Source of the DNA: Nitrospira sp. KM1 | GTDB taxonomy: Bacteria > Nitrospirota > Nitrospiria > Nitrospirales > Nitrospiraceae | Reading direction: 5' to 3' | NCBI RefSeq assembly: GCF_011405515.1 | Contig: NZ_AP022671.1 | Location: 2,170,001 to 2,234,000, forward strand | Length of the DNA: 64,000 bases | In this document: positions 1 through 64,000 of the stretch, piece by piece | How positions within the stretch are numbered: position 1 is the stretch's first letter | How the letters are laid out: the number at the start of each line of letters is the position of its first letter | Notes under the pieces: model-generated | What the model was told of the DNA's origin: nothing | Database searches by the model: none | Seen by the model: only the letters and a program-made list of their open reading frames with translations | Made by a program: the position numbers and the translations under genes

Positions 1-9
1 GTCTTAGCG

Positions 10-1230
10 TTACTGACGGCAGGCCGTTTCTCCACCGCCGATGTAGCTGATGGGGCCGCGGTCTTGGTTCTTCAGCACGAACGATTCCGGAGTTGCCGCG
101 CTGAACAATTTGACCCAGAAGCCGGGAAGCGGATTGTTGTCCACCATATTGGTGATCAAGCTATCCAGTTTGGCCTGAGTGCCAGCAACTCCCGTCAGGG
201 TATCCAGGCTGGTCGTACGCTTCACGACATTCCAGTTGGCCCAGAAGGGATATCGCCCGCATGCCAGATCCAACTTTGATGCAGCAGTACCAGAGGGAGC
301 CGACGCTCCGCCGATCTTCACCGCATAGGCGCCGCCTGTCAAACCGGGGACGCTATCGCTGTCGATATAACCGATCGAACTCGGATGAGTAGAGACGCAG
401 GTCGCCATATTCCCGGAACCAGAATTGAATGGTTGACTCGGGAAATCCGTCTCATTCGCGTTAACAAAGAGCACTTCATCAGCCGTCGCCTTCGTTCCCG
501 ACCCTGCAGATCGAAGACACAGATCGATGGTGCTGGATCCGCCGCTGACTGCAAGACCAAGCGTGGTCCAATCCGTCACTGCCCCGGCAAAAATCTGCTC
601 GATCTGTTCCCGAGTCAGACTCTGGAGCGGCTGCGGCGAGCCTGAGACGAATTGCCGCACGTTGCCGCCGACGATGATCGAGAACGGCACGCTCACGACC
701 GGATTGCTGGACACTCCCGTCTCTGCCACAATTCCGGTTGCCCCGCCACCAGTCTGATGGAATGAGGCAGCCTGGACATCTGAGGCGCCCCAATGCACGT
801 TCTGATTGGCCAGGACGACCGTAGAGCACACCCGCTGGTTGACATTTTTCCCACCGATGACAACCGTCGTCGCTCCTGCGCAGGTGGATGCGGCGGTGTT
901 GATAAAGCTAGTCTGCTTGGGAAACGCACCTTGGTTGAGTTGATATCCGGCGATCGAGTTAAGTGCGTGGTACCGCACGATGAGATCGTCCGCTCCCCCG
1001 TTGGTCTTGCACTGCCACTCTGTTTCATTCGGTGGATTAGCACTGTCCTTGAAAAATGTCGGTACAGGACTCGCATCGCAGATAAACACCGGCGCCAGCC
1101 CGGCGTATTGCCGTCCGGCAGAAGATCCGGTGCCGTTGAGAACGATGGTCGCCGCCTGAGCCGATTCGGCGGCCAGCGCGAGGCTGACCATTCCGAGACA
1201 GGCCAAGGCCATTTTAGTGGTTCCGTTCAT
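10..1230 (-). CDS. PstS-like periplasmic substrate-binding protein
   Basis: A secreted protein of about 406 residues with the PBP-like fold seen in phosphate-binding PstS proteins. The start at 1230 is chosen because AAAGGAGTGCAAC lies directly upstream and the protein then opens with a clear signal peptide ending near AESAQA. The middle carries the family-type stretch LTREQIEQIFAGAVTDW, followed by a serine/glycine-rich segment (RSAGSGTKAT) that resembles the anion-binding loop, and a late SSIGYID motif. No ABC permease or ATPase genes are nearby, so a transport role is not shown. It may be a surface or adhesion protein that reuses the fold, as known for other stand-alone PstS-like proteins. 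It lies 60 bp downstream of the CTERM-type protein and could share its transcript. The fold is fairly sure, the ligand unknown. Confidence 0.75.
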   Translation of the reverse strand: MNGTTKMALACLGMVSLALAAESAQAATIVLNGTGSSAGRQYAGLAPVFICDASPVPTFFKDSANPPNETEWQCKTNGGADDLIVRYHALNSIAGYQLNQGAFPKQTSFINTAASTCAGATTVVIGGKNVNQRVCSTVVLANQNVHWGASDVQAASFHQTGGGATGIVAETGVSSNPVVSVPFSIIVGGNVRQFVSGSPQPLQSLTREQIEQIFAGAVTDWTTLGLAVSGGSSTIDLCLRSAGSGTKATADEVLFVNANETDFPSQPFNSGSGNMATCVSTHPSSIGYIDSDSVPGLTGGAYAVKIGGASAPSGTAASKLDLACGRYPFWANWNVVKRTTSLDTLTGVAGTQAKLDSLITNMVDNNPLPGFWVKLFSAATPESFVLKNQDRGPISYIGGGETACRQ

Positions 1231-1290
1231 GTTGCACTCCTTTAGCAAGAAAAAATTTGTGATGTTGTCATTTCGACAATGTTTGCACTC

Positions 1291-2022
1291 TCACGCGGTC
1301 ATGTTGAAAGACCGGCGGGCCACTCCGACCAGACCGATCATCCCTGTCGCGAATAACACGGCTGCAGCAGGGATGGGTACGGCTGAAATCGTAAACTGTC
1401 CGGCAGCGGTCAGCAGGGCCGTGCCGAGGTTGGCCAATGCCACGTTCCCTTGCGGGGCATTGTTTCGCCCGATGATATTGAGCAGCGTATCCACATCGGA
1501 AGACATGCGGACGGGGAAGCCGCCGTTCAGGCTGTTGTTCCCTGACTGATTGAGAAAGGTGCTGAATGACAATGCATCGGCCTTCGGAATGTTGAGCCGC
1601 GTGTCGTTCGCCGTCACCAGCTGGGTCCCCCATGACACCAACGGATTGACATAGTTGGTAGGAGTAATGGCCACCTTTTGACCCGTAGTGAACGTTTCAG
1701 CCGCAATGCTCGAGCCTGCGAGAAAATTGCTCGGAGCACTCGGCGGCGTCTGGTTGAATCCCAGCAGCGTATATTGAAGCGCGTTGGCTCCTCCCACTTG
1801 TGACAAGTCAATCGTCGTCGAGATCCCGCTTGCAATCCCTCCGATCGTTCCCACTTTCTGCACCAACTCGGTGTTGTTGCCATAGACAACCAATACCAAG
1901 TCCCCCGGTCCAAACTGTTCCGCCTGAGCCTCACTGCCCAACCCGGTCACCATGAGTGCAGCTCCCATCACGGCTGCAGCAGCGGCACGTCCGACGGATT
2001 TCAACGCTTTGCTATCTTGCAT
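1291..2022 (-). CDS. Secreted protein with PEP/VPxPA-CTERM-like C-terminus
   Basis: About 243 residues. The start at 2022 follows a strong AAAGGAGG ribosome site; the longer upstream frame lacks one. The N-terminus is a signal peptide (VMGAALMVTGLGSEAQA). The body has no recognised domain. The C-terminus reads VPIPAAAVLFATGMIGLVGV followed by two arginines: a VPxPA box, one hydrophobic helix and a basic end. That is the layout of PEP-CTERM/VPLPA-CTERM sorting signals cut by exosortases. No exosortase gene is in the window, so processing is inferred. It sits downstream of the TonB end of the two-partner secretion locus and upstream of the PstS-like gene, all on the minus strand. The body sequence is rich in Asn, Thr and Ser, as usual for exported surface proteins. 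Confidence 0.72.
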   Translation of the reverse strand: MQDSKALKSVGRAAAAAVMGAALMVTGLGSEAQAEQFGPGDLVLVVYGNNTELVQKVGTIGGIASGISTTIDLSQVGGANALQYTLLGFNQTPPSAPSNFLAGSSIAAETFTTGQKVAITPTNYVNPLVSWGTQLVTANDTRLNIPKADALSFSTFLNQSGNNSLNGGFPVRMSSDVDTLLNIIGRNNAPQGNVALANLGTALLTAAGQFTISAVPIPAAAVLFATGMIGLVGVARRSFNMTA

Positions 2023-2459
2023 ACTTCCTCCTTTGATTGAGCGGTCTCGAAGTTGACGACACAGTTTGTCATGGACTCTCTCACCGCAACTGGTGCTCTT
2101 GTCGTGGTCTCGCATGCTGATATGTACATGTGCTCTTCCTATTGGGCGCTGAAGACGCGGCGATTAATCATGAAGCAGTCCTCCACCCGTGATTGACCTC
2201 CTTTCGTATTCCTGGCAGGCAGGAAATCAATATGTCCACCTTCAAGACCCCTGGCCTCCCAACCGATTTACATTGCGTCGGAGAGGACCTTGATCCTCAC
2301 TAATCTTTCAGACGCCGGCCGGCCAGAAGAAGTCTCATGCGTTCCGAGAAGAGTCATACCGGATATCGATTACGGGGAGATCAGGATAATTTGTTAAGAG
2401 GGTAAACAGTCCGTAAATGATTCGATCAAGAATGGATCACATGGAAGCGCAGGAGTTGA
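2023..2459. other. Intergenic region, tonB end to CTERM gene
   Basis: About 437 bp without a supportable gene. It contains the ribosome site of the CTERM gene at its left edge and presumably that gene's promoter. I see no convincing terminator hairpin after the TonB-like gene, so readthrough from the secretion locus cannot be excluded. Confidence 0.4.
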
Positions 2460-3092
2460 TTAAGCCGGCGGGAAAAACTTTATGACGACGGTATGGTCCA
2501 TGCCTTCTGGCGGCGGGCGCACTTGGGTCACCTTGGCTAGCGCATCGACGGCGGATTGATCGAATAGAAGACTACCGGACGAAGTCAGGAGACGGTACTG
2601 CAAGACCCGACCTTCCTGGTCCAGGACGAGTTCACAAAGCACGGCATATTCAAGGTCATCGGGGAGATCCGGCGGCTGTTGATATTTGGCCTGGATCATC
2701 GCCGTCAGGATGTCGGTGTAGCCGGCGAATTTACCGCGCCCTTTTCCGATCGCATACGGATTGGCATCTACCGGTGGCGCAGTGGGAGCATCGGACGCTT
2801 TCGGTGGAGGGGGGGCTTCTGCCGGGGGGGGCGGCGGTGGCGGCGGTGCTTCCTGTGGCTTGGGTTCCGGCTTGGGTGGTTCCGGCTCAGGTTCCTGTTC
2901 CTTTTCAGGCGGAGGAGGCGGCTCCTCCTTCTTGAATGCGTTGAGTTTGTAGACCTTGATAAGATTCTGTCCCCATTCCGTTTGCGACACCCAGTACAGT
3001 CCACCGCCGATCGCCAGATGTATGGCGCCGACAATCGCCAAGGTTGTCCCAAGTTTGCTTTTCTTTTGTTCGAATCCCCGATAACCGGCCAT
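2460..3092 (-). CDS. TonB/TolA-like energy transducer
   Basis: 210 residues with the TonB layout. There is a short cytoplasmic start, one membrane helix at about 15-35, a long Pro/Glu/Lys-rich periplasmic linker at about 55-110 with runs of EPEPEP and proline, and a C-terminal domain at about 120-210. The end resembles TonB_2/TolA-type C-domains (ILTAMIQAKYQQPPDLP, then a closing VVIKFFPP strand). Proteins of this class use the ExbB-ExbD proton channel to pass energy to an outer-membrane partner. The exbD-like gene ends 118 bp upstream on the same strand and exbB, tpsA and tpsB precede it. This context suggests that the transducer works with the TpsB barrel or with another receptor of the locus, but no TonB-box receptor is encoded in the window. 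Confidence 0.85.
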   Translation of the reverse strand: MAGYRGFEQKKSKLGTTLAIVGAIHLAIGGGLYWVSQTEWGQNLIKVYKLNAFKKEEPPPPPEKEQEPEPEPPKPEPKPQEAPPPPPPPPAEAPPPPKASDAPTAPPVDANPYAIGKGRGKFAGYTDILTAMIQAKYQQPPDLPDDLEYAVLCELVLDQEGRVLQYRLLTSSGSLLFDQSAVDALAKVTQVRPPPEGMDHTVVIKFFPPA

Positions 3093-3210
3093 GATTCATA
3101 TGCGTGATGGATTCAGAGTCTTCTGGGCGGCATCGGCTCCGGACGAGGATCCCATCATTTCCGACGGGACATCCAGCCCGTCCGCAGGCACACGGACGGC
3201 TCAACACTCT

Positions 3211-3627
3211 TCATGACTCATTGATGGGCTTCGTCGCAATGGCCAGGTCTTCAACAGGAACCCGCTGAAGAATGTCCAACACCGCGACGACATGTTTATA
3301 TTCGACCCCGGAATCGCCGCGAAGCACCAACGGCAACTTTCCTCCCTTGGCCGCCTTGAGATCGCGAATGAGTTTTTCCAGATCCGTGATCTTGACGCGC
3401 TCTTCGTCCATGTACACGTCGCCGTTTTTTTTGACCGAGATGGTGGGCGTGCTACTTTCCATTTCCGTCTCGTGCGGCGTTGATTCCGGAAGTTTTAATT
3501 CTATCCCCTGCACCATTGCAGTGGTGGTAATGATGAAAATGACGAGCAGCACCCAGGCCAGATCGAGTAATGGGGTAATGTTGATGTCCGCAATGGCGCC
3601 ATGGGATTTTCTGGAGATTCGTCTCAT
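3211..3627 (-). CDS. exbD: ExbD/TolR-family proton channel subunit
   Basis: 138 residues. The N-terminus has the family signature ADINITPLLDLAWVLLVIFI: one membrane helix carrying the conserved aspartate thought to be the proton-binding residue. A periplasmic domain follows (about 45-138), ending in the LDILQRVPVEDLAIATKP pattern typical of ExbD/TolR. Together with ExbB it forms the inner-membrane motor that energises TonB-type proteins. It lies 34 bp downstream of exbB and 118 bp upstream of the TonB-like gene. The assignment to ExbD rather than TolR rests on the TonB-like neighbour and the absence of tolB or pal here. Confidence 0.9.
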   Translation of the reverse strand: MRRISRKSHGAIADINITPLLDLAWVLLVIFIITTTAMVQGIELKLPESTPHETEMESSTPTISVKKNGDVYMDEERVKITDLEKLIRDLKAAKGGKLPLVLRGDSGVEYKHVVAVLDILQRVPVEDLAIATKPINES

Positions 3628-3661
3628 GCTCTTCTCGTGACGTTTAGGATCGGAGCATCGC

Positions 3662-4444
3662 CTAGTGAGCTGCCGCGCCCATCGAATCGCCTTCCTCTTG
3701 GCTGGCGCTCCTGGGCCTCATCGCTTCCAATTCTTCCTCGGCTGCTTCGAATTGATCTTTTGGCCTGAGATATTCCGTCATGAACACGGTCTCAAGATGC
3801 GCGCCGAAATTGTCCAATTCCATGGTCAACGTCTTGATTTTGGTGATGAGGTAGTTGTAGCAAAACAAAGACGGAATCGCGACCATCAGACCTGCAACCG
3901 TCGCGATGAGGGCAGAGGCCACCCCCGGCGCCATGGTGGTCAAGCTTGCCTGCTGGGCCCGACCGATACCGGAGAATGTATCCATGACACCCCAGACCGT
4001 GCCGAGCAATCCGACGAACGGCCCGCCGCTGATCGCCGTAGCCAGCACGATCAGCCCGCCTTCCAGGCTGACAGCAGCTTCGCCCAGCACCCGTTCCAAC
4101 GCAATCCGGACTGCGCTCATTCCATGGTGGGGAATCTTCACCGTCCCATACTTTTCCTGCTGCACCTTCAGCTCTTCACAACCCCCGTAGTAGAGATCGT
4201 ACATGGGAGAGCCTTGCAACTGCTTGATAGGGCCCTTGCTGAAAATGATCAGAGGACTCTTGGCTTTTGAATAATAGCCCAAAAACAGTCCATTCCGTTT
4301 TTTCGCTTTTTTCAACTGACGAAACTTATTGATGATCACCGTCCAGCTCACGAGCGAAAACAAGAGGAGCACTGTGATCGTGATTTTCCCCTCGAGCGTC
4401 GCATGATTGAGGGCAAATGCGACACCTCCCGAACTCATGTCCAT
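3662..4444 (-). CDS. exbB: ExbB/TolQ/MotA-family proton channel subunit
   Basis: 260 residues. A first membrane helix lies near residues 20-38 (ITVLLLFSLVSWTVIINKF) and two more lie in the MotA/ExbB domain, with GGPFVGLLGTVWGVMDTF and TMAPGVASALIATVAGLMVAIPS. These glycine-rich helices line the ExbD pore in the family. The C-terminal tail is short and acidic. It begins 12 bp after the end of the tpsA gene, so the five genes from tpsB to the TonB-like protein are very probably one transcription unit. Confidence 0.92.
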   Translation of the reverse strand: MDMSSGGVAFALNHATLEGKITITVLLLFSLVSWTVIINKFRQLKKAKKRNGLFLGYYSKAKSPLIIFSKGPIKQLQGSPMYDLYYGGCEELKVQQEKYGTVKIPHHGMSAVRIALERVLGEAAVSLEGGLIVLATAISGGPFVGLLGTVWGVMDTFSGIGRAQQASLTTMAPGVASALIATVAGLMVAIPSLFCYNYLITKIKTLTMELDNFGAHLETVFMTEYLRPKDQFEAAEEELEAMRPRSASQEEGDSMGAAAH

Positions 4445-4456
4445 ACACGTTTCTCC

Positions 4457-7400
4457 TTAGCCGCCCGTCCGCGGCTTGGCCTCGACTTGAATAATGACTC
4501 CGTGCTTGGCTTTGATCGTCTGCGCCACCTTACGTGAATCCTTGTCTTTGTCGCCGGCCTTGGCCACCACCTGCTTGGCCTTGGCCTCGGCCTGAGCGGA
4601 ACCAATCTCGGATGCGGCTTCTTTCACATCGTCGGTGGCCTTGATCGCACTGCTTGACGCAGCCGCAGTGGTCGACGTGGCGGCGGCTGACACCGACCCT
4701 GTGGTGCCGGTTAATCCACCAAGACTGCCGCCGCTGCTGCCGCTGCCGACGCCGCCGGATACTCCTCCTGCACTTGTTGTCGCAGTGAGCGCGCCGACAA
4801 AGCTTTTCCCGATGTCCCCCTTGATCGCTGTCGACGCGATCGTGACGCTCCCTTCAATGATCCCGCCTTGCAGATCGATGATCCCATTCGGCGAGAAGAT
4901 TCCGATCCTGCGTCCTCGAATGCCCGCTTCGGGAACGATCACGTCCTTCTTTGCTGCATACATGGAAATGTTGCCAAGCTGGAGCGGTCGGATGAATCTT
5001 TCAACGGTCTGCAAGAACACAGGTTCCCGCTGTGCCAGCAGATTTGCTTGTTCCGTGCGGAGAGCCGACGCATCCCGCCCTAGGAACTCTTGCTTGAAGA
5101 TTTCGTTCCCGAGCGCCCGGATTTGAGGGTCGTCAAACCGGGGAAACACAAGTTTGTCCCCAGGTTTCTGATCGTCAGCATGATAAGAAAACACGCCGCT
5201 CCCGGGGACATCGGCGACAAAGCTGCGGTCGGGGTTGACTGTGTTATCTGCGTTTTTTTCCAATACAACGAATTTCACGACGTCATTCCGGCTTCCGCTT
5301 CCCGCACTGATATTTCCATTGGTGGAGACAAGATTAATGTCACCGGCGCGATACAGTAAGTTTTGTAGGTCTCTTCCGCCAAAAGTGGCAATGCGAGATT
5401 TATCGACATCGATGTCGCCGGACGCCTTGATATCGATCGCCCCACCTCGAAGCGTGAGAATCCCAGTATCTCCCAGGGGAGATGGAATATTATTCCCGAC
5501 CACTACCTTCCCGCCTGATGCTGTCACCATCGAAACATCAGCCGTTCTTGCCAGAAACGTCTGCCCTCCTCCAGCAAGAATCAGAACAGAGGTCGGCGTA
5601 CCGTTGATGATCTTGTCGACGACCAGTGGCTGCCCTTCCACCCGAACCACTTGGACCCGCTCTCCATTATTGACAAATAGACTTCCGTTCCGCTCGACAA
5701 GAGACACGTGAAGCGTGGTCGGTCCTGCCAGGAGAGTCGCATTGTCCAACGATATTGGATTGCCGTCGAATAGTACTTCCGTCGAGACCAGTTCTCCCTT
5801 CAGGTTTTTTATAATCGCGAACGGCTTGCCTGATATCGGATCGAGCGTGCCGGCTTTGGTATCAGTCACTGTTTCGGTTCCAATGCCATGAATCGAAATG
5901 GTCGCCCCGTTGTGCGATATAACCCTGGACTGATCCATGATAAGGTCGCCCGCCACGGCGATGTCGACGAGCCCACCTTTGTTGTGCCCCAGACCAACTC
6001 TGAACGGCGCCGACCGGCTCTGGATACCGATGCTATCGGCAAGATCAAGTTTTCCTGCACCTGGTTCGTTGAGATCGTTCTTCACCTGAACACGGCCGGT
6101 CCCCGTGCCGATGAATGTAATACCCGTATTGTCCTGGAAGCCGTTAGGTTTTCTAAAATCCATATTGTGGCCGGCTGACACGACTGCCTGTATTCCCTGC
6201 GGGACGCCGATCTCGGCATTGATTTGAGCAATATCCTGCTTCGCCGAGATTGTGACTTGCTTCGGAAGACCATAGCTGGTGAAGTCAAAAGCCAATGTTT
6301 TGATGCTGCCCGTCCTGGATTCAACGGTGACCGGTACCGGAGCAATCGGTGAGACCGTGTCGAGGGTTTTAGACAAGATCGCTCCGAATTGTGCATCAAA
6401 CGGTCTCGACGGAGTGGCATACAGGGCATCTATGAGCACCGCTGGATCTGTCTCCATGATACGTATCTGAGGAATACGCGAAGTGGTTTCGATAAAAGGC
6501 ACCTGTTTCATTATGTCAGAAGGAATGCTGGGCAATGTCGGGAATGGTCGGTCGTCTTGGCGTTGAGATGGAGCAATCCATTTTCGATAAGGTGCATATT
6601 CAGCCTTAGTGTTTGCATCCACAATAGGAACGAGCTTCCAGCTTCCTTGTTGCACCTGCGCCTCAGTCCCAATAAAGATGAATACATAATTGGAATAATC
6701 CGGTTCCCTTATTGTCGTGGCAAGCCCTACTATGTCTTTTTGAGCCGATAGCGTGATCTTCCCGGTAGGCGATGGCCAAAATGTGACCGAGTTCTCGACC
6801 ACGATGCGACCTGTCTCGGAATTAGCGCTGAACGAAGCTGGATACGTGGCTCGTGCTTGATCCCGATTCGAACCACTCGTTCCAGGTATGGGGACAGCGC
6901 GTGGGTTTAGGAAAATGTCGCCTTTGGCAACAAGATTAACTTGATTGGAAGGGTCATAGGTAAGGCGTTGATCTGGATGCCCAGGCCACCCAATGAGCAC
7001 ACTGACATCTCTGATATCCGATAAACCTTTGTCCTGAATTCTTCCGAGATATATGTTCTCTCCGGCGGAAAGATTGATGGTACCACTTGCCAGGGTAAAG
7101 TTCGCATACTCATCCGCATCGCTGTTACCGATGCCCTTTATTGCTCCACCGATATTGCCTCCGGTCGTCACATTCGCAACGCCGTTCGTCAGCACGAATC
7201 CTGGTCCAGTCACGAAACCAGAAACCCGACCGCCGATGAAATTTTTCTCCGCGTCGATGGTTAAATTCCCAGGGCCTTCCAGCCTGATCCCTTTGAGAAA
7301 CTTTCCAGTTTGATCCAAAGCGCTCGCGCTCACGATGTCGTTTTTCGCAATGAGCGTGATGTCGCCGCCCGTCGATGGAGTGCGGACAGTGGACAAGCTC

Positions 7401-8842
7401 CCACCCAGGCTATCGATGAGCTTGATGCTGCCATTAGGAGCAAACAACGAAATGTTACCTCCCGCTCCTGGTGTGGAACTCCCTATATAGTTCGCCCCAG
7501 TTGCAATGGTCGAGTTGGTAAGTAGCACATCCCCCTGCTGAGCGATCCCAATATAGTCCCACTTCGCCGTCCCGCTATTGATCAACGTCGCGTTCACAAA
7601 TTTCAGATCCTTGCCGGCGGTGAACGTAAGGGTGCGAGAAGTGACGGCTGGAGATTGCCAGGCCTTCAAGTCATAGGAGCCGGTCACGGTCAAGTCTGTA
7701 CCCGCAGGCGAGCGGAACTCGACTTCAAAAGCGCCGCTGTTTTCGAAACTCACGAATTCTCCCGGTCCCACGGTCGATGTGGCGACTGTCGGATCGATTA
7801 AGAATCGGCCGCCACGAAATCCCGTTGCAGTATTTCCCAGAAACTGACCACCAAGCTTTACAGATGCGGCGCTCACCTCTGCAAATCCACCGTCCCCTCC
7901 CAGCTTGCCACCGGATACGTCAACCACCGCGCCCTTTTCAAACGACGCCGTGCCGGTCTTCAAATCGGCGATGGCTTCAATGGTCCCCCCTTGCGATACT
8001 CCGGCCATGTCGCCCCGTGCAATTGTCCGACTCCCGTCCCGGAGGGTCACCGCTTCGCTCGCGAGCAACTCGATCTTTCCGTTCCTCTCTCTCACCGTGT
8101 TGGCCTGGATAAGGCCGGCCTGATTGACAACCCGCCCGGCCAATGTGACCTGCCCCCCGTCGGCGACGATCTGCTTGAGATTCACTGCCTGACCAACCGG
8201 CGCCGTTATTTCAGCAAGAAACCCGCGACCGTCCGGGCGATTGGATAGGTAGGCGGTCTTCCCCGCACCCAGAACCACATTGCCCCCGGGACTCGTGAGC
8301 ACGCCGCTGTTTTCCACGTTCGGCGCGAGGAGGTAAATGCCATTAGGAGCGTGGATGGCTCCCGCATTCTTCACCATGCCTTCGAGACCGCCTCCTTCAA
8401 AGAGATAGTGCCCTCGAAGAAAATTCGCGTCCGACATATGCAGGGAAGAGGCCACGAACCCGGCTGCATTGACCTGCGCGTTGGGTCCAAAGATGATCCC
8501 ATTCTGATTCATCAGGATGACTTGGCCGTTGGCTTGTAACTTCCCGAATATCTGACTTGGGTTTTGGTCGAAGATTCGATTCAACGCAATCGCATTGGCG
8601 TTGGGTTGGACAAACTGCGTCACTTCGTTGGGGGCGATGTTAAATTGCTGCCAGTTGATGATGGCCCGTTGAGAGGCTTGCTGAACGGTCACATGAGACG
8701 TCCCGAGGCCGGAAATCGCAGCCTGCCCCGCCACCACATTTGGATTGACCGGATTGGCGCCCGCGAAGGGAGCAAAGAACAGTTCGCTCAAGAGCACTGA
8801 GATCATGAACATCGAGAGCCGCTGATTCCATGTTCTACACAT
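4457..8842 (-). CDS. Two-partner secretion exoprotein, filamentous haemagglutinin type (TpsA)
   Basis: 1461 residues. A signal peptide (ending near APFAGA, residue 29) leads into a classical TPS secretion domain at about 30-290, with conserved NQNGIIFGPNAQVNAAGFVAS at 112-132. The long central part is built of beta-helix-like repeats of the form G-x-I-x-L/I-x-A-x-x-D-I. The end (about 1350-1461) is a Gly/Ser/Ala low-complexity stretch and a Lys-rich tail. I see no toxin domain and no CDI-type VENN motif, so adhesion or surface coating is more likely than contact killing. It lies 13 bp after tpsB, its expected outer-membrane transporter. The start has an alternative Met at residue 11. The family call is very secure; the biological target is unknown. 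Confidence 0.93.
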   Translation of the reverse strand: MCRTWNQRLSMFMISVLLSELFFAPFAGANPVNPNVVAGQAAISGLGTSHVTVQQASQRAIINWQQFNIAPNEVTQFVQPNANAIALNRIFDQNPSQIFGKLQANGQVILMNQNGIIFGPNAQVNAAGFVASSLHMSDANFLRGHYLFEGGGLEGMVKNAGAIHAPNGIYLLAPNVENSGVLTSPGGNVVLGAGKTAYLSNRPDGRGFLAEITAPVGQAVNLKQIVADGGQVTLAGRVVNQAGLIQANTVRERNGKIELLASEAVTLRDGSRTIARGDMAGVSQGGTIEAIADLKTGTASFEKGAVVDVSGGKLGGDGGFAEVSAASVKLGGQFLGNTATGFRGGRFLIDPTVATSTVGPGEFVSFENSGAFEVEFRSPAGTDLTVTGSYDLKAWQSPAVTSRTLTFTAGKDLKFVNATLINSGTAKWDYIGIAQQGDVLLTNSTIATGANYIGSSTPGAGGNISLFAPNGSIKLIDSLGGSLSTVRTPSTGGDITLIAKNDIVSASALDQTGKFLKGIRLEGPGNLTIDAEKNFIGGRVSGFVTGPGFVLTNGVANVTTGGNIGGAIKGIGNSDADEYANFTLASGTINLSAGENIYLGRIQDKGLSDIRDVSVLIGWPGHPDQRLTYDPSNQVNLVAKGDIFLNPRAVPIPGTSGSNRDQARATYPASFSANSETGRIVVENSVTFWPSPTGKITLSAQKDIVGLATTIREPDYSNYVFIFIGTEAQVQQGSWKLVPIVDANTKAEYAPYRKWIAPSQRQDDRPFPTLPSIPSDIMKQVPFIETTSRIPQIRIMETDPAVLIDALYATPSRPFDAQFGAILSKTLDTVSPIAPVPVTVESRTGSIKTLAFDFTSYGLPKQVTISAKQDIAQINAEIGVPQGIQAVVSAGHNMDFRKPNGFQDNTGITFIGTGTGRVQVKNDLNEPGAGKLDLADSIGIQSRSAPFRVGLGHNKGGLVDIAVAGDLIMDQSRVISHNGATISIHGIGTETVTDTKAGTLDPISGKPFAIIKNLKGELVSTEVLFDGNPISLDNATLLAGPTTLHVSLVERNGSLFVNNGERVQVVRVEGQPLVVDKIINGTPTSVLILAGGGQTFLARTADVSMVTASGGKVVVGNNIPSPLGDTGILTLRGGAIDIKASGDIDVDKSRIATFGGRDLQNLLYRAGDINLVSTNGNISAGSGSRNDVVKFVVLEKNADNTVNPDRSFVADVPGSGVFSYHADDQKPGDKLVFPRFDDPQIRALGNEIFKQEFLGRDASALRTEQANLLAQREPVFLQTVERFIRPLQLGNISMYAAKKDVIVPEAGIRGRRIGIFSPNGIIDLQGGIIEGSVTIASTAIKGDIGKSFVGALTATTSAGGVSGGVGSGSSGGSLGGLTGTTGSVSAAATSTTAAASSSAIKATDDVKEAASEIGSAQAEAKAKQVVAKAGDKDKDSRKVAQTIKAKHGVIIQVEAKPRTGG

Positions 8843-8855
8843 ACGTATGCTCGTC

Positions 8856-10688
8856 CTAAAAAGCGACGTTGACGGAAAAGTGAACGAACGTATCTCCCTT
8901 GTTCGTAAACGCCGTTTGCCGTAAGGCCCAGCCCTGATCGAGCTTTAGTTCGCCATAATCTTTTGGAAACTTCACTCGGATGCCGGCACCGACGCCCTCG
9001 AGATCAAACCGGTTCTGCTGGCCGGGCTGTGCCCGATCGACCCACAATCTGGCGCGATCGTAGAATGCAAGAGCACGAAATCGGAACAGGTAGTCGGCGC
9101 TTTTTTTTCGCTGCCAGAATCTGTCGATCGGGATCTCAAACAGTTCAGGAGTGTTCAGTTCCACACGAGCCCGCACCGCACTGTCCCCGACGGTTTCGTA
9201 GTTGTCGTATCCACGCACGGTATCCATCCCGCCTGCGAAATATTGCTCCGCGGGAGGCAGCGGCTCGCTCGCCCATTGGCCGTCCAGATGCAGGAACAGG
9301 GAAAACTCTTTGGGAAGAATCTGTGTCCGCTCCAGCACCGGTTGCAGTGCGACGAACGTCCCGGTCGAACCACGTCGGACTCCTGGCTTGAAATCTGGTT
9401 CGCCGGGCTGGCCGGTACCGGCAAAATCTTCCTTCGATCCCCCCGGAATCATTCCCGCGACGTATCCCTTGATCGCAAAGGCAAGCTTGCTCAATCCATA
9501 GTCGTCTGGAATCAGCCCGGTATAGCCGGCGGACATGGGCGTATATTGGATTTCACTCAAGACCGTGACGGTTCCAATGTCCTCGGGAAACGTGCCTTCG
9601 GTTCTATCCAAATGCTTGTAATCCATTCCAACCGATAACTGGTGCGATCCCTTGTCGAGTTTGGTAATCGGGAACATGTACCGGAATCCTGCAATGGTGG
9701 CATTGCCTGCAATAGAGAGATCGCCGGTTCCTCCGGTCGGAAGGGTCAACCCGGCCAGCACGGAATTGCTGATGGACTTTGACGCGTAAATTGCCAGCAA
9801 CTGACTCGGCCAGACGATCGGGGTGACAAAGCTCACTCCATAATTTTGCACTCTTCCCCAGTCCGTCGGGGTCTGGACAGTTGTAACGGAAAGGATCTCG
9901 TCTCCTCCGAAAAGATTGGCGTGTTGTACTTCAGCGGTAATGCGGTCTCTCGGCGTCGTGATGGGACCTTTGTTGTCGGCTTCCAGCCGAGCGTGTACAG
10001 GAAGACGATCTTTCACCTTGAGCTCAAGATTGACGAGCCCGGGCGCGTTTCCCGGCTTGAGCACGGTGGCAATTTTCAGGTCGGGATTGGCATTGGCCGC
10101 ATCCAACTCCTTCATGACGGCCGGTTCGTATAGCAGCGCTTCGTGCTTGAGCGAAGGCAGCTTCCCGAGAATATTCTGTTTGGAATAATGCTCGTTGCCC
10201 ACCACGGCAATAGACCCGAGACGACCCTCCACCACTTGAAGCTTCACGATGCCCTGCTCGATCGTCTGTTCGGGGATGGTCACCGTCACGGTCGGATAGC
10301 CTGCAGTGCCGTATGCTTTTTCGAGGTCATTCCGTGCCTGTTCGATATCCTTGATCGTGAGTCCGTTTCCCTTATATTTTCCGAGAACCGACTCGACTTT
10401 CTCTGAAGTGAAAATGGTATTGCCTTCCACGACATAGCGATCGATTGTGAAACCCTTGACATCCGGTGCCGGCGGAGCCGATTCAGTACCGGCGGGAGGC
10501 TCCTGCTTTTCCGGTTTGCCGGGATTCGTCGACGGAGTCTGAGAGGATTGAGCGAGCGTTTTGTCGCCGGTGGTGCGAACGGAATCTGAAGTGGTCTTCG
10601 CGTCGCGCGCCGTCGCTATACCAGGATATGCCAGACATTCAATCATCATGAAACCACAGCAGAGTCCGGCCATCATCCATGTGGACAC
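8856..10688 (-). CDS. Two-partner secretion outer-membrane transporter (TpsB, ShlB/FhaC/HecB family)
   Basis: About 610 residues. A signal peptide is followed by a Pro/Glu-rich linker, then POTRA-type domains at about 80-230 (FTIDRYVVEGNTIFTSEKV, and VEGRLGSIAVVGNEHYS). A 16-strand-type barrel follows and ends in a terminal aromatic (HFSVNVAF). GGMDTVRGYDNYE near residue 495 contains the VRGY motif of the lid loop in the Omp85/TpsB superfamily. It exports the adjacent TpsA. The frame opens with GTG at 10688; an ATG four codons later (10676) is an equal candidate, both behind GGGGAGG. The divergent GspC-like gene starts 250 bp away, so a shared promoter region is likely. Confidence 0.92.
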   Translation of the reverse strand: MSTWMMAGLCCGFMMIECLAYPGIATARDAKTTSDSVRTTGDKTLAQSSQTPSTNPGKPEKQEPPAGTESAPPAPDVKGFTIDRYVVEGNTIFTSEKVESVLGKYKGNGLTIKDIEQARNDLEKAYGTAGYPTVTVTIPEQTIEQGIVKLQVVEGRLGSIAVVGNEHYSKQNILGKLPSLKHEALLYEPAVMKELDAANANPDLKIATVLKPGNAPGLVNLELKVKDRLPVHARLEADNKGPITTPRDRITAEVQHANLFGGDEILSVTTVQTPTDWGRVQNYGVSFVTPIVWPSQLLAIYASKSISNSVLAGLTLPTGGTGDLSIAGNATIAGFRYMFPITKLDKGSHQLSVGMDYKHLDRTEGTFPEDIGTVTVLSEIQYTPMSAGYTGLIPDDYGLSKLAFAIKGYVAGMIPGGSKEDFAGTGQPGEPDFKPGVRRGSTGTFVALQPVLERTQILPKEFSLFLHLDGQWASEPLPPAEQYFAGGMDTVRGYDNYETVGDSAVRARVELNTPELFEIPIDRFWQRKKSADYLFRFRALAFYDRARLWVDRAQPGQQNRFDLEGVGAGIRVKFPKDYGELKLDQGWALRQTAFTNKGDTFVHFSVNVAF

Positions 10689-10941
10689 CCTCCCCGTTCT
10701 CCCGTACTACGGCCGACGCGCCGACTGAAGATCGTTCCGCGGCCACGATGCCGGCGTCTTCACTAACGACCGGCTGACGACCCCCCAGCCACGCACACAG
10801 ACCTACCGGCAGTGTGTTACGTGAATGTTATCGAGCGATTGGAGGGCGGTTAATTTGGTTCAGGGACGGGAAGAAGCGAACCACATGCCGTCACTTCGAG
10901 TATGATGTCGTCCTTCCTATGTCGGAACGAAGGATTCCTTG

Positions 10942-11838
10942 ATGCGCATACTCAGAACATTTCGAGGAGCGACAAGTCGTCGCCTCATCGGCGCAGCATA
11001 TGGATTGGTGATGACGTTTGTTCTTGCTCATTCGGTTAATGCCTTTGTCGCCTATTTGATCGAAACACCGGCATATGAACCGATCATGCAATCAACTCCA
11101 TCGAAGGCTTCAGTACACTCGGCCGATCCCAATGTCCTGGCAAAAGGGATCTTGCTGGGCGGTCTCTTCGCTGTAGCGCCGCATCAACAACTGTTTGAAG
11201 CGGGTGGTGGCGGAACCACCACGGCGCCGCCTCCTCCTTTGAACGTGTCACAGAAGTTATCGCTCATCGGCATCGTGCAGAAAACATCCGCGGGAGGACT
11301 GGTCATTGTGGAGGAACTTTCTTCCAAAAAGCAGACCCTGTTCCATCTCGAGGACACCGTTCCTGAGATTGGGATGATCGCGGAGATACAAAAAGATAAG
11401 GTACTTTTTCGCCGGGGTGCTCAGGAAGAATGGTTGCACTTGGAACTTGCAAAACTCACCGTGCCGGCTCTTCCGCCCAAGCCGGCGACGGCGATGTCAG
11501 TCCGTGCAAGACGCTTGGGCGATGTCCGGACGGTCGATCGTCGAGAGTTACGTCAGGCGATAGAAGATCTTCCGCGGTTGTTTCAACACGCTCAACCGGT
11601 CCCCGAATTCATCGGCAACCGATTAGACGGTTTCCGACTTGAACAAGTTAATTTTTACGGTTTCTTTGGAAGACTTGGGCTGCAGACGGATGACGTCCTG
11701 AAACGGATCAATGGGGTCGAGATTCGCGATCCTTCCATGTTAGTCGCCGGCCTGCAGCACATGAAGGACGAACGGTCTGTCACAATCGATTTCCTCCGAG
11801 ACGGAACGCCCCTCACCTTTTCCTACGAAATCCGCTAA
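10942..11838 (+). CDS. GspC-like type II secretion protein with PDZ domain (orphan)
   Basis: 298 residues. The ATG at 10942 has GAAGGA seven bases upstream. The protein has a short cytoplasmic end, one membrane helix at about 16-38, a linker, then an HR-like domain at about 95-150 (LSLIGIVQKTSAGGLVIVEE) and a C-terminal PDZ domain at about 205-298 (GLQTDDVLKRINGVEIRDP). This matches GspC, the clamp protein that links the type II secretion inner platform to the GspD secretin and picks substrates. No other gsp gene is in the window. It is divergent from the TpsB transporter and 130 bp upstream of a beta-barrel protein. It may serve a type II system elsewhere in the genome or a local export role. 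Confidence 0.75.
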   Translation: MRILRTFRGATSRRLIGAAYGLVMTFVLAHSVNAFVAYLIETPAYEPIMQSTPSKASVHSADPNVLAKGILLGGLFAVAPHQQLFEAGGGGTTTAPPPPLNVSQKLSLIGIVQKTSAGGLVIVEELSSKKQTLFHLEDTVPEIGMIAEIQKDKVLFRRGAQEEWLHLELAKLTVPALPPKPATAMSVRARRLGDVRTVDRRELRQAIEDLPRLFQHAQPVPEFIGNRLDGFRLEQVNFYGFFGRLGLQTDDVLKRINGVEIRDPSMLVAGLQHMKDERSVTIDFLRDGTPLTFSYEIR

Positions 11839-11969
11839 CACGCCGATTCTGAATTTACTGAACGTTAATCTATGCGTAATGGGAGCGTCATGCCGTAAAG
11901 GCACTGTCGCCCCGCGTCGTTGGCTGAGCACTGCAATTCTTGTCTCGTTACGGAGTGAACACACGGCTT

Positions 11970-12800
11970 ATGAATCGTGGCCTGGTCTGCATTGTCATAA
12001 TATACGCTCAAATCCTGATGTTCTGGATTCCACGCGTCTCAGCCGAATGGTACGTCGCAGGGTACGGAGGATGGAGCGCCCCACAATCTCTGAAGGATGT
12101 GACGATGAATACGCTAGGAGATCGGCTGGCTCAACAGCAATTCAGTTCCTTCCTCTGTCCTGGTTCTGCCTGCGATACGACAGGCGGTAAAGGTCTCGGC
12201 CAAGTGACTCAGAATTTTCAGGCTACAAACATTGCGCTCAAGTCTTCTGCAATTGTGGGCGGAAAGGCGGGGTACTTTTTCAAGGAAGAGGGCTTCAGTT
12301 GGTTGGGGGTCGAAGTCGAGGCGTTTACGACCACCCCCACCATTAAAAACCAGTCTATTACGACTGCTCAAGGAATTGTGTATACGCCCTTTCAGCAGCC
12401 GCCTACCGTATCTATCAATGGTGGCTGTCAGGGAGCCATTGGTAGCTGTGCGGAGTCCGTGTACCGCCAGGGCACTCTTCAATTGACCGAAAGCCGTATG
12501 CGGCTGATCACCGTGGCATTCAATGTGGTTGCACGCTATCCGGGAAAAGTATTTCAGCCTTATGTGGGCGTTGGAGCCGGCGCGTTTTATTTTTCGAGCA
12601 CCGGTCAAATCTCCGGGCGACAGGTTGTACCGGGGCTCAATCTCTCCACAGGAATTAAAATTCTCCTCACGGAAACCTGGGGTTTGTTCTTGGAAGGCAA
12701 ATATAATCGGGCAACGTTTTCCAATCTCGACCCTAATTTCGGATTGAGCGGTGAATATTCGGCATTCAATGGCATTGGCGGCATTGCCTACCACTTCTAA
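11970..12800 (+). CDS. Outer-membrane beta-barrel protein (OmpA-like barrel)
   Basis: 276 residues from the ATG at 11970. A signal peptide (IVIIYAQILMFWIPRVSA) precedes a mature start EWYVAGYGGWS typical of small eight-stranded barrels. Later strands include YPGKVFQPYVGVGAGAFYFS and WGLFLEGKYNRATF, and the chain ends in AYHF, the terminal aromatic recognised by the Bam machine. Two cysteines in SFLCPGSACDTTGG and two in GGCQGAIGSC lie in predicted loops and could form disulfides. There is no OmpA peptidoglycan-binding domain. It may be co-transcribed with the GspC-like gene. Function unknown; the structural class is fairly clear. Confidence 0.75.
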   Translation: MNRGLVCIVIIYAQILMFWIPRVSAEWYVAGYGGWSAPQSLKDVTMNTLGDRLAQQQFSSFLCPGSACDTTGGKGLGQVTQNFQATNIALKSSAIVGGKAGYFFKEEGFSWLGVEVEAFTTTPTIKNQSITTAQGIVYTPFQQPPTVSINGGCQGAIGSCAESVYRQGTLQLTESRMRLITVAFNVVARYPGKVFQPYVGVGAGAFYFSSTGQISGRQVVPGLNLSTGIKILLTETWGLFLEGKYNRATFSNLDPNFGLSGEYSAFNGIGGIAYHF

Positions 12801-13084
12801 TCGCCATCAACTGATGGCGAGTTGCTCCGGATCGATGGATGATCGACCAAATACAATGATTCAAATAAAGCCGGCGAAGATAAGCGATCTCGTAGTGGGA
12901 TGAGCGGACATCGCAATTGCGCGCGAAGGTCTTATTAGCAGACTAGCCCTCCCGCGGGTTGTCATTGATAAGATGGCACTTTCCTTGATGCGGTAATTTC
13001 AGAACCGCTACTGTGTTGGAAGTGCACTTCTGCTACCACAGCCAAACACTATCCTATGCCATCAAGAAGATCGTTCTCGGTGTT

Positions 13085-13414
13085 TCATAGCATTGCGCGC
13101 ACCGTTCCCCGCCGCCCTCCGCGAGAAGCCTTGCGAACAGTGACCTCTACATCTTGACCCAGCAGAGAAAGAAAATGCACAAGACGTTCGATGGAGAATC
13201 CGGCCATCCGGCCTGCCAAGAGCTTTGATACCTTGGCTTGGTCGATGCCTAGCTGAGCCGCTGCTTCCACCTGCTTCCATCCTCGCCTCTTGATCGTTTC
13301 CTGAAGCGCCCGAAGCAGGCTGCTTTTCAGGATGAGTTCAGCGGACTTTTCTTCGGAAAATCCCAAATCTCGAAACACATTCCCGCTCCCTTTGGTGACT
13401 GTCGCACGTGTCAT
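13085..13414 (-). CDS. XRE-family HTH regulator, antitoxin-like (orphan)
   Basis: 109 residues from the ATG at 13414; the longer frame upstream lacks support. It has the layout of the HTH_37-type antitoxin family: a start with DLGFSEEKSAELILKSSLLR and an XRE helix-turn-helix (WKQVEAAAQLGIDQAKVSKLLAG), ending in a Lys/Arg-rich tail. Such genes normally follow a RelE/HigB-like toxin gene on the same strand. Here the upstream 500 bp encode no toxin, so it is an orphan or a solitary regulator. A perfect palindrome lies about 135 bp upstream and is a candidate binding site. No strong ribosome site is visible. Confidence 0.75.
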   Translation of the reverse strand: MTRATVTKGSGNVFRDLGFSEEKSAELILKSSLLRALQETIKRRGWKQVEAAAQLGIDQAKVSKLLAGRMAGFSIERLVHFLSLLGQDVEVTVRKASRGGRRGTVRAML

Positions 13415-13549
13415 ATCACAATTGGCATACTGGCAAGGGCACGCTGACTTTTGGCTGTTTGATTGGATAGCAGCGGGCCTCCGAGTCCGAAATATCACAT
13501 TTCTGGCGCAGACAGCCCGCTAGTACATCGCCATGATACAAAATCCTAA

Positions 13550-13579
13550 ACTCTATCGACTCAATAGACTCGATAGAGT
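13550..13579. repeat. Perfect inverted repeat, possible operator
   Basis: Arms ACTCTATCGA (13550-13559) and TCGATAGAGT (13570-13579) are exact reverse complements around a 10-base spacer. There is no U-run, so a terminator is unlikely. It lies upstream of the XRE gene and could be its operator. Confidence 0.55.
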
Positions 13580-13650
13580 CTTCGGGATCAATTGAAAAAG
13601 TGGGAAACGGAGAAACCGCTGACCGATCAAACCCTTGTGAAAATACCCCT

Positions 13651-13699
13651 GAGCGGCCTCTTAATCAGCGGACCGTAGGTTCGACCCCGATTGTTCCAA
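13651..13699 (+). other. tRNA-Lys-like 3' half (possible attachment-site relic)
   Basis: CTCTTAATCAGCGG (13658-13671) matches a tRNA anticodon loop with anticodon CTT plus the 3' stem, and GTAGGTTCGACCCC (13675-13688) matches a T-arm. The 5' half is absent and the bases before the loop do not pair with the stem, so it is not a functional tRNA. A 3' tRNA half starting in the anticodon loop is what a tyrosine-recombinase attachment site or an old deletion leaves behind. It lies at the left edge of the stress-gene region. No integrase gene is seen. Confidence 0.5.
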
Positions 13700-13922
13700 T
13701 TGCAGCGGGTTCTGAGATTCTGTGACTTACTCTCAGGTTGCATCGGTTAAGGGATCCGATGTGTTTTAGCACAAAACTGGCGCAGAACGGCCTTGGCGTA
13801 TCGCTCTGAACGCCAAATCTCCATATTGTAAAGATATGAATTCCGGCATTTGCGAAGCCGTGATCACATCAAGGCCATCAGCGTTGGCTTCTAGATTTGG
13901 GATCTTAACATTCCCATTCCAC

Positions 13923-14771
13923 TCATCTTACGACCAGTACTGAGCAGGTGGCATGTCGTACGACGCGGGTCGACACACTCCCGAGAAGCATCCGCCGGAT
14001 AGCACCTAATCCCTTCGCGCCGGTGACAATCAGATCCGCCTTTGATTCTTGGGCAGCCTTCAGAATTTCGACCGCGGGTTTTCCGACTCGGACAGTCGAT
14101 TGCACGGCAAATCCTGATTTAAGGAAGAGAGCGGCGCCTGTCTTTACGACGGATCTGCCGATCTCCGGGTATTCCAAAGCGGGAACCGTATACACAAGGC
14201 TCACGGCTATCGGCTTACTGCGACCGGTTCGTGAAGGCGCCGAGAAGGTTTTCACGATATATTGGATAGCTTTCGTTGACGAAGGCGAGCCGTCAGTCGC
14301 AATGAGAATCCGTTTAATGGACCGAGGCGCTTCTTTTACGACGAGAACGGAGCAGGGTGCATGGTGGATAGCATGTTCGGAGACGCTCCCCAACATGAAT
14401 CTGTCGATTGAATCAAGGCCGCGAGATCCAATTGAGAGGAGGCCATAACCTCGATCCGCGTGCTTGGTAATGGTAGCGGCCACGGGACCACGCTCGATCA
14501 TGACGCCGCCACGTAAATGTAATGACTTTAACAAAGTCGCAGAGCTTTTCCGGGTAGTCTTTGCGGTGCGTTCGAGGCGTTCGGCCTCGGCACGTATGTA
14601 GTGCTCCGTGCCGGCAACCATCGGTTGAACTAAGAAAGGTGCGCGTAGGCTTGCCAGATCAACGACGTGGAGGACTCGAACCGTCGGGGGGGTGATGAAC
14701 GGCAGGCGGGCCATCCATTCGATTGCCCATTGTCCATGTTTTGATCCATCCGTGGCGACAAGAGTCTTCAT
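13923..14771 (-). CDS. Universal stress protein, two UspA domains
   Basis: 282 residues with two UspA domains (about 1-145 and 150-282). The N-terminal KTLVATDGSKHG and the second-domain RILIATDGSPSS are the family's opening strands. GSRGLDSIDRFMLGSVSEHAI and GAKGLGAIRRMLLGSVSTRVV follow the G-x2-G-x9-G-S/T ATP-binding pattern in both halves, so nucleotide binding is likely. It starts at 14771 behind GAGGAG. It is the last gene of a minus-strand run that begins with two other Usp genes and includes an alcohol dehydrogenase. This suggests a common stress response, though no regulator of the run is encoded beside it. Confidence 0.9.
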   Translation of the reverse strand: MKTLVATDGSKHGQWAIEWMARLPFITPPTVRVLHVVDLASLRAPFLVQPMVAGTEHYIRAEAERLERTAKTTRKSSATLLKSLHLRGGVMIERGPVAATITKHADRGYGLLSIGSRGLDSIDRFMLGSVSEHAIHHAPCSVLVVKEAPRSIKRILIATDGSPSSTKAIQYIVKTFSAPSRTGRSKPIAVSLVYTVPALEYPEIGRSVVKTGAALFLKSGFAVQSTVRVGKPAVEILKAAQESKADLIVTGAKGLGAIRRMLLGSVSTRVVRHATCSVLVVR

Positions 14772-14824
14772 TCTTGATTCTCCTCGATGACCTGCAATTT
14801 TTACAGTTTCGATCGTGCCGCCTT

Positions 14825-15889
14825 CTAAGGCTTGATGGCCACCTTCAAGACACCATCGAGTCGTTCACCGAAAATCCGATATCCTTCCCCAATATCATTG
14901 AGCGAAACCCGATGGGTGATGAGCGGGGTCAGATCAATTCGGTGATGGTGTACCATTTCAATGAGCCTTCGCATGCGTTCCTTGCCGCCCGGGCAAAGAG
15001 TGGTGACGATCCGGTGATCACCAATACCTGCGCTGATGGCTTCATAGGGAATTTGAAGCTTACCCGAGTACACCCCCAAGCTCGATACGGTTCCGCCAGG
15101 CCTGAGACTGCGCAACGCGCTCTCAAATGTCTCCTGGGTTCCCAACGCTTCGATAGCCACGTCGACTCCTCCATCTGTTATACGTTGAATCTCTCTTATA
15201 ACATCAGACGATCGGGAATTGAGGACAACATCCGCCCCCAAACGTGCGGCCATCGCCAGGCGGTCTTCGTCACCATCTATTCCAATGACTCGCGCCGCCC
15301 CAAGCAGCTTGGCGCCGATCGTTGCACAAAGACCGATTGGACCTTGAGCAAAGATCGCGACTGAATCTCCAATGCGGATGCCTCCGGATTCGGCTCCGCT
15401 GAACCCGGTCGATGCAATGTCCGCCAATAAGACAACCTGCTCATCGGTGAGGTCATCAGGAATCTTGGCTAGATTGGCTTGCGCATGAGGAACGAGTAGA
15501 TAATCAGCTTGTGCCCCATTGATCGTGTTTCCAAAGCGCCATCCCCCTATGGCTTTGTAGCCCTGCTCATGGCCACATTGGGCTAATTGACCGGACAGAC
15601 ATGCGCGGCATTGCCCACACGGCGTAATGGCGCCCACCAGTACTCGTTCGCCGACACGGTAGCCAGTCACGCCGGGACCCAATTCAGCTATGACACCCAC
15701 AGGTTCATGGCCGATGATCAGCCCGGACTTGACAGGATATTCTCCTCGGACGATATGCAAGTCCGTGCCGCAAATCGTGGTCAACGTGACCCGGATGACA
15801 GCCTCGCCGACGCCGGCGGTCGGCCGCTCGACTTCCTGCACTCGACATTGGTTGATCCCATGAAACACGTTGGCGCGCATAGTGTTCAT
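14825..15889 (-). CDS. Zinc-dependent alcohol dehydrogenase (MDR superfamily)
   Basis: About 354 residues from the ATG at 15889. Catalytic zinc ligands are seen in TICGTDLHI and GHEPVG. Structural zinc cysteines follow the C-x2-C-x2-C-x7-C spacing in CGQCRACLSGQLAQC. The Rossmann fold is marked by GPIGLCATIGAKLLGAARVI and an acidic GIDGDEDR that favours NAD over NADP. The likely reaction is NAD-linked oxidation of an alcohol or reduction of an aldehyde; the substrate is not predictable. The start overlaps the stop of the interrupted upstream gene by four bases, which indicates translational coupling, and a Usp gene follows after 53 bp. Confidence 0.9.
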   Translation of the reverse strand: MNTMRANVFHGINQCRVQEVERPTAGVGEAVIRVTLTTICGTDLHIVRGEYPVKSGLIIGHEPVGVIAELGPGVTGYRVGERVLVGAITPCGQCRACLSGQLAQCGHEQGYKAIGGWRFGNTINGAQADYLLVPHAQANLAKIPDDLTDEQVVLLADIASTGFSGAESGGIRIGDSVAIFAQGPIGLCATIGAKLLGAARVIGIDGDEDRLAMAARLGADVVLNSRSSDVIREIQRITDGGVDVAIEALGTQETFESALRSLRPGGTVSSLGVYSGKLQIPYEAISAGIGDHRIVTTLCPGGKERMRRLIEMVHHHRIDLTPLITHRVSLNDIGEGYRIFGERLDGVLKVAIKP

Positions 15890-17274
15890 ACCTGCTGCTC
15901 CCTTCGTATCCCCCGAGATTCTTCTATGCCGATATGACTGCGAAGGATGTTGTAGTCGAATGCAGGCCTTCCGGTTCTCCACACACCGGGATCATTTACT
16001 TCCATTTCATCGATTAGGGTTGCCACTCTACCCCGTGATGCCTGAGACGCCATTGCATGTCGGGGTGTCTGCCCCTCGAGCAAGTGGTGAGGTTGATCAG
16101 ACCATTCGAGATACGCTTTTTCCAACAGCTGTTTGAGGAGTGCGTGATCCTCATGTTCTGGCACAACAAGAGTGAGTGGTTTCTTGGAGGACAATTCAGC
16201 CGCAGAAATCTTCCTAGTCGGTGGAGTCACCGATTCGCCGCGAAAATGGAGAGAAAACCCGAACACCGAGGCAAGGCGGTGCTTAATGGAATCCAGCCGT
16301 TCCGGGCCGTCGCATTCCACAATAAGTTGGGAAGAAGTCAGTGTTAATCTTGCCACGATTTCTTTGGTTTGGTTGATCATGTCACGCTGAAACCACGTGA
16401 CCCCGGTGGCACCGGTTGCGGGATGAACCTGGTCCGCCCGCTCAAACGGCGTCATCTCAGACAACTCCTGCTCAAATCGGGCATGTTCATGTTGATCATA
16501 GAGAGCGACCGCATAGAGGTTAGGCTGCCCATCAGAATTGCAATACCGAATATGGGCAAACGCATCGAGTAAGGCGGCGAATCGCAGCTCTGCCAGGACC
16601 CATAAGAGAATATGGCCAAATCGCTTGGTAAATTCCTGCCAGTCACCTAGGACCAGCGAGCCGGACGACATTTCCATGTTGCGCTCCCAATCCCGCGCGG
16701 CCTCATAGAGCGCGCCTCCTTCATCTTGGGATAGGATAATGCCGGATCCGGCCCAATATCTGCGTTCTGATTCAGGCGCTGCAGGATCGCGAATGAGACG
16801 TGTAAGCAGCATCTGTCCGGCAACAAGATTCCCGGCAAACGGTTCGAACGGGACGATGAATGTTAATCCGTCGCCCCGGGACTGGAGATGAAGCATCTCT
16901 GCAACCTTGGGCGTATCTGTCAGTTGGAGGAGATCAAGATACGAATGCTACAGCGGGTCGAGCCACGCCCGCTCTTCATTGGGAATGTGTTCCGTGATGA
17001 CATCCCGCAATTGTTCAATCAGCGTAAGTTGCCCATCTTCCGGATAGAAATCGCAGATCAGAACAAGTCGGGCGAGTTCAGTTTCCTGTGGAAGCGGAGC
17101 AATGAATCTTCCCGTGCTACCCTCTACATAGGGTTTGAGCGCGCGCGTGAGCGCTTTCTCCCGCTGGAGCGCGAATTCCGACTTGAGGGAAAGCCTCTGC
17201 AGACGATCCAACACTGCGTCAAGGGACGGACTACGCGAAGTCTCGAATCCGGGACCTTGCTCACTTGGCTTCAC
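15886..17274 (-). pseudogene. Uncharacterised protein gene split by one in-frame TAG
   Basis: One reading frame of about 460 codons is open from about 17274 to 15886 except for a single TAG at 16950-16948. Upstream of it the frame ends NEERAWLDPL; directly downstream it continues HSYLDLLQLTDTPKVAEM, which reads as one conserved segment. The C-terminal part (ATG at 16896) has a long alpha/beta body and ends with LLEKAYLEWSDQPHHLLEGQTPRHAM, similar to the W-x-D-x-P-x-LxGxTP box found at the end of SEC-C-type and MbcA/ParS-like proteins. The upstream start is uncertain; GTG at 17274 overlaps the DUF2934 gene. The change could be a nonsense mutation (CAG to TAG would do it), a readthrough stop or two coupled proteins. 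Function unknown. Confidence 0.7.
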
Positions 17275-17479
17275 GAATTTGCTCCATGACAATGGCTTCA
17301 GTATCCAGCCAGTTCCTGACCGAATCTCCCTCTTGGCACCCACGCTGTTCCCATAGATGGTATGCCACGTTGGAGATGCGGTCCTGGATCCTGTCCGGAC
17401 GTTCAACGAGTTTTTCCGACGCACTCGTATCGTGACTCATCTTCCCGGTGTTTTGTTTCTTTCCAACTCGAGCTACCAT
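17261..17479 (-). CDS. DUF2934 family small protein
   Basis: 72 residues from the ATG at 17479, with AAGGAG eight bases upstream. The C-terminal half (ISNVAYHLWEQRGCQEGD, then NWLDTEAIVMEQI) matches the DUF2934 pattern of A-Y-x-L-W-E-x-R-G-x-x-x-G and W-x-x-A/T-E. Such proteins are short, helical and of unknown function, and are often found beside stress genes. It lies 29 bp after a Usp gene and overlaps the likely start of the TAG-split gene, so it belongs to the same operon. Confidence 0.8.
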   Translation of the reverse strand: MVARVGKKQNTGKMSHDTSASEKLVERPDRIQDRISNVAYHLWEQRGCQEGDSVRNWLDTEAIVMEQIREAK

Positions 17480-17508
17480 ATGCCCTCTCCTTGAAAAGAT
17501 TGTTCGTA

Positions 17509-18447
17509 TCAAGAAATCTGATTTGGAATTATGCGCCGATGACCAGGGCATGTTTTTAGGTTTCGGACTGTCAAAATCGGATGATTACCCCGCCTCAACA
17601 CCGCCTCGGCCACGCTTCCACCCATGAGATGAGAAAGTCCACGGCGGCCATGCGTACCCATCACCACAAGATCGCTCGACGATCCCGTCGCTTCGCCGAT
17701 GATCATATCGGCGGGCACTCCTCCGCGAAGACGAGTGGAAACCTTAATCGAAGCTTTCGTAAGGGAGGCAGCCAGTTCATCTAAACGTTTTGTGAGGTTA
17801 TCTCGTCTCTGGTCCCGCTGCTCGGTTCGCTCAAAGGTGAAATCAAGTCCATAGTAGACGGGCTCTAGTACGTGAAGAACTTCGAGTGAAGCTTTTGTCT
17901 GACCGGCGACCATGGCCGCGTATTCCAATGCGTCCAGGGAACAATCAGAAAAATCGACAGGAACAAGGATTCGATTCAGGCTGATGTCCTCATGCCTGAG
18001 TTGGCCGGGATCCTTGGGCATATGCACGGCCAATACAGGACAAGGGGCTGTCCGAATCACCCGCTCCGCCGTACTCCCCAGCAAGGCATGAGCCAATCCG
18101 CTCTTTCCTCTCATCCCTACGATGACGAGATCAGAATTCTCAGCTAATGCGGCGGCAATCACCTCCTCGCTTGGAATGCCGGTCGCAATCCTGCTCGACA
18201 CGTCGATATCTCTTTGCGTGGCTCTTCTCTTAAGATCAGTGAGAAGTTCCGTAGCTTCACGCAATCTGTCTGTCAGATAGATTTCGTTTACGGCAAACGA
18301 AGGGGCCATACCGCGAGGGAATTCCAATACGGTTATGATGGTCAGAGGGGCTTGCCAGGACGCTGCAAGCGCACATGCCCAATCTTCCGCCCGCAGGGTC
18401 TGATCTGAAAAGTCGGTGGCGAACAGAAGTCGCTTCGCTAACGTCAT
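17509..18447 (-). CDS. Universal stress protein, two UspA domains
   Basis: 312 residues, two UspA domains (about 1-150 and 155-300). The opening RLLFATDFSDQTLRAEDWA and second-domain RILVPVDFSDCSLDALEYA are typical, and both halves carry the ATP-loop pattern (GMRGKSGLAHALLGSTAERVI and GTHGRRGLSHLMGGSVAEAVL). It is a close paralogue of the next gene (18501-19451); the segment around SDCSLDALEYA is nearly identical at DNA level, pointing to tandem duplication. AGGGG lies before the ATG at 18447. The role is presumably stress survival or growth arrest, with ATP or AMP as ligand. Confidence 0.9.
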   Translation of the reverse strand: MTLAKRLLFATDFSDQTLRAEDWACALAASWQAPLTIITVLEFPRGMAPSFAVNEIYLTDRLREATELLTDLKRRATQRDIDVSSRIATGIPSEEVIAAALAENSDLVIVGMRGKSGLAHALLGSTAERVIRTAPCPVLAVHMPKDPGQLRHEDISLNRILVPVDFSDCSLDALEYAAMVAGQTKASLEVLHVLEPVYYGLDFTFERTEQRDQRRDNLTKRLDELAASLTKASIKVSTRLRGGVPADMIIGEATGSSSDLVVMGTHGRRGLSHLMGGSVAEAVLRRGNHPILTVRNLKTCPGHRRIIPNQIS

Positions 18448-18500
18448 GATGACGTACCCCTAAACCCAAACCGTCGAGATCGGATACTCACGGACAATGG

Positions 18501-19451
18501 TCATCGTGATGCTCCCGATGCTTCACGTGAGGTCTGATCAGTTGCCCGACGATTGTGTTCCAAGCCAAACTTTGGGGTACGAACGACCAAGACCGGGCAA
18601 CTGGCTCTTCGCAATACGGATTGAGTTACGCTGCCGGCTACACTGCATGTTTGACCACGACGACCGTGAACACCCATGACAATCAGGCTGTGTGAGGCCT
18701 CAGATGCACGATTGATAATCGCATCGGATGGTATGCCCATCTCCACGCGTATCGTGGAATAAATTCCACCGGCGAGGAGCCCTGCCGACACTTCTTCCAA
18801 CCGTTTTGTGAGGTTTTTAATTGCTATCTGCCGCGATCTGACATCTGCCGCATCGTCAATCCCTTCGCATGCTGGATCGACAATGTGAAGCAATTCAATT
18901 GAGGCGTGTGATTGCCTTGCGATTGTCACCGCATACTCCAACGCATCCAGGGAACAATCAGAAAAATCAATCGGAATAAGCATGCGATCGAGAACCTGAC
19001 TCTTTACCTGTTCATTGCCCTGTTTGGGCGCGACAAGCACTGGGCAGGGTGCCGTTCGAATGATTGCACCTGTCGTACTTCCCAATCCACCGTGAGACAA
19101 ACCGTGTTTTCCTTTCGCTCCCACGATAATCATGTCCACCTTCTCGACCTCGGCCACGAGCCGTACCAAATCACAGGGAAGCCCCGTCGCCACCCGAATT
19201 TCGACGTCTAGTTGTTTCCCCGATGCAAACTGTTTCAGGTTCATGAGTTTGTCGGAAGCCTCACGAGTTCGTTCCACAAGATGATCCTGATTGACCGCCT
19301 GATCAGGATCGACTCCGTCGGGGAACTCCAACACGGTCATAGCCATGAGATGGGCATTCCAAGAAGCAGCCATCGCGCACGCCCACAATTCAGCACTACG
19401 TGCTTCCCGTGACAAATCGGTCGCTAGTAGAAGTCGCTTGATCGGTGCCAT
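18501..19451 (-). CDS. Universal stress protein, two UspA domains
   Basis: 316 residues from the ATG at 19451; a TTG three codons upstream sits too close to the AAGGAG site. It has two UspA domains, opening with IKRLLLATDLSREARSAELWA and, in the second half, RMLIPIDFSDCSLDALEYA. ATP-loop patterns are GAKGKHGLSHGGLGSTTGAII and GVHGRRGQTCSVAGSVTQSVL. It is a tandem paralogue of the 17509-18447 gene with the same layout and direction, and the gap between them is 53 bp. It lies 59 bp downstream of a cupredoxin gene. Confidence 0.9.
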   Translation of the reverse strand: MAPIKRLLLATDLSREARSAELWACAMAASWNAHLMAMTVLEFPDGVDPDQAVNQDHLVERTREASDKLMNLKQFASGKQLDVEIRVATGLPCDLVRLVAEVEKVDMIIVGAKGKHGLSHGGLGSTTGAIIRTAPCPVLVAPKQGNEQVKSQVLDRMLIPIDFSDCSLDALEYAVTIARQSHASIELLHIVDPACEGIDDAADVRSRQIAIKNLTKRLEEVSAGLLAGGIYSTIRVEMGIPSDAIINRASEASHSLIVMGVHGRRGQTCSVAGSVTQSVLRRASCPVLVVRTPKFGLEHNRRATDQTSREASGASR

Positions 19452-19510
19452 GCTTGTCAATCTCCTTTTCCCTCGGAGCCTTGTTCAGAAACATTTTCCA
19501 GTTGCATCGA

Positions 19511-19936
19511 TCAGACACCCTCTACGAATAACAGCAAGAGCTCCCCTTTCATCTCCGGGTGGATGGAGCACTGGAATTTGTAGCGTCCTGGTCGGTCGGT
19601 ATTGAAACGGATGGTGACATCACGTTGGGGATCGAGCATCACTCCGCCAAGCCCTCTGCCATATACGACGATCCCGTCCTTTTCGATTGTCGCAGGAAGG
19701 CCTTCCAACATAGTCGAACCAAAGTCATGACGCTCTTTATCCTCGTTACGGATGTTGAGCACGGTGGGACGGCCAAGGCGAAGTGATCCTTGGACCGTGA
19801 CAAATGTATAGTCTTTGATTGTGATATCTACGGACTGTTGTTCGGATTGCGACGCGACTTGCGAAGGAAATGCAAAAGCAATTGTTGCGGACAGCAGTAG
19901 AAGTCCGATGATCTGCACACCCTCAACTCTCTTCAT
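19511..19936 (-). CDS. Secreted cupredoxin-domain protein
   Basis: 141 residues from the ATG at 19936, chosen for GGAGG six bases upstream. A signal peptide (IIGLLLLSATIAFAFPSQVAS) leads into one cupredoxin domain. Type 1 copper ligands are visible: His in ERHDFGS, then Cys, His and Met in FQCSIHPEMKGEL. The spacing C-x2-H-x2-M fits blue copper or CuA-related periplasmic proteins that carry electrons or bind copper. It may lead the run of Usp genes on the same strand. The electron partner is unknown. Confidence 0.8.
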   Translation of the reverse strand: MKRVEGVQIIGLLLLSATIAFAFPSQVASQSEQQSVDITIKDYTFVTVQGSLRLGRPTVLNIRNEDKERHDFGSTMLEGLPATIEKDGIVVYGRGLGGVMLDPQRDVTIRFNTDRPGRYKFQCSIHPEMKGELLLLFVEGV

Positions 19937-20345
19937 AACCACCTCCATGTCAGAGCGCCTTGTCCTCTTGTGTATTCCTGATGGGCAGCGGGGCAGTTCA
20001 CACTGCACACCCGCTGTTCGAATCACCTTTCCGCCGTCGCTCCCGCATTGATCACCCTTCGTATTCCGGCACTCAATCATTCAGCAAGGGTGGTGCCATC
20101 ACCGCAAACGGTTCTGGATGGGAGTGCCACGTCAAGTTTCAAGGGTTTACCGCCTCAGGCCGATCAGGCGGTGAAGATTCTTGGGCTTGAGGGGAACCTT
20201 GCCACACCGCCAATACATCGGCTGTAGCAGAAGAGGACATCTACGAATCGCTCGTAGGTTACGTGGTGACATTTCTTACAAATCGTGACGGCACCAGAAT
20301 TGCTGATACCGGCTTTGAAACACATTTTGAAACCGAGAAGGGATA

Positions 20346-20441
20346 ATGACGACAAGAAGGTGGCTACTCGTGGGGGCAATGGTATTTGCGTTGGTCGTCT
20401 TCGTCTATTTCATGTTTCTGTGTCCGGGTGAATGTCATTGA
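20346..20441 (+). CDS. Possible 31-residue membrane protein with a C-terminal CPGECH
   Basis: A short frame beginning ATG at 20346, three bases after AGAAGGG. It encodes a basic start (MTTRRW), one hydrophobic helix of about 20 residues (LLVGAMVFALVVFVYFMFL) and an end CPGECH, then TGA. The positive-inside start and a two-cysteine, one-histidine tail are what a real small membrane protein with a metal-binding or redox tail would show. It lies alone in a 650 bp gap between the cupredoxin and P-ATPase genes. It is too short for certainty; chance cannot be excluded. Confidence 0.4.
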   Translation: MTTRRWLLVGAMVFALVVFVYFMFLCPGECH

Positions 20442-20583
20442 GATTTGTGCGTGGCCAGATGAAGATGGCTGATCAATGAATATCTTGACGGCGGTTGACG
20501 GCTCGGAACAATCCTGCGGCGCAGTTTGAACTCTAGAATACCTACCCCAACTCACCACCTGATTCTTCTGCATGCGTATTATG

Positions 20584-23313
20584 TTAATGAACACGGTCAT
20601 ACCGTCGCCGGAACCATTTCACCGCTTCCATCACCCCCAGCGGCAGAAGGCTCATGGCACCCATTAATGCCCAGACCTCGATGGGTAGTGACACAACCTT
20701 GAACACCGGGGCCACCACAGGAACAGTAAGCATGGCCAATTGTGCCGCACCTGAGAGCAAGAAAGCTCCCGAGAGGGCGCGGTTCGTCCCGAGACCCACT
20801 TGAAAGAGCGACAAGCGTTCGCTCCGGCAGTTGAAGGCATGTACGAGTTGGGCCATCACCATCACGGTGAAGGCAACGGTTCTTGCCTGCGACAGATCCT
20901 GATGCAGAATGAACAAACTGTAACTGAAGGCTCCAAGGGCGATACTGCCCAGCATCAGCCCCTCGCCCGCAATGGCCAGCAACCTCCCGGCATCCAACAA
21001 CCGGGCCTCCGGATTTCGGGGCGGACGTTGCATGAGGTCCGGCGCCTTGGGGTCCACGGCCAAGGCCAATGCCGGAATGCCGTCGGTGACGAGATTCATC
21101 CAGAGAATCTGGATCGGCAGAAGTGGAAGGGGCAAACCCAGCAGCGCGGCAAACAGCATGACGAGCACTTCGCTCATGTTGCATGACAGGAGAAAGTGAA
21201 CGGTCTTTTGGATGTTGTCGAAAACGACCCGTCCCTCTTCCACTGCCGCGGCAATCGAGGCGAAGTTGTCGTCAGTCACAACTATGTCGGCGGCTTCTTT
21301 CGCCACGTCCGTTCCGCTGATCCCCATGGCCACGCCAATGTCCGCCGCCTTGATCGCCGGCGCGTCGTTGACTCCATCTCCGGTCATGGCCACCACTGCC
21401 CCTCGCTGCTTCCATGCCCCCACGATTCGCATCTTATGCTCCGCCGACACCCTGGCATAGACTGACACTCTGTCCACGCACGCCGTTAGTTCCGCCTGGG
21501 TGATCCGATCCAATTCGGATCCGGTCACCGCCCCATCCATGCCCGCCACGATCCCCAGTTCTCCGGCAATAACGGCAGCTGTCTCTTTGTGATCGCCTGT
21601 GATCATGACTGTGAAAATCCCGGCCTCACGGCACGCGCCGACGGCCGCCTTCGCTTCGGGCCTCAGCGGATCCTTCATGGCCGCGAGTCCGAGAAACACC
21701 AAGTCGCGTTCCAATTCGTCTTCCCGGAAGGTCTTTGGCACCGGTCCGCACACTCGACTGGCCAGCCCAAGGACGCGCAATGCGTCGCGGGCGAATCCGC
21801 TGTTCACGTCACGAATCGCCCCACGCATACCGGTCGTCAGGGGCTCAACCCCGCCGTCCCGCGTCATGTACGAGGTGCAACAGTTTATGAGCATATCGGG
21901 TGCACCTTTGACGTAGGCTACAGGACCTTCGGACGTCTGCATTACGACGGTCATCCGTTTACGTTCGGCATCGAAGGGCACCTCACCGAGGAATCGATGC
22001 GTCGGTTCCAGTCCTTTGGACGTGAGCGACGCTTTGGCGGCTGCGACCAGCAGCGCGCCTTCCGTCGGATCGCCAAACACCTTCCATGTCCCTTCCTCTT
22101 CGCGCAGAGTCGCGCCATTGCATAACATTCCAGCAGTCAACAACTGGCGCACCACCTCGGGCAACGCTTGACCGTTCGTTCCCTGCATGACGCCCGAGTC
22201 TGAAGAAATCATGCCGACAGGCTGGTAGCCCTCCCCACTGACGGTAAACCTATCACCTCCGGCAAAAAGTCCGGTGACGGTCATCTCGTTTTTTGTAAGG
22301 GTCCCGGTCTTGTCGGTACAGATCACCGTGGCGGATCCCAACATTTCCACCGCGGGCAGCTTGCGGATCAAGGCATGGCGCTTCGCCATGCGGGTCACCC
22401 CCAGTGCCAGCGTGATCGTGACGACCGCGGGAAGCCCCTCAGGCACCGCCGCAACGGCCAGGCTCACCGCCGTCAAGAACATCGTCATCGACGGCTCGCC
22501 TCGGATATACCCCAACGCGAACACAACGGATATAACCCCGAGCGCCAGCCACAACACCGTATAGCCGAAATGCTCCAGCCGGCGCTGAAGGGGCGTTTCC
22601 GCACTCTTTGACTTCGTCGCAGTCTCCATGATCGCGGCGATGCGGCCCAGCTCAGTGCGGAGTCCGGTCGCCACCACAAGGGCACGTGCTTTCCCAGAGA
22701 CCACGGCCGTGCCCATGAATACCATGTTGACTCGATCGCCGACGGGGACGTCTGCGTCCAGACACAGTGCGGTGCTCTTCGTAACAGGAGCCGATTCGCC
22801 CGTCATTGACGCTTCTTGGGTCTTGAAGTTCGCGACATATACTAAGCGAGCGTCGGCGGGGACGTAATCGCCGGATTCCAAGATGATGAGATCTCCGGGC
22901 ACTATGTCTTGGGCTGGAAGAGATTGGAGCACGCCATCCCGAATCACTCGAGTCAGAGTAATTGTCATACGGCGAAGGGCAGCCAACGAACGTTCGGCTT
23001 TGTATTCTTGGGCAAAGCCGAATACGCCGTTCAGAAATACAATGGTGATAATCGCAGCCGTATCGATCCAGTCACCCAATAGTCCCGATATAAGCGCGGC
23101 CCCTATGAGTACGCCGACAATGGCGCTCATGAATTGAGAGAGAAAGAGCTTGAGGATAGAAATGGATACTGCTTTGGGAAGATCGTTGGGTCCGTACTGT
23201 TGCAGACGGAGTTTTGCTGCAGGCCCTGAAAGACCCGTTTCGGAACTTGTCTCAAGCTCACACATCAGCTCATTTATTGAATTCAGATGCCAAGACTGGC
23301 CGATGGGCGTCAT
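20584..23313 (-). CDS. Cation-transporting P-type ATPase, Ca2+ (P2A) type
   Basis: 909 residues, full length for a P2 ATPase. Motifs in order: TGESAPVTK (actuator, near 185), PEGLPAV in M4, [12 protein letters not shown] with the phosphorylated Asp near 335, KGAPDM in the nucleotide domain, [10 protein letters not shown] near 635, and [16 protein letters not shown] in M6. Asn and Asp of M6 and the PEGLP of M4 are those of SERCA/PMR1-type Ca2+ pumps, so calcium or manganese export is the best guess. About ten membrane helices are expected. It begins 27 bp downstream of a ruined quinone-reductase gene. Confidence 0.92.
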
Positions 23314-23340
23314 CCGGAGATCCGTACGATGGATGATGTA

Positions 23341-23877
23341 TCAGCGGAATTTGCTCGCTGACCTATCTTGCATGGATTCGATAGAACCAAGCGAGTCACC
23401 CGAACCAGGGACAATCCCACAAGAAGCCAGTATATTCCGCTTGAGGTTTTCATGCTGTGAGATCTGAATCACCATCGGCATATGAACACAGGCATGCCCA
23501 TTGTTGGGACATGTGGGCATATTGTCCCGACACCTCCTTAGCCATTTTCCCTGACGCTTGGCACTCAAACACAAATCCTGGCCGAAACGTCTGTTCAAAC
23601 AAGCCTTTAATGTCCCAGGCATTGCGCCAAGCCGGAAGGGTAAATGATCCGTCCACTGCATACCTTGCTGAACCATACTAAAGCGACTCAGGAACCCTCC
23701 TTTTTCAACGTCGTCCTTAGTCCGAAGAAGTGGAAACTCCAGCTTCGCCACCTCAACAGACCGCTCATCATCTCCGTTATTTGATGCCCCTTTTTGATAT
23801 CTGTCTGCAAGGGCATGTCCGAAGTGGCGTGAGCCGGCATCGGGATGACCTTGAATGATTACAATGCGTTTAGGCAT
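23341..23877 (-). pseudogene. NAD(P)H:quinone oxidoreductase (flavodoxin-fold), frameshifted
   Basis: The start MPKRIVIIQGHPD and EVAKLEFPLLRTKDD are clearly from the flavodoxin-like NAD(P)H dehydrogenase (quinone) family. After QWTDHLPF the conserved sequence jumps to another frame (GLFEQTFRPGFVFECQASGK, within 23450-23656), and the end (ENLKRNILASCGI) returns to the first frame. Two compensating indels therefore destroy the centre, including the region that should read ILYPLWLG-MP. The single open frame is an accident of the shifts. It lies upstream of the P-ATPase gene on the same strand. Confidence 0.7.
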
Positions 23878-24171
23878 TTGCGGGCCTATGGAAGCAATGG
23901 ACTTGCCACAACAGAATCTCAGCTTCTATGGATGCTGCCCTTACAATGTCGAAAGAATCCACACTCGGATATTCCGTACTGTCCTTAAAATCTACAATTC
24001 GAGAATTATTTAGGAATGGCACTGAGCAAACGATTGATCTGCAATATGTACGGTTTTGCAGGAGTATTTAGCGCCGGTGGCATCATCAATGCATTATGGC
24101 CATGGCAAGAGGTTGGTTATCACGTGTGAAAAGATCAAATCGGGTATCCACCATTACAGGAAGGAGATGTT

Positions 24172-24645
24172 ATGAATGCCTTGACGAGGTGGGAAACGGT
24201 CGGACGCTGGAATCCTTGGAAGGATTTTGAAGATATGGAAAAACGTCTGACAAGTTTTTTCGGTCCTCCTCCTAGCGTTAGGACGGGGGACAAGAAAGAG
24301 GCGATTTCAGTGTCCGAGTGGTCTCCTCTGGTTGATATCACGGAGGACGAGAAGGAATACATCGTCAAGGCTGAAATCCCGGAGATGAAAAAGGAAGAGA
24401 TTAAGATCAATGTTCATGACGATGTTCTCGCGATCACCGGCGAACGGAAGTATGAAAAGGAGGACAAGGGGAAGAAGTACCATCGAGTTGAGCGGGCCTA
24501 CGGTAGCTTCATGCGACGCTTTACGCTGCCTGAAGACGCTGATGGATCCAAGGTCACCGCAGAATATAAAGAGGGAGTTCTGAAAGTGCATCTTCCCAAA
24601 TCAGAGAAAGCGAAACCGAAAGCCATCGAAGTTAAAGTTGCCTGA
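24172..24645 (+). CDS. Hsp20 family small heat-shock protein
   Basis: 157 residues, the usual size. A short N-terminal arm (WNPWKDFEDMEKRLTSFFG) is followed by an alpha-crystallin domain at about 48-145 (WSPLVDITEDEKEYIVKAEI, ERAYGSFMRRFTLPEDAD, YKEGVLKVHLPK). The last holds the G-V-L signature. It is an ATP-independent holdase that keeps unfolding proteins soluble. AAGGAGATGTT precedes the ATG. No CIRCE or ROSE-like element could be recognised upstream. Neighbouring Usp genes support a stress role. Confidence 0.94.
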   Translation: MNALTRWETVGRWNPWKDFEDMEKRLTSFFGPPPSVRTGDKKEAISVSEWSPLVDITEDEKEYIVKAEIPEMKKEEIKINVHDDVLAITGERKYEKEDKGKKYHRVERAYGSFMRRFTLPEDADGSKVTAEYKEGVLKVHLPKSEKAKPKAIEVKVA

Positions 24646-24731
24646 GCTCGCACGATTTAGAGTTCGACCACATCGCACGCCATCAGCTAATTGCCATACG
24701 CGCGATGAAGGGGGCATGGAGCAGGGATATC

Positions 24732-24873
24732 ATGAAAGTGTGAGAGTTCATGACACGGGATGTGCCCACGTGCAGGGACGATTCGCGTTCTGAGCGCGCC
24801 GAATCTGCCTGTTGAGGAAGTGATAACCGCCTTGAAGGACATATCCGCCTATCGTGAGTTGGCTGCGATATAA
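24732..24873 (+). pseudogene. Relic of a CBS-domain-type protein gene
   Basis: ATG AAA GTG TGA at 24732 is followed in frame by EFMTRDVPTCRDDS, the usual start of CBS-domain proteins (M-K-V-x-E-F-M-T-R-D-V-x-T-C), with a stop in the fourth codon. Just before the next Usp gene an in-frame end ALKDISAYRELAAI then TAA looks like the tail of such a protein. The middle is missing. CBS proteins are common neighbours of Usp genes. Short, so only tentative. Confidence 0.4.
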
Positions 24874-24885
24874 GACGGAGACCAT

Positions 24886-25740
24886 ATGAAAATCGTCATA
24901 GGCGTTGACTGGTCAGACGAATCGATTGCTACGGTACATCAAGTGTTGCAGCTGTATCGTCCTCTTGAGATCACTCTCGTGCACGGAATCGATTTAGGCA
25001 TTTTCAAGTATCCTGCCCTCGTGCAAATAGCTAACCTTCAGGGCTATGATGACTATCGCGCAGCCGTGACGACCGCGGGACAGGAGATCTTGGAAAGTAC
25101 AGCCAATGCGATCCGGCTTGAATCCTGTTCGGTGAAAAAGATTAATGAGATCGGCAATGCGGCCGACCTTATTATTCGCACCGCGAGAACAGTCAATGCA
25201 GATCTGATCGCGGTTGGATCGCGCAATCGAAACCGGGCTACAGAAGCCATCCTCGGGAGCGTATCGCATCGCGTCCTACTGCAGGCCGACCGTCCCACCT
25301 TGGTCGTGAAAGGAGACTCAAGACCGATTCATGAGGTGCTAGTAGCCGTAGAAGGACAGGAAGATGCCGATTATCTTCGGGATTGGCTACTCAAATATCC
25401 TTTTCTTAATTCTGTTCGCGTCCGTATTGTCAATGTCGTGGTGCCACTTAAACCGCTTAATCCGTATCCCATCCCGGAATATGGGGTTTCGAATACCGCA
25501 ATGACTGACGCGGAAGATCTTGTAAGGAGAATGGCTGCGGCCCTGCAGTCGCCTCAATACAATGGTACGACACGAGTCCTAGTAGGGGGCGTTGTTGAAA
25601 CGGTCGCTGCCCAATCGAGAGAAGCGGATCTTGTTGTCGTCGCCTCCCATGGACGCCGAGGGTTGGAACGCTTCCTGTTGGGAAGCGCCTCCCATGCGAT
25701 CGCACATCGGGTTCGATGTCCCATACTCGTCGTTCGCTAA
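24886..25740 (+). CDS. Universal stress protein, two UspA domains
   Basis: 284 residues. The first domain opens MKIVIGVDWSDES and carries GSRNRNRATEAILGSVSHRVL; the second carries ASHGRRGLERFLLGSASHAIA and ends CPILVVR. The start of the second domain (EVLVAVEGQEDADYL) lacks the usual D-G/F-S, so only its C-terminal ATP loop is canonical. GGAGA lies five bases before the ATG. It is the only Usp gene of the window on the plus strand and lies after Hsp20. Confidence 0.88.
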   Translation: MKIVIGVDWSDESIATVHQVLQLYRPLEITLVHGIDLGIFKYPALVQIANLQGYDDYRAAVTTAGQEILESTANAIRLESCSVKKINEIGNAADLIIRTARTVNADLIAVGSRNRNRATEAILGSVSHRVLLQADRPTLVVKGDSRPIHEVLVAVEGQEDADYLRDWLLKYPFLNSVRVRIVNVVVPLKPLNPYPIPEYGVSNTAMTDAEDLVRRMAAALQSPQYNGTTRVLVGGVVETVAAQSREADLVVVASHGRRGLERFLLGSASHAIAHRVRCPILVVR

Positions 25741-25807
25741 AGGGAGCGTCACTGCTCATGCTGCCCTGCAGCGCGCCTTGTGAGATAGGCGATGGCGTGC
25801 CACCCCG

Positions 25808-26647
25808 ATGCAAGCCGAGGCAATCCCGCCGTTGAGATCGGATCCTCTGGAGTCCAGTGGCGTGCTTCTTCGTGACGGCATGACGGCGCGGCTACGATTG
25901 TCCCAGCCGTCGGATGCGTCGTTGATGCAACAGTTCGTCGAAAATCTGTCGCCCGAGTCGAGACGAGGCCGCTTTTTCTCAGAAAGCATGCCTTCGCCCG
26001 TTCTCGTCTCGGCATTGTGTGACTCGTCATGCCCGCAATCGCAACTGACGGTGCTGATCATGCGGGCACAGAAAGGCTCCTTGCGCGTGATGGCTGCAGG
26101 CTCGTACTGGGCGAGAGACGCACAGAGCGCTGAAGTAGCGATGGCGGTGGCCGATGAGTTCCACGGGAAAGGATTGGGAACCATTCTTCTCGAGCGCCTC
26201 GCCGTGCTGGCGATCCGCCATGAATTTACTCGTCTCTGGGCCGTGACGCATGCAGACAATATGGCTATGCGCGAGGTATTCCGGGAATCGCGATTTACGG
26301 CGCACGAAGCTTATGAGGGGGCCGATATGGAGATTGAATTGTCGTTGATTCCCACGGAGATGAGCGTGGCCCGGGCGGAACAGATCGCCAGGAATACGGT
26401 GCTTCACGGGATCGGACGAGCATCGGTTTCCGACTACTCGATGCGTTGCAACTCACAAGCTGATCTGGAGCGTCCGGCAAAGGAGAGTAACCGCAAAAGC
26501 AAAGAAACCTTGAACGTTTTCATTCAACGGAAGTCGTATGACCTAAGTATCTTTATTTATCGGCACTCCCTATCAACTCGCGACGAATCCTCCTGGCACC
26601 ATCGAAGTTCAAACCCAATCCTCGTGTGTCGTTTTCTGTTGCTGTAG
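25808..26647 (+). CDS. GNAT acetyltransferase domain, probably truncated from an acyl-CoA-synthetase fusion
   Basis: 279 codons are open. Residues about 25-190 form a GNAT domain: ARLRLSQPSDASLMQQF, then the acetyl-CoA loop VADEFHGKGLGTILLERLA and NMAMREVFRESRFT. DMEIELSLIPTEMSVARAE is the link that, in fused protein acetyltransferases of the ADP-forming acyl-CoA synthetase type, leads into a CoA-binding domain. Here the frame instead continues for about 80 residues of unrelated Ser/Arg-rich sequence. The gene is therefore probably the N-terminal fragment of a much larger enzyme. No ribosome site is evident at the ATG at 25808. Whether the domain is still made and active is unknown. Confidence 0.6.
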   Translation: MQAEAIPPLRSDPLESSGVLLRDGMTARLRLSQPSDASLMQQFVENLSPESRRGRFFSESMPSPVLVSALCDSSCPQSQLTVLIMRAQKGSLRVMAAGSYWARDAQSAEVAMAVADEFHGKGLGTILLERLAVLAIRHEFTRLWAVTHADNMAMREVFRESRFTAHEAYEGADMEIELSLIPTEMSVARAEQIARNTVLHGIGRASVSDYSMRCNSQADLERPAKESNRKSKETLNVFIQRKSYDLSIFIYRHSLSTRDESSWHHRSSNPILVCRFLLL

Positions 26648-26836
26648 AGTCGACAGACTCAGGGGTCTGCTAGTAATTTCTCTAAAAGTCATTTGTGATC
26701 GAAACGCTCAGCCATGTTGTAGGTCAAGTTCTCTTCAATCAGGTAGGTCCTTTGTTTTCTTGCGACTGCGCACTGCGAAGGCTATAAGAACGCATCGGCA
26801 GAACCCAAACACTTCGTGGGAGCGTGCATCCCCTAG

Positions 26837-27189
26837 GTCATTGTGTATGCTGGAGCGATTCCCGTGCTCTATCTGTTCATCCTCATGCTGCTGAATCTGA
26901 AAACGGACGAACGGTATTTCCATTCCAAGACCTTGCATGTGCTGATTCCGACGGCGATCGGGTTTGGCTACGTGGCATTCTTACTGGTGCAGACTCCCCT
27001 GGAAGGAGCATGGGAGACACGCCGACGGAAATGATATTGCAGCAAGGCCATACGCACGCGGTCGGCATCAAGATGTTCAGTAATTATGCTCTGCAGTTCG
27101 AGATCATCGGTCTTTTTCTGACAGTCGCGATAGTCGGATCGATTGTCCTGGCCAAGACACCATTCACCGAAAAAGGCATTCACCGATAG
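26837..27189 (+). pseudogene. nuoJ: NADH-quinone oxidoreductase subunit J relic
   Basis: VIVYAGAIPVLYLFILMLLN (from 26837) is the conserved NuoJ helix, followed by LKTDERYFHSKTLHVLIPTA. That frame stops at 27034. The conserved C-terminus (GHTHAVGIKMFSNYALQFEI, AIVGSIVLAKTPFTEKG) continues in another frame to 27189. The first two or three helices are missing and one frameshift lies near 27010-27040. It cannot make a working subunit. It is followed at once by an intact SugE gene and then by a NuoM relic. Confidence 0.75.
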
Positions 27190-27197
27190 AGGTAATC

Positions 27198-27515
27198 ATG
27201 GCATGGGTCTATCTCATCATCGCGGGCATTTTTGAAATCGGTTGGGCTATCGCGTTGAAGTACACGGAAGGATTTAGCCGCCCGTGGCCCACGGTCTTCT
27301 TCGGCGTGTCGATGACCTTAAGCGTCTGGATGCTCGCGCTGGCCCTTAAGACCATTCCGGTTGGAACCGGATATGCCATTTGGACGGGCATCGGGGCCGC
27401 GGGCACCGCCATCCTTGGGATGATTCTTTTCGGTGAATCGCATGATGGATGGCGGCTATTCAGTATTGCCTTGATTGTCATTGGGATCGTCGCCCTCAAA
27501 ATCTCAAGTTCATAG
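27198..27515 (+). CDS. sugE: SMR-family exporter, SugE/Gdx (guanidinium) type
   Basis: 105 residues, four membrane helices, the normal size. MAWVYLIIAGIFEIGWAIAL holds the essential membrane Glu of the SMR family, and the second residues WAIALKYTEGFSRPWPT plus LALKTIPVGTGYAIWTGIGA are of the SugE/Gdx subgroup rather than EmrE. That subgroup exports guanidinium and small quaternary ammonium ions in exchange for protons. AGAGGT lies upstream of the ATG. No guanidine riboswitch can be fitted into the upstream nuoJ relic. It is a single gene; dual-topology homodimers are the rule for SugE. Confidence 0.9.
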   Translation: MAWVYLIIAGIFEIGWAIALKYTEGFSRPWPTVFFGVSMTLSVWMLALALKTIPVGTGYAIWTGIGAAGTAILGMILFGESHDGWRLFSIALIVIGIVALKISSS

Positions 27516-27541
27516 TCGAACCATGATCCCGCTTTCCCGAT

Positions 27542-27805
27542 AGGTGGCTGTTAGCGCCGCTCGGCACGCCCAATCCCGCCATGACAAGCAAATTGCGCGA
27601 TCTTACTCGCTTGGAATGGGCAGCCCTGCTGCCGCTCGCCGTGCCTGTTTTCGCCATCGAGGTGTATCCCAATCCCATCCTGACACGCATGCACGCCAGC
27701 GTTGAAAAAGTCCTTGCTCGCTCCCTGTCGGATCAGCCGCAAGCAGGAGCACCCTTGGATAAGACGGCCGATGTTCCGGTTGTGCATTCACCTGCAACTG
27801 ACTGA
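27542..27805 (+). pseudogene. nuoM: NADH-quinone oxidoreductase subunit M relic (C-terminus)
   Basis: The frame open from about 27527 to 27805 reads RWLLAPLGTPNPAMTSKLRD, then LEWAALLPLAVPVFAIEVYP and NPILTRMHASVEKVL. This is the end of a NuoM subunit: the last helix with the (G/E)VYPxP motif and the M-x-x-S-V tail. The first four fifths of the gene are absent. It lies 26 bp after sugE. Together with the NuoJ relic it shows that a nuo operon once ran through here. Confidence 0.65.
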
Positions 27806-27917
27806 AAAATTACAACCCTGGATAATCCGCCGACCGGACAAGAGCCAAAGCTCCTCGGCCTCATTCCATGATCCTGTTGTATCCGTCAGCAGGTCAGTCG
27901 ACCAGGGTCGTGACAAC

Positions 27918-28343
27918 CTAGGAAGCGTTGGGCGCAGCACAAAAGAATCCCCACAATGCGTGGAGGAGAGAGTTGGGCTGCACAGCAGTCCACGACTGTT
28001 CGGTCGAGGTGCTGAACTGCGTCTGTCCGCTTCCCATGTTCCCGGAAAATTGGACGAGCTGAAGTCTTCGACTCTGGACCCGTGCACAGTGAAATTCAGT
28101 TTCCATCGTGACGGACAAATACGGTTTTCCGCCAGACAGTTGGGTCGTCTTGAAGTCCAGCAACTGCCAGACCTTCACGAATTCACCCGTCCGTTGCATG
28201 GTTTCGGGGTCGGCATATACGGTCAGTTGCTCATGGTCACCACTGGCCACCTTGACCCAGTCGGCACAGGCGAGAGGCGGGGCAAGGAAGACCACGGCCG
28301 TCATGGCTAGGGGGATCAAGAATGAACGCGCGCGTATGATCAT
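27918..28343 (-). CDS. Secreted surface-adhesin-E-like protein
   Basis: 141 residues from the ATG at 28343, which has AGGAG ten bases upstream. The signal peptide ends APPLACA; the mature part starts DWVKVASGDHEQLTVYADPE and continues with VWQLLDFKTTQ, typical of the small surface-adhesin protein E-like family (W..V......Y.D....... G..V.VW.L.D). The usual final ALW.xxC box is present as HALWGFFCAA. It stands alone on the minus strand. Its function in environmental bacteria is unknown. Confidence 0.7.
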   Translation of the reverse strand: MIIRARSFLIPLAMTAVVFLAPPLACADWVKVASGDHEQLTVYADPETMQRTGEFVKVWQLLDFKTTQLSGGKPYLSVTMETEFHCARVQSRRLQLVQFSGNMGSGQTQFSTSTEQSWTAVQPNSLLHALWGFFCAAPNAS

Positions 28344-29056
28344 ACTCAATAAACTCCTGCCCACATACTCGAATGGTGTCCCAAGTTTTCTACGGACTCG
28401 TCCGAGAAGGCGTTCGGATAGAAACCTATTCACACGCCTTCTTTCATCATACACGGGAGACTCGCGTTTATGTCGAAGTGGATGAATCGTCGGTGCCGCT
28501 GTCGAGGGAAGTCGAATACTGGTGTGTAGCCACGGCCAGGATGTAGGGACACTCGCGGACTTGTCAGTGTCAGGGGCAAAAATTATTGGACAGGTCCGCT
28601 ATCAGCCGTGGATACGCCGACGTGAGCTTTGGCGGGATGACGACGGACGTGAAAGCACGTCTTAGCCAGATCGTGCTGCATGACGCCACCCCAGCAGCAG
28701 CCTCATCATAAACCCATGGAATCCTGAGAAGCTGCTGGACCACCGGATTTTTAGCTTGGGTCCCCAAAGCTTCATACCCTTTAATAATCAGGTAGATAGT
28801 GAATCGTGCTGATACATATGCATTCAGGTAGCCGGGGTCCTGATGATGTTTCGTAGGTGGGCCCCTCCATCAATCTTCAACGGGAACTCGAATTCTGCAC
28901 ACGTGGAATGCACGTCAGGCTGCGTCGTAGAAACCACAACACACTCAATCGGGTATAGCGAATCATCGGAGGTTTTGATGGCGGTTGGCGCATTCCATTC
29001 ACTCCGCTTGTTTGCAGGTACATACACTCGCGACTGTCTCTAGCGTCGCCACTCCA
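28344..29056. other. Gene-poor stretch upstream of the ars operon
   Basis: About 700 bp with no gene I can support. A minus-strand frame from about 28873 to 28570 is open and reads protein-like in parts (YVSARFTIYLIIKGYEALG), but has no start codon with a ribosome site and no family I recognise. It may be another decayed gene. Confidence 0.35.
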
Positions 29057-29086
29057 TTGACATATCAATTTTTGTTTATATATACT
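29057..29086 (+). promoter_or_regulatory. arsR promoter with overlapping ArsR-type operator
   Basis: TTGACA at 29057-29062 and TATACT at 29081-29086 are 18 bases apart, a good sigma-70 promoter. Between them CATATCAA (29061-29068) repeats, inverted, the half-site of the second operator at 29432-29455. This supports autoregulation by the ArsR repressor. Confidence 0.6.
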
Positions 29087-29092
29087 CATTTC

Positions 29093-29416
29093 ATGAGTCC
29101 CACGTTAGCTACCCGGATAGAAGAAGCTTCCCGGTTATTTCATGCTCTCTCGGAGCCCACCCGTCTGCGCATCATGGAACAGCTCAAGGACGGCGAGAAA
29201 TGCGTCTGCGAGCTGACAGAGGCTTTCAATACAGGTCAATCTCGACTGTCCTTCCATTTAAGAGTTCTTAAAGACGCGGGCCTGATCAATGACCGACCAG
29301 AGGGACGATGGATGTATTACTCCCTGAACGTGGAAGTGATGAAGCAGTTGGCTTCAGTCGTGAAGGATTTCGAGGAATCAAAATCCTCTCGCCGCCCCTG
29401 CGCGCCGTGCCGGTAA
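29093..29416 (+). CDS. arsR: ArsR-family metalloid-responsive repressor
   Basis: 107 residues from the ATG at 29093. Winged HTH of the ArsR/SmtB family: ASRLFHALSEPTRLRIMEQL, then EKCVCELTEAFNTGQSRLSF with the CVC pair that binds As(III) in the recognition-helix region, and LRVLKDAGLINDRPEGRWMY. The tail has a further CAPC. It represses the operon until arsenite or antimonite binds. A promoter with an operator-like half-site is placed directly upstream. It leads acr3, arsC and arsI. Confidence 0.93.
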   Translation: MSPTLATRIEEASRLFHALSEPTRLRIMEQLKDGEKCVCELTEAFNTGQSRLSFHLRVLKDAGLINDRPEGRWMYYSLNVEVMKQLASVVKDFEESKSSRRPCAPCR

Positions 29417-29431
29417 TTTTTTTGTCCTCGT

Positions 29432-29455
29432 TACATCAACAAAAGTTGATATGTA
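29432..29455. promoter_or_regulatory. Second ArsR-type operator between arsR and acr3
   Basis: TACATCAAC (29432-29440) and GTTGATATGTA (29445-29455) form an imperfect inverted repeat around AAAA. GATATG is the reverse complement of CATATC in the arsR promoter. It ends five bases before the acr3 start and may give the efflux gene its own control. Confidence 0.5.
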
Positions 29456-29459
29456 GAGC

Positions 29460-30560
29460 ATGTCCATGGAAGCTGTTTTGCCCACCACTTCAATAAAGGA
29501 TGAAGTAAAGCGGCTCAATCGCTTTGAACGCTACCTGACGCTCTGGGTCGGCCTCTGCATGATCGCAGGAGTGGGGTTAGGCAAATGGGCTCCGAGCATT
29601 GCGCAAACCCTGCGGAGCTTTGAGTTCGGAAGAGATAGTCACATCAATATCCCGATTGCCGCGCTCATCTGGCTCATGATCATTCCCATGATGATGCGGG
29701 TGGACTTAGCCGCTGTCCGGGATGTGGGGAGAAACCCAAAGGGGCTAGTGATCACCCTGTTGATCAATTGGGTGGTGAAGCCCCTTTCAATGGCGCTTCT
29801 CGGGTGGGTGTTCTTTCGGCATGTGTTTTCAGCATGGATGTCTCCCGCCGAGACGGATCAATACATCGCGGGAACGATCATTCTGGCGGCTGCCCCCTGT
29901 ACCGCTATGGTATTTGTCTGGAGTTACCTCACCGACGGTGACCCCGCCTATACGCTCGTGCAAGTGTCCATCAACGACCTGATTATGCTCGTGCTCTTCG
30001 CTCCAATTGTTGGACTGGCCGTTGCCGGCACATCCTTGCTCACCGTGCCGTTTAAGGTTTTGCTGTATTCCGTCATGCTGTTCATCCTAATTCCACTGGT
30101 GGCTGGCTCACTGATCCGCACCTGGTCTATCCATGCATACGGAACCGCCTGGTTTCACAATGTGCTCCTGCCTATTTTCCAGCCGATGACGATTCTCGCC
30201 CTACTTGCCACACTGGTGCTTATCTTTGCGTTTCAGGCTGACAACATCACCGGCAAATTTCTGCATGTCATCCTTATAGCCGTACCCGTTCTCGTACAGG
30301 TCTATTTCAACTCTTCGTTGGCCTACGGACTCATGAAGTTCTTTGAAGTGCCCTACGCAGTGGCCGCACCCGGTGCCCTCATTGGGGCCAGCAATTTCTT
30401 CGAACTGGCGGTAGCCACGGCTATCGCCCTCTTTGGGCCAGAGTCCGGGGCCGCCTTGGCGACCGTCGTTGGGGTTTTGGTGGAGGTGCCAGTCATGCTG
30501 TCTGTGTGCGCGGTCTGTAATCGGACCAAGCATTGGTTTGAAGGCGAGGGGGCACGATGA
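29460..30560 (+). CDS. acr3: ACR3-family arsenite efflux transporter
   Basis: 366 residues with about ten membrane helices. ACR3 features are visible: PIAALIWLMIIPMMMRVDLA, NWVVKPLSMALLGWVFF and the conserved cysteine in AAPCTAMVFVWSYL, plus GASNFFELAVATAIALFG near the end. It exports arsenite using the proton motive force. The start is ATG 29460, or ATG 29466 in the same frame. Its stop overlaps the arsC start by four bases. Confidence 0.95.
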   Translation: MSMEAVLPTTSIKDEVKRLNRFERYLTLWVGLCMIAGVGLGKWAPSIAQTLRSFEFGRDSHINIPIAALIWLMIIPMMMRVDLAAVRDVGRNPKGLVITLLINWVVKPLSMALLGWVFFRHVFSAWMSPAETDQYIAGTIILAAAPCTAMVFVWSYLTDGDPAYTLVQVSINDLIMLVLFAPIVGLAVAGTSLLTVPFKVLLYSVMLFILIPLVAGSLIRTWSIHAYGTAWFHNVLLPIFQPMTILALLATLVLIFAFQADNITGKFLHVILIAVPVLVQVYFNSSLAYGLMKFFEVPYAVAAPGALIGASNFFELAVATAIALFGPESGAALATVVGVLVEVPVMLSVCAVCNRTKHWFEGEGAR

Positions 30561-30976
30561 AAAAGAGAGTGCTCTTTCTCTGTACCGGGAATTCCTGCCG
30601 AAGCCAAATGGCAGAAGGATGGCTTCGTCATCTTGGAGGCGGACAATTCGATGTGGTGAGTGCCGGCACACATCCCGTGGGGCTGAATCCCTGTGCCGTT
30701 CGCGTCATGCAGGAAGCCCACGTTGACATTTCACACCATGCTTCAGAACGAGTTGAGCCGTATCTTACACAGCATTTCGATTACGTGATCACCGTGTGCG
30801 ACCGTGCGCATGAAGAATGCCCAATCTTCCCGGGAGTCTCTTCCATGTTCCATTGGAACTTTGATGATCCGGCCAAGGCAAACGGCTCATACGAACAACG
30901 GCTCATCGTCTTTCGCAGGATACGGGATGAAATTCAAAACCGGATTCGCGGTTTTATCGCAGACACGGCCGGTTAG
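30557..30976 (+). CDS. arsC: Arsenate reductase, LMW-phosphatase type
   Basis: 139 residues. The P-loop C-x5-R is FLCTGNSCRSQMAEG, and the second redox pair is seen in ITVCDRAHEECPIFPG. This is the thioredoxin-coupled class (as in Staphylococcus pI258 and Bacillus), with the usual DDPA motif (FHWNFDDPAKANG). It reduces arsenate to arsenite for export by ACR3. It is translationally coupled to acr3 (ATGA overlap). Confidence 0.95.
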   Translation: MKKRVLFLCTGNSCRSQMAEGWLRHLGGGQFDVVSAGTHPVGLNPCAVRVMQEAHVDISHHASERVEPYLTQHFDYVITVCDRAHEECPIFPGVSSMFHWNFDDPAKANGSYEQRLIVFRRIRDEIQNRIRGFIADTAG

Positions 30977-31022
30977 CGCAGGTGCTCGATTCGTGAACGT
31001 ATTGCCAAGAGGAGGGCATGTC

Positions 31023-31493
31023 ATGAAACGCTTTCACATCCATATCGGGGTAGACAAGCTGGATGAAGCCATACGCTTTTATAGCTCGCTCTTCGGGGCC
31101 CAGCCGGTGAAGAGCAAACCTGATTATGCCAAGTGGTTGCTGGATGATCCCAGCGTGAACTTTGCGATATCCACGCGGGTGAAAAAGAACGGAGTGGATC
31201 ACCTTGGTATTCAGGCCGAAGAGGAGCACGAACTGTCAGAACTCCGTAACCGGCTCACGGCTACTGGCAGAACAGTCGAGGAAGAAGGCGAGACGGTCTG
31301 CTGTTATGCCCGTTCAGACAAATCTTGGATCCAAGATCCTGCTGGTATCCCTTGGGAAGCCTACCGCACCATGGAAGACGCCCAACTATTTGCCGGTACG
31401 GTGGGGGTCGAAAGCGCATGCTGTACGCCTGAAACAAAGAGAACGCCTGATTGCTGTATTCCGTCAGAAAAGACTCTGGGCTGTTGTGGCTAA
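31023..31493 (+). CDS. arsI: ArsI/CadI-family glyoxalase-fold protein
   Basis: 156 residues from the ATG at 31023, behind GAGGAGG. One vicinal-oxygen-chelate fold: MKRFHIHIGVDKLDEAIRFY, DHLGIQAEEEHEL and WIQDPAGIPWEAY supply the metal ligands His, His and Glu. The vicinal cysteines in ETVCCYARSDK are those that bind trivalent organoarsenicals in ArsI C-As lyases. A Cys-rich tail (ESACCTPE, DCCIPSE, GCCG) adds three more pairs. The likely role is demethylation of methylarsenite, completing the ars operon. A CadI label (cadmium-induced) is the alternative. Confidence 0.88.
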   Translation: MKRFHIHIGVDKLDEAIRFYSSLFGAQPVKSKPDYAKWLLDDPSVNFAISTRVKKNGVDHLGIQAEEEHELSELRNRLTATGRTVEEEGETVCCYARSDKSWIQDPAGIPWEAYRTMEDAQLFAGTVGVESACCTPETKRTPDCCIPSEKTLGCCG

Positions 31494-31648
31494 CACTGTG
31501 TGGGAACAGTCTAAACTTACGCCGATCGCCTCACCATTTATGCCAATGGGAGGCTCAACGACCTTGTGCGGCCATTAAATCTGGGTGGGTGTCTATGATT
31601 GGCGAGCGTGTTGGTCCCATCGCCGCGGCAGGAGTTCCATTGGGGATT

Positions 31649-31981
31649 TCAGGAAGGAAGATCGCCGGAGCAGGGGAGGGCCGCCAGGGCGGCCCTCATT
31701 GACGCATCTCGCTCGACAATGAGGAGGCGCGAGGCCCCGGCTTCCTGAACATTTTGGAGAGCCCTGCGAATTCGAGACAAGGATGTCCATGACGGGGGTC
31801 TCTTGTGATTGCGCATCCAGGAATCGAGAAAGAGCCGCAATGTATCACCGGTCGTCTGAATAGAGACAAATTCGAGTTCAGTCAGAGGTCTGGTGTTCTC
31901 AACATGGGCTTCTAGCGGCCTACATGCCTTCATGAAATCAGCAATGAGGTGTTTCTGCTCAAGATTATCAGGGGGAGGCAT
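31649..31981 (-). CDS. Small protein of an unnamed three-member family (copy A)
   Basis: 110 residues. It shares F-[ML]-x2-[CS]-x2-L-E-x8-L-T with two other short proteins of the window: here DFMKACRPLEAHVENTRPLT, then TTGDTLRLFLDSW. The remaining 50 residues (ALQNVQEAGASRLLIVERD) are peculiar to this copy. No domain, signal peptide or membrane helix is seen. The start ATG at 31981 has only a weak ribosome site. Function unknown. Confidence 0.6.
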   Translation of the reverse strand: MPPPDNLEQKHLIADFMKACRPLEAHVENTRPLTELEFVSIQTTGDTLRLFLDSWMRNHKRPPSWTSLSRIRRALQNVQEAGASRLLIVERDASMRAALAALPCSGDLPS

Positions 31982-32298
31982 GTCCGTAGTGTAAGACAGG
32001 TTCGAACGCTACGAAATGACAATCAACGACCGTCGGTCCGAGCCCTTTGGTGGTTTATGTTTTGGTCGTCACCCAGACGCCCGGATCCTGGGGTTTCTTT
32101 TTTGGAGGGTGCCCCTTTTGGATTCAAGTTGTCCAAATCAGAGCGGAGAGTTGTATGGATCTCGCATGCCCGGCTGCAGTGGTGGAAATCGCCTCCCACT
32201 TCGAGCCGACCGGCGACAAACACAGGGAGGTCTTCACGCGCGGGCATCCTTGTAAAGGAGCCTCGGGTCTGCCCCGGCCAGGTGATCAAGCTCGTCCG
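31982..32298. other. Gap between two minus-strand genes
   Basis: About 317 bp. Open frames exist on both strands but none has a start, family or composition I can support. Confidence 0.35.
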
Positions 32299-32664
32299 TT
32301 ACCCGCCCGATTTAAGCATCTCCGTCTTCAATTTGGCCTTGATCGATTCCACATAGCTTTTCGATACATCCACCTTGCCCATGATTTCCATCACGGATCG
32401 GCCGTCCTTGAGCATGGTCGCAATAGCGCGGTCTTTGGCCACCGATGATTGCGAAAACTCCTTCTTCCGAGCCCGTCTCTCTCGTAGCCCGAGGGCGGCG
32501 TATAAATCACACTCCTGATTAACATAGCGCCTCAGTCCTTCTGCCACGAATCGTATATGATTCGCAGCATGTGGGAGCGCCAAGAGGTAGTAGGACGTCG
32601 CCTGAAGCCATTGCTTCGCTTGGCGGGTCGATGAGGGCGGTCGGATGCGGGCTGTCTTAATCAT
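32299..32664 (-). CDS. Uncharacterised protein with possible C-terminal HTH
   Basis: 121 residues from an ATG with AGGAGA six bases upstream. The N-terminal half is basic then helical (TSYYLLALPHAANHIRFVAE). The C-terminal part, DRAIATMLKDGRSVMEIMGK then VSKSYVESIKAKLK, has the spacing of a helix-turn-helix as in LuxR/resolvase-type DNA-binding ends. I do not recognise the whole. It lies between copies A and B of the small family above, on the same strand as A. Confidence 0.6.
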   Translation of the reverse strand: MIKTARIRPPSSTRQAKQWLQATSYYLLALPHAANHIRFVAEGLRRYVNQECDLYAALGLRERRARKKEFSQSSVAKDRAIATMLKDGRSVMEIMGKVDVSKSYVESIKAKLKTEMLKSGG

Positions 32665-32858
32665 AGTCTCTCCTGCCGTTTCTGGGTCTCACAGGCTTAA
32701 CCGTGAGAATCCCGATTGAAAAGCGATTCATTAAAAATATGAAGATCCCGTCAACAACCGCTCACTGAATTGCAATCCCCCTTCCTAACTACCCCAGAAT
32801 ACGTATCTTCCATTTCTGACCCGCTCCGTTATACAGTTCGCCCCTCCACGGAGCACTC

Positions 32859-33041
32859 ATGGGACGAACGGATGATCCGCAGCAGATGGTGGCCGACTTC
32901 CTGACCGCAAGTCAGCCACTAGAAAGGTACCTGGGCTGCGGAGGCAAATTGACCGACCCTCAACAAGCCGCCCTCTCTCTCTCAACGTGGTCCATTATCC
33001 GACTCATGGCTGGAGGAAAACGCGGTCGAACGAAGAACTGA
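32859..33041 (+). CDS. Small protein of an unnamed three-member family (copy B)
   Basis: 60 residues, GGAG six bases before the ATG. It carries DFLTASQPLERYLGCGGKLT, the same motif and spacing as copies A and C, then STWSIIRLMAGGKRGRTKN. No known domain. The basic end could touch nucleic acid or membrane, but this is a guess. Confidence 0.55.
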   Translation: MGRTDDPQQMVADFLTASQPLERYLGCGGKLTDPQQAALSLSTWSIIRLMAGGKRGRTKN

Positions 33042-33133
33042 TGAGCGCCATCGCACACCTGTTTTATTGATGCATCAGAGCCGTTTGCTTGCTTGCCATC
33101 TGCCCCGCGCATCCATTACAAGCGTGATGACTG

Positions 33134-33572
33134 TTGTGTTCTTGTTCTTTGTCATCAAAGAAAAAGAAGCGCTGCCATGGGGTAAACATTCTCTATATCG
33201 ATGGACACTCGGAAGATCATCGGTTCTTTGTCGACCGCCTCAAGCAAGCCTTTCCTGACTACCGCATTCTGGAAGCCTTTACCGGAGAAATAGGACGTGA
33301 GTTTTTACAACGCGAGCGCATCGATTGTCTCGTGCTCGAATTGGACCTTCCCGACATGTCGGGTTTTGAATTTCTGACCAATAGCGTGCAGCGCATAGGT
33401 TCTCCTTACACACCGGTCGTTGTGCTCACCCGCACCCATCATTGATATCTGGGATCTTGCGAAGAGACATGGCGCTTATGCCTGCCTCTCGAAGTCACAT
33501 ACAACAGCAGACTTGCTCGCCCTTCACGTTCTGCGAGGTCTGGCACAAATCACACCGCCGCAGCGAGATTGA
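33134..33572 (+). pseudogene. Response-regulator receiver domain, frameshifted
   Basis: NILYIDGHSEDHRFFVDRLK and LVLELDLPDMSGFEFL are the start and phospho-acceptor region of a CheY-like receiver, and PVVVLTRTHH ends in TGA at 33443. Dropping one T there lets the frame go on with DIWDLAKRHGAYACLSKSHT, which supplies the conserved Lys, to a stop at 33572. No start codon with a ribosome site fits the N-terminus either. Conclusion: a stand-alone receiver gene that has decayed. A sequencing error is possible. Confidence 0.6.
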
Positions 33573-33956
33573 CATCGCCGATGGTTCCCTCTTGAGCATG
33601 CGCGGTAATGTTTGTTACCGCCTCGGGTCGATCGCATAGGGCTATTGAGCCGAAGGTCTCTGCGGCCCATTGCCGCGATAGTCGGGATTTGTTTCGTTTT
33701 CGTGGCAGACCTTCTTAAGTCAAAAGGCCCCTTACTCTGCATCCTCATCTCGTTCATTGAACTTGAGAGGGGCGGGACATAATGTGTCCGGATAGGACGA
33801 AGTGTCCGCTCATCAAGTGATCCATGATCTGATCCGATCACCTATTTGGGCACATTCCAAATGCTTCAACAAACCCGCAACAGACGCTACAACGCGTTGC
33901 GTGGATTTTGCAATAAACTCATCCATCAAACAACGCTACCCCATGGTAAGAGAGGG
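33573..33956. other. Gap without a supported gene
   Basis: About 384 bp. Near 33775-33820 the words GTGTCCG and AGTGTCCGC recur, which may be the remains of a mobile-element end, but no transposase sequence is recognisable. Confidence 0.3.
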
Positions 33957-34169
33957 ATGAAAATGAATAGAGCTGATCTCATCATTATGAACTTCCTCGA
34001 GGTCAGTAACGATTTAGAGAATTACATTTACAGTCAGTCTCCGCTGACACCGCCTCAACGGAAGATCATCCGAGCCACGAGAGCCACGACCATAGGCCTG
34101 CAGGCCTTCAGAACATCCGGAATTGGCGGCGGTCGAAGCGTGTCTTTGCACAAGCAGGTCGAGACATGA
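33957..34169 (+). CDS. Small protein of an unnamed three-member family (copy C)
   Basis: 70 residues; ATG 33957, or 33963 which has AGAGGG at a better distance. It shows NFLEVSNDLENYIYSQSPLT, matching copies A and B in motif and exact spacing, then a basic, Gly-rich end. It overlaps the next gene by four bases (ATGA), so the two are translated together. Function unknown. Confidence 0.6.
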   Translation: MKMNRADLIIMNFLEVSNDLENYIYSQSPLTPPQRKIIRATRATTIGLQAFRTSGIGGGRSVSLHKQVET

Positions 34170-34402
34170 GCAAAACTGCCGAATACAGCGGTTATACGAT
34201 CGAGTCATCCCCCACGCCGGTGATGGGTTCCCGTGCCTGGAAGATTCGAATATTTATCTCGTGGGAGAGCAAGGGCGCTGGAATTACCCGTGGGTTCTCT
34301 CCCGCCGGCATGATGGGGACAGAGCAGGAGGCGGATTGTGAGGGCATCACGTTCGGGAAGGAAATCATCAACGGCAAGGTTGAGGATTTGGCGCTCGAGT
34401 AG
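34166..34402 (+). CDS. Small uncharacterised protein, possibly CV_2116-like
   Basis: 78 residues. YSGYTIESSPTPVMGSRAWK and TEQEADCEGITFGKEIINGK resemble a widespread short family with a T-x-E-E-A-x-x-x-G-I-x-F-G-K-x-I-I-D-G-K ending, to which the CV_2116 domain belongs. A compact beta-rich fold is likely. It is coupled to copy C of the small family by an ATGA overlap, the only hint to its job. Confidence 0.6.
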   Translation: MSKTAEYSGYTIESSPTPVMGSRAWKIRIFISWESKGAGITRGFSPAGMMGTEQEADCEGITFGKEIINGKVEDLALE

Positions 34403-34421
34403 GAGTCACCCCGTTCAGATT

Positions 34422-34877
34422 TTATTGAGTCCCGAACGTGCGCACATAGCGCAGGATTTGCCAGGCTTCCTCTTCCGTCAAGATTGCCGGCACAAACGAC
34501 GCCATCGCCGTGCCCGGACTTCCATTTTTCAATATCCACAGCAATTCGCCATCCGTTCGGGCTGCCTGCCAGGCTGGATCAGTAAAATTCCTCGGCAAAG
34601 GTCCTTTGAGTGAGTCCGGCTCAATGCCTTGGACCAACCCCGTTCCGTCCGCGCCATGGCAAACGCGACAAAATGCCTTTCCCTCAAATAGCGTTTTCCC
34701 CTTCGCAATGATGTCCGGGGAGGCGGGCAACGGATTCGCCATCTGTCGCACCGCCTCGATTTGTCCTGCCGGGACCCGCGGCCGTAGGATTTCCGCATCG
34801 GCCCCCCAGCTCATCACGGAATACCAGATACCTGCTACGCAGATAGAGGAGATGATCCATCGCATCCCTGCACTCAT
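34422..34877 (-). CDS. Periplasmic c-type cytochrome, one haem
   Basis: 151 residues from the ATG at 34877, behind AAGGAAT. An N-terminal signal/anchor (IISSICVAGIWYSVMSWGADA) is followed by one class I cytochrome c domain: haem-binding CRVCHGADGTG (CxxCH near 77-81) and a distal Met, probably in GTAMASFVP. The C-terminal helix TEEEAWQILRYVRTFG is typical. It carries electrons in the periplasm; the partner is unknown. It shares a strand with the DUF1264 gene upstream, 54 bp away. Confidence 0.88.
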   Translation of the reverse strand: MSAGMRWIISSICVAGIWYSVMSWGADAEILRPRVPAGQIEAVRQMANPLPASPDIIAKGKTLFEGKAFCRVCHGADGTGLVQGIEPDSLKGPLPRNFTDPAWQAARTDGELLWILKNGSPGTAMASFVPAILTEEEAWQILRYVRTFGTQ

Positions 34878-34931
34878 ATTCCTTGCATACCCTCGCTTCC
34901 ACACGGGGCAACGAGCATGACACTCGAGGCA

Positions 34932-35465
34932 TTACTCGGTACGAGGCTTGTGGCCGACCGCCTGCGGATGGCCAACCTCGCCATTGGGAGCTTTGGCTCC
35001 GCTCGGCCAGAGGTGAAATATGATTCCGTCCGTCTTGGCTGCCGCGGCAGCGATTTCCTTGGCTTGAGCTTCCGGCATATCCAGGACTTGCACCCGCCCG
35101 GTTGCGATTTCCGCTTCGTGGTCGTGGTAGTACTTGTTCCATGTATCCAGCGGGACCTGAGAGCGTGAAATAGACTTAGAAACAAAGTATTCGATATCCG
35201 TCAGCAATGCATTGGGATCCGTGGACTCGAATAACAGGCATTGAATGACATCCTGAGAAATCGGCTTGCAATAGTGATGGTATGGACCGTGAACCGTACC
35301 GTCTTCGAACTTATGTGGTGCGACGACATGGACGGTATACCCTTGTGCGGGGCCCGGCTTTTCCATTGCTTTGGTTGATGCCCCCCCGGCGCCGTGCATA
35401 TCTGCACATCCCACCGATGCGATAAGTCCTATAGCCCCGATGATTCCGACCGCCCCTGTTTGCAT
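34932..35465 (-). CDS. DUF1264 (OBAP-like) protein, secreted
   Basis: 177 residues from the ATG at 35465, behind AGGAGG. A signal peptide (GIIGAIGLIASVGCADMHG) has a Cys that might be lipidated, although the lipobox is poor. The rest matches DUF1264/oil-body-associated-like proteins: VHVVAPHKFEDGTVHGPYHH, YCKPISQDVIQCLLFES and WNKYYHDHEAEIATGRVQVL. The many His residues may bind metal. It is probably co-transcribed with the cytochrome c gene. Confidence 0.82.
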   Translation of the reverse strand: MQTGAVGIIGAIGLIASVGCADMHGAGGASTKAMEKPGPAQGYTVHVVAPHKFEDGTVHGPYHHYCKPISQDVIQCLLFESTDPNALLTDIEYFVSKSISRSQVPLDTWNKYYHDHEAEIATGRVQVLDMPEAQAKEIAAAAAKTDGIIFHLWPSGAKAPNGEVGHPQAVGHKPRTE

Positions 35466-35918
35466 AATAACCTCCTGTGAGAAATGAAAGGAAACGAACC
35501 CGTCAACTATTCTCATTCGTACGATACTATTGAGGTGCAAAAGGATTCGTCGGATTCTATGGATTCTTCCTCGGTCGAAGAAAGACTCTCGCCATGTTCT
35601 ATGGCTATCCGCAATTTAGCATGACTCCATCATGTGGCTTGGACAAGTCATGGTCTTCCTGCCCCTTAGTTGGCGAACGTGAGACTGTATCGCATAAACC
35701 TGCGCGGCGATGCGCCGGGATCCTGTGGCACAGTCAGCCTCTGGAAAACCTCTCAGTCCCGATGCTTTCAGTACACTCTGATGGCCTAAACGGCTGCTAT
35801 TCCTCTTGGTATGAGAGCACATAAATCACTATAAATTACTGATTATACTACGTTTTTGGCCATACAGCTCGGGCAGATTTTATGGTAGGTTATTCATGGT
35901 CTGGAGAGTACACCAGTC
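35466..35918. other. Intergenic region between divergent genes
   Basis: About 453 bp holding the DUF1264 ribosome site and, near 35820-35860, an AT-rich stretch likely to contain promoters. I see no gene in it. Confidence 0.4.
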
Positions 35919-36164
35919 ATGCGCATACCGTCACGAGTTGTCTTCCCATTCGGTTACCGGATCTCCGTACGGCAACTGTCCGAATCGGATATGGACCGCC
36001 GTGATCCGAACGCCGATGGCATATGGGATGATGAAACAAAGACCATTTATCTTCGGAAACGGTTGCCGGTGACCAGGCGGCGATACATCCTCGCTCACGA
36101 GTTGGGCCATGCCTGGCTGGACTGGCAACACCGCCACCTCGATAATGGCAAAGCCAAGACCTAG
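35919..36164 (+). CDS. Short ImmA/IrrE-like zinc peptidase domain protein
   Basis: 81 residues. RRYILAHELGHAWLDWQHRH has the HExxH zinc motif and flanks of the ImmA/IrrE family, and DGIWDDETKTIYLRKRLP is the strand before it. Full-length ImmA/IrrE proteins are at least 130 residues and have a third ligand downstream of HExxH. Here the chain stops 20 residues after the motif, so it is a mini-domain or a truncated gene. GGAG lies 12 bases before the ATG. No XRE partner is adjacent. Confidence 0.65.
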   Translation: MRIPSRVVFPFGYRISVRQLSESDMDRRDPNADGIWDDETKTIYLRKRLPVTRRRYILAHELGHAWLDWQHRHLDNGKAKT

Positions 36165-36178
36165 CTATCTCAGCGAGT

Positions 36179-36655
36179 CTATCGTTTGTGCGCCTTGCCC
36201 AATTTGACAATAATATCCCACTCCGACGGTGTAACAGGTTGGACGGACAGTCGGGAACCTTTCTTCAGGAGCGTCATTCCTTTTAGTCTGGGCTCCTTTC
36301 GAAGCCGGTCCAGTGAAACTGCCTGGTCGAATTTTTCCAGAAACCGAATATCCACCATGTCCCATCGCGGTGCGTCTGGCAAGCTGTCAGGATCGTAATG
36401 ATCTCCCGATTTATCGAATTGGGTGTCGTCGGGATAGGCCGTACGGGAAACCTCAGCGATCCCGACGACGGCCGGTGGGTCGGCATTGCTATGATAAAAG
36501 AACACGCGGTCTCCAACCGCCATGGCCCGCATAAAGTTTCTCGCCTGATAGTTCCGGACGCCATCCCAACTGGTCATCCGACGCGGCGAGGCCGCGAGAT
36601 CGTCAATAGAGAAGGTCTCAGGTTCTGACTTCACCAGCCAGCAGCGATGGGACAT
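36179..36655 (-). CDS. EVE-domain protein
   Basis: 158 residues from the ATG at 36655 (AAAGG upstream). One EVE domain fills the protein: MSHRCWLVKSEPETFSIDDL, TSWDGVRNYQARNFMRAMAV, GDRVFFYHSNADPPAVVGIA and the closing LSVQPVTPSEWDIIVKLG. The fold is related to YTH/PUA and binds modified bases in DNA or RNA. Stand-alone EVE proteins are common housekeeping-like genes. Not linked to a restriction gene here. Confidence 0.93.
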   Translation of the reverse strand: MSHRCWLVKSEPETFSIDDLAASPRRMTSWDGVRNYQARNFMRAMAVGDRVFFYHSNADPPAVVGIAEVSRTAYPDDTQFDKSGDHYDPDSLPDAPRWDMVDIRFLEKFDQAVSLDRLRKEPRLKGMTLLKKGSRLSVQPVTPSEWDIIVKLGKAHKR

Positions 36656-36717
36656 CGGCTTTACCTTTCTGAAAAACGTGAATGGTACGAGGGTCGCCCT
36701 GCTTCCCAACGGGAGGC

Positions 36718-37104
36718 CTAGGCGGGGGGCTCATCCGGCTCCCACTCTCCCGATTCGATGTATTTGATGAGCGCTTTGTACGTCATTTCCCGCACAGTGG
36801 CTTTCGACGCCGCTTGCCCCAGGCTATTTCGATCCAACCAGACTTGCTCGGTCACATGCCGATTCGCCTCGTTGCAGAGACTCCACATTTCATGAAGAAA
36901 ATTCTCCGGGAGACCGACTTGAAGACCCTCGGATTCGATCCGGTCGTCGAGAATGGCCAGGAGATCTGAAATAGCCTGGTCGGACCGATACGGCGCTGTA
37001 GAGAATCCGAATGTCTGCTGGGCTGAGGCCTCCTGTTTAGCCTGTTCAACCAAGTCCTGCATATATTCTTTCAACAGGCCGACGACATGTCCGGATAGAG
37101 GCAT
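36718..37104 (-). CDS. Uncharacterised helical protein
   Basis: 128 residues from the ATG at 37104 with AAGGAG eight bases upstream. Mostly helical and acidic (GLLKEYMQDLVEQAKQEASA, AISDLLAILDDRIESEG, MTYKALIKYIESGEWEPDEP). No signal peptide, membrane helix or family that I recognise. It is upstream of the EVE gene on the same strand, 62 bp apart, and divergent from the YkgJ gene. Confidence 0.7.
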   Translation of the reverse strand: MPLSGHVVGLLKEYMQDLVEQAKQEASAQQTFGFSTAPYRSDQAISDLLAILDDRIESEGLQVGLPENFLHEMWSLCNEANRHVTEQVWLDRNSLGQAASKATVREMTYKALIKYIESGEWEPDEPPA

Positions 37105-37216
37105 GCTCGGAACTCCTTGGCACGTCATTATGCGGTTCCTGACGGAAGAGCGCAACGATCGGCCAGAACAGTCGCTGCAATTGACCAATAAGTCGTCGGT
37201 TTTCTATCATGCGGCC

Positions 37217-38014
37217 ATGTCCTCCTCCACCGAAAGATTCGAGGTCGCGTTGAATACCCCGGCCGGTCGAGTCACTGCCGTTCTCGATGTCGCGATAGGT
37301 TTCGTGCCGGTCACCTCGATTGTCCCGGTTGCCCGTCGCCTCGGTGAGGACATGCTGAAGCTCGAAGAAGCGCGTGTCCGTGAACAAGGCGAACCGGTCT
37401 CGTGCCAGATGGGTTGCGCCGCCTGTTGCAGAATGCTGGTGCCGCTCTCTCCGCCGGAGGCCTTTGCGCTTAGGGACTATGTCGCCGGGCTTCCAGCAGA
37501 ACGGCAGGACCGTATACGGAGCCGAATCGACGAGATCGACCAACGTCTTATTTCTCACGGACTCGCGAGTTCATTGCGAGAAATAGCCGAAACCGTCGAG
37601 GCGATCCCCGATGAAGAGCTGGATCCCGTCAACCGCGCGTACTATGCCCTGCGGCTTCCCTGCCCGTTTCTCGAAAATGAAATCTGTTCAATCTATGAAG
37701 CCAGACCTGCCGCTTGTCGCGAGCTGCTCGTCACCTCTCCGGCAAGTTTCTGTGACGATATGGTGAACAATCAGGTTGTCCCGGTTCCGGTGGGAGTTCG
37801 CATCGGAACAGTCTTGGGACTACTCTGGAGCACGATCAAGTCCGAACCGCCTCGCCTCATTCCCTTGCCCATGGCGTTGGAGTGGGCGGAACGCCATGCT
37901 CACGAAGCGAGCCAACGCTGGTCGGGAGCCGAACTGATCGACCTCCTGCTCGATAAAATATGGCGGGTGCTGAGCCATGAATTCCAGGTGAGAGGGCAGA
38001 CTCCCCCGTCCTGA
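37217..38014 (+). CDS. YkgJ-family cysteine-cluster protein
   Basis: 265 residues from the ATG at 37217; the frame is open further upstream but a start there would overlap the divergent gene. The cysteine cluster is C-x3-C-x2-C-C (CQMGCAACCRML), then CPFLENEICSIYEARPAAC, the normal YkgJ arrangement for a zinc or iron-sulfur site. Function is unknown across the family. ThrH follows 46 bp later on the same strand. Confidence 0.85.
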   Translation: MSSSTERFEVALNTPAGRVTAVLDVAIGFVPVTSIVPVARRLGEDMLKLEEARVREQGEPVSCQMGCAACCRMLVPLSPPEAFALRDYVAGLPAERQDRIRSRIDEIDQRLISHGLASSLREIAETVEAIPDEELDPVNRAYYALRLPCPFLENEICSIYEARPAACRELLVTSPASFCDDMVNNQVVPVPVGVRIGTVLGLLWSTIKSEPPRLIPLPMALEWAERHAHEASQRWSGAELIDLLLDKIWRVLSHEFQVRGQTPPS

Positions 38015-38060
38015 CCTCTGCCTGTCGCATCGCAATTTCACATGAGAACAAAGGAGTGCC

Positions 38061-38681
38061 ATGCAAAAACCTGTGATGGTCTGTCTCGATCTTGAGGGTG
38101 TGCTCGTTCCGGAGATCTGGATCAATGTGGCGTTACAGACCGGGATCGAAGAACTGAAGATTACCACGCGTGAGATGCCGGATTACGATGCCTTGATGAA
38201 ACGTCGGCTCGCCATCCTCCATCAACACAAACTGACGATCGGCGACATCCAGCGCGTCATCGACAACATGGGGCCGCTGGAAGGCGCGACAGCCTTTGTC
38301 GGCTGGCTGCGCGAGCGATGCCAGGTCATTATCCTGTCGGACACGTTCTATGAATTTGCCTCTCCGTTGATGCGGCAACTCGGTTTTCCGACGATCTTTT
38401 GCAATCAACTCGAACTAGATGCGGCCGGAAACATCGTCGCGCACCATATGCGTTTGCAGAATCAGAAGAAACATTCTGTCGCCGCCTTTCAGGCGTTGAA
38501 TTTCCATGTCATGGCTGCAGGCGACGCCTACAACGACACCGCCATGCTGGGAGAGGCTGATGCCGGTTTTTTCTTTCGTCCGCCTGACCATCTGCCCAAA
38601 GAATTCCCTCAGTTTCCCGTGACGCAGACCTATGACGAGCTGCGGAACGCCTTTCAACGTGCCGGAAGTTTAAGACCATAA
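38061..38681 (+). CDS. thrH: Phosphoserine phosphatase/homoserine phosphotransferase ThrH
   Basis: 206 residues, AAAGGAG before the ATG. HAD-fold motifs: MVCLDLEGVLVPEIW (motif I, where the usual second Asp is Glu, as in ThrH), IILSDTFYEF (motif II), and MAAGDAYNDTAMLGEADAG (motifs III/IV). Length and the DLEGVLVPE start are those of ThrH, which dephosphorylates phosphoserine and can phosphorylate homoserine. It is followed by a perfect terminator hairpin. Confidence 0.93.
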   Translation: MQKPVMVCLDLEGVLVPEIWINVALQTGIEELKITTREMPDYDALMKRRLAILHQHKLTIGDIQRVIDNMGPLEGATAFVGWLRERCQVIILSDTFYEFASPLMRQLGFPTIFCNQLELDAAGNIVAHHMRLQNQKKHSVAAFQALNFHVMAAGDAYNDTAMLGEADAGFFFRPPDHLPKEFPQFPVTQTYDELRNAFQRAGSLRP

Positions 38682-38789
38682 TTCAGTCGAAACGTCTTCA
38701 TCTTCTGCGCGGCGCATGACGAACTGCGTCCTGTCCTGCACTCTGCCTCGCTGGATGAGCCAATAGGGCGGTCCTCCGACGTTTGAAAC

Positions 38790-38830
38790 GAAGAAGCCCT
38801 GCAGGGGATCACCCTGCAGGGCTTCTTCTT
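38790..38830. terminator. Bidirectional intrinsic terminator
   Basis: A 17-base perfect hairpin: GAAGAAGCCCTGCAGGG at 38790-38806 pairs with 38812-38828 around a five-base loop (GATCA). The stem ends in T-rich sequence in both directions. It separates thrH (plus) from the porin gene (minus). Confidence 0.85.
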
Positions 38831-38881
38831 GGTCAGCGCGAGAGATCTTCCCGTCTGACCCTTTTGATCAGCTCACGGCAA

Positions 38882-40576
38882 CTAGAAGTTCATCCAGAGC
38901 TGTGCATAGGCCCACGATTGATCGTTGGCCTTGCCCAGGTTTTCTGCGATGTATCCTCCTGCCCACAGGTGGCCATAGGTGGCCTGAAACGCCACTTTGC
39001 CGTCCATGAACATATGGGTCCAGGTCAGGTCCAATTCGTCACCGATGTGCTTCTTCGTATTGCCAGCCTTGGACCACACATAGACGCCCTGTGCTCCGCG
39101 GTACCAGTTGTCACGAGCGCTGGCCAAATTCAGGTTCGTGTACCACACTTCGATATGGTCGTCCTTGGTCGGACGGGCTTGGAAGTTGGCCGATGGGCTC
39201 AACATGTTTTTCCAGGCCTGAACGTCCATGTACCCCATATGGATGTGGTTGGTCGGGAACATGTTCTCGAACGTATTTGCCGTGCTGCAGTTTCCATTCG
39301 TGGTGGTCACGTTACAATTTGCCCGGCCATCGCCAGAGGCATAGTCGAAGTTAAACGCGATTCTCGGTTTCCAGGATGACTGGTAGTGGGTGTAGCCGAT
39401 CCAGTTTCTGGTCGCCCACGCATTGATGTGCAGGTTCTTTTGCGCTCCATAGCCGTTCTGAAGTGCATTGGTGCCGCCGGCATCGCCCATGGCACCGAAT
39501 TGCCAGACGATTTCGTTGATCGCATCGAAGTTGCCTTTGCGCATTTCAATGCGGTTACCGATGTTGTGGCGGGTCTGGTTCGAGTGTTTGGGAGTACCCA
39601 GCCCTTGGGCTCTAAAATCGCCCGAACCGTAGTTGTTCTTGTAATAGATGTAGTAGGGTTCAATCAAAAAGCCGGGAACCGACTTGATCTGGTTATAGAA
39701 GATGATCATGTCGGCATCGCGATTCGCGTCATTGCCCGTGGCTCCGTTAGCGACCACGTTGCCGGCAATATTGGGACCTCCCGATCCTACCGGCGCTGCC
39801 TGGTTTAGATCGCTTTCTGAGTTGCGGAACCAGCCAACGTACGAATCAAAGGATTTCGTGCTGTACTGCAGCATGATACCGTCATGGCTGTACCCGGTAT
39901 TCGCCCAGTCGAAGTGACCCAGCATAGAGTGATTACCAAACACCACATACTGACGGCCGGCCTTCACGCTGAACCCCTGAATACCGGCAAAATTTCGGAT
40001 CAACATGTAGGCAGCCCGAACGCCTAACCGGCAGGCACCTGTCGCCGTGGCCGAACAGTTGTGGTTCAACGGGTCACCGCCGTTTCCAGCGTTGACGGCC
40101 GTTCCGTTACCACCCCAGGTCGCTGAATCGATGATTTCCATATAGAAGTTCACATCGGGAGAGAGATCGTATCCGAGACCGAGGCGCACCCACTGCTGCA
40201 CGTAAAAATCGTTGGCCTTGCCCCGGACGCCGTTCGGAGTCGTACCGTTATTGGGACCGTTACAAGCGCCAGTTGTCCCGATCGTATTGCCGAAGCAGAC
40301 GTTGTTTCGCATTTCTGGTCTGACACGAACATCCGCTCGCATCCAGAAATTTTTGAGATCGAAGTTCTTCCCGATGCGGGGATCGTACAGCTCGTACGCT
40401 TCCTTTTGCGGAATCGCGCGGGGAATGGCGGGGACGTTGGTAATTTTCTCCCCTTCCGGCAACTCGAACGCCGCTTGCGCGGGAGTCGCTGTGAACGACA
40501 GGCCCGCGGTCATGGCGGCCGCACTGAAGAAGGCGGCCACACCGGCCCACCCTGTTCGACCTAACAATCTTCTCAT
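38882..40576 (-). CDS. Alginate-export-family outer-membrane porin
   Basis: 564 residues, AGGAGG upstream of the ATG. A signal peptide (FFSAAAMTAGLSFTATPAQA) precedes a helical-free mature chain of beta-strands with many Asn, Trp and Tyr residues. YDLSPDVNFYMEIIDSATWG and KAGRQYVVFGNHSMLGHFDW are typical of the alginate-export domain porins that are abundant in Nitrospira. It ends WAYAQLWMNF with a terminal aromatic. Cysteines in NNVCFGNTIGTTGACNG and in NHNCSATATGACRLG lie in loops. It probably lets small solutes, for example nitrogen oxyanions, pass; substrate unproven. Confidence 0.88.
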   Translation of the reverse strand: MRRLLGRTGWAGVAAFFSAAAMTAGLSFTATPAQAAFELPEGEKITNVPAIPRAIPQKEAYELYDPRIGKNFDLKNFWMRADVRVRPEMRNNVCFGNTIGTTGACNGPNNGTTPNGVRGKANDFYVQQWVRLGLGYDLSPDVNFYMEIIDSATWGGNGTAVNAGNGGDPLNHNCSATATGACRLGVRAAYMLIRNFAGIQGFSVKAGRQYVVFGNHSMLGHFDWANTGYSHDGIMLQYSTKSFDSYVGWFRNSESDLNQAAPVGSGGPNIAGNVVANGATGNDANRDADMIIFYNQIKSVPGFLIEPYYIYYKNNYGSGDFRAQGLGTPKHSNQTRHNIGNRIEMRKGNFDAINEIVWQFGAMGDAGGTNALQNGYGAQKNLHINAWATRNWIGYTHYQSSWKPRIAFNFDYASGDGRANCNVTTTNGNCSTANTFENMFPTNHIHMGYMDVQAWKNMLSPSANFQARPTKDDHIEVWYTNLNLASARDNWYRGAQGVYVWSKAGNTKKHIGDELDLTWTHMFMDGKVAFQATYGHLWAGGYIAENLGKANDQSWAYAQLWMNF

Positions 40577-40849
40577 AACGTTCCTCCTGTAATTGGATGG
40601 CAGCCTCCACCTCGACCATTAGGTGTTGCACTGCCGACTCGACATCCAACTGCCCCTACGTTGACAAGTTCCCTCGACCGGGAACTCGTCATGAGAAAGG
40701 TTGTGCCCACCCCTTTCTCATTTACGTTCTGTCGTTATGGTTGCGTTCGATCGTCTTTCTCACCCACCCTGCTGCCTTGTTATTGGACCAGTCGAAAGGT
40801 GGTCACCCCCTTCCCCTAGAATAGACCAGGGATATTCACTTTCTCGGTT

Positions 40850-41143
40850 TCAAACTTGGGTCGAAGACGACCCATTCTGCTTTTCACTTGGATTGGTGGC
40901 TGTATTGATCTCCTCTTCGGCTTCCTTCATGGAAGCCTGGAAATCCTGTTCAACCATTTTGACCTCCTGCTGAATCATGTTCAGCTCCGGTTCAACCGAT
41001 TTACGGAGGTCTTCCGCTGTCTCCTTGAACCCCTTGACCGCTTTGCCGACCTGCCGGCCGACTTCAGGCAACTGCTTGGGGCCGAACAGCAAAAAGGCGA
41101 TCACTAAAATAATGAGGATTTCGCCGGCACCAAGTCCGAACAT
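40850..41143 (-). CDS. tatA: TatA/TatB-family twin-arginine translocase subunit
   Basis: 97 residues. One membrane helix (GAGEILIILVIAFLLFGPKQ), the FGPKxLPE hinge and an amphipathic helix (VGRQVGKAVKGFKETAEDLR), then a charged coiled-coil-like tail (MIQQEVKMVEQDFQASMKEA). The tail is longer than in short TatA and may indicate a TatB-like role. Upstream, on the same strand, is a second copy. TatC is not in the window. Confidence 0.9.
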   Translation of the reverse strand: MFGLGAGEILIILVIAFLLFGPKQLPEVGRQVGKAVKGFKETAEDLRKSVEPELNMIQQEVKMVEQDFQASMKEAEEEINTATNPSEKQNGSSSTQV

Positions 41144-41227
41144 GTTCCATACCCGGCCATGAGTGACGGGTTCCGCTCGTTCGAGTTAGACGACGTCGGT
41201 CCTTCCACATCACTCATCGCAGTGTTG

Positions 41228-41500
41228 TTACCCTTGCTTGATCTGTTGTCCTTGCTGAACTGGAGCCCCTGTCGATGGATTCGACTGAGGCTGAGAGACT
41301 TGAGGTTGCGGCCCCGGCGGCGGCGCATCGGCCGGCGGGGGTGTGACATCAATGGCATCCGCTTCATTGACGCTTTTTTTGAATCCTTTGATGGCTTTCC
41401 CGAGCCCTTCACCCAACTGAGGGATCTTGCCGGCGCCGAAAATGATCAAGACAATGATCAGGATCAGCAACAGCTCCATCCATCCAAACGACCCGAACAT
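41228..41500 (-). CDS. tatA: TatA-family twin-arginine translocase subunit
   Basis: 90 residues. It has MFGSFGWMELLLILIIVLII, FGAGKIPQLGEGLGKAIKGF and a Pro/Gln-rich tail (PPPADAPPPGPQPQ). The short amphipathic helix and GAGK hinge make this the TatA-like pore-forming member of the pair. It lies 84 bp before the second tat gene. Confidence 0.92.
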   Translation of the reverse strand: MFGSFGWMELLLILIIVLIIFGAGKIPQLGEGLGKAIKGFKKSVNEADAIDVTPPPADAPPPGPQPQVSQPQSNPSTGAPVQQGQQIKQG

Positions 41501-41663
41501 CGCGGCCTAATCCTTCTGGGTATACACCCTTTTCTTCCCTGAACCTACCAAAGAGGGGAAAACCCCCGCGAACGGGGCAGAGGCTATAGCAGAATCACAG
41601 ATTAGTCAAGTCTAATTTCAGTCAGGAGGTGAACGCGGCGAGCGATCTCGGATACGTTTTTGC

Positions 41664-43118
41664 TTATGGGAGAATCATCATATGAAAGTAGTCCACGGGA
41701 CCGGGGGGAGCGGTCAGGGCAATGAAAAAGGACTGGGGATCGTATCCCACCTCCTCTAAATCATGCGAACAGGCAGTCAGTTCCTCTTCGGTGACATAGG
41801 CAACGGCGTCCGGAATGCCGGATGGCTTCAGATCTCGTGAGAGGGCCTGAAGGTGTTCCCGCTCTTCGGACGGCGTATCGGGGCGAATTGGAAAATCGAT
41901 CTCCTTGGCATACGGGCTCTCATAGGCCTTGTTCAATGCACGAATCGTCTGGAGTAACAAGCGGTCTTGCTCCCATGGCCGCATCTTCTGGCCCGCGGCC
42001 GGATGAGTCGCCAAGAGATCCATGACTGTCATGACATTGGTGTTCAGACTTTTTCCGACGAATTCCCGCTGACTCTCGATGGAGATGGGGCCAGTGTGCA
42101 GTTGACGGGCTACGGCTTCGACCAATGCAAAATTCACCATAAAACTTTGCTGGCCCCCGAACTGACCTGAACAGGGCTTGTCTGGATCATTCAGCACCTT
42201 GAGATCAGAGGTTCCGGCATCAAGAGCGCTGAATCCTGCCGCATCGGCGGCAAGAACTCGCTTGGCCTCCTTGACGGTCGCGAACGCTCCCAGATTGATC
42301 GGCACGACCACCTGTTCATCGATGCGTCGGAGAAACTCGGTAATCGTCTTCCGATATGGGACGTCTTTCCAATCCACAGTCCGATATTCGCGTTCCCACA
42401 CGAGATCCTCAAAAAATGGCGGGAATCTCTTCAAGACCTCGAAGTCTCCTGCGTCAAAGGCCCTGACGAAACCGGCCCAATCCGTGATCTTGGCGTGAAG
42501 GATCTCACTGAGGTTCGGCCGGAGAAATTCCTCTTCGATCTCCCCGCCTTGCCGCGACATCAATCTGGTCGGCAAATCGTTCCAGAGCTCGTTGCACAAA
42601 ATGCGATCGACTGTGCCGTCAGCGATACCATCAAGCCGATCGACGGTCGTGCAGAGCGGACCAATCCGATCACGATGAGACTCCAATTCCGGCACACGCA
42701 TGGCAGCATCAAGCACCCCTTGTTCCCAATCCACCAAGATGTACTTCACGCGAGGATAGACCGTTCCCTCACGGTCGAGGGTCTTGAGATGGCTGAGAAA
42801 ACATGCGGCAAGATTTCCATTTCCACAGCCTAGCTCGAGGACTGTCAGCGGCGACTGAGGATCGAGCGTCGATGAGCGTCCTGGCAAATTTCGAGATTGA
42901 GATGTTCTGGCGCGTTTAATCACGGCCTCATAATAATCGGCCGCCAACGCATGTCCGAGTCGATAATCGGCGGAGGCGAAAGTCTGATAAAAGCTGCGGA
43001 CTTGATCGCCACGGAAGCGATAAAATAACTTATTGATGTGGACCTGCCATTGATCCACTGACTTATAGTCGCCTATTAGCTGGGGCAGGGCATCAGCATC
43101 TTGTAGCATGCGCGGCAT
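41664..43118 (-). CDS. MidA-like SAM-dependent methyltransferase
   Basis: 484 residues; the ATG at 43109 is an alternative start. Residues about 95-250 are a class I methyltransferase: TVLELGCGNGNLAACFLSHL (SAM-binding GxGxG), KYILVDWEQGVLDAAM, and ILCNELWNDLPTRLMSRQGG, which resembles the NELLDALP box of MidA/NDUFAF7 proteins. The other half is a long alpha-helical region (QREFVGKSLNTNVMTVMDLL). MidA homologues methylate an arginine in a complex I subunit; the substrate here is not known. Not part of a clear operon. Confidence 0.75.
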   Translation of the reverse strand: MPRMLQDADALPQLIGDYKSVDQWQVHINKLFYRFRGDQVRSFYQTFASADYRLGHALAADYYEAVIKRARTSQSRNLPGRSSTLDPQSPLTVLELGCGNGNLAACFLSHLKTLDREGTVYPRVKYILVDWEQGVLDAAMRVPELESHRDRIGPLCTTVDRLDGIADGTVDRILCNELWNDLPTRLMSRQGGEIEEEFLRPNLSEILHAKITDWAGFVRAFDAGDFEVLKRFPPFFEDLVWEREYRTVDWKDVPYRKTITEFLRRIDEQVVVPINLGAFATVKEAKRVLAADAAGFSALDAGTSDLKVLNDPDKPCSGQFGGQQSFMVNFALVEAVARQLHTGPISIESQREFVGKSLNTNVMTVMDLLATHPAAGQKMRPWEQDRLLLQTIRALNKAYESPYAKEIDFPIRPDTPSEEREHLQALSRDLKPSGIPDAVAYVTEEELTACSHDLEEVGYDPQSFFIALTAPPGPVDYFHMMILP

Positions 43119-43311
43119 ACTCCATTAACGAGAAGAAAGAAACTCGGGCAGAATAGTAACAGATGGTTCAAAATGCTGGCAACCGGACTCGCTCTGCCCA
43201 GAGGCGGTCAGGAAACAATATCGACGGATCGATGCATCATAGAGCTGAGAGCCAACGCTAATCCAGGACACTTTCTTGACAGGGTTCATATCGGGGTGTA
43301 GGAACACGATT

Positions 43312-43881
43312 ATGCGGTTATCGGCCTATATGTTCGGCGTTTTTCTTGAGTTTTCCTTGCTTGGTGCGCCTGGGATACCGCTGGCGGACGATCTGCCAAT
43401 CATGAAGAATCCGTCTATTCCAGACTTTCAGAACCGTCAGCAGGACCTCAAACCCTATGATTTCGATGCTCCGCCCGAAGGCATGTTTCGCTTTATCACC
43501 ACCGCCGAAGGATTCGAAGAGGAATTGAGTTATCGCCGCACACACGAAATCGTACCCGTGAATGTCACCGATCGCTTTCGCTCCGATACAGCCGGCATCT
43601 TCATCGTGTTCCAGCTACACCAACATTACCAAGCGTTTCAGGTGTTCGGCCTCTGTTTCCCCGAGTCAGTCACCGGGTTGAATCCTCAAGCCGTGATCAG
43701 TCAGGACGCGATGTACATCGCCTTAGAGGACGAGTCAGGCTACCTGAAACTCTCACCGCCTCCTGACGGATGGGGTCCCGGAAATTACCGAGTCGAAATT
43801 CATGCAGGTGAACAGGTTAATGAAATGAGCTTGATGGGAACGATGCGCTTTACCGTTTTGCCTGCGGCACCTTCCTCGTAA
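43312..43881 (+). CDS. Secreted protein of unknown function
   Basis: 189 residues from the ATG at 43312 (AGGA upstream). Signal peptide MRLSAYMFGVFLEFSLLGAP. The mature part has a beta-sandwich look: HEIVPVNVTDRFRSDTAGIF, IVFQLHQHYQAFQVFGLCFP and GWGPGNYRVEIHAGEQVNEM, with the last part like the final strands of a carbohydrate- or adhesin-type Ig fold. I do not recognise a family. It lies 150 bp before the GT2 gene. Confidence 0.7.
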   Translation: MRLSAYMFGVFLEFSLLGAPGIPLADDLPIMKNPSIPDFQNRQQDLKPYDFDAPPEGMFRFITTAEGFEEELSYRRTHEIVPVNVTDRFRSDTAGIFIVFQLHQHYQAFQVFGLCFPESVTGLNPQAVISQDAMYIALEDESGYLKLSPPPDGWGPGNYRVEIHAGEQVNEMSLMGTMRFTVLPAAPSS

Positions 43882-44033
43882 TTCTGCGCGTCTGGTCCCG
43901 CAGAAAGGGCCGTCTGAGGTGTATCGCCTCGGCCTGTCAAAAAGGAGAGCGGTTTGACCGTTGTTCCGCCCTTCGGTACAATGCCACGCATGATTCTCAG
44001 CGTGCTTGTGTCTTTCCACACCGCCAACACTTG

Positions 44034-44780
44034 ATGGCCAACCTGGCTTCTCCATGGCTTTCGGTTCTCATTCCCGTCAAGGATGAGCGCGACAATCTGA
44101 ATGCACTGGCAGATCGGATTCTCAAAGTCCTTCGAGCGCGCGATGAGTCGAACGCGGCACCGTTTGAGATTCTGTTCGTCGACGACGGCAGCAGTGACGG
44201 CAGCAGCGACATTCTGGATACGCTCGCATCGGAACATCCCGAGATCAGGGTTCTGCACTTCGATCGGAATTACGGGCTGGGCTCGGCCTATGACGCCGGG
44301 TTCAAATATAGCCGCGGCGCCTTGGTCGTGACCATGGACGGCGACCTGCAAAACGATCCGAGTGACATCGTCACGTTGCTTCCCCATACAGAACGCTTCG
44401 ACCTGGTCTGCGGATGGCGGGTCGATCGGCATGACAATTTTACGCGCAAATTGTCTTCACGGATCGCGAATCTCGTCCGGAGCGCTGTCACCGGAGACAA
44501 CATTCACGATACCGGCTGTGCGTTGCGCATCTTTCGCCGCTCCGTGCTTGACCGTCTTCAAATGTTTGAAGGCCTTCACCGCTTTTTCCCCGCACTTGCC
44601 TTGATGCACGGCTTCACCGTGACCGAAGTGCCGGTTCGCCACCATCCTCGCATCCATGGATACGCGAAGTTCGGCGTCGGCAACCGGATGTTCAAAGGGT
44701 TGTACGATTTGATCGCCGTCCGGTGGATGCAATCACGCGTGTTGCGCTATCATGTGCGGACTTCTAGGCGCGACGCCTAA
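44034..44780 (+). CDS. Glycosyltransferase family 2 (ArnC/dolichol-phosphate-mannosyl-synthase-like)
   Basis: 248 residues from the ATG at 44034, directly after an in-frame TTG. GT-A fold: VLIPVKDERDNLNALADRIL, the metal site FEILFVDDGSSDGSSDIL and TMDGDLQNDPSDIV (DxD), then GWRVDRHDNFTRKLSSRIAN and CALRIFRRSV. No membrane helices at the end, so it is closer to DPM1-like enzymes than to full ArnC. It likely puts a sugar on a polyprenyl phosphate, which the GT39 enzyme downstream could use. Confidence 0.9.
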   Translation: MANLASPWLSVLIPVKDERDNLNALADRILKVLRARDESNAAPFEILFVDDGSSDGSSDILDTLASEHPEIRVLHFDRNYGLGSAYDAGFKYSRGALVVTMDGDLQNDPSDIVTLLPHTERFDLVCGWRVDRHDNFTRKLSSRIANLVRSAVTGDNIHDTGCALRIFRRSVLDRLQMFEGLHRFFPALALMHGFTVTEVPVRHHPRIHGYAKFGVGNRMFKGLYDLIAVRWMQSRVLRYHVRTSRRDA

Positions 44781-44810
44781 TCACCAACATCGGGCGGAGG
44801 TAGCCAGTCG

Positions 44811-45116
44811 ATGTCGAACGCAGAAACCGTGTGGATTGCCGTGGGATTTCTCGGGCAGGGGCTGTTCTTCGGCCGCTGGCTCATTCAATGGATCGCCTCC
44901 GAGCGCACGGCAAAGAGCCAGGTCCCAATCGCGTTCTGGTATATGAGCTTGATCGGAGGATTGATTACGCTGGCCTATGCGATCTACCGGAGAGACCCCG
45001 TATTCATCGCCGGGCAAAGCGTAGGAGCCATCGTGTATGTCCGCAATCTCATGCTCATCAGGCGTTCGGGCCCTGACCCCTCTTCCGAAACCCTCTCCTC
45101 CTTCGGAAAGTCCTAA
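44811..45116 (+). CDS. Lipid-A-disaccharide synthase N-terminal domain (LAB_N) protein
   Basis: 101 residues, GGAGGT nine bases before the ATG. Three membrane helices: WIAVGFLGQGLFFGRWLIQW, AFWYMSLIGGLITLAYAIYR and QSVGAIVYVRNLMLIRR. This matches the LAB_N domain that is found in some LpxB proteins or as a small stand-alone membrane protein beside GT2 and ArnT-like genes. It may act as a flippase subunit or scaffold for lipid-linked sugars, by analogy. Confidence 0.9.
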   Translation: MSNAETVWIAVGFLGQGLFFGRWLIQWIASERTAKSQVPIAFWYMSLIGGLITLAYAIYRRDPVFIAGQSVGAIVYVRNLMLIRRSGPDPSSETLSSFGKS

Positions 45117-45155
45117 CGGTTACACATCAGCCAACGCATCATCGAAAGTGTGTGT

Positions 45156-46895
45156 ATGTTTACCCGCAAACATGTCTTGAACCTCTCGGTGCTTCTCCTT
45201 CTAAGCGGTCTCTTTCTGTTCGTCGGCCTTGGATCCATGGGACTGACGGACCGGGACGAAGGGCGGAACGCAGAAGCCGGACGGGAGATGCTGGAAACCG
45301 GGGATTGGGTCACGCCGACGTTTAATTACGAACCGCGTTTCTACAAGCCGGCGCTGGTGTACTGGCTTATGAGCGGTTCATACCACCTGTTTGGCGTCAA
45401 TGAATTCGCCGCGAGGTTCCCCTCGGCGTTGTTTGGAACAGCGCTCATTTTGATACAGTACTGCTTCCTCGCCGGATGGCGGGACGAACGGATCGGATTG
45501 TTCGGCGCACTGATGCTTTTGCTGAACATCGAGATCATCGGCCTCAGTCGCATGGCTCTCACCGACAGTGTGTTGGTTTTTTTCACCACAGTGGCGCAGC
45601 TCGGATTTTTGGCCGGCCTGCACGGTCAAGGGCGAGCCCGTCATTGGATCTGGACGTTTTATGTCGGCATGGCGTTGGCGACCCTGGCCAAAGGTCCGGT
45701 CGGCTTCATCGTTCCCCTCATCACCATGAGTCTCTATCTTTCCGCAACGAAACGATGGCGACAATATTGGCAAGAGGGGGTTCCATTGCTGGGCACTGTG
45801 CTGTTCGTGGCCTGTGCGCTTCCCTGGTATGGGACGATGTTCTCGATCCATGGCTCAAGTTATGTCGCCATCGCGAAGGCGCAGACGGTCGGCCGGTTCC
45901 TGTCACCAATGGAAGGACATGGGTTTGGTTTGCTGTTCTATGTTCCCGTCTTACTGCTTGGATTTTTCCCCTGGAGCGGGTTGCTTCCAATGGCCCTCTA
46001 TCACACATTCCGCACATGGCGTGCGGCGCGTAGGGGTCTTTTTCCCGCTTCTCCATCAGTTGCCTCCTACGAACTGGAACTCTATGCGGCTCTTTGGCTG
46101 ATCGGCGGGTTCATGTTCTTTACCATTTCATCGACCAGGCTCCAGCATTACATCGCTCCGTTGTTTCCGGCGGCGGCAATCTTGACGGCAATCTATTGGG
46201 AGAGAGGTTTGATTGAACCTGCACTGAAGGGGCTGCGCGCGTCGATTCATCTGATGATAGGTTTGGGGCTTCTGCTGGCGCTGGGATTCTCCGCTGTGCC
46301 CTGGATCTACTCACGCTTTCTCGGCAAGATGTTGAAGGAATTCCCAGCCGCTGCACTACTCGATCCGAGCGCGCCGGAGGCAGGCCCGTATGCCGCGGCC
46401 ATGGTCCTGCTGGTCGGAATGGCTTTGGTTGCTTATTTCGGTTTATCCGAGGAACGCCGTGCCGGTGCTTTTTGGGCAGCGGGAGGCTCTCTGGCTCTTG
46501 TTGGATTGATAGCCATTCAACTCACGTTTCCCATGCTGAACCGCTATTTCATAGCCCCTCCGCAAGAGCTCGCCTATGCCGCCGGTGTGAACCTCCGTCG
46601 CGAGGACCGCTTCATTGTCTATGGTTCGACAAGACCTTCGACGGTATTTTATGCCAAACGCAAAGCCATCTTCGTCCCCTCGGGTGAAGAAGACAAGATC
46701 ACGACGACCCTCGCCCAACCGGGTGTGACGATGATGCTGCTACCAGAAACCTATGCCTCCAAACTTCCGGCCGAGGCAGGACAGCTCGTTCCCATTTTGA
46801 AACGATATGGATTCTTGCTGCTATCAAACCAATCGATGGTGACCATCCCGGAAGGCAGCCCTAACACTCCTGCGCCACGCCCACTCGGACACTAG
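45156..46895 (+). CDS. ArnT-like glycosyltransferase, family 39/83
   Basis: 579 residues; ATG 45156 preferred to the GTG at 45150. Multi-spanning GT-C protein: after the first helix, LTDRDEGRNAEAGREMLETG contains the catalytic acidic loop of the ArnT/PMT family (D-E), followed by DWVTPTFNYEPRFYKPALVY. About 11-12 helices, then a periplasmic C-terminal part (from about 470). It transfers a sugar from a polyprenyl phosphate to lipid A or another surface acceptor. It follows the LAB_N gene by 39 bp. Confidence 0.92.
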   Translation: MFTRKHVLNLSVLLLLSGLFLFVGLGSMGLTDRDEGRNAEAGREMLETGDWVTPTFNYEPRFYKPALVYWLMSGSYHLFGVNEFAARFPSALFGTALILIQYCFLAGWRDERIGLFGALMLLLNIEIIGLSRMALTDSVLVFFTTVAQLGFLAGLHGQGRARHWIWTFYVGMALATLAKGPVGFIVPLITMSLYLSATKRWRQYWQEGVPLLGTVLFVACALPWYGTMFSIHGSSYVAIAKAQTVGRFLSPMEGHGFGLLFYVPVLLLGFFPWSGLLPMALYHTFRTWRAARRGLFPASPSVASYELELYAALWLIGGFMFFTISSTRLQHYIAPLFPAAAILTAIYWERGLIEPALKGLRASIHLMIGLGLLLALGFSAVPWIYSRFLGKMLKEFPAAALLDPSAPEAGPYAAAMVLLVGMALVAYFGLSEERRAGAFWAAGGSLALVGLIAIQLTFPMLNRYFIAPPQELAYAAGVNLRREDRFIVYGSTRPSTVFYAKRKAIFVPSGEEDKITTTLAQPGVTMMLLPETYASKLPAEAGQLVPILKRYGFLLLSNQSMVTIPEGSPNTPAPRPLGH

Positions 46896-46898
46896 CTG

Positions 46899-47990
46899 CT
46901 ATATCAGAGGCAACGCGCCTCTAAACTGAATGCTCGTCAGGAGCGCTACCAACACGAATAGCGAGAACGCAGCCTCTCCGGCAACAGAAGCTACATCTCC
47001 TTGTGGACTATCAAGCGGCGCCTGATGCGCATAGCTCTGGAACCAGTGCGCGAGATAGGCGCTTGCGGTCGCTATGGCAATCATGATGGAGCCGCTCACC
47101 ATCCCGAGTCCAATTACGGTCAGTCCGCGCACGAGCGACAATGCCGTGACTTGATCCGTCTGTCTCTTCGATATGGACGCGCCCAGTACCACGGCCAAGC
47201 CCAGCGCGGCCAGGACAGTGCCGGTAAAGATAAGCGCGTGGGCCGTCCACTCGTCCGCCGGTTGACGGCAGAGCACCCAAAGGGAGGCACTGAAGCCTGT
47301 TACGACTATCGCCGCTCTTGTGAGTGCCGACTCCAACGATTTTCCCCATTCTTTCCAGTGATTTCCCACCAACGAGCCCGTGAGATACCCAATGATCGCA
47401 CCCCCGACCGTATCGGTCAGAAAATGCGAGCCTCGCAGAATACGACTGGCAGCAATTGCACCGGCAAACGCAAACAACAGCCAACGCACTTTGGGAAATC
47501 GCAATGCAAGGACGGTCACCACACCGAACGACGCCGTGGCATGACCGGAGGGAAATGAATCCCAGCCGCTGCCGCCTCCGGGGGACAGTTCCAGATTCCC
47601 GGCATGCATGAACTTGGGACGGGCTCTTCCAATTGCATGCTTCAGCGCATTGCTGATCAGAGCGGCGATTCCATGGGCAAGAAGGCTCTGCCATCCCGCA
47701 ACTTTCCATATTGGGCTGTTTCGCAGATACCCGACCGCCAGGACCATCAGACTCAACAGGACCAACCACTCGCCCTTGCCGAGAAGATCTCCGCTATCGC
47801 TGAACCGCGACAACCAGGGATTCGGGAGATAGCCGACGGGATGATAGAGGCTCCGCACAAACTTCGTGAGAGGAACATCCCACTCGAATAGGCACAAGAA
47901 GGAAAGGGTGCATGCCACGCCCGCACACATCAGAGCAGCGATCCGCCATGTGCGATGTGTGACCTGCGCCGTACGGTCGCCCGTGGCCAC
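46899..47990 (-). CDS. PAP2-family membrane phosphatase
   Basis: About 363 residues; GTG 47990 has AGGA nine bases upstream, while TTG 48014 extends it and overlaps the previous gene. The PAP2 signature is complete: KHAIGRARP, SFPSGHATASF and SRILRGSHFLTD. Six helices in the PAP2 core plus three further helices (AIVVTGFSASLWVLCRQP and beyond) make it longer than usual. It dephosphorylates a lipid phosphate such as undecaprenyl pyrophosphate or lipid A. Convergent with GT39 with only three bases between stops. Confidence 0.88.
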   Translation of the reverse strand: MATGDRTAQVTHRTWRIAALMCAGVACTLSFLCLFEWDVPLTKFVRSLYHPVGYLPNPWLSRFSDSGDLLGKGEWLVLLSLMVLAVGYLRNSPIWKVAGWQSLLAHGIAALISNALKHAIGRARPKFMHAGNLELSPGGGSGWDSFPSGHATASFGVVTVLALRFPKVRWLLFAFAGAIAASRILRGSHFLTDTVGGAIIGYLTGSLVGNHWKEWGKSLESALTRAAIVVTGFSASLWVLCRQPADEWTAHALIFTGTVLAALGLAVVLGASISKRQTDQVTALSLVRGLTVIGLGMVSGSIMIAIATASAYLAHWFQSYAHQAPLDSPQGDVASVAGEAAFSLFVLVALLTSIQFRGALPLI

Positions 47991-48001
47991 TCGCCGCCGT
48001 C

Positions 48002-49132
48002 CTATGGAACCCAATCGGCGAGGAATACATTGAACTCACCCGGATGCTTGGCGCCTCGGTCAGAGACCCAGACGAGGCGTCGACCGTCCGGCGAAAACAT
48101 CGGGAAGCTGTTGAACTGTCCGTCGAACGTTACGCGCTCAAGTCCGGCTCCGTCGTCGCCAACCAGATAGAGATGGAATGTTGGTCTCTCCCCCTCCGCT
48201 CTCGTCTCGACGTTTGAGGAAAACATGATCCGTTTTCCATCCGGATGAAAATAGGGAGCGAAATTCGAAGCGCCATTGGCGGTCACCTGCCGGCGGCCGC
48301 TGCCGTCGGAGTTCATGACAAAAATCTCCAGCTGACCAGGCTCGACCAGCCGCTGTTTGAGCAGCGATTGGTACTTTTCGACCTCAGTTTGATCGGTCGG
48401 ATGGGACGCACGATACACGATGCGCTTGCTGTCAGGAGAAAAGAACGCCCCGCCGTCATATCCGATATCGTCGGTCAGACGTCTGACTTTCGTTCCATCC
48501 AGATTCATGGCGTAGAGATCGAGATCCCCATCTTTAACCGACGTCCAGACGATCGTCTTTCCATCCGGGGAAATGGTGGCTTCTGCATCGTACCCGGGCG
48601 TCGTGGTCAGGCGCTGCATCTCCTGGCCATCGATTCGCACGGCATAGAGATCATAGTCGTCCAGCGCCCAGCGATAGGCCCCGTCCCGTTTCGGTTTGGG
48701 AGGGCAATTGGGCCCCGACGCATGGGTTGAGGAATACAGAACACGGCGATTGCCGGGGAAAAAGTATCCACATGTTGTGGCACCCGAGCCCGTGCTCACC
48801 AGGCGAATGGTCTCACTTTCGAGATCCATGATGTACATCTGATAGCATTCCAGTCCCTCGTTAGCGGTTTTGAGCGTGGCCGCAAACGAGTCCTGCATCC
48901 AATTGTTCGTGGACTGGAAGATAAGCTTCGTCCCATCGAAGGAAAAATAGGCTTCGGCATTTTTGCGGCCAAAGGTGAGCTGACGGATATTCTTGAAGTG
49001 CCGCTCTTCCCCAGAACCTTGGAAAGCCGACGGCTTGGCTAGAGGGCTCTCTGTCCATGTGAATTGGCTCCACATGCACATCATCCCCAACATTGCCAGG
49101 ACATACTTACCTTTCGACTTTCGAGCCTTCAA
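48002..49132 (-). CDS. PD40 (TolB-like) beta-propeller protein, exported
   Basis: 376 residues. The TTG at 49132 is a likely start because GGAGGT lies five bases before it. A signal peptide (YVLAMLGMMCMWSQFTWTES) precedes five or six WD40-like PD40 repeats of the form SPDGKxIVWxSxxxGxxxLYxMxxDG (examples near 195-215 and 230-260). There is no TolB D1 domain, so it is not TolB itself. It overlaps the preceding M1-peptidase gene by 26 bases and the PAP2 reading frame follows, suggesting a three-gene operon. Confidence 0.85.
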   Translation of the reverse strand: MKARKSKGKYVLAMLGMMCMWSQFTWTESPLAKPSAFQGSGEERHFKNIRQLTFGRKNAEAYFSFDGTKLIFQSTNNWMQDSFAATLKTANEGLECYQMYIMDLESETIRLVSTGSGATTCGYFFPGNRRVLYSSTHASGPNCPPKPKRDGAYRWALDDYDLYAVRIDGQEMQRLTTTPGYDAEATISPDGKTIVWTSVKDGDLDLYAMNLDGTKVRRLTDDIGYDGGAFFSPDSKRIVYRASHPTDQTEVEKYQSLLKQRLVEPGQLEIFVMNSDGSGRRQVTANGASNFAPYFHPDGKRIMFSSNVETRAEGERPTFHLYLVGDDGAGLERVTFDGQFNSFPMFSPDGRRLVWVSDRGAKHPGEFNVFLADWVP

Positions 49133-51344
49133 CCGTCACCTCCGTGTGATTACCGGAATCCGTCCATTCGCCACGAACGGCAGGGATGCCGTCTTGAAAC
49201 ACGACATAACTGTTCCACCCGTAAAAAAAGAGCAACCGGGAAACTCTTTGTACCGCCTGGACGCTCATACCGTAAAACAGGCTCACCACACTACCCGGTC
49301 GATCATGACGATGGCAACTCACCAATACCGACGCCCCCGCTCCCTCGAAGGACTTCCCTCCTACGGTAAATCCGTCCTTTCGAAACAGAGCACGATTACC
49401 GCATGAACCGGCTGTCGCCGCTTGAATGTCCTGCCAGGAATCAGCGTTTCCCAATATCAATACCGAACCTTCAGGAGGCAATTGAAAGGACCCGGTGGGG
49501 AAGGAGATGACAGCCCTCTCCGTTTCCGGCTTAGCGGCATCCTGTGCCTCAAGCCGAGCTGCGAGTTCTCGAAAAACACCGGGTGCAGTTGTTTGGCCGG
49601 ACGATGGCACGATAACGGACCGGCGAATGTCCGTCACGTAGTGGTTCAAGACCGGAGGCATATCTTTGCGGGGCACACGACGCATGAGCTGCCAGTTAGG
49701 ATCGATGGTGACCCGCATCGGACGTGAGGGCAAGGCTTCGGCCTCGATGGGATGCTCGTCCGGCAAACGGCCGGAGATCAACCGGCTTTCGCCGCTGGCC
49801 ATGTCGACTCCGAGTTGAATGGGAGCGATGAATGTCCGATCGGTCTGTTCAAGGTCGACGGTCAGTCGATACGAATCCCGTGCCTCTACCCCAATTTGGT
49901 GAACGACCGCTCGCCTCACGGTTGGAACGGGAGCCCCCGTGCGATCGATCCACTGCGCAAAAAACCAGCGTAGGTCCCTTCCGCTCGTTTCAGTAAAGAC
50001 GCGCTCGAGATCGCTCCACTCAGCGTAACGTCCCTGATAGCGGGCTATCAGCCGCCTGATAGAAGACCAGAATAATTCGTCGCCGACCTCCTGGCGGAGG
50101 AGATGAAACACCATCGCAGCTTTCTGATACCCAATCGCGTTGTCGCGTTCATCATGCTTGAGTACGAACTGGGCAATAGGATAGTCCCTGTCTTCACGCA
50201 CCTGGAGGTTATACGCCTGGATAAACTGTCGTCGTTGATCGCGGGCCTTCGAGGCATCCCCGGAAATCTCATTCCAGTAATAATTCGACAGGTATGTGGT
50301 TAATCCCTCGACCCAGTTCCCGCGATCGGCGTGATTTAACACCGAGTTTCCAATCCACGAGTGGACGATCTCGTGGCCGAGCGCATAGGGTTGGATGTAA
50401 CGTCGCTTGATGCTTCCGCTGCCAAGCAGCGTAAAGGATGGCATACCGAGGCCGCTGGCAAAAAAATTCTCGACCACACCGAACGTGTCAAAGGGATAGG
50501 GGCCCAGCAGACGAATGTACTCCTCGAGATATCGGGCCGTCGCATCCAGATATTCGTCGGCCAAGTGCGCATCTTCCTCGAAAAGATAGGTCGCGAGTTC
50601 AATCGATTGTCCGCTGCGGGCATTCCAATTCCGAGTCTTCGTCACGAATGTATTGGCAACCAGCGTCAACGCCTCAGTCGGTCCGATATGATTCCATGCC
50701 GTCAGAGACCAGCCGTCTTCCCGACAGCGATCAATGGGACAGGGGCCTCGCGACGCCACTCTGCTTTGTGTAACGGCGGTCCATGGCTCGGGGAGCGCCA
50801 CTTGTAGGTCATAGGAGCTCAATGATTCCGGAAGGTCCGGATACCATTGACTTTCACTACTGAGATAGATGCCTTCTGGTCCAATATGACCGCTCGTTTC
50901 GCTGGGCGTAACAAACCGGAGATGGCGAGGTTCTTTTGGAGGATCCTCAATTGTGCCGTGAAATGAGACCACAAGGCTGGCCGTTCCAGACATCAGATCG
51001 TCAGACGCAATGATGATGTTCTGGATTGGATGCGGTGATGCGACACGTTCCGTTTCGAACGGTATTTCCCGCACGGCTTGTTCAGCCTGACGGCCTTCTC
51101 TAATAGCCAGACGATCAACCGTGAGGGTTGGGGCCAGTGCCAGTCGTATGGGTTGATGATCCGGCGAACGCTCGATGGTAATCCGATCGCGGGCGATCAG
51201 CGTGTGCCGAGCGGGATCTATTTCAACAAACAGCTCGTGATGACGAATGGTAGAAGCTGAGGTACAATCGAAGCTGCTGACGATTGCGACGACATTGACG
51301 AGCGTGAGGACAAAAAGCTTTCCTCCACATCTGTCTGCTTGCAT
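49107..51344 (-). CDS. Secreted M1-family metallopeptidase
   Basis: 745 residues. A signal peptide (LFVLTLVNVVAIVSSFDC) is followed by an N-terminal beta domain and a gluzincin catalytic domain: GMPSFTLLG, the zinc motif GHEIVHSWIGNS (HExxH), then NWVEGLTTYLSNY with the third Glu. The GAMEN box is replaced by GMPSF-type sequence, as in other distant M1 members. The last 180 residues are an extra domain with two cysteines. The start is nine bases after the stop of the receiver gene. Peptide substrate unknown. Confidence 0.88.
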   Translation of the reverse strand: MQADRCGGKLFVLTLVNVVAIVSSFDCTSASTIRHHELFVEIDPARHTLIARDRITIERSPDHQPIRLALAPTLTVDRLAIREGRQAEQAVREIPFETERVASPHPIQNIIIASDDLMSGTASLVVSFHGTIEDPPKEPRHLRFVTPSETSGHIGPEGIYLSSESQWYPDLPESLSSYDLQVALPEPWTAVTQSRVASRGPCPIDRCREDGWSLTAWNHIGPTEALTLVANTFVTKTRNWNARSGQSIELATYLFEEDAHLADEYLDATARYLEEYIRLLGPYPFDTFGVVENFFASGLGMPSFTLLGSGSIKRRYIQPYALGHEIVHSWIGNSVLNHADRGNWVEGLTTYLSNYYWNEISGDASKARDQRRQFIQAYNLQVREDRDYPIAQFVLKHDERDNAIGYQKAAMVFHLLRQEVGDELFWSSIRRLIARYQGRYAEWSDLERVFTETSGRDLRWFFAQWIDRTGAPVPTVRRAVVHQIGVEARDSYRLTVDLEQTDRTFIAPIQLGVDMASGESRLISGRLPDEHPIEAEALPSRPMRVTIDPNWQLMRRVPRKDMPPVLNHYVTDIRRSVIVPSSGQTTAPGVFRELAARLEAQDAAKPETERAVISFPTGSFQLPPEGSVLILGNADSWQDIQAATAGSCGNRALFRKDGFTVGGKSFEGAGASVLVSCHRHDRPGSVVSLFYGMSVQAVQRVSRLLFFYGWNSYVVFQDGIPAVRGEWTDSGNHTEVTVEGSKVER

Positions 51345-51353
51345 TGAGAAGTT

Positions 51354-52139
51354 TTAGCATTCGCGGCAGACGAGCACAAGCTGGATGATGGAGAGCATGC
51401 GTTCCAAATCAACGGGTTTGCTCAGGACTTCTTGCGGCCGAAGGGCCCAGGCTTCTTCCAGGACTTCTTCGTCCTGGCTGCCCGTAATGACGATGACCGG
51501 ACCTTCAAATCCGCTCTGGCGTAACCGGCGAAGCACTTCGACACCGCCCATGCCGGGCAAGAACAAATCGAGGAGGACGAGATCCGGCGCCGTGCGTTCA
51601 GTCAGATCCAACGCATGCTGGCCATCTTTAGCTCCGACTGCGCGATAGCCTCGCAAATTTAGAAATTGGACAAGGAGATCCCGCACCAGTTGCTCATCGT
51701 CAATAACCAGGATGGTTTCAGGGTTGTCTGAGCCGGATATCCCCGGTGAAGCTGCAGAGATCTCCACTCCGGACCGCGGCGTCTGTTGCATCACTCGCAT
51801 GACCGCCTCAACCAGCACATCGAGTGAGAGCCCCTTACGTATGAAGTCCGTCACGCGCAATGCGCGGGCTTGATTTTCCTGTACTTCAGTGGCACCCCCG
51901 CCGAGAATGACAACGGGTGCAGCTGGATCCTGAGCCCGTATTTCTTTGAGTACCGTGAGACCATCCATTTCAGGCATTCGTAAATCGAGGATGGTGACAC
52001 GCGGCACTTCACGGTGAAACAGCGTAAGGCCGTCCGCTCCGCTCGTCGCGGTCAGTACTTCATATCCATGTCTCGTGAACACGGCCTGAAGCAGTTCGCA
52101 ATTCATGCGATCATCGTCAATAATCAGAATTTTAACCAT
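51354..52139 (-). CDS. Response regulator with two receiver domains
   Basis: 261 residues: receiver 1 (about 1-120; ILIIDDDRMNCELL, phospho-Asp in VTILDLRMPEMDG) and receiver 2 (about 140-258; ILVIDDEQLVRDLL, VLLDLFLPGMGG, conserved Lys in EVLSKPVD). In receiver 1 the conserved Lys is in FIRKGLS. No output domain. It may be a phosphate-relay or scaffolding protein; no histidine kinase is adjacent. Possibly co-transcribed with the M1 peptidase gene nine bases downstream. Confidence 0.9.
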   Translation of the reverse strand: MVKILIIDDDRMNCELLQAVFTRHGYEVLTATSGADGLTLFHREVPRVTILDLRMPEMDGLTVLKEIRAQDPAAPVVILGGGATEVQENQARALRVTDFIRKGLSLDVLVEAVMRVMQQTPRSGVEISAASPGISGSDNPETILVIDDEQLVRDLLVQFLNLRGYRAVGAKDGQHALDLTERTAPDLVLLDLFLPGMGGVEVLRRLRQSGFEGPVIVITGSQDEEVLEEAWALRPQEVLSKPVDLERMLSIIQLVLVCREC

Positions 52140-52238
52140 AGATGGTTATCGGAGAGGATGTGCAGGCTAATTTAGCCTTTACGCCGAGCCTATCATAGGA
52201 ATCCGTGAGCGAGAAGACAAAGACGGGATCTGACAGCA

Positions 52239-53168
52239 CTACGCTTGCGTCTCACCTACCAGCGCATCTACAAACGCTTCAGGCTGAAAATCCTGCAGAT
52301 CTTCAGATGCCTCACCGACCCCGATCAAGCGGACAGGAAGTCGTAATTCATCGGCAATAGCGACGACAATGCCGCCGCGAGCGGTTCCGTCAAGTTTCGT
52401 CAATGCTAATCCGGTCACACGAACCGCTTGATGAAATTCGCGTGCCTGGGAAAGTGCGTTCTGCCCTAATGTGGCATCCAACACCAGAAGCACTTCATGT
52501 GGGGCGCCGGGATATTCCTGACCCAATACTCGGCCGATTTTTTTCAACTCGTCCATGAGATTGGATTTGGTATGCAGCCGCCCGGCAGTATCGATGAGGA
52601 CTACATCGGCTTTTCGGCTACGGGCCGCGGCTAGACCGTCAAAGGCCACGGCCGCAGGATCAGCTCCGTGACGGTGTCGGACGATCTCTACCCCCAGCCG
52701 GCCTGCCCAGACCTCCAATTGATCGATTGCCGCGGCACGAAAGGTATCGGCGGCAACGAGAAGAGGGACAAGTCCTTTTCCCGACAGCCGTTGAGCGATC
52801 TTGGCCAGGGTGGTTGTTTTCCCGACCCCATTGACCCCTACTGCCAGGATGACGTACGGCTTGGGGCCTTTGACGATGAGATCTTCCAGAGAATCTCCCT
52901 TTGCACCATGAAGGGTCGCGAGAAGCGTCTTCTTCAATTCCTCTCGCACTCGTAGCGACTGGGATGCATCCGATCCTTCTAAAGCCGATTTCAGGCGGTC
53001 CATGATACGATCTGCTACCCGCACTCCGAGATCAGACGAGATAAGCGCTGCTTCGAACTCTTCGATCAAAGCAGGGTCGGCAGACCGGCCGAGAAGGCGA
53101 TCGAGAGACCCCCGAACGACCGACCGCGTTTTCGTCAATCCTTCACTAAGCCGCTGGAACCATCCCAT
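52239..53168 (-). CDS. ftsY: Signal recognition particle receptor FtsY
   Basis: 309 residues, N and G domains without the long acidic A domain of E. coli. G-domain motifs: GVNGVGKTTTLAKIAQ (G1), AADTFRAAAIDQL, LIDTAGRLHTKSNL (G3), TKLDGTARGG (G4) and the end GVGEASEDLQDFQPEAFVDA. It docks ribosome-bound SRP at the inner membrane with GTP hydrolysis. It starts six bases after ybeY and belongs to the phoH-ybeY-ftsY run. Confidence 0.97.
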   Translation of the reverse strand: MGWFQRLSEGLTKTRSVVRGSLDRLLGRSADPALIEEFEAALISSDLGVRVADRIMDRLKSALEGSDASQSLRVREELKKTLLATLHGAKGDSLEDLIVKGPKPYVILAVGVNGVGKTTTLAKIAQRLSGKGLVPLLVAADTFRAAAIDQLEVWAGRLGVEIVRHRHGADPAAVAFDGLAAARSRKADVVLIDTAGRLHTKSNLMDELKKIGRVLGQEYPGAPHEVLLVLDATLGQNALSQAREFHQAVRVTGLALTKLDGTARGGIVVAIADELRLPVRLIGVGEASEDLQDFQPEAFVDALVGETQA

Positions 53169-53174
53169 TGCGCC

Positions 53175-53648
53175 TCATTTCTTTGTTCCGATGCATAACC
53201 GTGGAATCGGCGCGAGCCGCCGCAGCACCATATGTTCGCGCCGCCGCATACGACGGGCTTCTCTTTCAGCGGTCTCGTGATCATACCCGCAGAGATGCAG
53301 AATACCATGAACCATCAACGCTGTGATTTCCTCGTCGATCGAACGGCTGCCTAGACGCGCCTGCCGCATCGCTGTGGGCAGCGAGATGACCACGTCGCCA
53401 AGCTGCCGGACAGGGAATTCGGTCAGCGGTGAATCGGGAAATCCCATCGGAAAGGCCAGTACATCCGTCGCATAGTCCTTCCCGCGAAACTCTTTGTTGA
53501 GCCGGTGTATGCGCCGATCGCCTACAAACGCAAGTCCAAGTTCCGATGACGCCTCGCCCAATTCGAGTAAGATAGACCGAGCTATGCGCCTGATTGCATG
53601 CAGGCGTATCCGAGGAACTCGAACATAGCTCCGAAGAGACACAGGCAT
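53175..53648 (-). CDS. ybeY: Endoribonuclease YbeY
   Basis: 157 residues. Zinc motif HGILHLCGYDHE (HxxxHxxGxDH) near 115-126 and the fold-specific LAFVGDRRIHRLNKEFRGKD and TDVLAFPM. It is needed for 16S rRNA 3' maturation and ribosome quality control. Its ATG overlaps the phoH stop (TAATG). Confidence 0.97.
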   Translation of the reverse strand: MPVSLRSYVRVPRIRLHAIRRIARSILLELGEASSELGLAFVGDRRIHRLNKEFRGKDYATDVLAFPMGFPDSPLTEFPVRQLGDVVISLPTAMRQARLGSRSIDEEITALMVHGILHLCGYDHETAEREARRMRRREHMVLRRLAPIPRLCIGTKK

Positions 53649-54754
53649 TAATGCGGCTGGCCTAGTGAATCTTTTGCAGGACGGGAAGACAAGGACGGAC
53701 TGGAGGGGCGTGTGACAACTGAGGAGGAACGACGGCCTGGTCCAGGACCTGGGGCATGCTGTGAATGCATGGAAGGACCATTTTGATGATGCTCATAAGC
53801 CTTGATGATGTCTTGCACAAGCTTGTGTCGCACGACGTCACGCTCATCGAAATAGACAAAACGGATCCCTTGGACCTCGTGGAGAATTTCCCGGACCTCG
53901 ATTAAGCCGGACACGCGCTCAGGAGGTAAGTCGACTTGGGTGATATCGCCCGTGACGACCACCTTGGAATTGAACCCCAGTCGGGTTAGGAACATCTTCA
54001 TTTGCTCTGCCGTCGCATTCTGCGCTTCGTCCAAAATGACAAAGGAATCATTCAGGGTGCGGCCTCTCATGAACGCCAAAGGTGCGATCTCGATGTCACC
54101 TCTTTCAATTGATCGAGTGGCGCGTTCCATGTCCATCATGTCAAATAACGCGTCATACAATGGGCGGAGATAAGGATTGACTTTGGCATACATATCACCG
54201 GGCAAAAAACCGAGTTTTTCCCCCGCCTCGACCGCTGGTCTGGCCAGAATGATACGGCTGACTTCCCTCTTCATGAGGGCACTCACCGCCATCGCCATCG
54301 CTAGATAGGTCTTCCCAGTTCCTGCGGGACCAATCCCTATTACAATGTCGTGATTTTCAATCGCTTCTATGTATTCCTTTTGAGTGGGAGTCTTGGGGGC
54401 AACAAAGCGTTTTTTGGTCACAATCGCCGGCGAACCTGCCAGCAGTTCTTTGAGAGGAGCTTCCGGATTGTGCTTGAGCGCAGTGAGGGCGTGTGAAATA
54501 TCATCGGCTTGAAGCAGCATGCCCTCATTGGCCAGCCCAGCCAACTCGGTCAGGACACGCTCGGCATGCCTGGTAGCATCCGGACTACCATCAAGCGTGA
54601 GTTCTTCCCCGCGCGCGGAAAGACGCACGCCAAGATCGTCTTCTATGAGTTTGAGGTGGCGGTCGTGATGCCCGAAGAGTACTGCGGTATTGGTGCCTTC
54701 TCTAAGCTTGAGCTTTTTCACAAAAAGGTTTCCGGCAGATAGCTCCTCGTACAA
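53648..54754 (-). CDS. phoH: PhoH-like ATPase
   Basis: Up to 368 residues. Walker A GPAGTGKTYLAMAMAV and Walker B SFVILDEAQNATAEQMK are those of PhoH-type ATPases, preceded by a KH-like start (GHHDRHLKLIEDDLGVRLSA). The tail (last 40 residues) is Pro/Ser/Gly-rich. The start is unsure: TTG 54754 has no ribosome site and GTG 54721 has GAGGAG a little far upstream. Its neighbours ybeY and ftsY support a role in RNA metabolism. Confidence 0.93.
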   Translation of the reverse strand: MYEELSAGNLFVKKLKLREGTNTAVLFGHHDRHLKLIEDDLGVRLSARGEELTLDGSPDATRHAERVLTELAGLANEGMLLQADDISHALTALKHNPEAPLKELLAGSPAIVTKKRFVAPKTPTQKEYIEAIENHDIVIGIGPAGTGKTYLAMAMAVSALMKREVSRIILARPAVEAGEKLGFLPGDMYAKVNPYLRPLYDALFDMMDMERATRSIERGDIEIAPLAFMRGRTLNDSFVILDEAQNATAEQMKMFLTRLGFNSKVVVTGDITQVDLPPERVSGLIEVREILHEVQGIRFVYFDERDVVRHKLVQDIIKAYEHHQNGPSMHSQHAPGPGPGRRSSSVVTRPSSPSLSSRPAKDSLGQPH

Positions 54755-54817
54755 TGCATTCTATCAAACGATGGAATGCGATGACAACAAATCAGCGAGG
54801 AATAAGGAGAGCGCGGC

Positions 54818-55810
54818 CTATGAGGCTGGAGTCGGGGCAACAGTGATGTCGAATTCCTGAAATGCCCAGCCGTGATGATCATCCCTCACGATCACTCTTA
54901 CATGATATGGATGATTGGATGCCGCAGGAAGAGCCCACTGTATCCGGCCATTCCTTTCATTGATGCTCATACCGGACGGAGCAGTCTCGAGAGAGTAAGT
55001 CAGTGGATCATTCTCTGAATCCGTAGCTTGGACCGCATAATCAAATATTCCCTGCGTCGAAGCGGTCGGAGCGGAAGAAACCACCTTGGGTGGATGATTG
55101 CCCAGCGCGGCAGATTGAGCCCGCACTTCTTTCCCCGCGTTATCGCGATCGCGTGGAACGACGGATACAGTCACGATGTCATTGCGGGCATAGTCCGTCA
55201 TTTCCAGGATCTGTTGATCGCCATCCTGCACGACCTGATTATTGCGACGCCAGACGTATCGGTAATGAATCTCGTCTCCATCCGGGTCGCTTGCCTCAAC
55301 CGCCGCTGTCATCCGATCACCGCTCTTAGGGGCTTTGGGCTCGAGGACCACTTCGGTAATTGAAGGGGGCGTATTGCCGACGACAACATCTGCCGCTCGT
55401 TTAGAGGTGCCATCAGCTTTACCGTCGTTTGGCACAACCTCGACACTCACCCGGTCGCCTCTCTTCACATATTGCACATCAAGTGTCGAGGATGATTCTC
55501 CTGGGACCGGCATCCCGTTGACAAACCACTGGAATTGAAACTTCAGTTCGTCATGATTGGGGTCTTCCCCTTCAACAACGGCGGTAACGACACCTTCTTT
55601 CAAGATCGGATTTGGGACAACAGAGATCGTTTTCACAGAGGGAGGCCGATTTTCGGATCCGATGACCCCTTCACTGTTCAGCGATGAATCAGGCGTGCAT
55701 CCGAACAACACCGCGAGCCCAGCACATAATCCAATCCGTTTAAAGTGGACAATCCTGCCCATCGTGAATGCCGCTGTTTGTAGCGGAGTTCGACTCCAGG
55801 CGAAAGACAT
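54818..55810 (-). CDS. Lipoprotein with Ig-like/cadherin-like repeats
   Basis: About 330 residues from the ATG at 55810, which has AAGGAGAAAGG upstream; an ATG at 55762 gives a standard 22-residue lipoprotein signal. LAVLFGCTPDSS supplies the lipobox Cys. Three Ig-like units follow: PPSVKTISVVPNPI, PPSITEVVLEPKAP, and PPKVVSSAP, each with acidic D-x-N/D-x-D calcium-type motifs (EGEDPNHDELK, SDPDGDEIHY, DSENDPLTYS). It is the last gene of the pilus operon, 20 bp after pilY1, so it may work with the pilus at the surface. Confidence 0.8.
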   Translation of the reverse strand: MSFAWSRTPLQTAAFTMGRIVHFKRIGLCAGLAVLFGCTPDSSLNSEGVIGSENRPPSVKTISVVPNPILKEGVVTAVVEGEDPNHDELKFQFQWFVNGMPVPGESSSTLDVQYVKRGDRVSVEVVPNDGKADGTSKRAADVVVGNTPPSITEVVLEPKAPKSGDRMTAAVEASDPDGDEIHYRYVWRRNNQVVQDGDQQILEMTDYARNDIVTVSVVPRDRDNAGKEVRAQSAALGNHPPKVVSSAPTASTQGIFDYAVQATDSENDPLTYSLETAPSGMSINERNGRIQWALPAASNHPYHVRVIVRDDHHGWAFQEFDITVAPTPAS

Positions 55811-55830
55811 TTGCAGCCTTTCTCCTTCCG

Positions 55831-58800
55831 TCAATCTTTCTGATTGATCCACGAGAGATATCGACTTGCCACGGCTGACGCTGTACCGGCATTCACGCAG
55901 TTGATCGCCCCGGTACTGGCTTGCGAACAGCCTTTTAAGCCGCTCAAACTTCCTGATCCCGTTGTCCCATCACCTTGAGCTCCGAGGTGAATCGCGACCG
56001 TGGTTGCCAATCCTTCGCCCAGGCTTGTCTTGTTGTTGATGTTTTGTCCCGTCATTCCGACTATCGGCGAGCTGTATGCGCCGCCCGTCACGTAATACAG
56101 GGCATACAGCGAACTTGATCCCGCCGCTACGCAAACGTCGCTGCTTGGCAAGAATGTTGGGAAGAATACAATCCCTCCAATAACAACCGGGTTTGCGACG
56201 GAACGTTCACTCGGCCCACTTGCCGGAACGGAAAGCTTAGTGAACCATCCCTTCTTACTTTGAACCAATGAAATGAGTGAAGCATACGTTCCGCCGGAAG
56301 CCATGGCCGGAACACTCGTGACTTGCTGAGTCGAACCACCACAGGTGCCGTTGCCGAGTTGACAAATGGTGGATGTCGACATATCGATCAACTCATTGTT
56401 TGTTGCATCATCAATACGGCAGCTGGTAATGGTCGAATCGCTGCATCCTCCTGAGCCTTGCAATACGGGGTCTTTAACACCCACTAAAAATTGAGTTGAG
56501 GTGTCGATCTTATCGCCGGAGCCACTGAGCTGTGTGTAGTAACGACCTGTTCCGGCAAAAACCCAAGTATTGCCCACTTCGTCCAACGCAAGTCCCGGCG
56601 CCTGCGGTAACGGGCCTAACGTGTTCTTCGTTGCACCGGTTGCATTCTTAAATTGATACAGAATTTCGGAAGGAGCTCTAGTTGGCGCAGGGGCCGTCCC
56701 ACCGGATGGCACACCCCACAACCCGGGGTCTGTATTGCACACGGGTGAGGAGGCTTTCCAGCATCCGGTTGTGAGGCGAATCAGTTTGCCTTCCCACGGT
56801 GAGGCGTTGATGACCTTCCCGCCATAAATCACATCAGCTCGATAGTCAAGATCGCGATCGATAGATGCTAAGTCTCCTACAAACGAGTTAGGCGGACTTG
56901 AGATTGTCCCGCCAGCGTCAAAGATAGTTATAGTCGTCGATGCTGCCGAGGTCATTCGATCTTTCAGATTTACTGCATATACTTTCGCTACCTGACCAAC
57001 ACCGGCATCATAACTGGTCGCACCGGATCCGAATAGAACATACCATTGTGCGTCGGCATTCAAAGTCTTATCTCCACCCAATGGGCGCACGCGCACCACG
57101 CTCGGATAGCTCATTGCCAAACCGAGGTTTGTGTCCGAATAACTCCAAAGCAGTTGGGGTAATTTTTCCGGGTTAGTAACATCCAAAACAAAATATGCGC
57201 TATAGAATGTCCGTGCGGCGTCCGCTATCGTGTCGTTGTTGAAGTCGGCAGCGAATGTCATAGGGGTACCTTGTCCGCCGGTGCAGCTTCCGCAGCTTCC
57301 TCCCATGCGGAATCCGCCTATAAGAATTGTTCCCCAACCATTGGGATGATCTGCATCAGGAGTAAAAATTCTGGCGTCCGTGATCTTTGGCTTTAGGTCG
57401 ACGTAATACACATGTGTGTAGGAAGGATCGGCAAGCCAACGCAGATGAGGCAACAACTCTTGAGGAATGAATGCCCACAACTCGTCGCCACGATTCATGC
57501 CGCGTCCGTCTGTAGTTGCACTATTTGAGAACCACCCATGCTCGATTGTAGGAGACGTAGAGGTATCGTCTCCTTTATTGTAAAATCCTACATTGAACGC
57601 ATGAAGCATTCCATCATTCGCCCCTAAATAGGCCACCTGCCTCCGGTTTCTATATTGCTGATAGAACGGAACATACGTAGCGTCACCGTAGAGCACATCG
57701 TATCGCTCTTTCGGCCCGCCAACAACAACTGGAGTCGAATAGACCGAGTCTCCCAACTTCCAGACCATCGACGTTGACACGCCGCTATCGTTCTTTACCG
57801 TCAATGTCCGGTCACGAAGGCCTGTTATCTGGGTGCCGCGAATGAAATTTATTACGTTGGCAGCGGTAAGAGCAGCGGGTGCCCCGCTAAGATTAAGATA
57901 GCCTGAAATTTTACTCTGATTAGTCGTATCGAAGGAAATGAACTCCCCAGCCGCAGCAGTAGGGCCGGCGCTATTCACCAGTTTGTCATTATCGAGATCG
58001 ACCCAGGTATAGATGTAGCGGTTCGCAGGCGGCATGATCGCCAAGCGGCGTCCCCCCTCCCAGATAGGATTAATATCTGTGATAGATACGTCGCATTGAT
58101 GAGGGGCATCGTCGCAAACGGCAATGTCGGGAATCATGTCTGGAGGCACTGAGGTATCTTTATTGGGATCAGCCTTGCCATCACCGTTCTTATCTACATA
58201 AATATCCACCGCGAGTTGGTCTTTTATCGCGTCATAGCGAGTGACGACGATGCGATCTTCATCTTTGAGCACCAGACGCCCGTCACCATTCGTGTCCTCG
58301 CGGAGATTTCCATAGGCGTCGACAAAGAGCCCGTGCACATACCCGGCATACTTGACTTCACGTTCCTGCTCAAATTGAGTAGGATAAAAGTAGGATTGAT
58401 ACAATGCGCCCTCACCGCTGGTGGAGGATGACAAAACTGACGCTGCCGTACCGGAAGACGTCTGATTTAAGATTGCCGCAAAGGCGGCAGCCAGCCTGCC
58501 TTCCAACTCCAACGGATTCTGCGCGTAGAAATATGTGTCAGGTGTCCCATCACCATTGGCATCCCATTCAGATGTCTTGTCTGGCAGGTTGTGCCCACTC
58601 GTCGAGACCTTATCGCTATCTTTGAATCCTCCATATTTTGCTGCATACCAAAGGGGATCTTTCAAAAGACCTGCATTGGAACCATTAACTGTAAACGTAC
58701 GCTCTGCCCACTGATTAGTGTACGGAGCGTTATTGGTGGCATTCCAAGTTCCATTCGGATTGTATCCATGACATTCCGTACCTGGCCCCCCGCTATTGCC

Positions 58801-61245
58801 CGCTCCTCCATTAGCAGGAGGTATACTGTCTCCGCAACGAATGTCGTAATACTCACCTGATCCGGTAAGAATGTTCGTCCGATTCTGTAAGGGACTGCCG
58901 TACCCAGTCGCAGAATGTCCTGAGGCAACGCCATTGATATAGAAACCAGCCCAGTTTCCATTGCCAGCTGAGGCATAGATGGGCTTGGTTTTTACCGTGA
59001 TCGTATTGGTACCATTCGACTTTATATAGAGGCGGTAACGAATATCGAGGTCGTAGTCTCCTCCATATGTGGCGTCATCCCACATGATCTCATAACAAGA
59101 TGTATATCCGTTGATTGTCTGCTCACCTGCGACTCCGCTCCAGTCGGCATCGTTAGCACAGATATCAAAAGCTACGAGTTGGCCCTTGTTCCCCCCAGTG
59201 GGCGCTGACGATCCCCAAGCTCCTTGCCCCGCAGTCGCGCAGCCATAGTACTTGTATGGATCAGTAGCAGGGGAAGAAGCGGACACTGCCGGACAGCCAC
59301 TGTGAAATGACGGTGTAACTTGCACCTTGTTTGTTCCCACTGTGAATTCCAGAATGGGGACTGGGGCGCTCGCGACGACCGCATAGGTCGTAATGCTTTG
59401 CTTGACCAAATTTGCCGTATCATTCCCCAAAGCAGCACGCAAGTCGGTCGTTTTCGCATAATGGGCCAAGATTGGAAGATAGTAAGATCCGTACTTGTTC
59501 GGCTCTTCAGGGCACAGCCCCCGGATATTAAGAAACGTCGTCGTTGCCTTCGGAGAACAGACACTGTTGGTTGTACCGCCATTGACTTCGCCAATGAACA
59601 CCGAACTAACAGGATCCAATGTATTCATTGAGGATGCAGTCAACAGGGCCGATAAGTCCAACCCTGTATCGTCTGCCGTGGGAGTGACTCGGCTGGGAGC
59701 CGAAGACCAATTCTGGGCACCTGGCAGCTGATCCGAATCGTGCGAAGGAAAGGCATCACCTAACATTAGAACAAATGGCTTAGCGCAATACTCACAAATT
59801 GCCGGCGACCCGGTGTAGGGATCTCCATAGCCCGTGTTGGCTTCGATTGGAAACGTGCTCGATGCAAACGTGCCGTTGCCTATCGCATAACTCGTTATGC
59901 TGTTATCGGGCCCATTGCCCGAGGTCTTATAGAACTGTGTGGTTGCATTTCCAGTGCTAGCCGCAAGTCCTCTGAAATATCGGATCGCTTCATAAAACAT
60001 TTCAGCGAAGGGTTCGCCCCAGCTCTTGCAATTGCCTTCGGTAGGAATTCCGCCGTCTACCTGACATGTCCCATCGTTTCCGCCTGCGTTATAGCGAGAA
60101 TTTGTAAAGTCGTACCCGACGATTCTAAACATATCTATTGTCTTGATAACTTTCGATGTGCCGAGAATCTGCCCTGTTCGGCGGTTGATTTCTTGACCGT
60201 AGAGATCCGCTGCCTTGCTTCGAAGAACCCCCCCGCTGAAATTTCGTTCGTAACTTCCTGAAATCAAGCCGAAGCGCATGGTGACGGTGTCATCCGCCGT
60301 CCCAACACTTCCGTTGGTATTCACTGCCATGCGTTGGAGCAATCCTTGTGGCTTATATGTATACTTGGTTGTTGCACTGGGTGAATTGTCGTCGTAATAG
60401 GTATCGCAATTGGATTCCAAGCCGACGGTCCAATCGCAAACTTTAACCGCAACACGATAAGTCGCTTTGATATCAGCAGCGACAAATACAGGATTCGGTG
60501 CCGCGGCATTACATTGCGTGACCTCCGTACTGTCGGCATTTGGAATGCTACCGTTCAGCACCATCATGTATCCCACAGTTTCTCCAACTGCACTGTTGGT
60601 ATTGCAGATCGTGACTGCCGTACCGATTCCAAGCGCTGCGCTTGGAACCAAAGAACTAAGATCAGCGCCAGCATACGGTTTAGCCCATGCATGAGCATCG
60701 CGAGGTGTGATGGTTCGGGCCAATACTGTGACACCATTGTTTCCGCTCATGGCTGTACCCGACGTTCCAGGATCGTCCTGGATGCGCTTACCCCCATAGA
60801 GGACTTTACGAATAATGTCGATCCGAGCCATCGTGGCCCAATTCAGGAAATTTCCACTCCACTTGGCTGTACAATAGTGGCTATATGTCCCAGTTCCAGC
60901 GGCACTCGGGTTAAATTGTCCAGTTCCGCCGAAACCGGCTCCGCCAGAATAGTCGTAGCATTTCTTCGGGTCGAAGTAGCCGACATAGTCAATATTGTCT
61001 TTGTACGTGGTATCGACGGCCGCGTCTCCGCCTGGCTTTCCGTTGTCCAGATCGACGATATCGTTATAGCCTTTGAAAAAAAGACGATGGTCTTTCGTCA
61101 TCATCAGCATGACGGCGGGCGGTACGGTCTTGGTAATGAAAGGCGGATAAGCCGTATAGTTGTTCATCGTGACTTGCGCAACCGCGGAGTGACCGACTAT
61201 TCCCGATACGATAGCGACAAGGAGAGTGAACGTCAGCTTGTTCAT
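55831..61245 (-). CDS. pilY1: Type IV pilus tip protein PilY1
   Basis: 1804 residues from the ATG at 61245 (GAGGGG upstream). Signal peptide TLLVAIVSGIVGHSAVAQ; a long N-terminal half with a vWA-like look and many disulfide-capable Cys. The C-terminal PilY1 beta-propeller (about 1150-1650) includes VYSTPVVVGGPKERYDVL, RQVAYLGANDGMLHAF and DVTNPEKLPQLLWSYSD. Ca2+-binding loops DANGDGTPD, DTNGDGRL and DKNGDGKADPNKD precede it. PilY1 caps the pilus with the minor pilins encoded just upstream (PilX, PilW, PilV, FimT). It is longer than the 1100-1200 residues usual in Pseudomonas. Confidence 0.95.
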   Translation of the reverse strand: MNKLTFTLLVAIVSGIVGHSAVAQVTMNNYTAYPPFITKTVPPAVMLMMTKDHRLFFKGYNDIVDLDNGKPGGDAAVDTTYKDNIDYVGYFDPKKCYDYSGGAGFGGTGQFNPSAAGTGTYSHYCTAKWSGNFLNWATMARIDIIRKVLYGGKRIQDDPGTSGTAMSGNNGVTVLARTITPRDAHAWAKPYAGADLSSLVPSAALGIGTAVTICNTNSAVGETVGYMMVLNGSIPNADSTEVTQCNAAAPNPVFVAADIKATYRVAVKVCDWTVGLESNCDTYYDDNSPSATTKYTYKPQGLLQRMAVNTNGSVGTADDTVTMRFGLISGSYERNFSGGVLRSKAADLYGQEINRRTGQILGTSKVIKTIDMFRIVGYDFTNSRYNAGGNDGTCQVDGGIPTEGNCKSWGEPFAEMFYEAIRYFRGLAASTGNATTQFYKTSGNGPDNSITSYAIGNGTFASSTFPIEANTGYGDPYTGSPAICEYCAKPFVLMLGDAFPSHDSDQLPGAQNWSSAPSRVTPTADDTGLDLSALLTASSMNTLDPVSSVFIGEVNGGTTNSVCSPKATTTFLNIRGLCPEEPNKYGSYYLPILAHYAKTTDLRAALGNDTANLVKQSITTYAVVASAPVPILEFTVGTNKVQVTPSFHSGCPAVSASSPATDPYKYYGCATAGQGAWGSSAPTGGNKGQLVAFDICANDADWSGVAGEQTINGYTSCYEIMWDDATYGGDYDLDIRYRLYIKSNGTNTITVKTKPIYASAGNGNWAGFYINGVASGHSATGYGSPLQNRTNILTGSGEYYDIRCGDSIPPANGGAGNSGGPGTECHGYNPNGTWNATNNAPYTNQWAERTFTVNGSNAGLLKDPLWYAAKYGGFKDSDKVSTSGHNLPDKTSEWDANGDGTPDTYFYAQNPLELEGRLAAAFAAILNQTSSGTAASVLSSSTSGEGALYQSYFYPTQFEQEREVKYAGYVHGLFVDAYGNLREDTNGDGRLVLKDEDRIVVTRYDAIKDQLAVDIYVDKNGDGKADPNKDTSVPPDMIPDIAVCDDAPHQCDVSITDINPIWEGGRRLAIMPPANRYIYTWVDLDNDKLVNSAGPTAAAGEFISFDTTNQSKISGYLNLSGAPAALTAANVINFIRGTQITGLRDRTLTVKNDSGVSTSMVWKLGDSVYSTPVVVGGPKERYDVLYGDATYVPFYQQYRNRRQVAYLGANDGMLHAFNVGFYNKGDDTSTSPTIEHGWFSNSATTDGRGMNRGDELWAFIPQELLPHLRWLADPSYTHVYYVDLKPKITDARIFTPDADHPNGWGTILIGGFRMGGSCGSCTGGQGTPMTFAADFNNDTIADAARTFYSAYFVLDVTNPEKLPQLLWSYSDTNLGLAMSYPSVVRVRPLGGDKTLNADAQWYVLFGSGATSYDAGVGQVAKVYAVNLKDRMTSAASTTITIFDAGGTISSPPNSFVGDLASIDRDLDYRADVIYGGKVINASPWEGKLIRLTTGCWKASSPVCNTDPGLWGVPSGGTAPAPTRAPSEILYQFKNATGATKNTLGPLPQAPGLALDEVGNTWVFAGTGRYYTQLSGSGDKIDTSTQFLVGVKDPVLQGSGGCSDSTITSCRIDDATNNELIDMSTSTICQLGNGTCGGSTQQVTSVPAMASGGTYASLISLVQSKKGWFTKLSVPASGPSERSVANPVVIGGIVFFPTFLPSSDVCVAAGSSSLYALYYVTGGAYSSPIVGMTGQNINNKTSLGEGLATTVAIHLGAQGDGTTGSGSLSGLKGCSQASTGAINCVNAGTASAVASRYLSWINQKD

Positions 61246-61324
61246 GATCCTACCCCTCCCCATTACACCTTCGATGGAACCTGTTTGTTTCAGTCGGGCC
61301 ATGTTTCTGAGCTCTTTCTAAAGA

Positions 61325-61957
61325 CTAAAGCTTTCGTTGACAGGTTTCTCCGGTCAAAGTGCAGGCATATATCCCCACGATGCGGCTTTCCGTTCCGGTT
61401 GCCGTCAATGTGGCTCTGCAATCGACTCGATACAGCACATCCACGCCTCCACCCGCGCTTCCGGAACCGGCCCCTTCATAGCCGGCGGCGAATTGCATTC
61501 CAGATCCGGCTTTCGCCTGCACATAAAGCCGATCGATGTCGCCTTTGACTTCGTACCCATTTATATTCTGTTGGTAGTCAGGCCCAGCAGACCCACTTCC
61601 GGTTACCACGTCTGCGTCATTGTCAGATTGTCCCAAGATTTCCATTGTCAACGTAGGAGGCGTCCCCGTCGTTTCCGCCGCGGTTAAGACAGGACCGGCA
61701 GTCGACACTAAGGCGCTCGGAACAGCAGCGGCTTCGATTGTTTGCTGTATCACTTTTACTGAAGTGCTCAGACAGGACTCTGCGGCATCGGCGGCGACTT
61801 CGGTTGTGCGTTGATACCCGGCAATACGATTTTCCAGTCCGGTAATAGTGATAGCCGCGATGCCCAGGACGGTGAGGATGAGCATCACGATCATGACCAT
61901 TAAGAGAGCGATGCCTCGTTCACTTCCCAGTGTGCTAACCCGACGTTGTCGCATCAT
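61325..61957 (-). CDS. pilX: Type IV pilus minor pilin PilX-like
   Basis: About 210 residues, ATG 61957 or 61954 (GAGGGT upstream). The N-terminus has RGIALLMVMIVMLILTVLGI, the PilX-type hydrophobic helix with the processing Gly but without Glu5. The rest is Ala/Thr/Gly-rich and ends with two Cys pairs (YRVDCRATL, YACTLTGETC). It lies 79 bp before pilY1 and overlaps nothing. Confidence 0.85.
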   Translation of the reverse strand: MMRQRRVSTLGSERGIALLMVMIVMLILTVLGIAAITITGLENRIAGYQRTTEVAADAAESCLSTSVKVIQQTIEAAAVPSALVSTAGPVLTAAETTGTPPTLTMEILGQSDNDADVVTGSGSAGPDYQQNINGYEVKGDIDRLYVQAKAGSGMQFAAGYEGAGSGSAGGGVDVLYRVDCRATLTATGTESRIVGIYACTLTGETCQRKL

Positions 61958-61976
61958 CGTTGACCCTCGAGCGGAT

Positions 61977-63101
61977 TCATTGTTCAACGTTTCGTGCAGC
62001 AACCGTCCTCGTCAACACCCGACGGCGGAATTGCTGATAGGTCGAAAGCGCATAACCTGCATCGGCTGAATGAAGATGGTCGCTGATGGTAAGGGGAGCG
62101 GCCGTTAGTACACCGCCTTGTTGCGCCTCTCCAAGGCCTTGATCCCTCGTTGTTTGCCGTGCCACCACATTGACCTGAACCAAGCGGATCGTAGCCGGAT
62201 CGAATGTCAATGGCGCCCAGACGCGATTCGTCTGCCAATCCGCGGCATCAAAGGTGTTATTCGAATTCCAATCGTCAATGACACCATCCGGCACACCAGA
62301 CTTAATCGCGGCATTACATCCGTCACATCCAAGAGCGAATTGGATGTCCTCTACCCCATCCACTATATTGGTAGTCGTTGGCTGGGCAGTTCCTGTATCC
62401 ACCGTCCGAAGAAGGCATGGCCCGGTCGTGTCGCATACAGCGGCATCCTGACCGATGGAATAAGTAATACATTGCAGTAAGTACACTTGTGTGTTCTGCG
62501 GAAATGTGACAGGGAGGGTCTGAGCGGGACTTAGATTGATCGTTCCGCCACTGGCGGTCGTTACCTGAGCCGTCACCACACCACCGATAGATATATAGGC
62601 ACCGCTGCTGTCCGCCATGCCTTCGCCTTGCATCTCGGTTACGGCAGTGGCGCTAAGATTGATAGCCGAAAAGGACGAAGACGGAGAGACGGGCACTCCC
62701 TGCGACAGTTTCCACCCTGGATTCGTACGCGGCACAATCAGGGAAATGGTATCCGGACCGTCGTCATTCGGAGCGACAGATGCAGTTGAGATTTTGTCAA
62801 CCGGTCTAATTGCCGAGCTCGTACCGCTCGGAGCACAATTTCCCGCCGTCCCGCCCACGGGCACATTTGGGGTTAGGGGCATTCGAAACCCCGCAAGCTT
62901 GACATCTCGAGCAATAAGCTCCATGGCCAGTCTGGCATTTTGTTGAGTCGCCGCTGTCTGTTCGTTCGCTTTTGTGGACTTATCCGTCGTCGTCAGGACC
63001 GTAAAGCCTGCAATGATGATGATGCTTGCCACGGCAAGCCCAATCATCAACTCAACCAATGTGACGCCTGCCTCACAGAATTCAGAAGGTCGATGTTTCA
63101 T
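61977..63101 (-). CDS. pilW: Type IV pilus minor pilin PilW-like
   Basis: 374 residues. Prepilin signal with cut site G and +5 Glu: EAGVTLVELMIGLAVASIII. The PilW-type helix is followed by ANEQTAATQQNARLAMELIA and RDVKLAGFRM, and a long Thr/Ala-rich C-terminal domain with several Cys (CNAAIKSGVPDG). The start is 63101. It lies 25 bp after pilV. Confidence 0.9.
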   Translation of the reverse strand: MKHRPSEFCEAGVTLVELMIGLAVASIIIIAGFTVLTTTDKSTKANEQTAATQQNARLAMELIARDVKLAGFRMPLTPNVPVGGTAGNCAPSGTSSAIRPVDKISTASVAPNDDGPDTISLIVPRTNPGWKLSQGVPVSPSSSFSAINLSATAVTEMQGEGMADSSGAYISIGGVVTAQVTTASGGTINLSPAQTLPVTFPQNTQVYLLQCITYSIGQDAAVCDTTGPCLLRTVDTGTAQPTTTNIVDGVEDIQFALGCDGCNAAIKSGVPDGVIDDWNSNNTFDAADWQTNRVWAPLTFDPATIRLVQVNVVARQTTRDQGLGEAQQGGVLTAAPLTISDHLHSADAGYALSTYQQFRRRVLTRTVAARNVEQ

Positions 63102-63126
63102 ACGACTCTTGCTCCGAACCGTCGCG

Positions 63127-63633
63127 CTACTCTGGAGCTACCACTGTCACGAGAGAGATGGTTTTGGTGGCCGACAGCGCACTCCCTGCATTCGAATTCG
63201 CAAGCCAATCAAGGCGCACGGTAACCGTGCTTCGTGTGAGTCCAGTGGCATCGACGACCGGTGGGACGGGATTGAGCGAAACGGTTCCAACGACATTTGC
63301 CAATCCTGCGTTGAGCAACAAGGTCGCCCATTGGCTACAATCGCCATTGGCCATGACGTTCGTCGCAGTTGTCGGGCACGATGTGGTTGAGGAACTGACT
63401 GTGATGTTGTGATAGGCCGTCACATTGCGTCGATTGAACTGAATACGTTCCACCATATCCGCAGCAAGATTGGTGACTTTTGTCATCTCGCTGGAGCCGA
63501 TATTTTTCTTCATGGTGATGGACTGCATCCCCGATAAGGCAAGGAGCCCAATCGCCAAAATTACGGCCGCCAGCATGGTCTCAATCAATGTAAAACCTGA
63601 TTGCGACTCCAGCCGTTTTATTCCAGAGCTCAT
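63127..63633 (-). CDS. pilV: Type IV pilus modification protein PilV
   Basis: 168 residues. Prepilin signal SQSGFTLIETMLAAVILAIG with Gly -1 and Glu +5, then LLALSGMQSITMKKN typical of PilV. Cys pair TSCPTTA and NGDCSQWATLLLN lies in the C-terminal domain. It forms the minor-pilin priming complex with FimT, PilW and PilX. Confidence 0.92.
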   Translation of the reverse strand: MSSGIKRLESQSGFTLIETMLAAVILAIGLLALSGMQSITMKKNIGSSEMTKVTNLAADMVERIQFNRRNVTAYHNITVSSSTTSCPTTATNVMANGDCSQWATLLLNAGLANVVGTVSLNPVPPVVDATGLTRSTVTVRLDWLANSNAGSALSATKTISLVTVVAPE

Positions 63634-63652
63634 CGATCCATTGTCCTCTCAA

Positions 63653-64000
63653 TTATGGACAAGTGGCTTTTGCACACCACGACACTTTTCCAGACGGCAT
63701 GACCGATACGGAGTAGGTGATCCCTTTCTCGTTCTGCAATTGAATCGTTTGGGGTACTGTCGAGGTGCTGAGTCCCATGGAAGAGAAATTCACGGTCGTC
63801 GGTCCGCCGGGCAGGGCTGTGACCCGTGGCATCAAAGTAGCCGTCTGAAAAATTGCCCGACCACCGGATGTCCCACTCACCTCAACCAGCGCTCCTGACA
63901 TTTGAATCGTGACCGTGGCTTGCCGGTTTCGGTTTATCGCTGCCAGTTTTGCCAGGTTCATATCTCCCACGAGTTCCGTAACGCCTTGCTTTAAGTGATG
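63653..64000 (-). CDS. Minor pilin FimT/GspH-like, partial at window edge
   Basis: Only the C-terminal 115 residues are in the window; the frame is open through the right edge, where the hydrophobic N-terminal pilin helix should lie. VGDMNLAKLAAINRNRQATV is the end of the long GspH/FimT helix, followed by beta-strands (QTIQLQNEKGITYSVSVMPS) and a terminal Cys pair (SWCAKATCP). It is first in the pilV-pilW-pilX-pilY1 row. Confidence 0.8.
   Translation of the reverse strand, partial: HHLKQGVTELVGDMNLAKLAAINRNRQATVTIQMSGALVEVSGTSGGRAIFQTATLMPRVTALPGGPTTVNFSSMGLSTSTVPQTIQLQNEKGITYSVSVMPSGKVSWCAKATCP

Follow-up and report, generated by a model that had tools for sequence, protein, structure and literature searches.

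Small predicted helical hairpins form an undescribed, dispersed protein family in Nitrospira with a possible link to receiver-type signaling

Three short open reading frames in a 64,000-nucleotide stretch of DNA from Nitrospira sp. KM1 (the whole stretch analyzed, hereafter the window), here called P1, P2 and P3, encode what sequence comparison indicates are real, divergent members of one undescribed protein family, with the membership of P3 being weak by sequence. We tentatively favor, at a probability of roughly 0.4, the reading that these predicted hairpins are small adaptors or regulators that dock on receiver- or CheB-type signaling proteins, a role that we infer from gene context and fold rather than demonstrate. 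The sequence-only reading of the window had already suggested regulators or adaptors, and context and fold make that suggestion plausible. Nitrospira are key nitrite oxidizers with much of their gene content unannotated, and a family defined by its fold makes a set of unexplained small open reading frames testable.

The recognition of the three open reading frames and of a shared motif held up on re-analysis. All three are present with the positions, strands and lengths given in Table 1, and each carries, inside the first 45 residues and with identical spacing, the sequence F-[ML]-x2-[CS]-x2-L-E-x8-L-T. P2 is preceded by GGAG and a five-base spacer ahead of its ATG. In all six frames of the window the motif occurs exactly three times, in P1, P2 and P3, and it is found zero times in 200 residue-shuffled versions of the window's stop-to-stop frames, a three-versus-zero count that is post hoc since the motif was defined after the three sequences had been seen. 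Independent tests of kinship come from BLAST paralogues of P1 and P2 and from leave-one-out profiles. BLAST identified a paralogue of P1 at KM1 position 2355688 (57%, E 6.1e-18) and one of P2 at 397669 (48%, E 3.3e-12), together with weaker ones elsewhere; for P3 it returned no relative besides P3 itself. A profile built without P1, P2 and P3 ranked precisely these three at the top of the 1559 window frames, with E-values of 3.8e-19, 4.6e-14 and 0.0044, respectively, and 0.34 for the next frame, a result that is partly circular in that several profile members were first found via P1, P2 or an all-three profile. By these scores P3 is the weakest member of the family.

Table 1. Open reading frames of the hairpin cluster and adjoining genes (window positions).
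Feature	Position	Strand	Description
P1 (110 aa)	31649..31981	-	hairpin core (predicted), residues 1-66, and C-terminal extension
121-aa ORF between P1 and P2	32299..32664	-	weak HTH-like C-terminus
P2 (60 aa)	32859..33041	+	putative hairpin with short basic tail
Broken pseudo-receiver gene	33149..33572	+	Response_reg E 5.8e-9 (first part); Glu at phospho-acceptor site
P3 (70 aa)	33957..34169	+	divergent hairpin (predicted)
CV_2116-domain small protein (78 aa)	34166..34402	+	NF046097, E 1.7e-22, above cut-off

Whole-genome profile searches, conducted with an alignment of nine rows (A2) and then with one of 22 rows (A3), extended the family well outside the window. Alignment A3 matched at E 0.01 or better in 18 of 175 genomes of the taxonomic family. 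Among its 41 listed places, 33 reach E 3.1e-9 or better and are spread over 16 of the 175 genomes (22 of them rows already in the alignment, the other 11 additional), and the remaining eight are weak (1.4e-5 to 0.01). In the class as a whole, A3 matches 20 of 269 genomes; the two added are G196, from another family of the same order, with a strong match at E 1.9e-16, and G189, with a weak one (E 0.0076). The KM1 genome, which is complete (4,509,223 bp) and contains the window at 2170001-2234000, has nine copies. Among the genomes searched, strong members are confined to Nitrospiraceae and G196 and, with no curated family fitting, the proposal of a small lineage-specific family is borne out. 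A further profile search of genome contigs with the small alignment A9 recovered seven loci, all titled Nitrospira; the same search with the small alignment A5 recovered none, in a search set possibly lacking its own and near genomes. Five loci from g9 genomes (L027-L031, E 0.005-0.01) were rejected as members; they resemble an unrelated frame.

Ratios of nonsynonymous to synonymous substitution (dN/dS, Nei-Gojobori) point to purifying selection on P1 and on most, not all, of the tested pairs of relatives. The ratio is 0.20 for P1 versus its closest KM1 paralogue, 0.23 for L020/L075, 0.23-0.30 in group B and 0.26-0.63 in group C; in group A, whose orthologues have very low dS (up to 0.16), the values scatter between 0.15 and 1.83 and give no clear sign of selection, and substitutions between P2 and its paralogue are saturated. 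Together with the leave-one-out E-values, the remote paralogues, the spread over Nitrospiraceae genomes and the zero count in shuffles, these ratios speak against the idea that the frames are spurious and share a chance motif. That idea draws on the shortness of the frames, the lack of a curated family and the lack of a BLAST relative of P3; we regard it as very improbable overall and, by the sequence comparisons above, as already contradicted for P1 and P2.

The sequence-only reading had taken the cluster for a local amplification, which is not supported. The tree needs three separate changes to account for the window copies and pairs each with a remote KM1 paralogue: P1 with KM1_2355679 (97/99), ~153 kb apart; P2 with KM1_397666 (98/95), ~1.8 Mb apart; and P3, on a long branch, with KM1_4388006 (85/81). 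Local tandem duplication is rejected by this topology, and because the window copies are placed with remote copies, the cluster is seen as a gathering of divergent paralogues of a dispersed family. On one side the cluster is bordered by a PF01758 transporter and a glyoxalase-fold protein (29460-31493), and on the other by a cytochrome c (34422-37135). Among six other genomes of the genus, the former, arsenic-gene side is matched in G001, G002, G003 and G006 and the cytochrome side in G001-G006, never together: a distance of 1.9 Mb separates the two in G001, and in G002, G003 and G006 they fall on separate contigs. Apart from one 70-base match in KM1, the interval between (31385-34432) yielded nothing but receiver-like or paralogous matches. 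Of the seven genomes compared, only KM1 therefore shows the junction at which the hairpin cluster is located. Within 31400-34600 there are two weak two-copy repeat families and no inverted repeats; no RNA family reached its gathering score in 29000-37000, and no tRNA was found in the window.

Structure prediction with AlphaFold yielded a two-helix hairpin both for the P1 core, modeled with an alignment (helices 5-28 and 35-59; pLDDT 80.4, pTM 0.45), and for P3, modeled as a single sequence without alignment (helices 5-25 and 32-54; pLDDT 75.9, pTM 0.57). In each model two helices of ~20-25 residues meet at the L-T turn, and the motif's L-T falls just ahead of the second helix. Most copies have a Trp after the second helix and then a basic tail. 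Past the conserved Trp position, the net charge of the tail is +5 in P1, +4 in P2 and +2 in P3; of the 21 copies examined, 19 have at least +2 and the remaining two have 0 and +1. The C-terminal extension of P1 is absent from its closest paralogue. No model in Pfam, NCBIfam or PHROG fits the family; the few single-member matches in the Pfam and NCBIfam scans (E 0.0055 to 0.078) all concern unrelated families. Foldseek returned nothing at E 0.001 from the PDB or viral libraries, the solved structures and curated families searched give the hairpin family no named function, and literature searches at the level of titles and abstract openings turned up no paper describing such hairpins. The family is thus undescribed in the libraries searched.

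Small helical hairpins with a part in two-component signaling are familiar from other bacteria. Sda, a Bacillus antikinase, is a stand-alone helical hairpin of under ~70 residues, like the predicted Nitrospira proteins, and Spo0E-like Asp-phosphate phosphatases are likewise small helical hairpins, acting on receivers. Pfam includes an Sda model, but 0 of 22 family members match either Sda or the Spo0E-like phosphatases in Pfam at E 0.1; no Sda chain is among the PDB profile matches up to E 10, nor is a Spo0E-like phosphatase among the PDB profile matches. Membership of either type was rejected, as profiles give it no support. Moreover, most of the adjoining receivers have no Asp at the phospho-acceptor site (Glu in 36 of 42 stretches examined), which would leave a phosphatase without a substrate. 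The best PDB profile match is to the N-terminal hairpin of the KANK2 ankyrin domain (PDB 6tmd, 5ybv and 4hbd; E 0.005 over 30 residues), with which the family has the stretch A-C-x2-LE-x-YL ... LT-x-x-E in common. KANK2 is a eukaryotic protein in which the hairpin is part of the ankyrin domain; the Foldseek search of the PDB gave no match better than E 4.5, and on structural re-comparison none of the three PDB chains reached a Z of 2. We read the resemblance as convergence or chance.

The receiver gene beside P2, which had been called broken from the sequence alone, is indeed so: it begins ~140 bp past P2, its 49% match contains one TGA, and its later part (33420-33572) lies in another frame. 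A related receiver follows the KM1 hairpin copy at 2588754, 118 bp downstream. Both belong to an expanded group of stand-alone pseudo-receivers, with at least 23 in KM1, collected from the window gene, L048:9053-10654, L091-L096 and L104-L134 (KM1 and relatives). In 42 distinct stretches the phospho-acceptor site is Glu in 36, Asp in five and Ala in one; the second residue of the acidic pair is Asp in four of the 41 stretches with a residue there and lost in 37, and Thr and Lys are mostly kept. One open reading frame (L048:9053-10156, KM1 2589052-2590155) combines a pseudo-receiver with a phytanoyl-CoA dioxygenase (PhyH) domain, and a 378-aa frame at L132:1382-2518 resembles it in start and length.

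The CV_2116-domain gene overlaps P3 by four bases, the stop of P3 and the ATG of the next gene being joined as ATGA. KM1 has nine matches to the CV_2116 group, and CV_2116-like genes also occur near hairpins at L048, L056, L057, L138 and L140. What had been described as a possible HTH protein between P1 and P2 retains an HTH_23 match at its C-terminus, with an E-value of only 0.024 that falls below the cut-off. Elsewhere, a family of ~106-aa proteins beginning MDSGK adjoins hairpin genes (L056:9266-9586, L057:8415-8735, L054:8948-9268 and L059:3204-3557); the one member scanned had no Pfam or NCBIfam match. The neighborhood gene tables were made with a simple codon-score gene caller and inspected by eye.

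In permutation tests on KM1, a pseudo-receiver is found no more than 1.5 kb from two of the six hairpin clusters (against a mean of 0.097 at random; p 0.004, uncorrected), and a CV_2116 gene no more than 6 kb from two of the six (p 0.007, uncorrected). Nine comparisons were made, with uncorrected p from 0.003 to 0.10 and with 23 scored candidates, from a group of at least that many, serving as the KM1 receivers; the idea of receiver proximity came from the window itself, and without the window cluster one of five clusters remains near a pseudo-receiver. At one locus (L050:9322-10410, G104:C61) a CheB methylesterase continues in frame into a C-terminal hairpin, a single case from a draft assembly that may be an artefact of assembly or of a lost stop. 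Three loci (L093, L121 and L124) have CheB-only genes next to pseudo-receivers. The gene context as a whole, comprising Glu-site pseudo-receivers, CV_2116-domain genes, the one CheB fusion and nearby integrases, is suggestive only.

As adaptors, the hairpins would use their apolar faces either to bind another copy or to dock on a receiver- or CheB-type partner, the partner often being the phosphorylation-independent (Glu-site) pseudo-receiver of a neighboring gene; such docking would alter whom the partner talks to, the hairpin itself being without catalysis. Against it, most hairpin copies, including four of the six KM1 clusters, have no adjacent pseudo-receiver. The basic tail, moreover, fits nucleic-acid binding just as well as an adaptor role, and a somewhat unlikely alternative is a small DNA- or RNA-associated protein in which the hairpin serves as the dimerization unit and the tail binds nucleic acid. 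Beyond the recurrent positive tail charge, this alternative can call on the L036 protein (L036:1501-1896), in which an extra tail of the form GGLKGG...LSxxRRxxIA is fused to the hairpin, on a similar tail in a separate gene of another genome (L136:3821-4087) with a hairpin gene ~1.5 kb off, and on the G196 copy, which directly precedes genes that, by their sequences, encode the ribosomal proteins L21/L27. Pfam and NCBIfam scans of the tail proteins gave no match. Against this alternative, the Pfam, PHROG and NCBIfam scans turned up no known nucleic-acid-binding family, both the length and the sequence of the tails differ widely between copies, and two copies have tails of charge 0 and +1.

Alternatively, the hairpins might be accessory cargo of mobile islands that serves the element, in maintenance, excision control or protection, and has no fixed host partner. 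Phage_integrase genes within ~2.2 kb of hairpins at four loci (L048, L055, L056 and L060), a Toprim/DUF3987 protein in the L048 region, an NrS-1-polymerase-like domain protein in the L051 region and the separation of the window flanks in KM1 relatives would all fit such cargo, but most inspected loci have no integrase (tables judged by eye, five candidate integrases scanned) and searches of plasmids, phages and viral contigs gave no relative. We consider this the more unlikely of these two alternatives, and favor the adaptor reading over both. A phage origin was rejected, there being no PHROG match and no relative among phages, plasmids or viral contigs, where the searches started from the single member L018 or from the small A5 and A9 alignments, so that distant members could be missed.

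If the link between the hairpins and the receivers holds, it would point to a style of signaling without phosphorylation in Nitrospira. In its widest form, which we offer as speculation and rate as improbable, Nitrospira would have a lineage-specific, phosphorylation-independent kit of dozens of Glu-site receivers, fast-evolving hairpins, CV_2116-domain proteins and CheB-only enzymes, held in small cassettes that are reshuffled partly by integrases, with the hairpins setting the wiring.

Two further sets of short open reading frames may be distant relatives of the main family: subfamily II (alignment A7; L062, L127 and L094) and subfamily III (A6; L063, L064, L051, L135 and L136). Aligned to A3 with hhalign they score 33.0 and 37.9, respectively; 100 column shuffles of each reached no more than 7.7 and 7.6, and the reversed controls gave 3.3 and 3.8. 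Members were chosen partly by eye or from weak matches, so that these scores overstate independence and amount to support, not proof, of a distant kinship. The distant hairpins L062 and L127 lie near pseudo-receivers. Lastly, a 113-aa protein at L051:8695-9036 resembles two hairpins in tandem and is possibly a natural model of a dimer.
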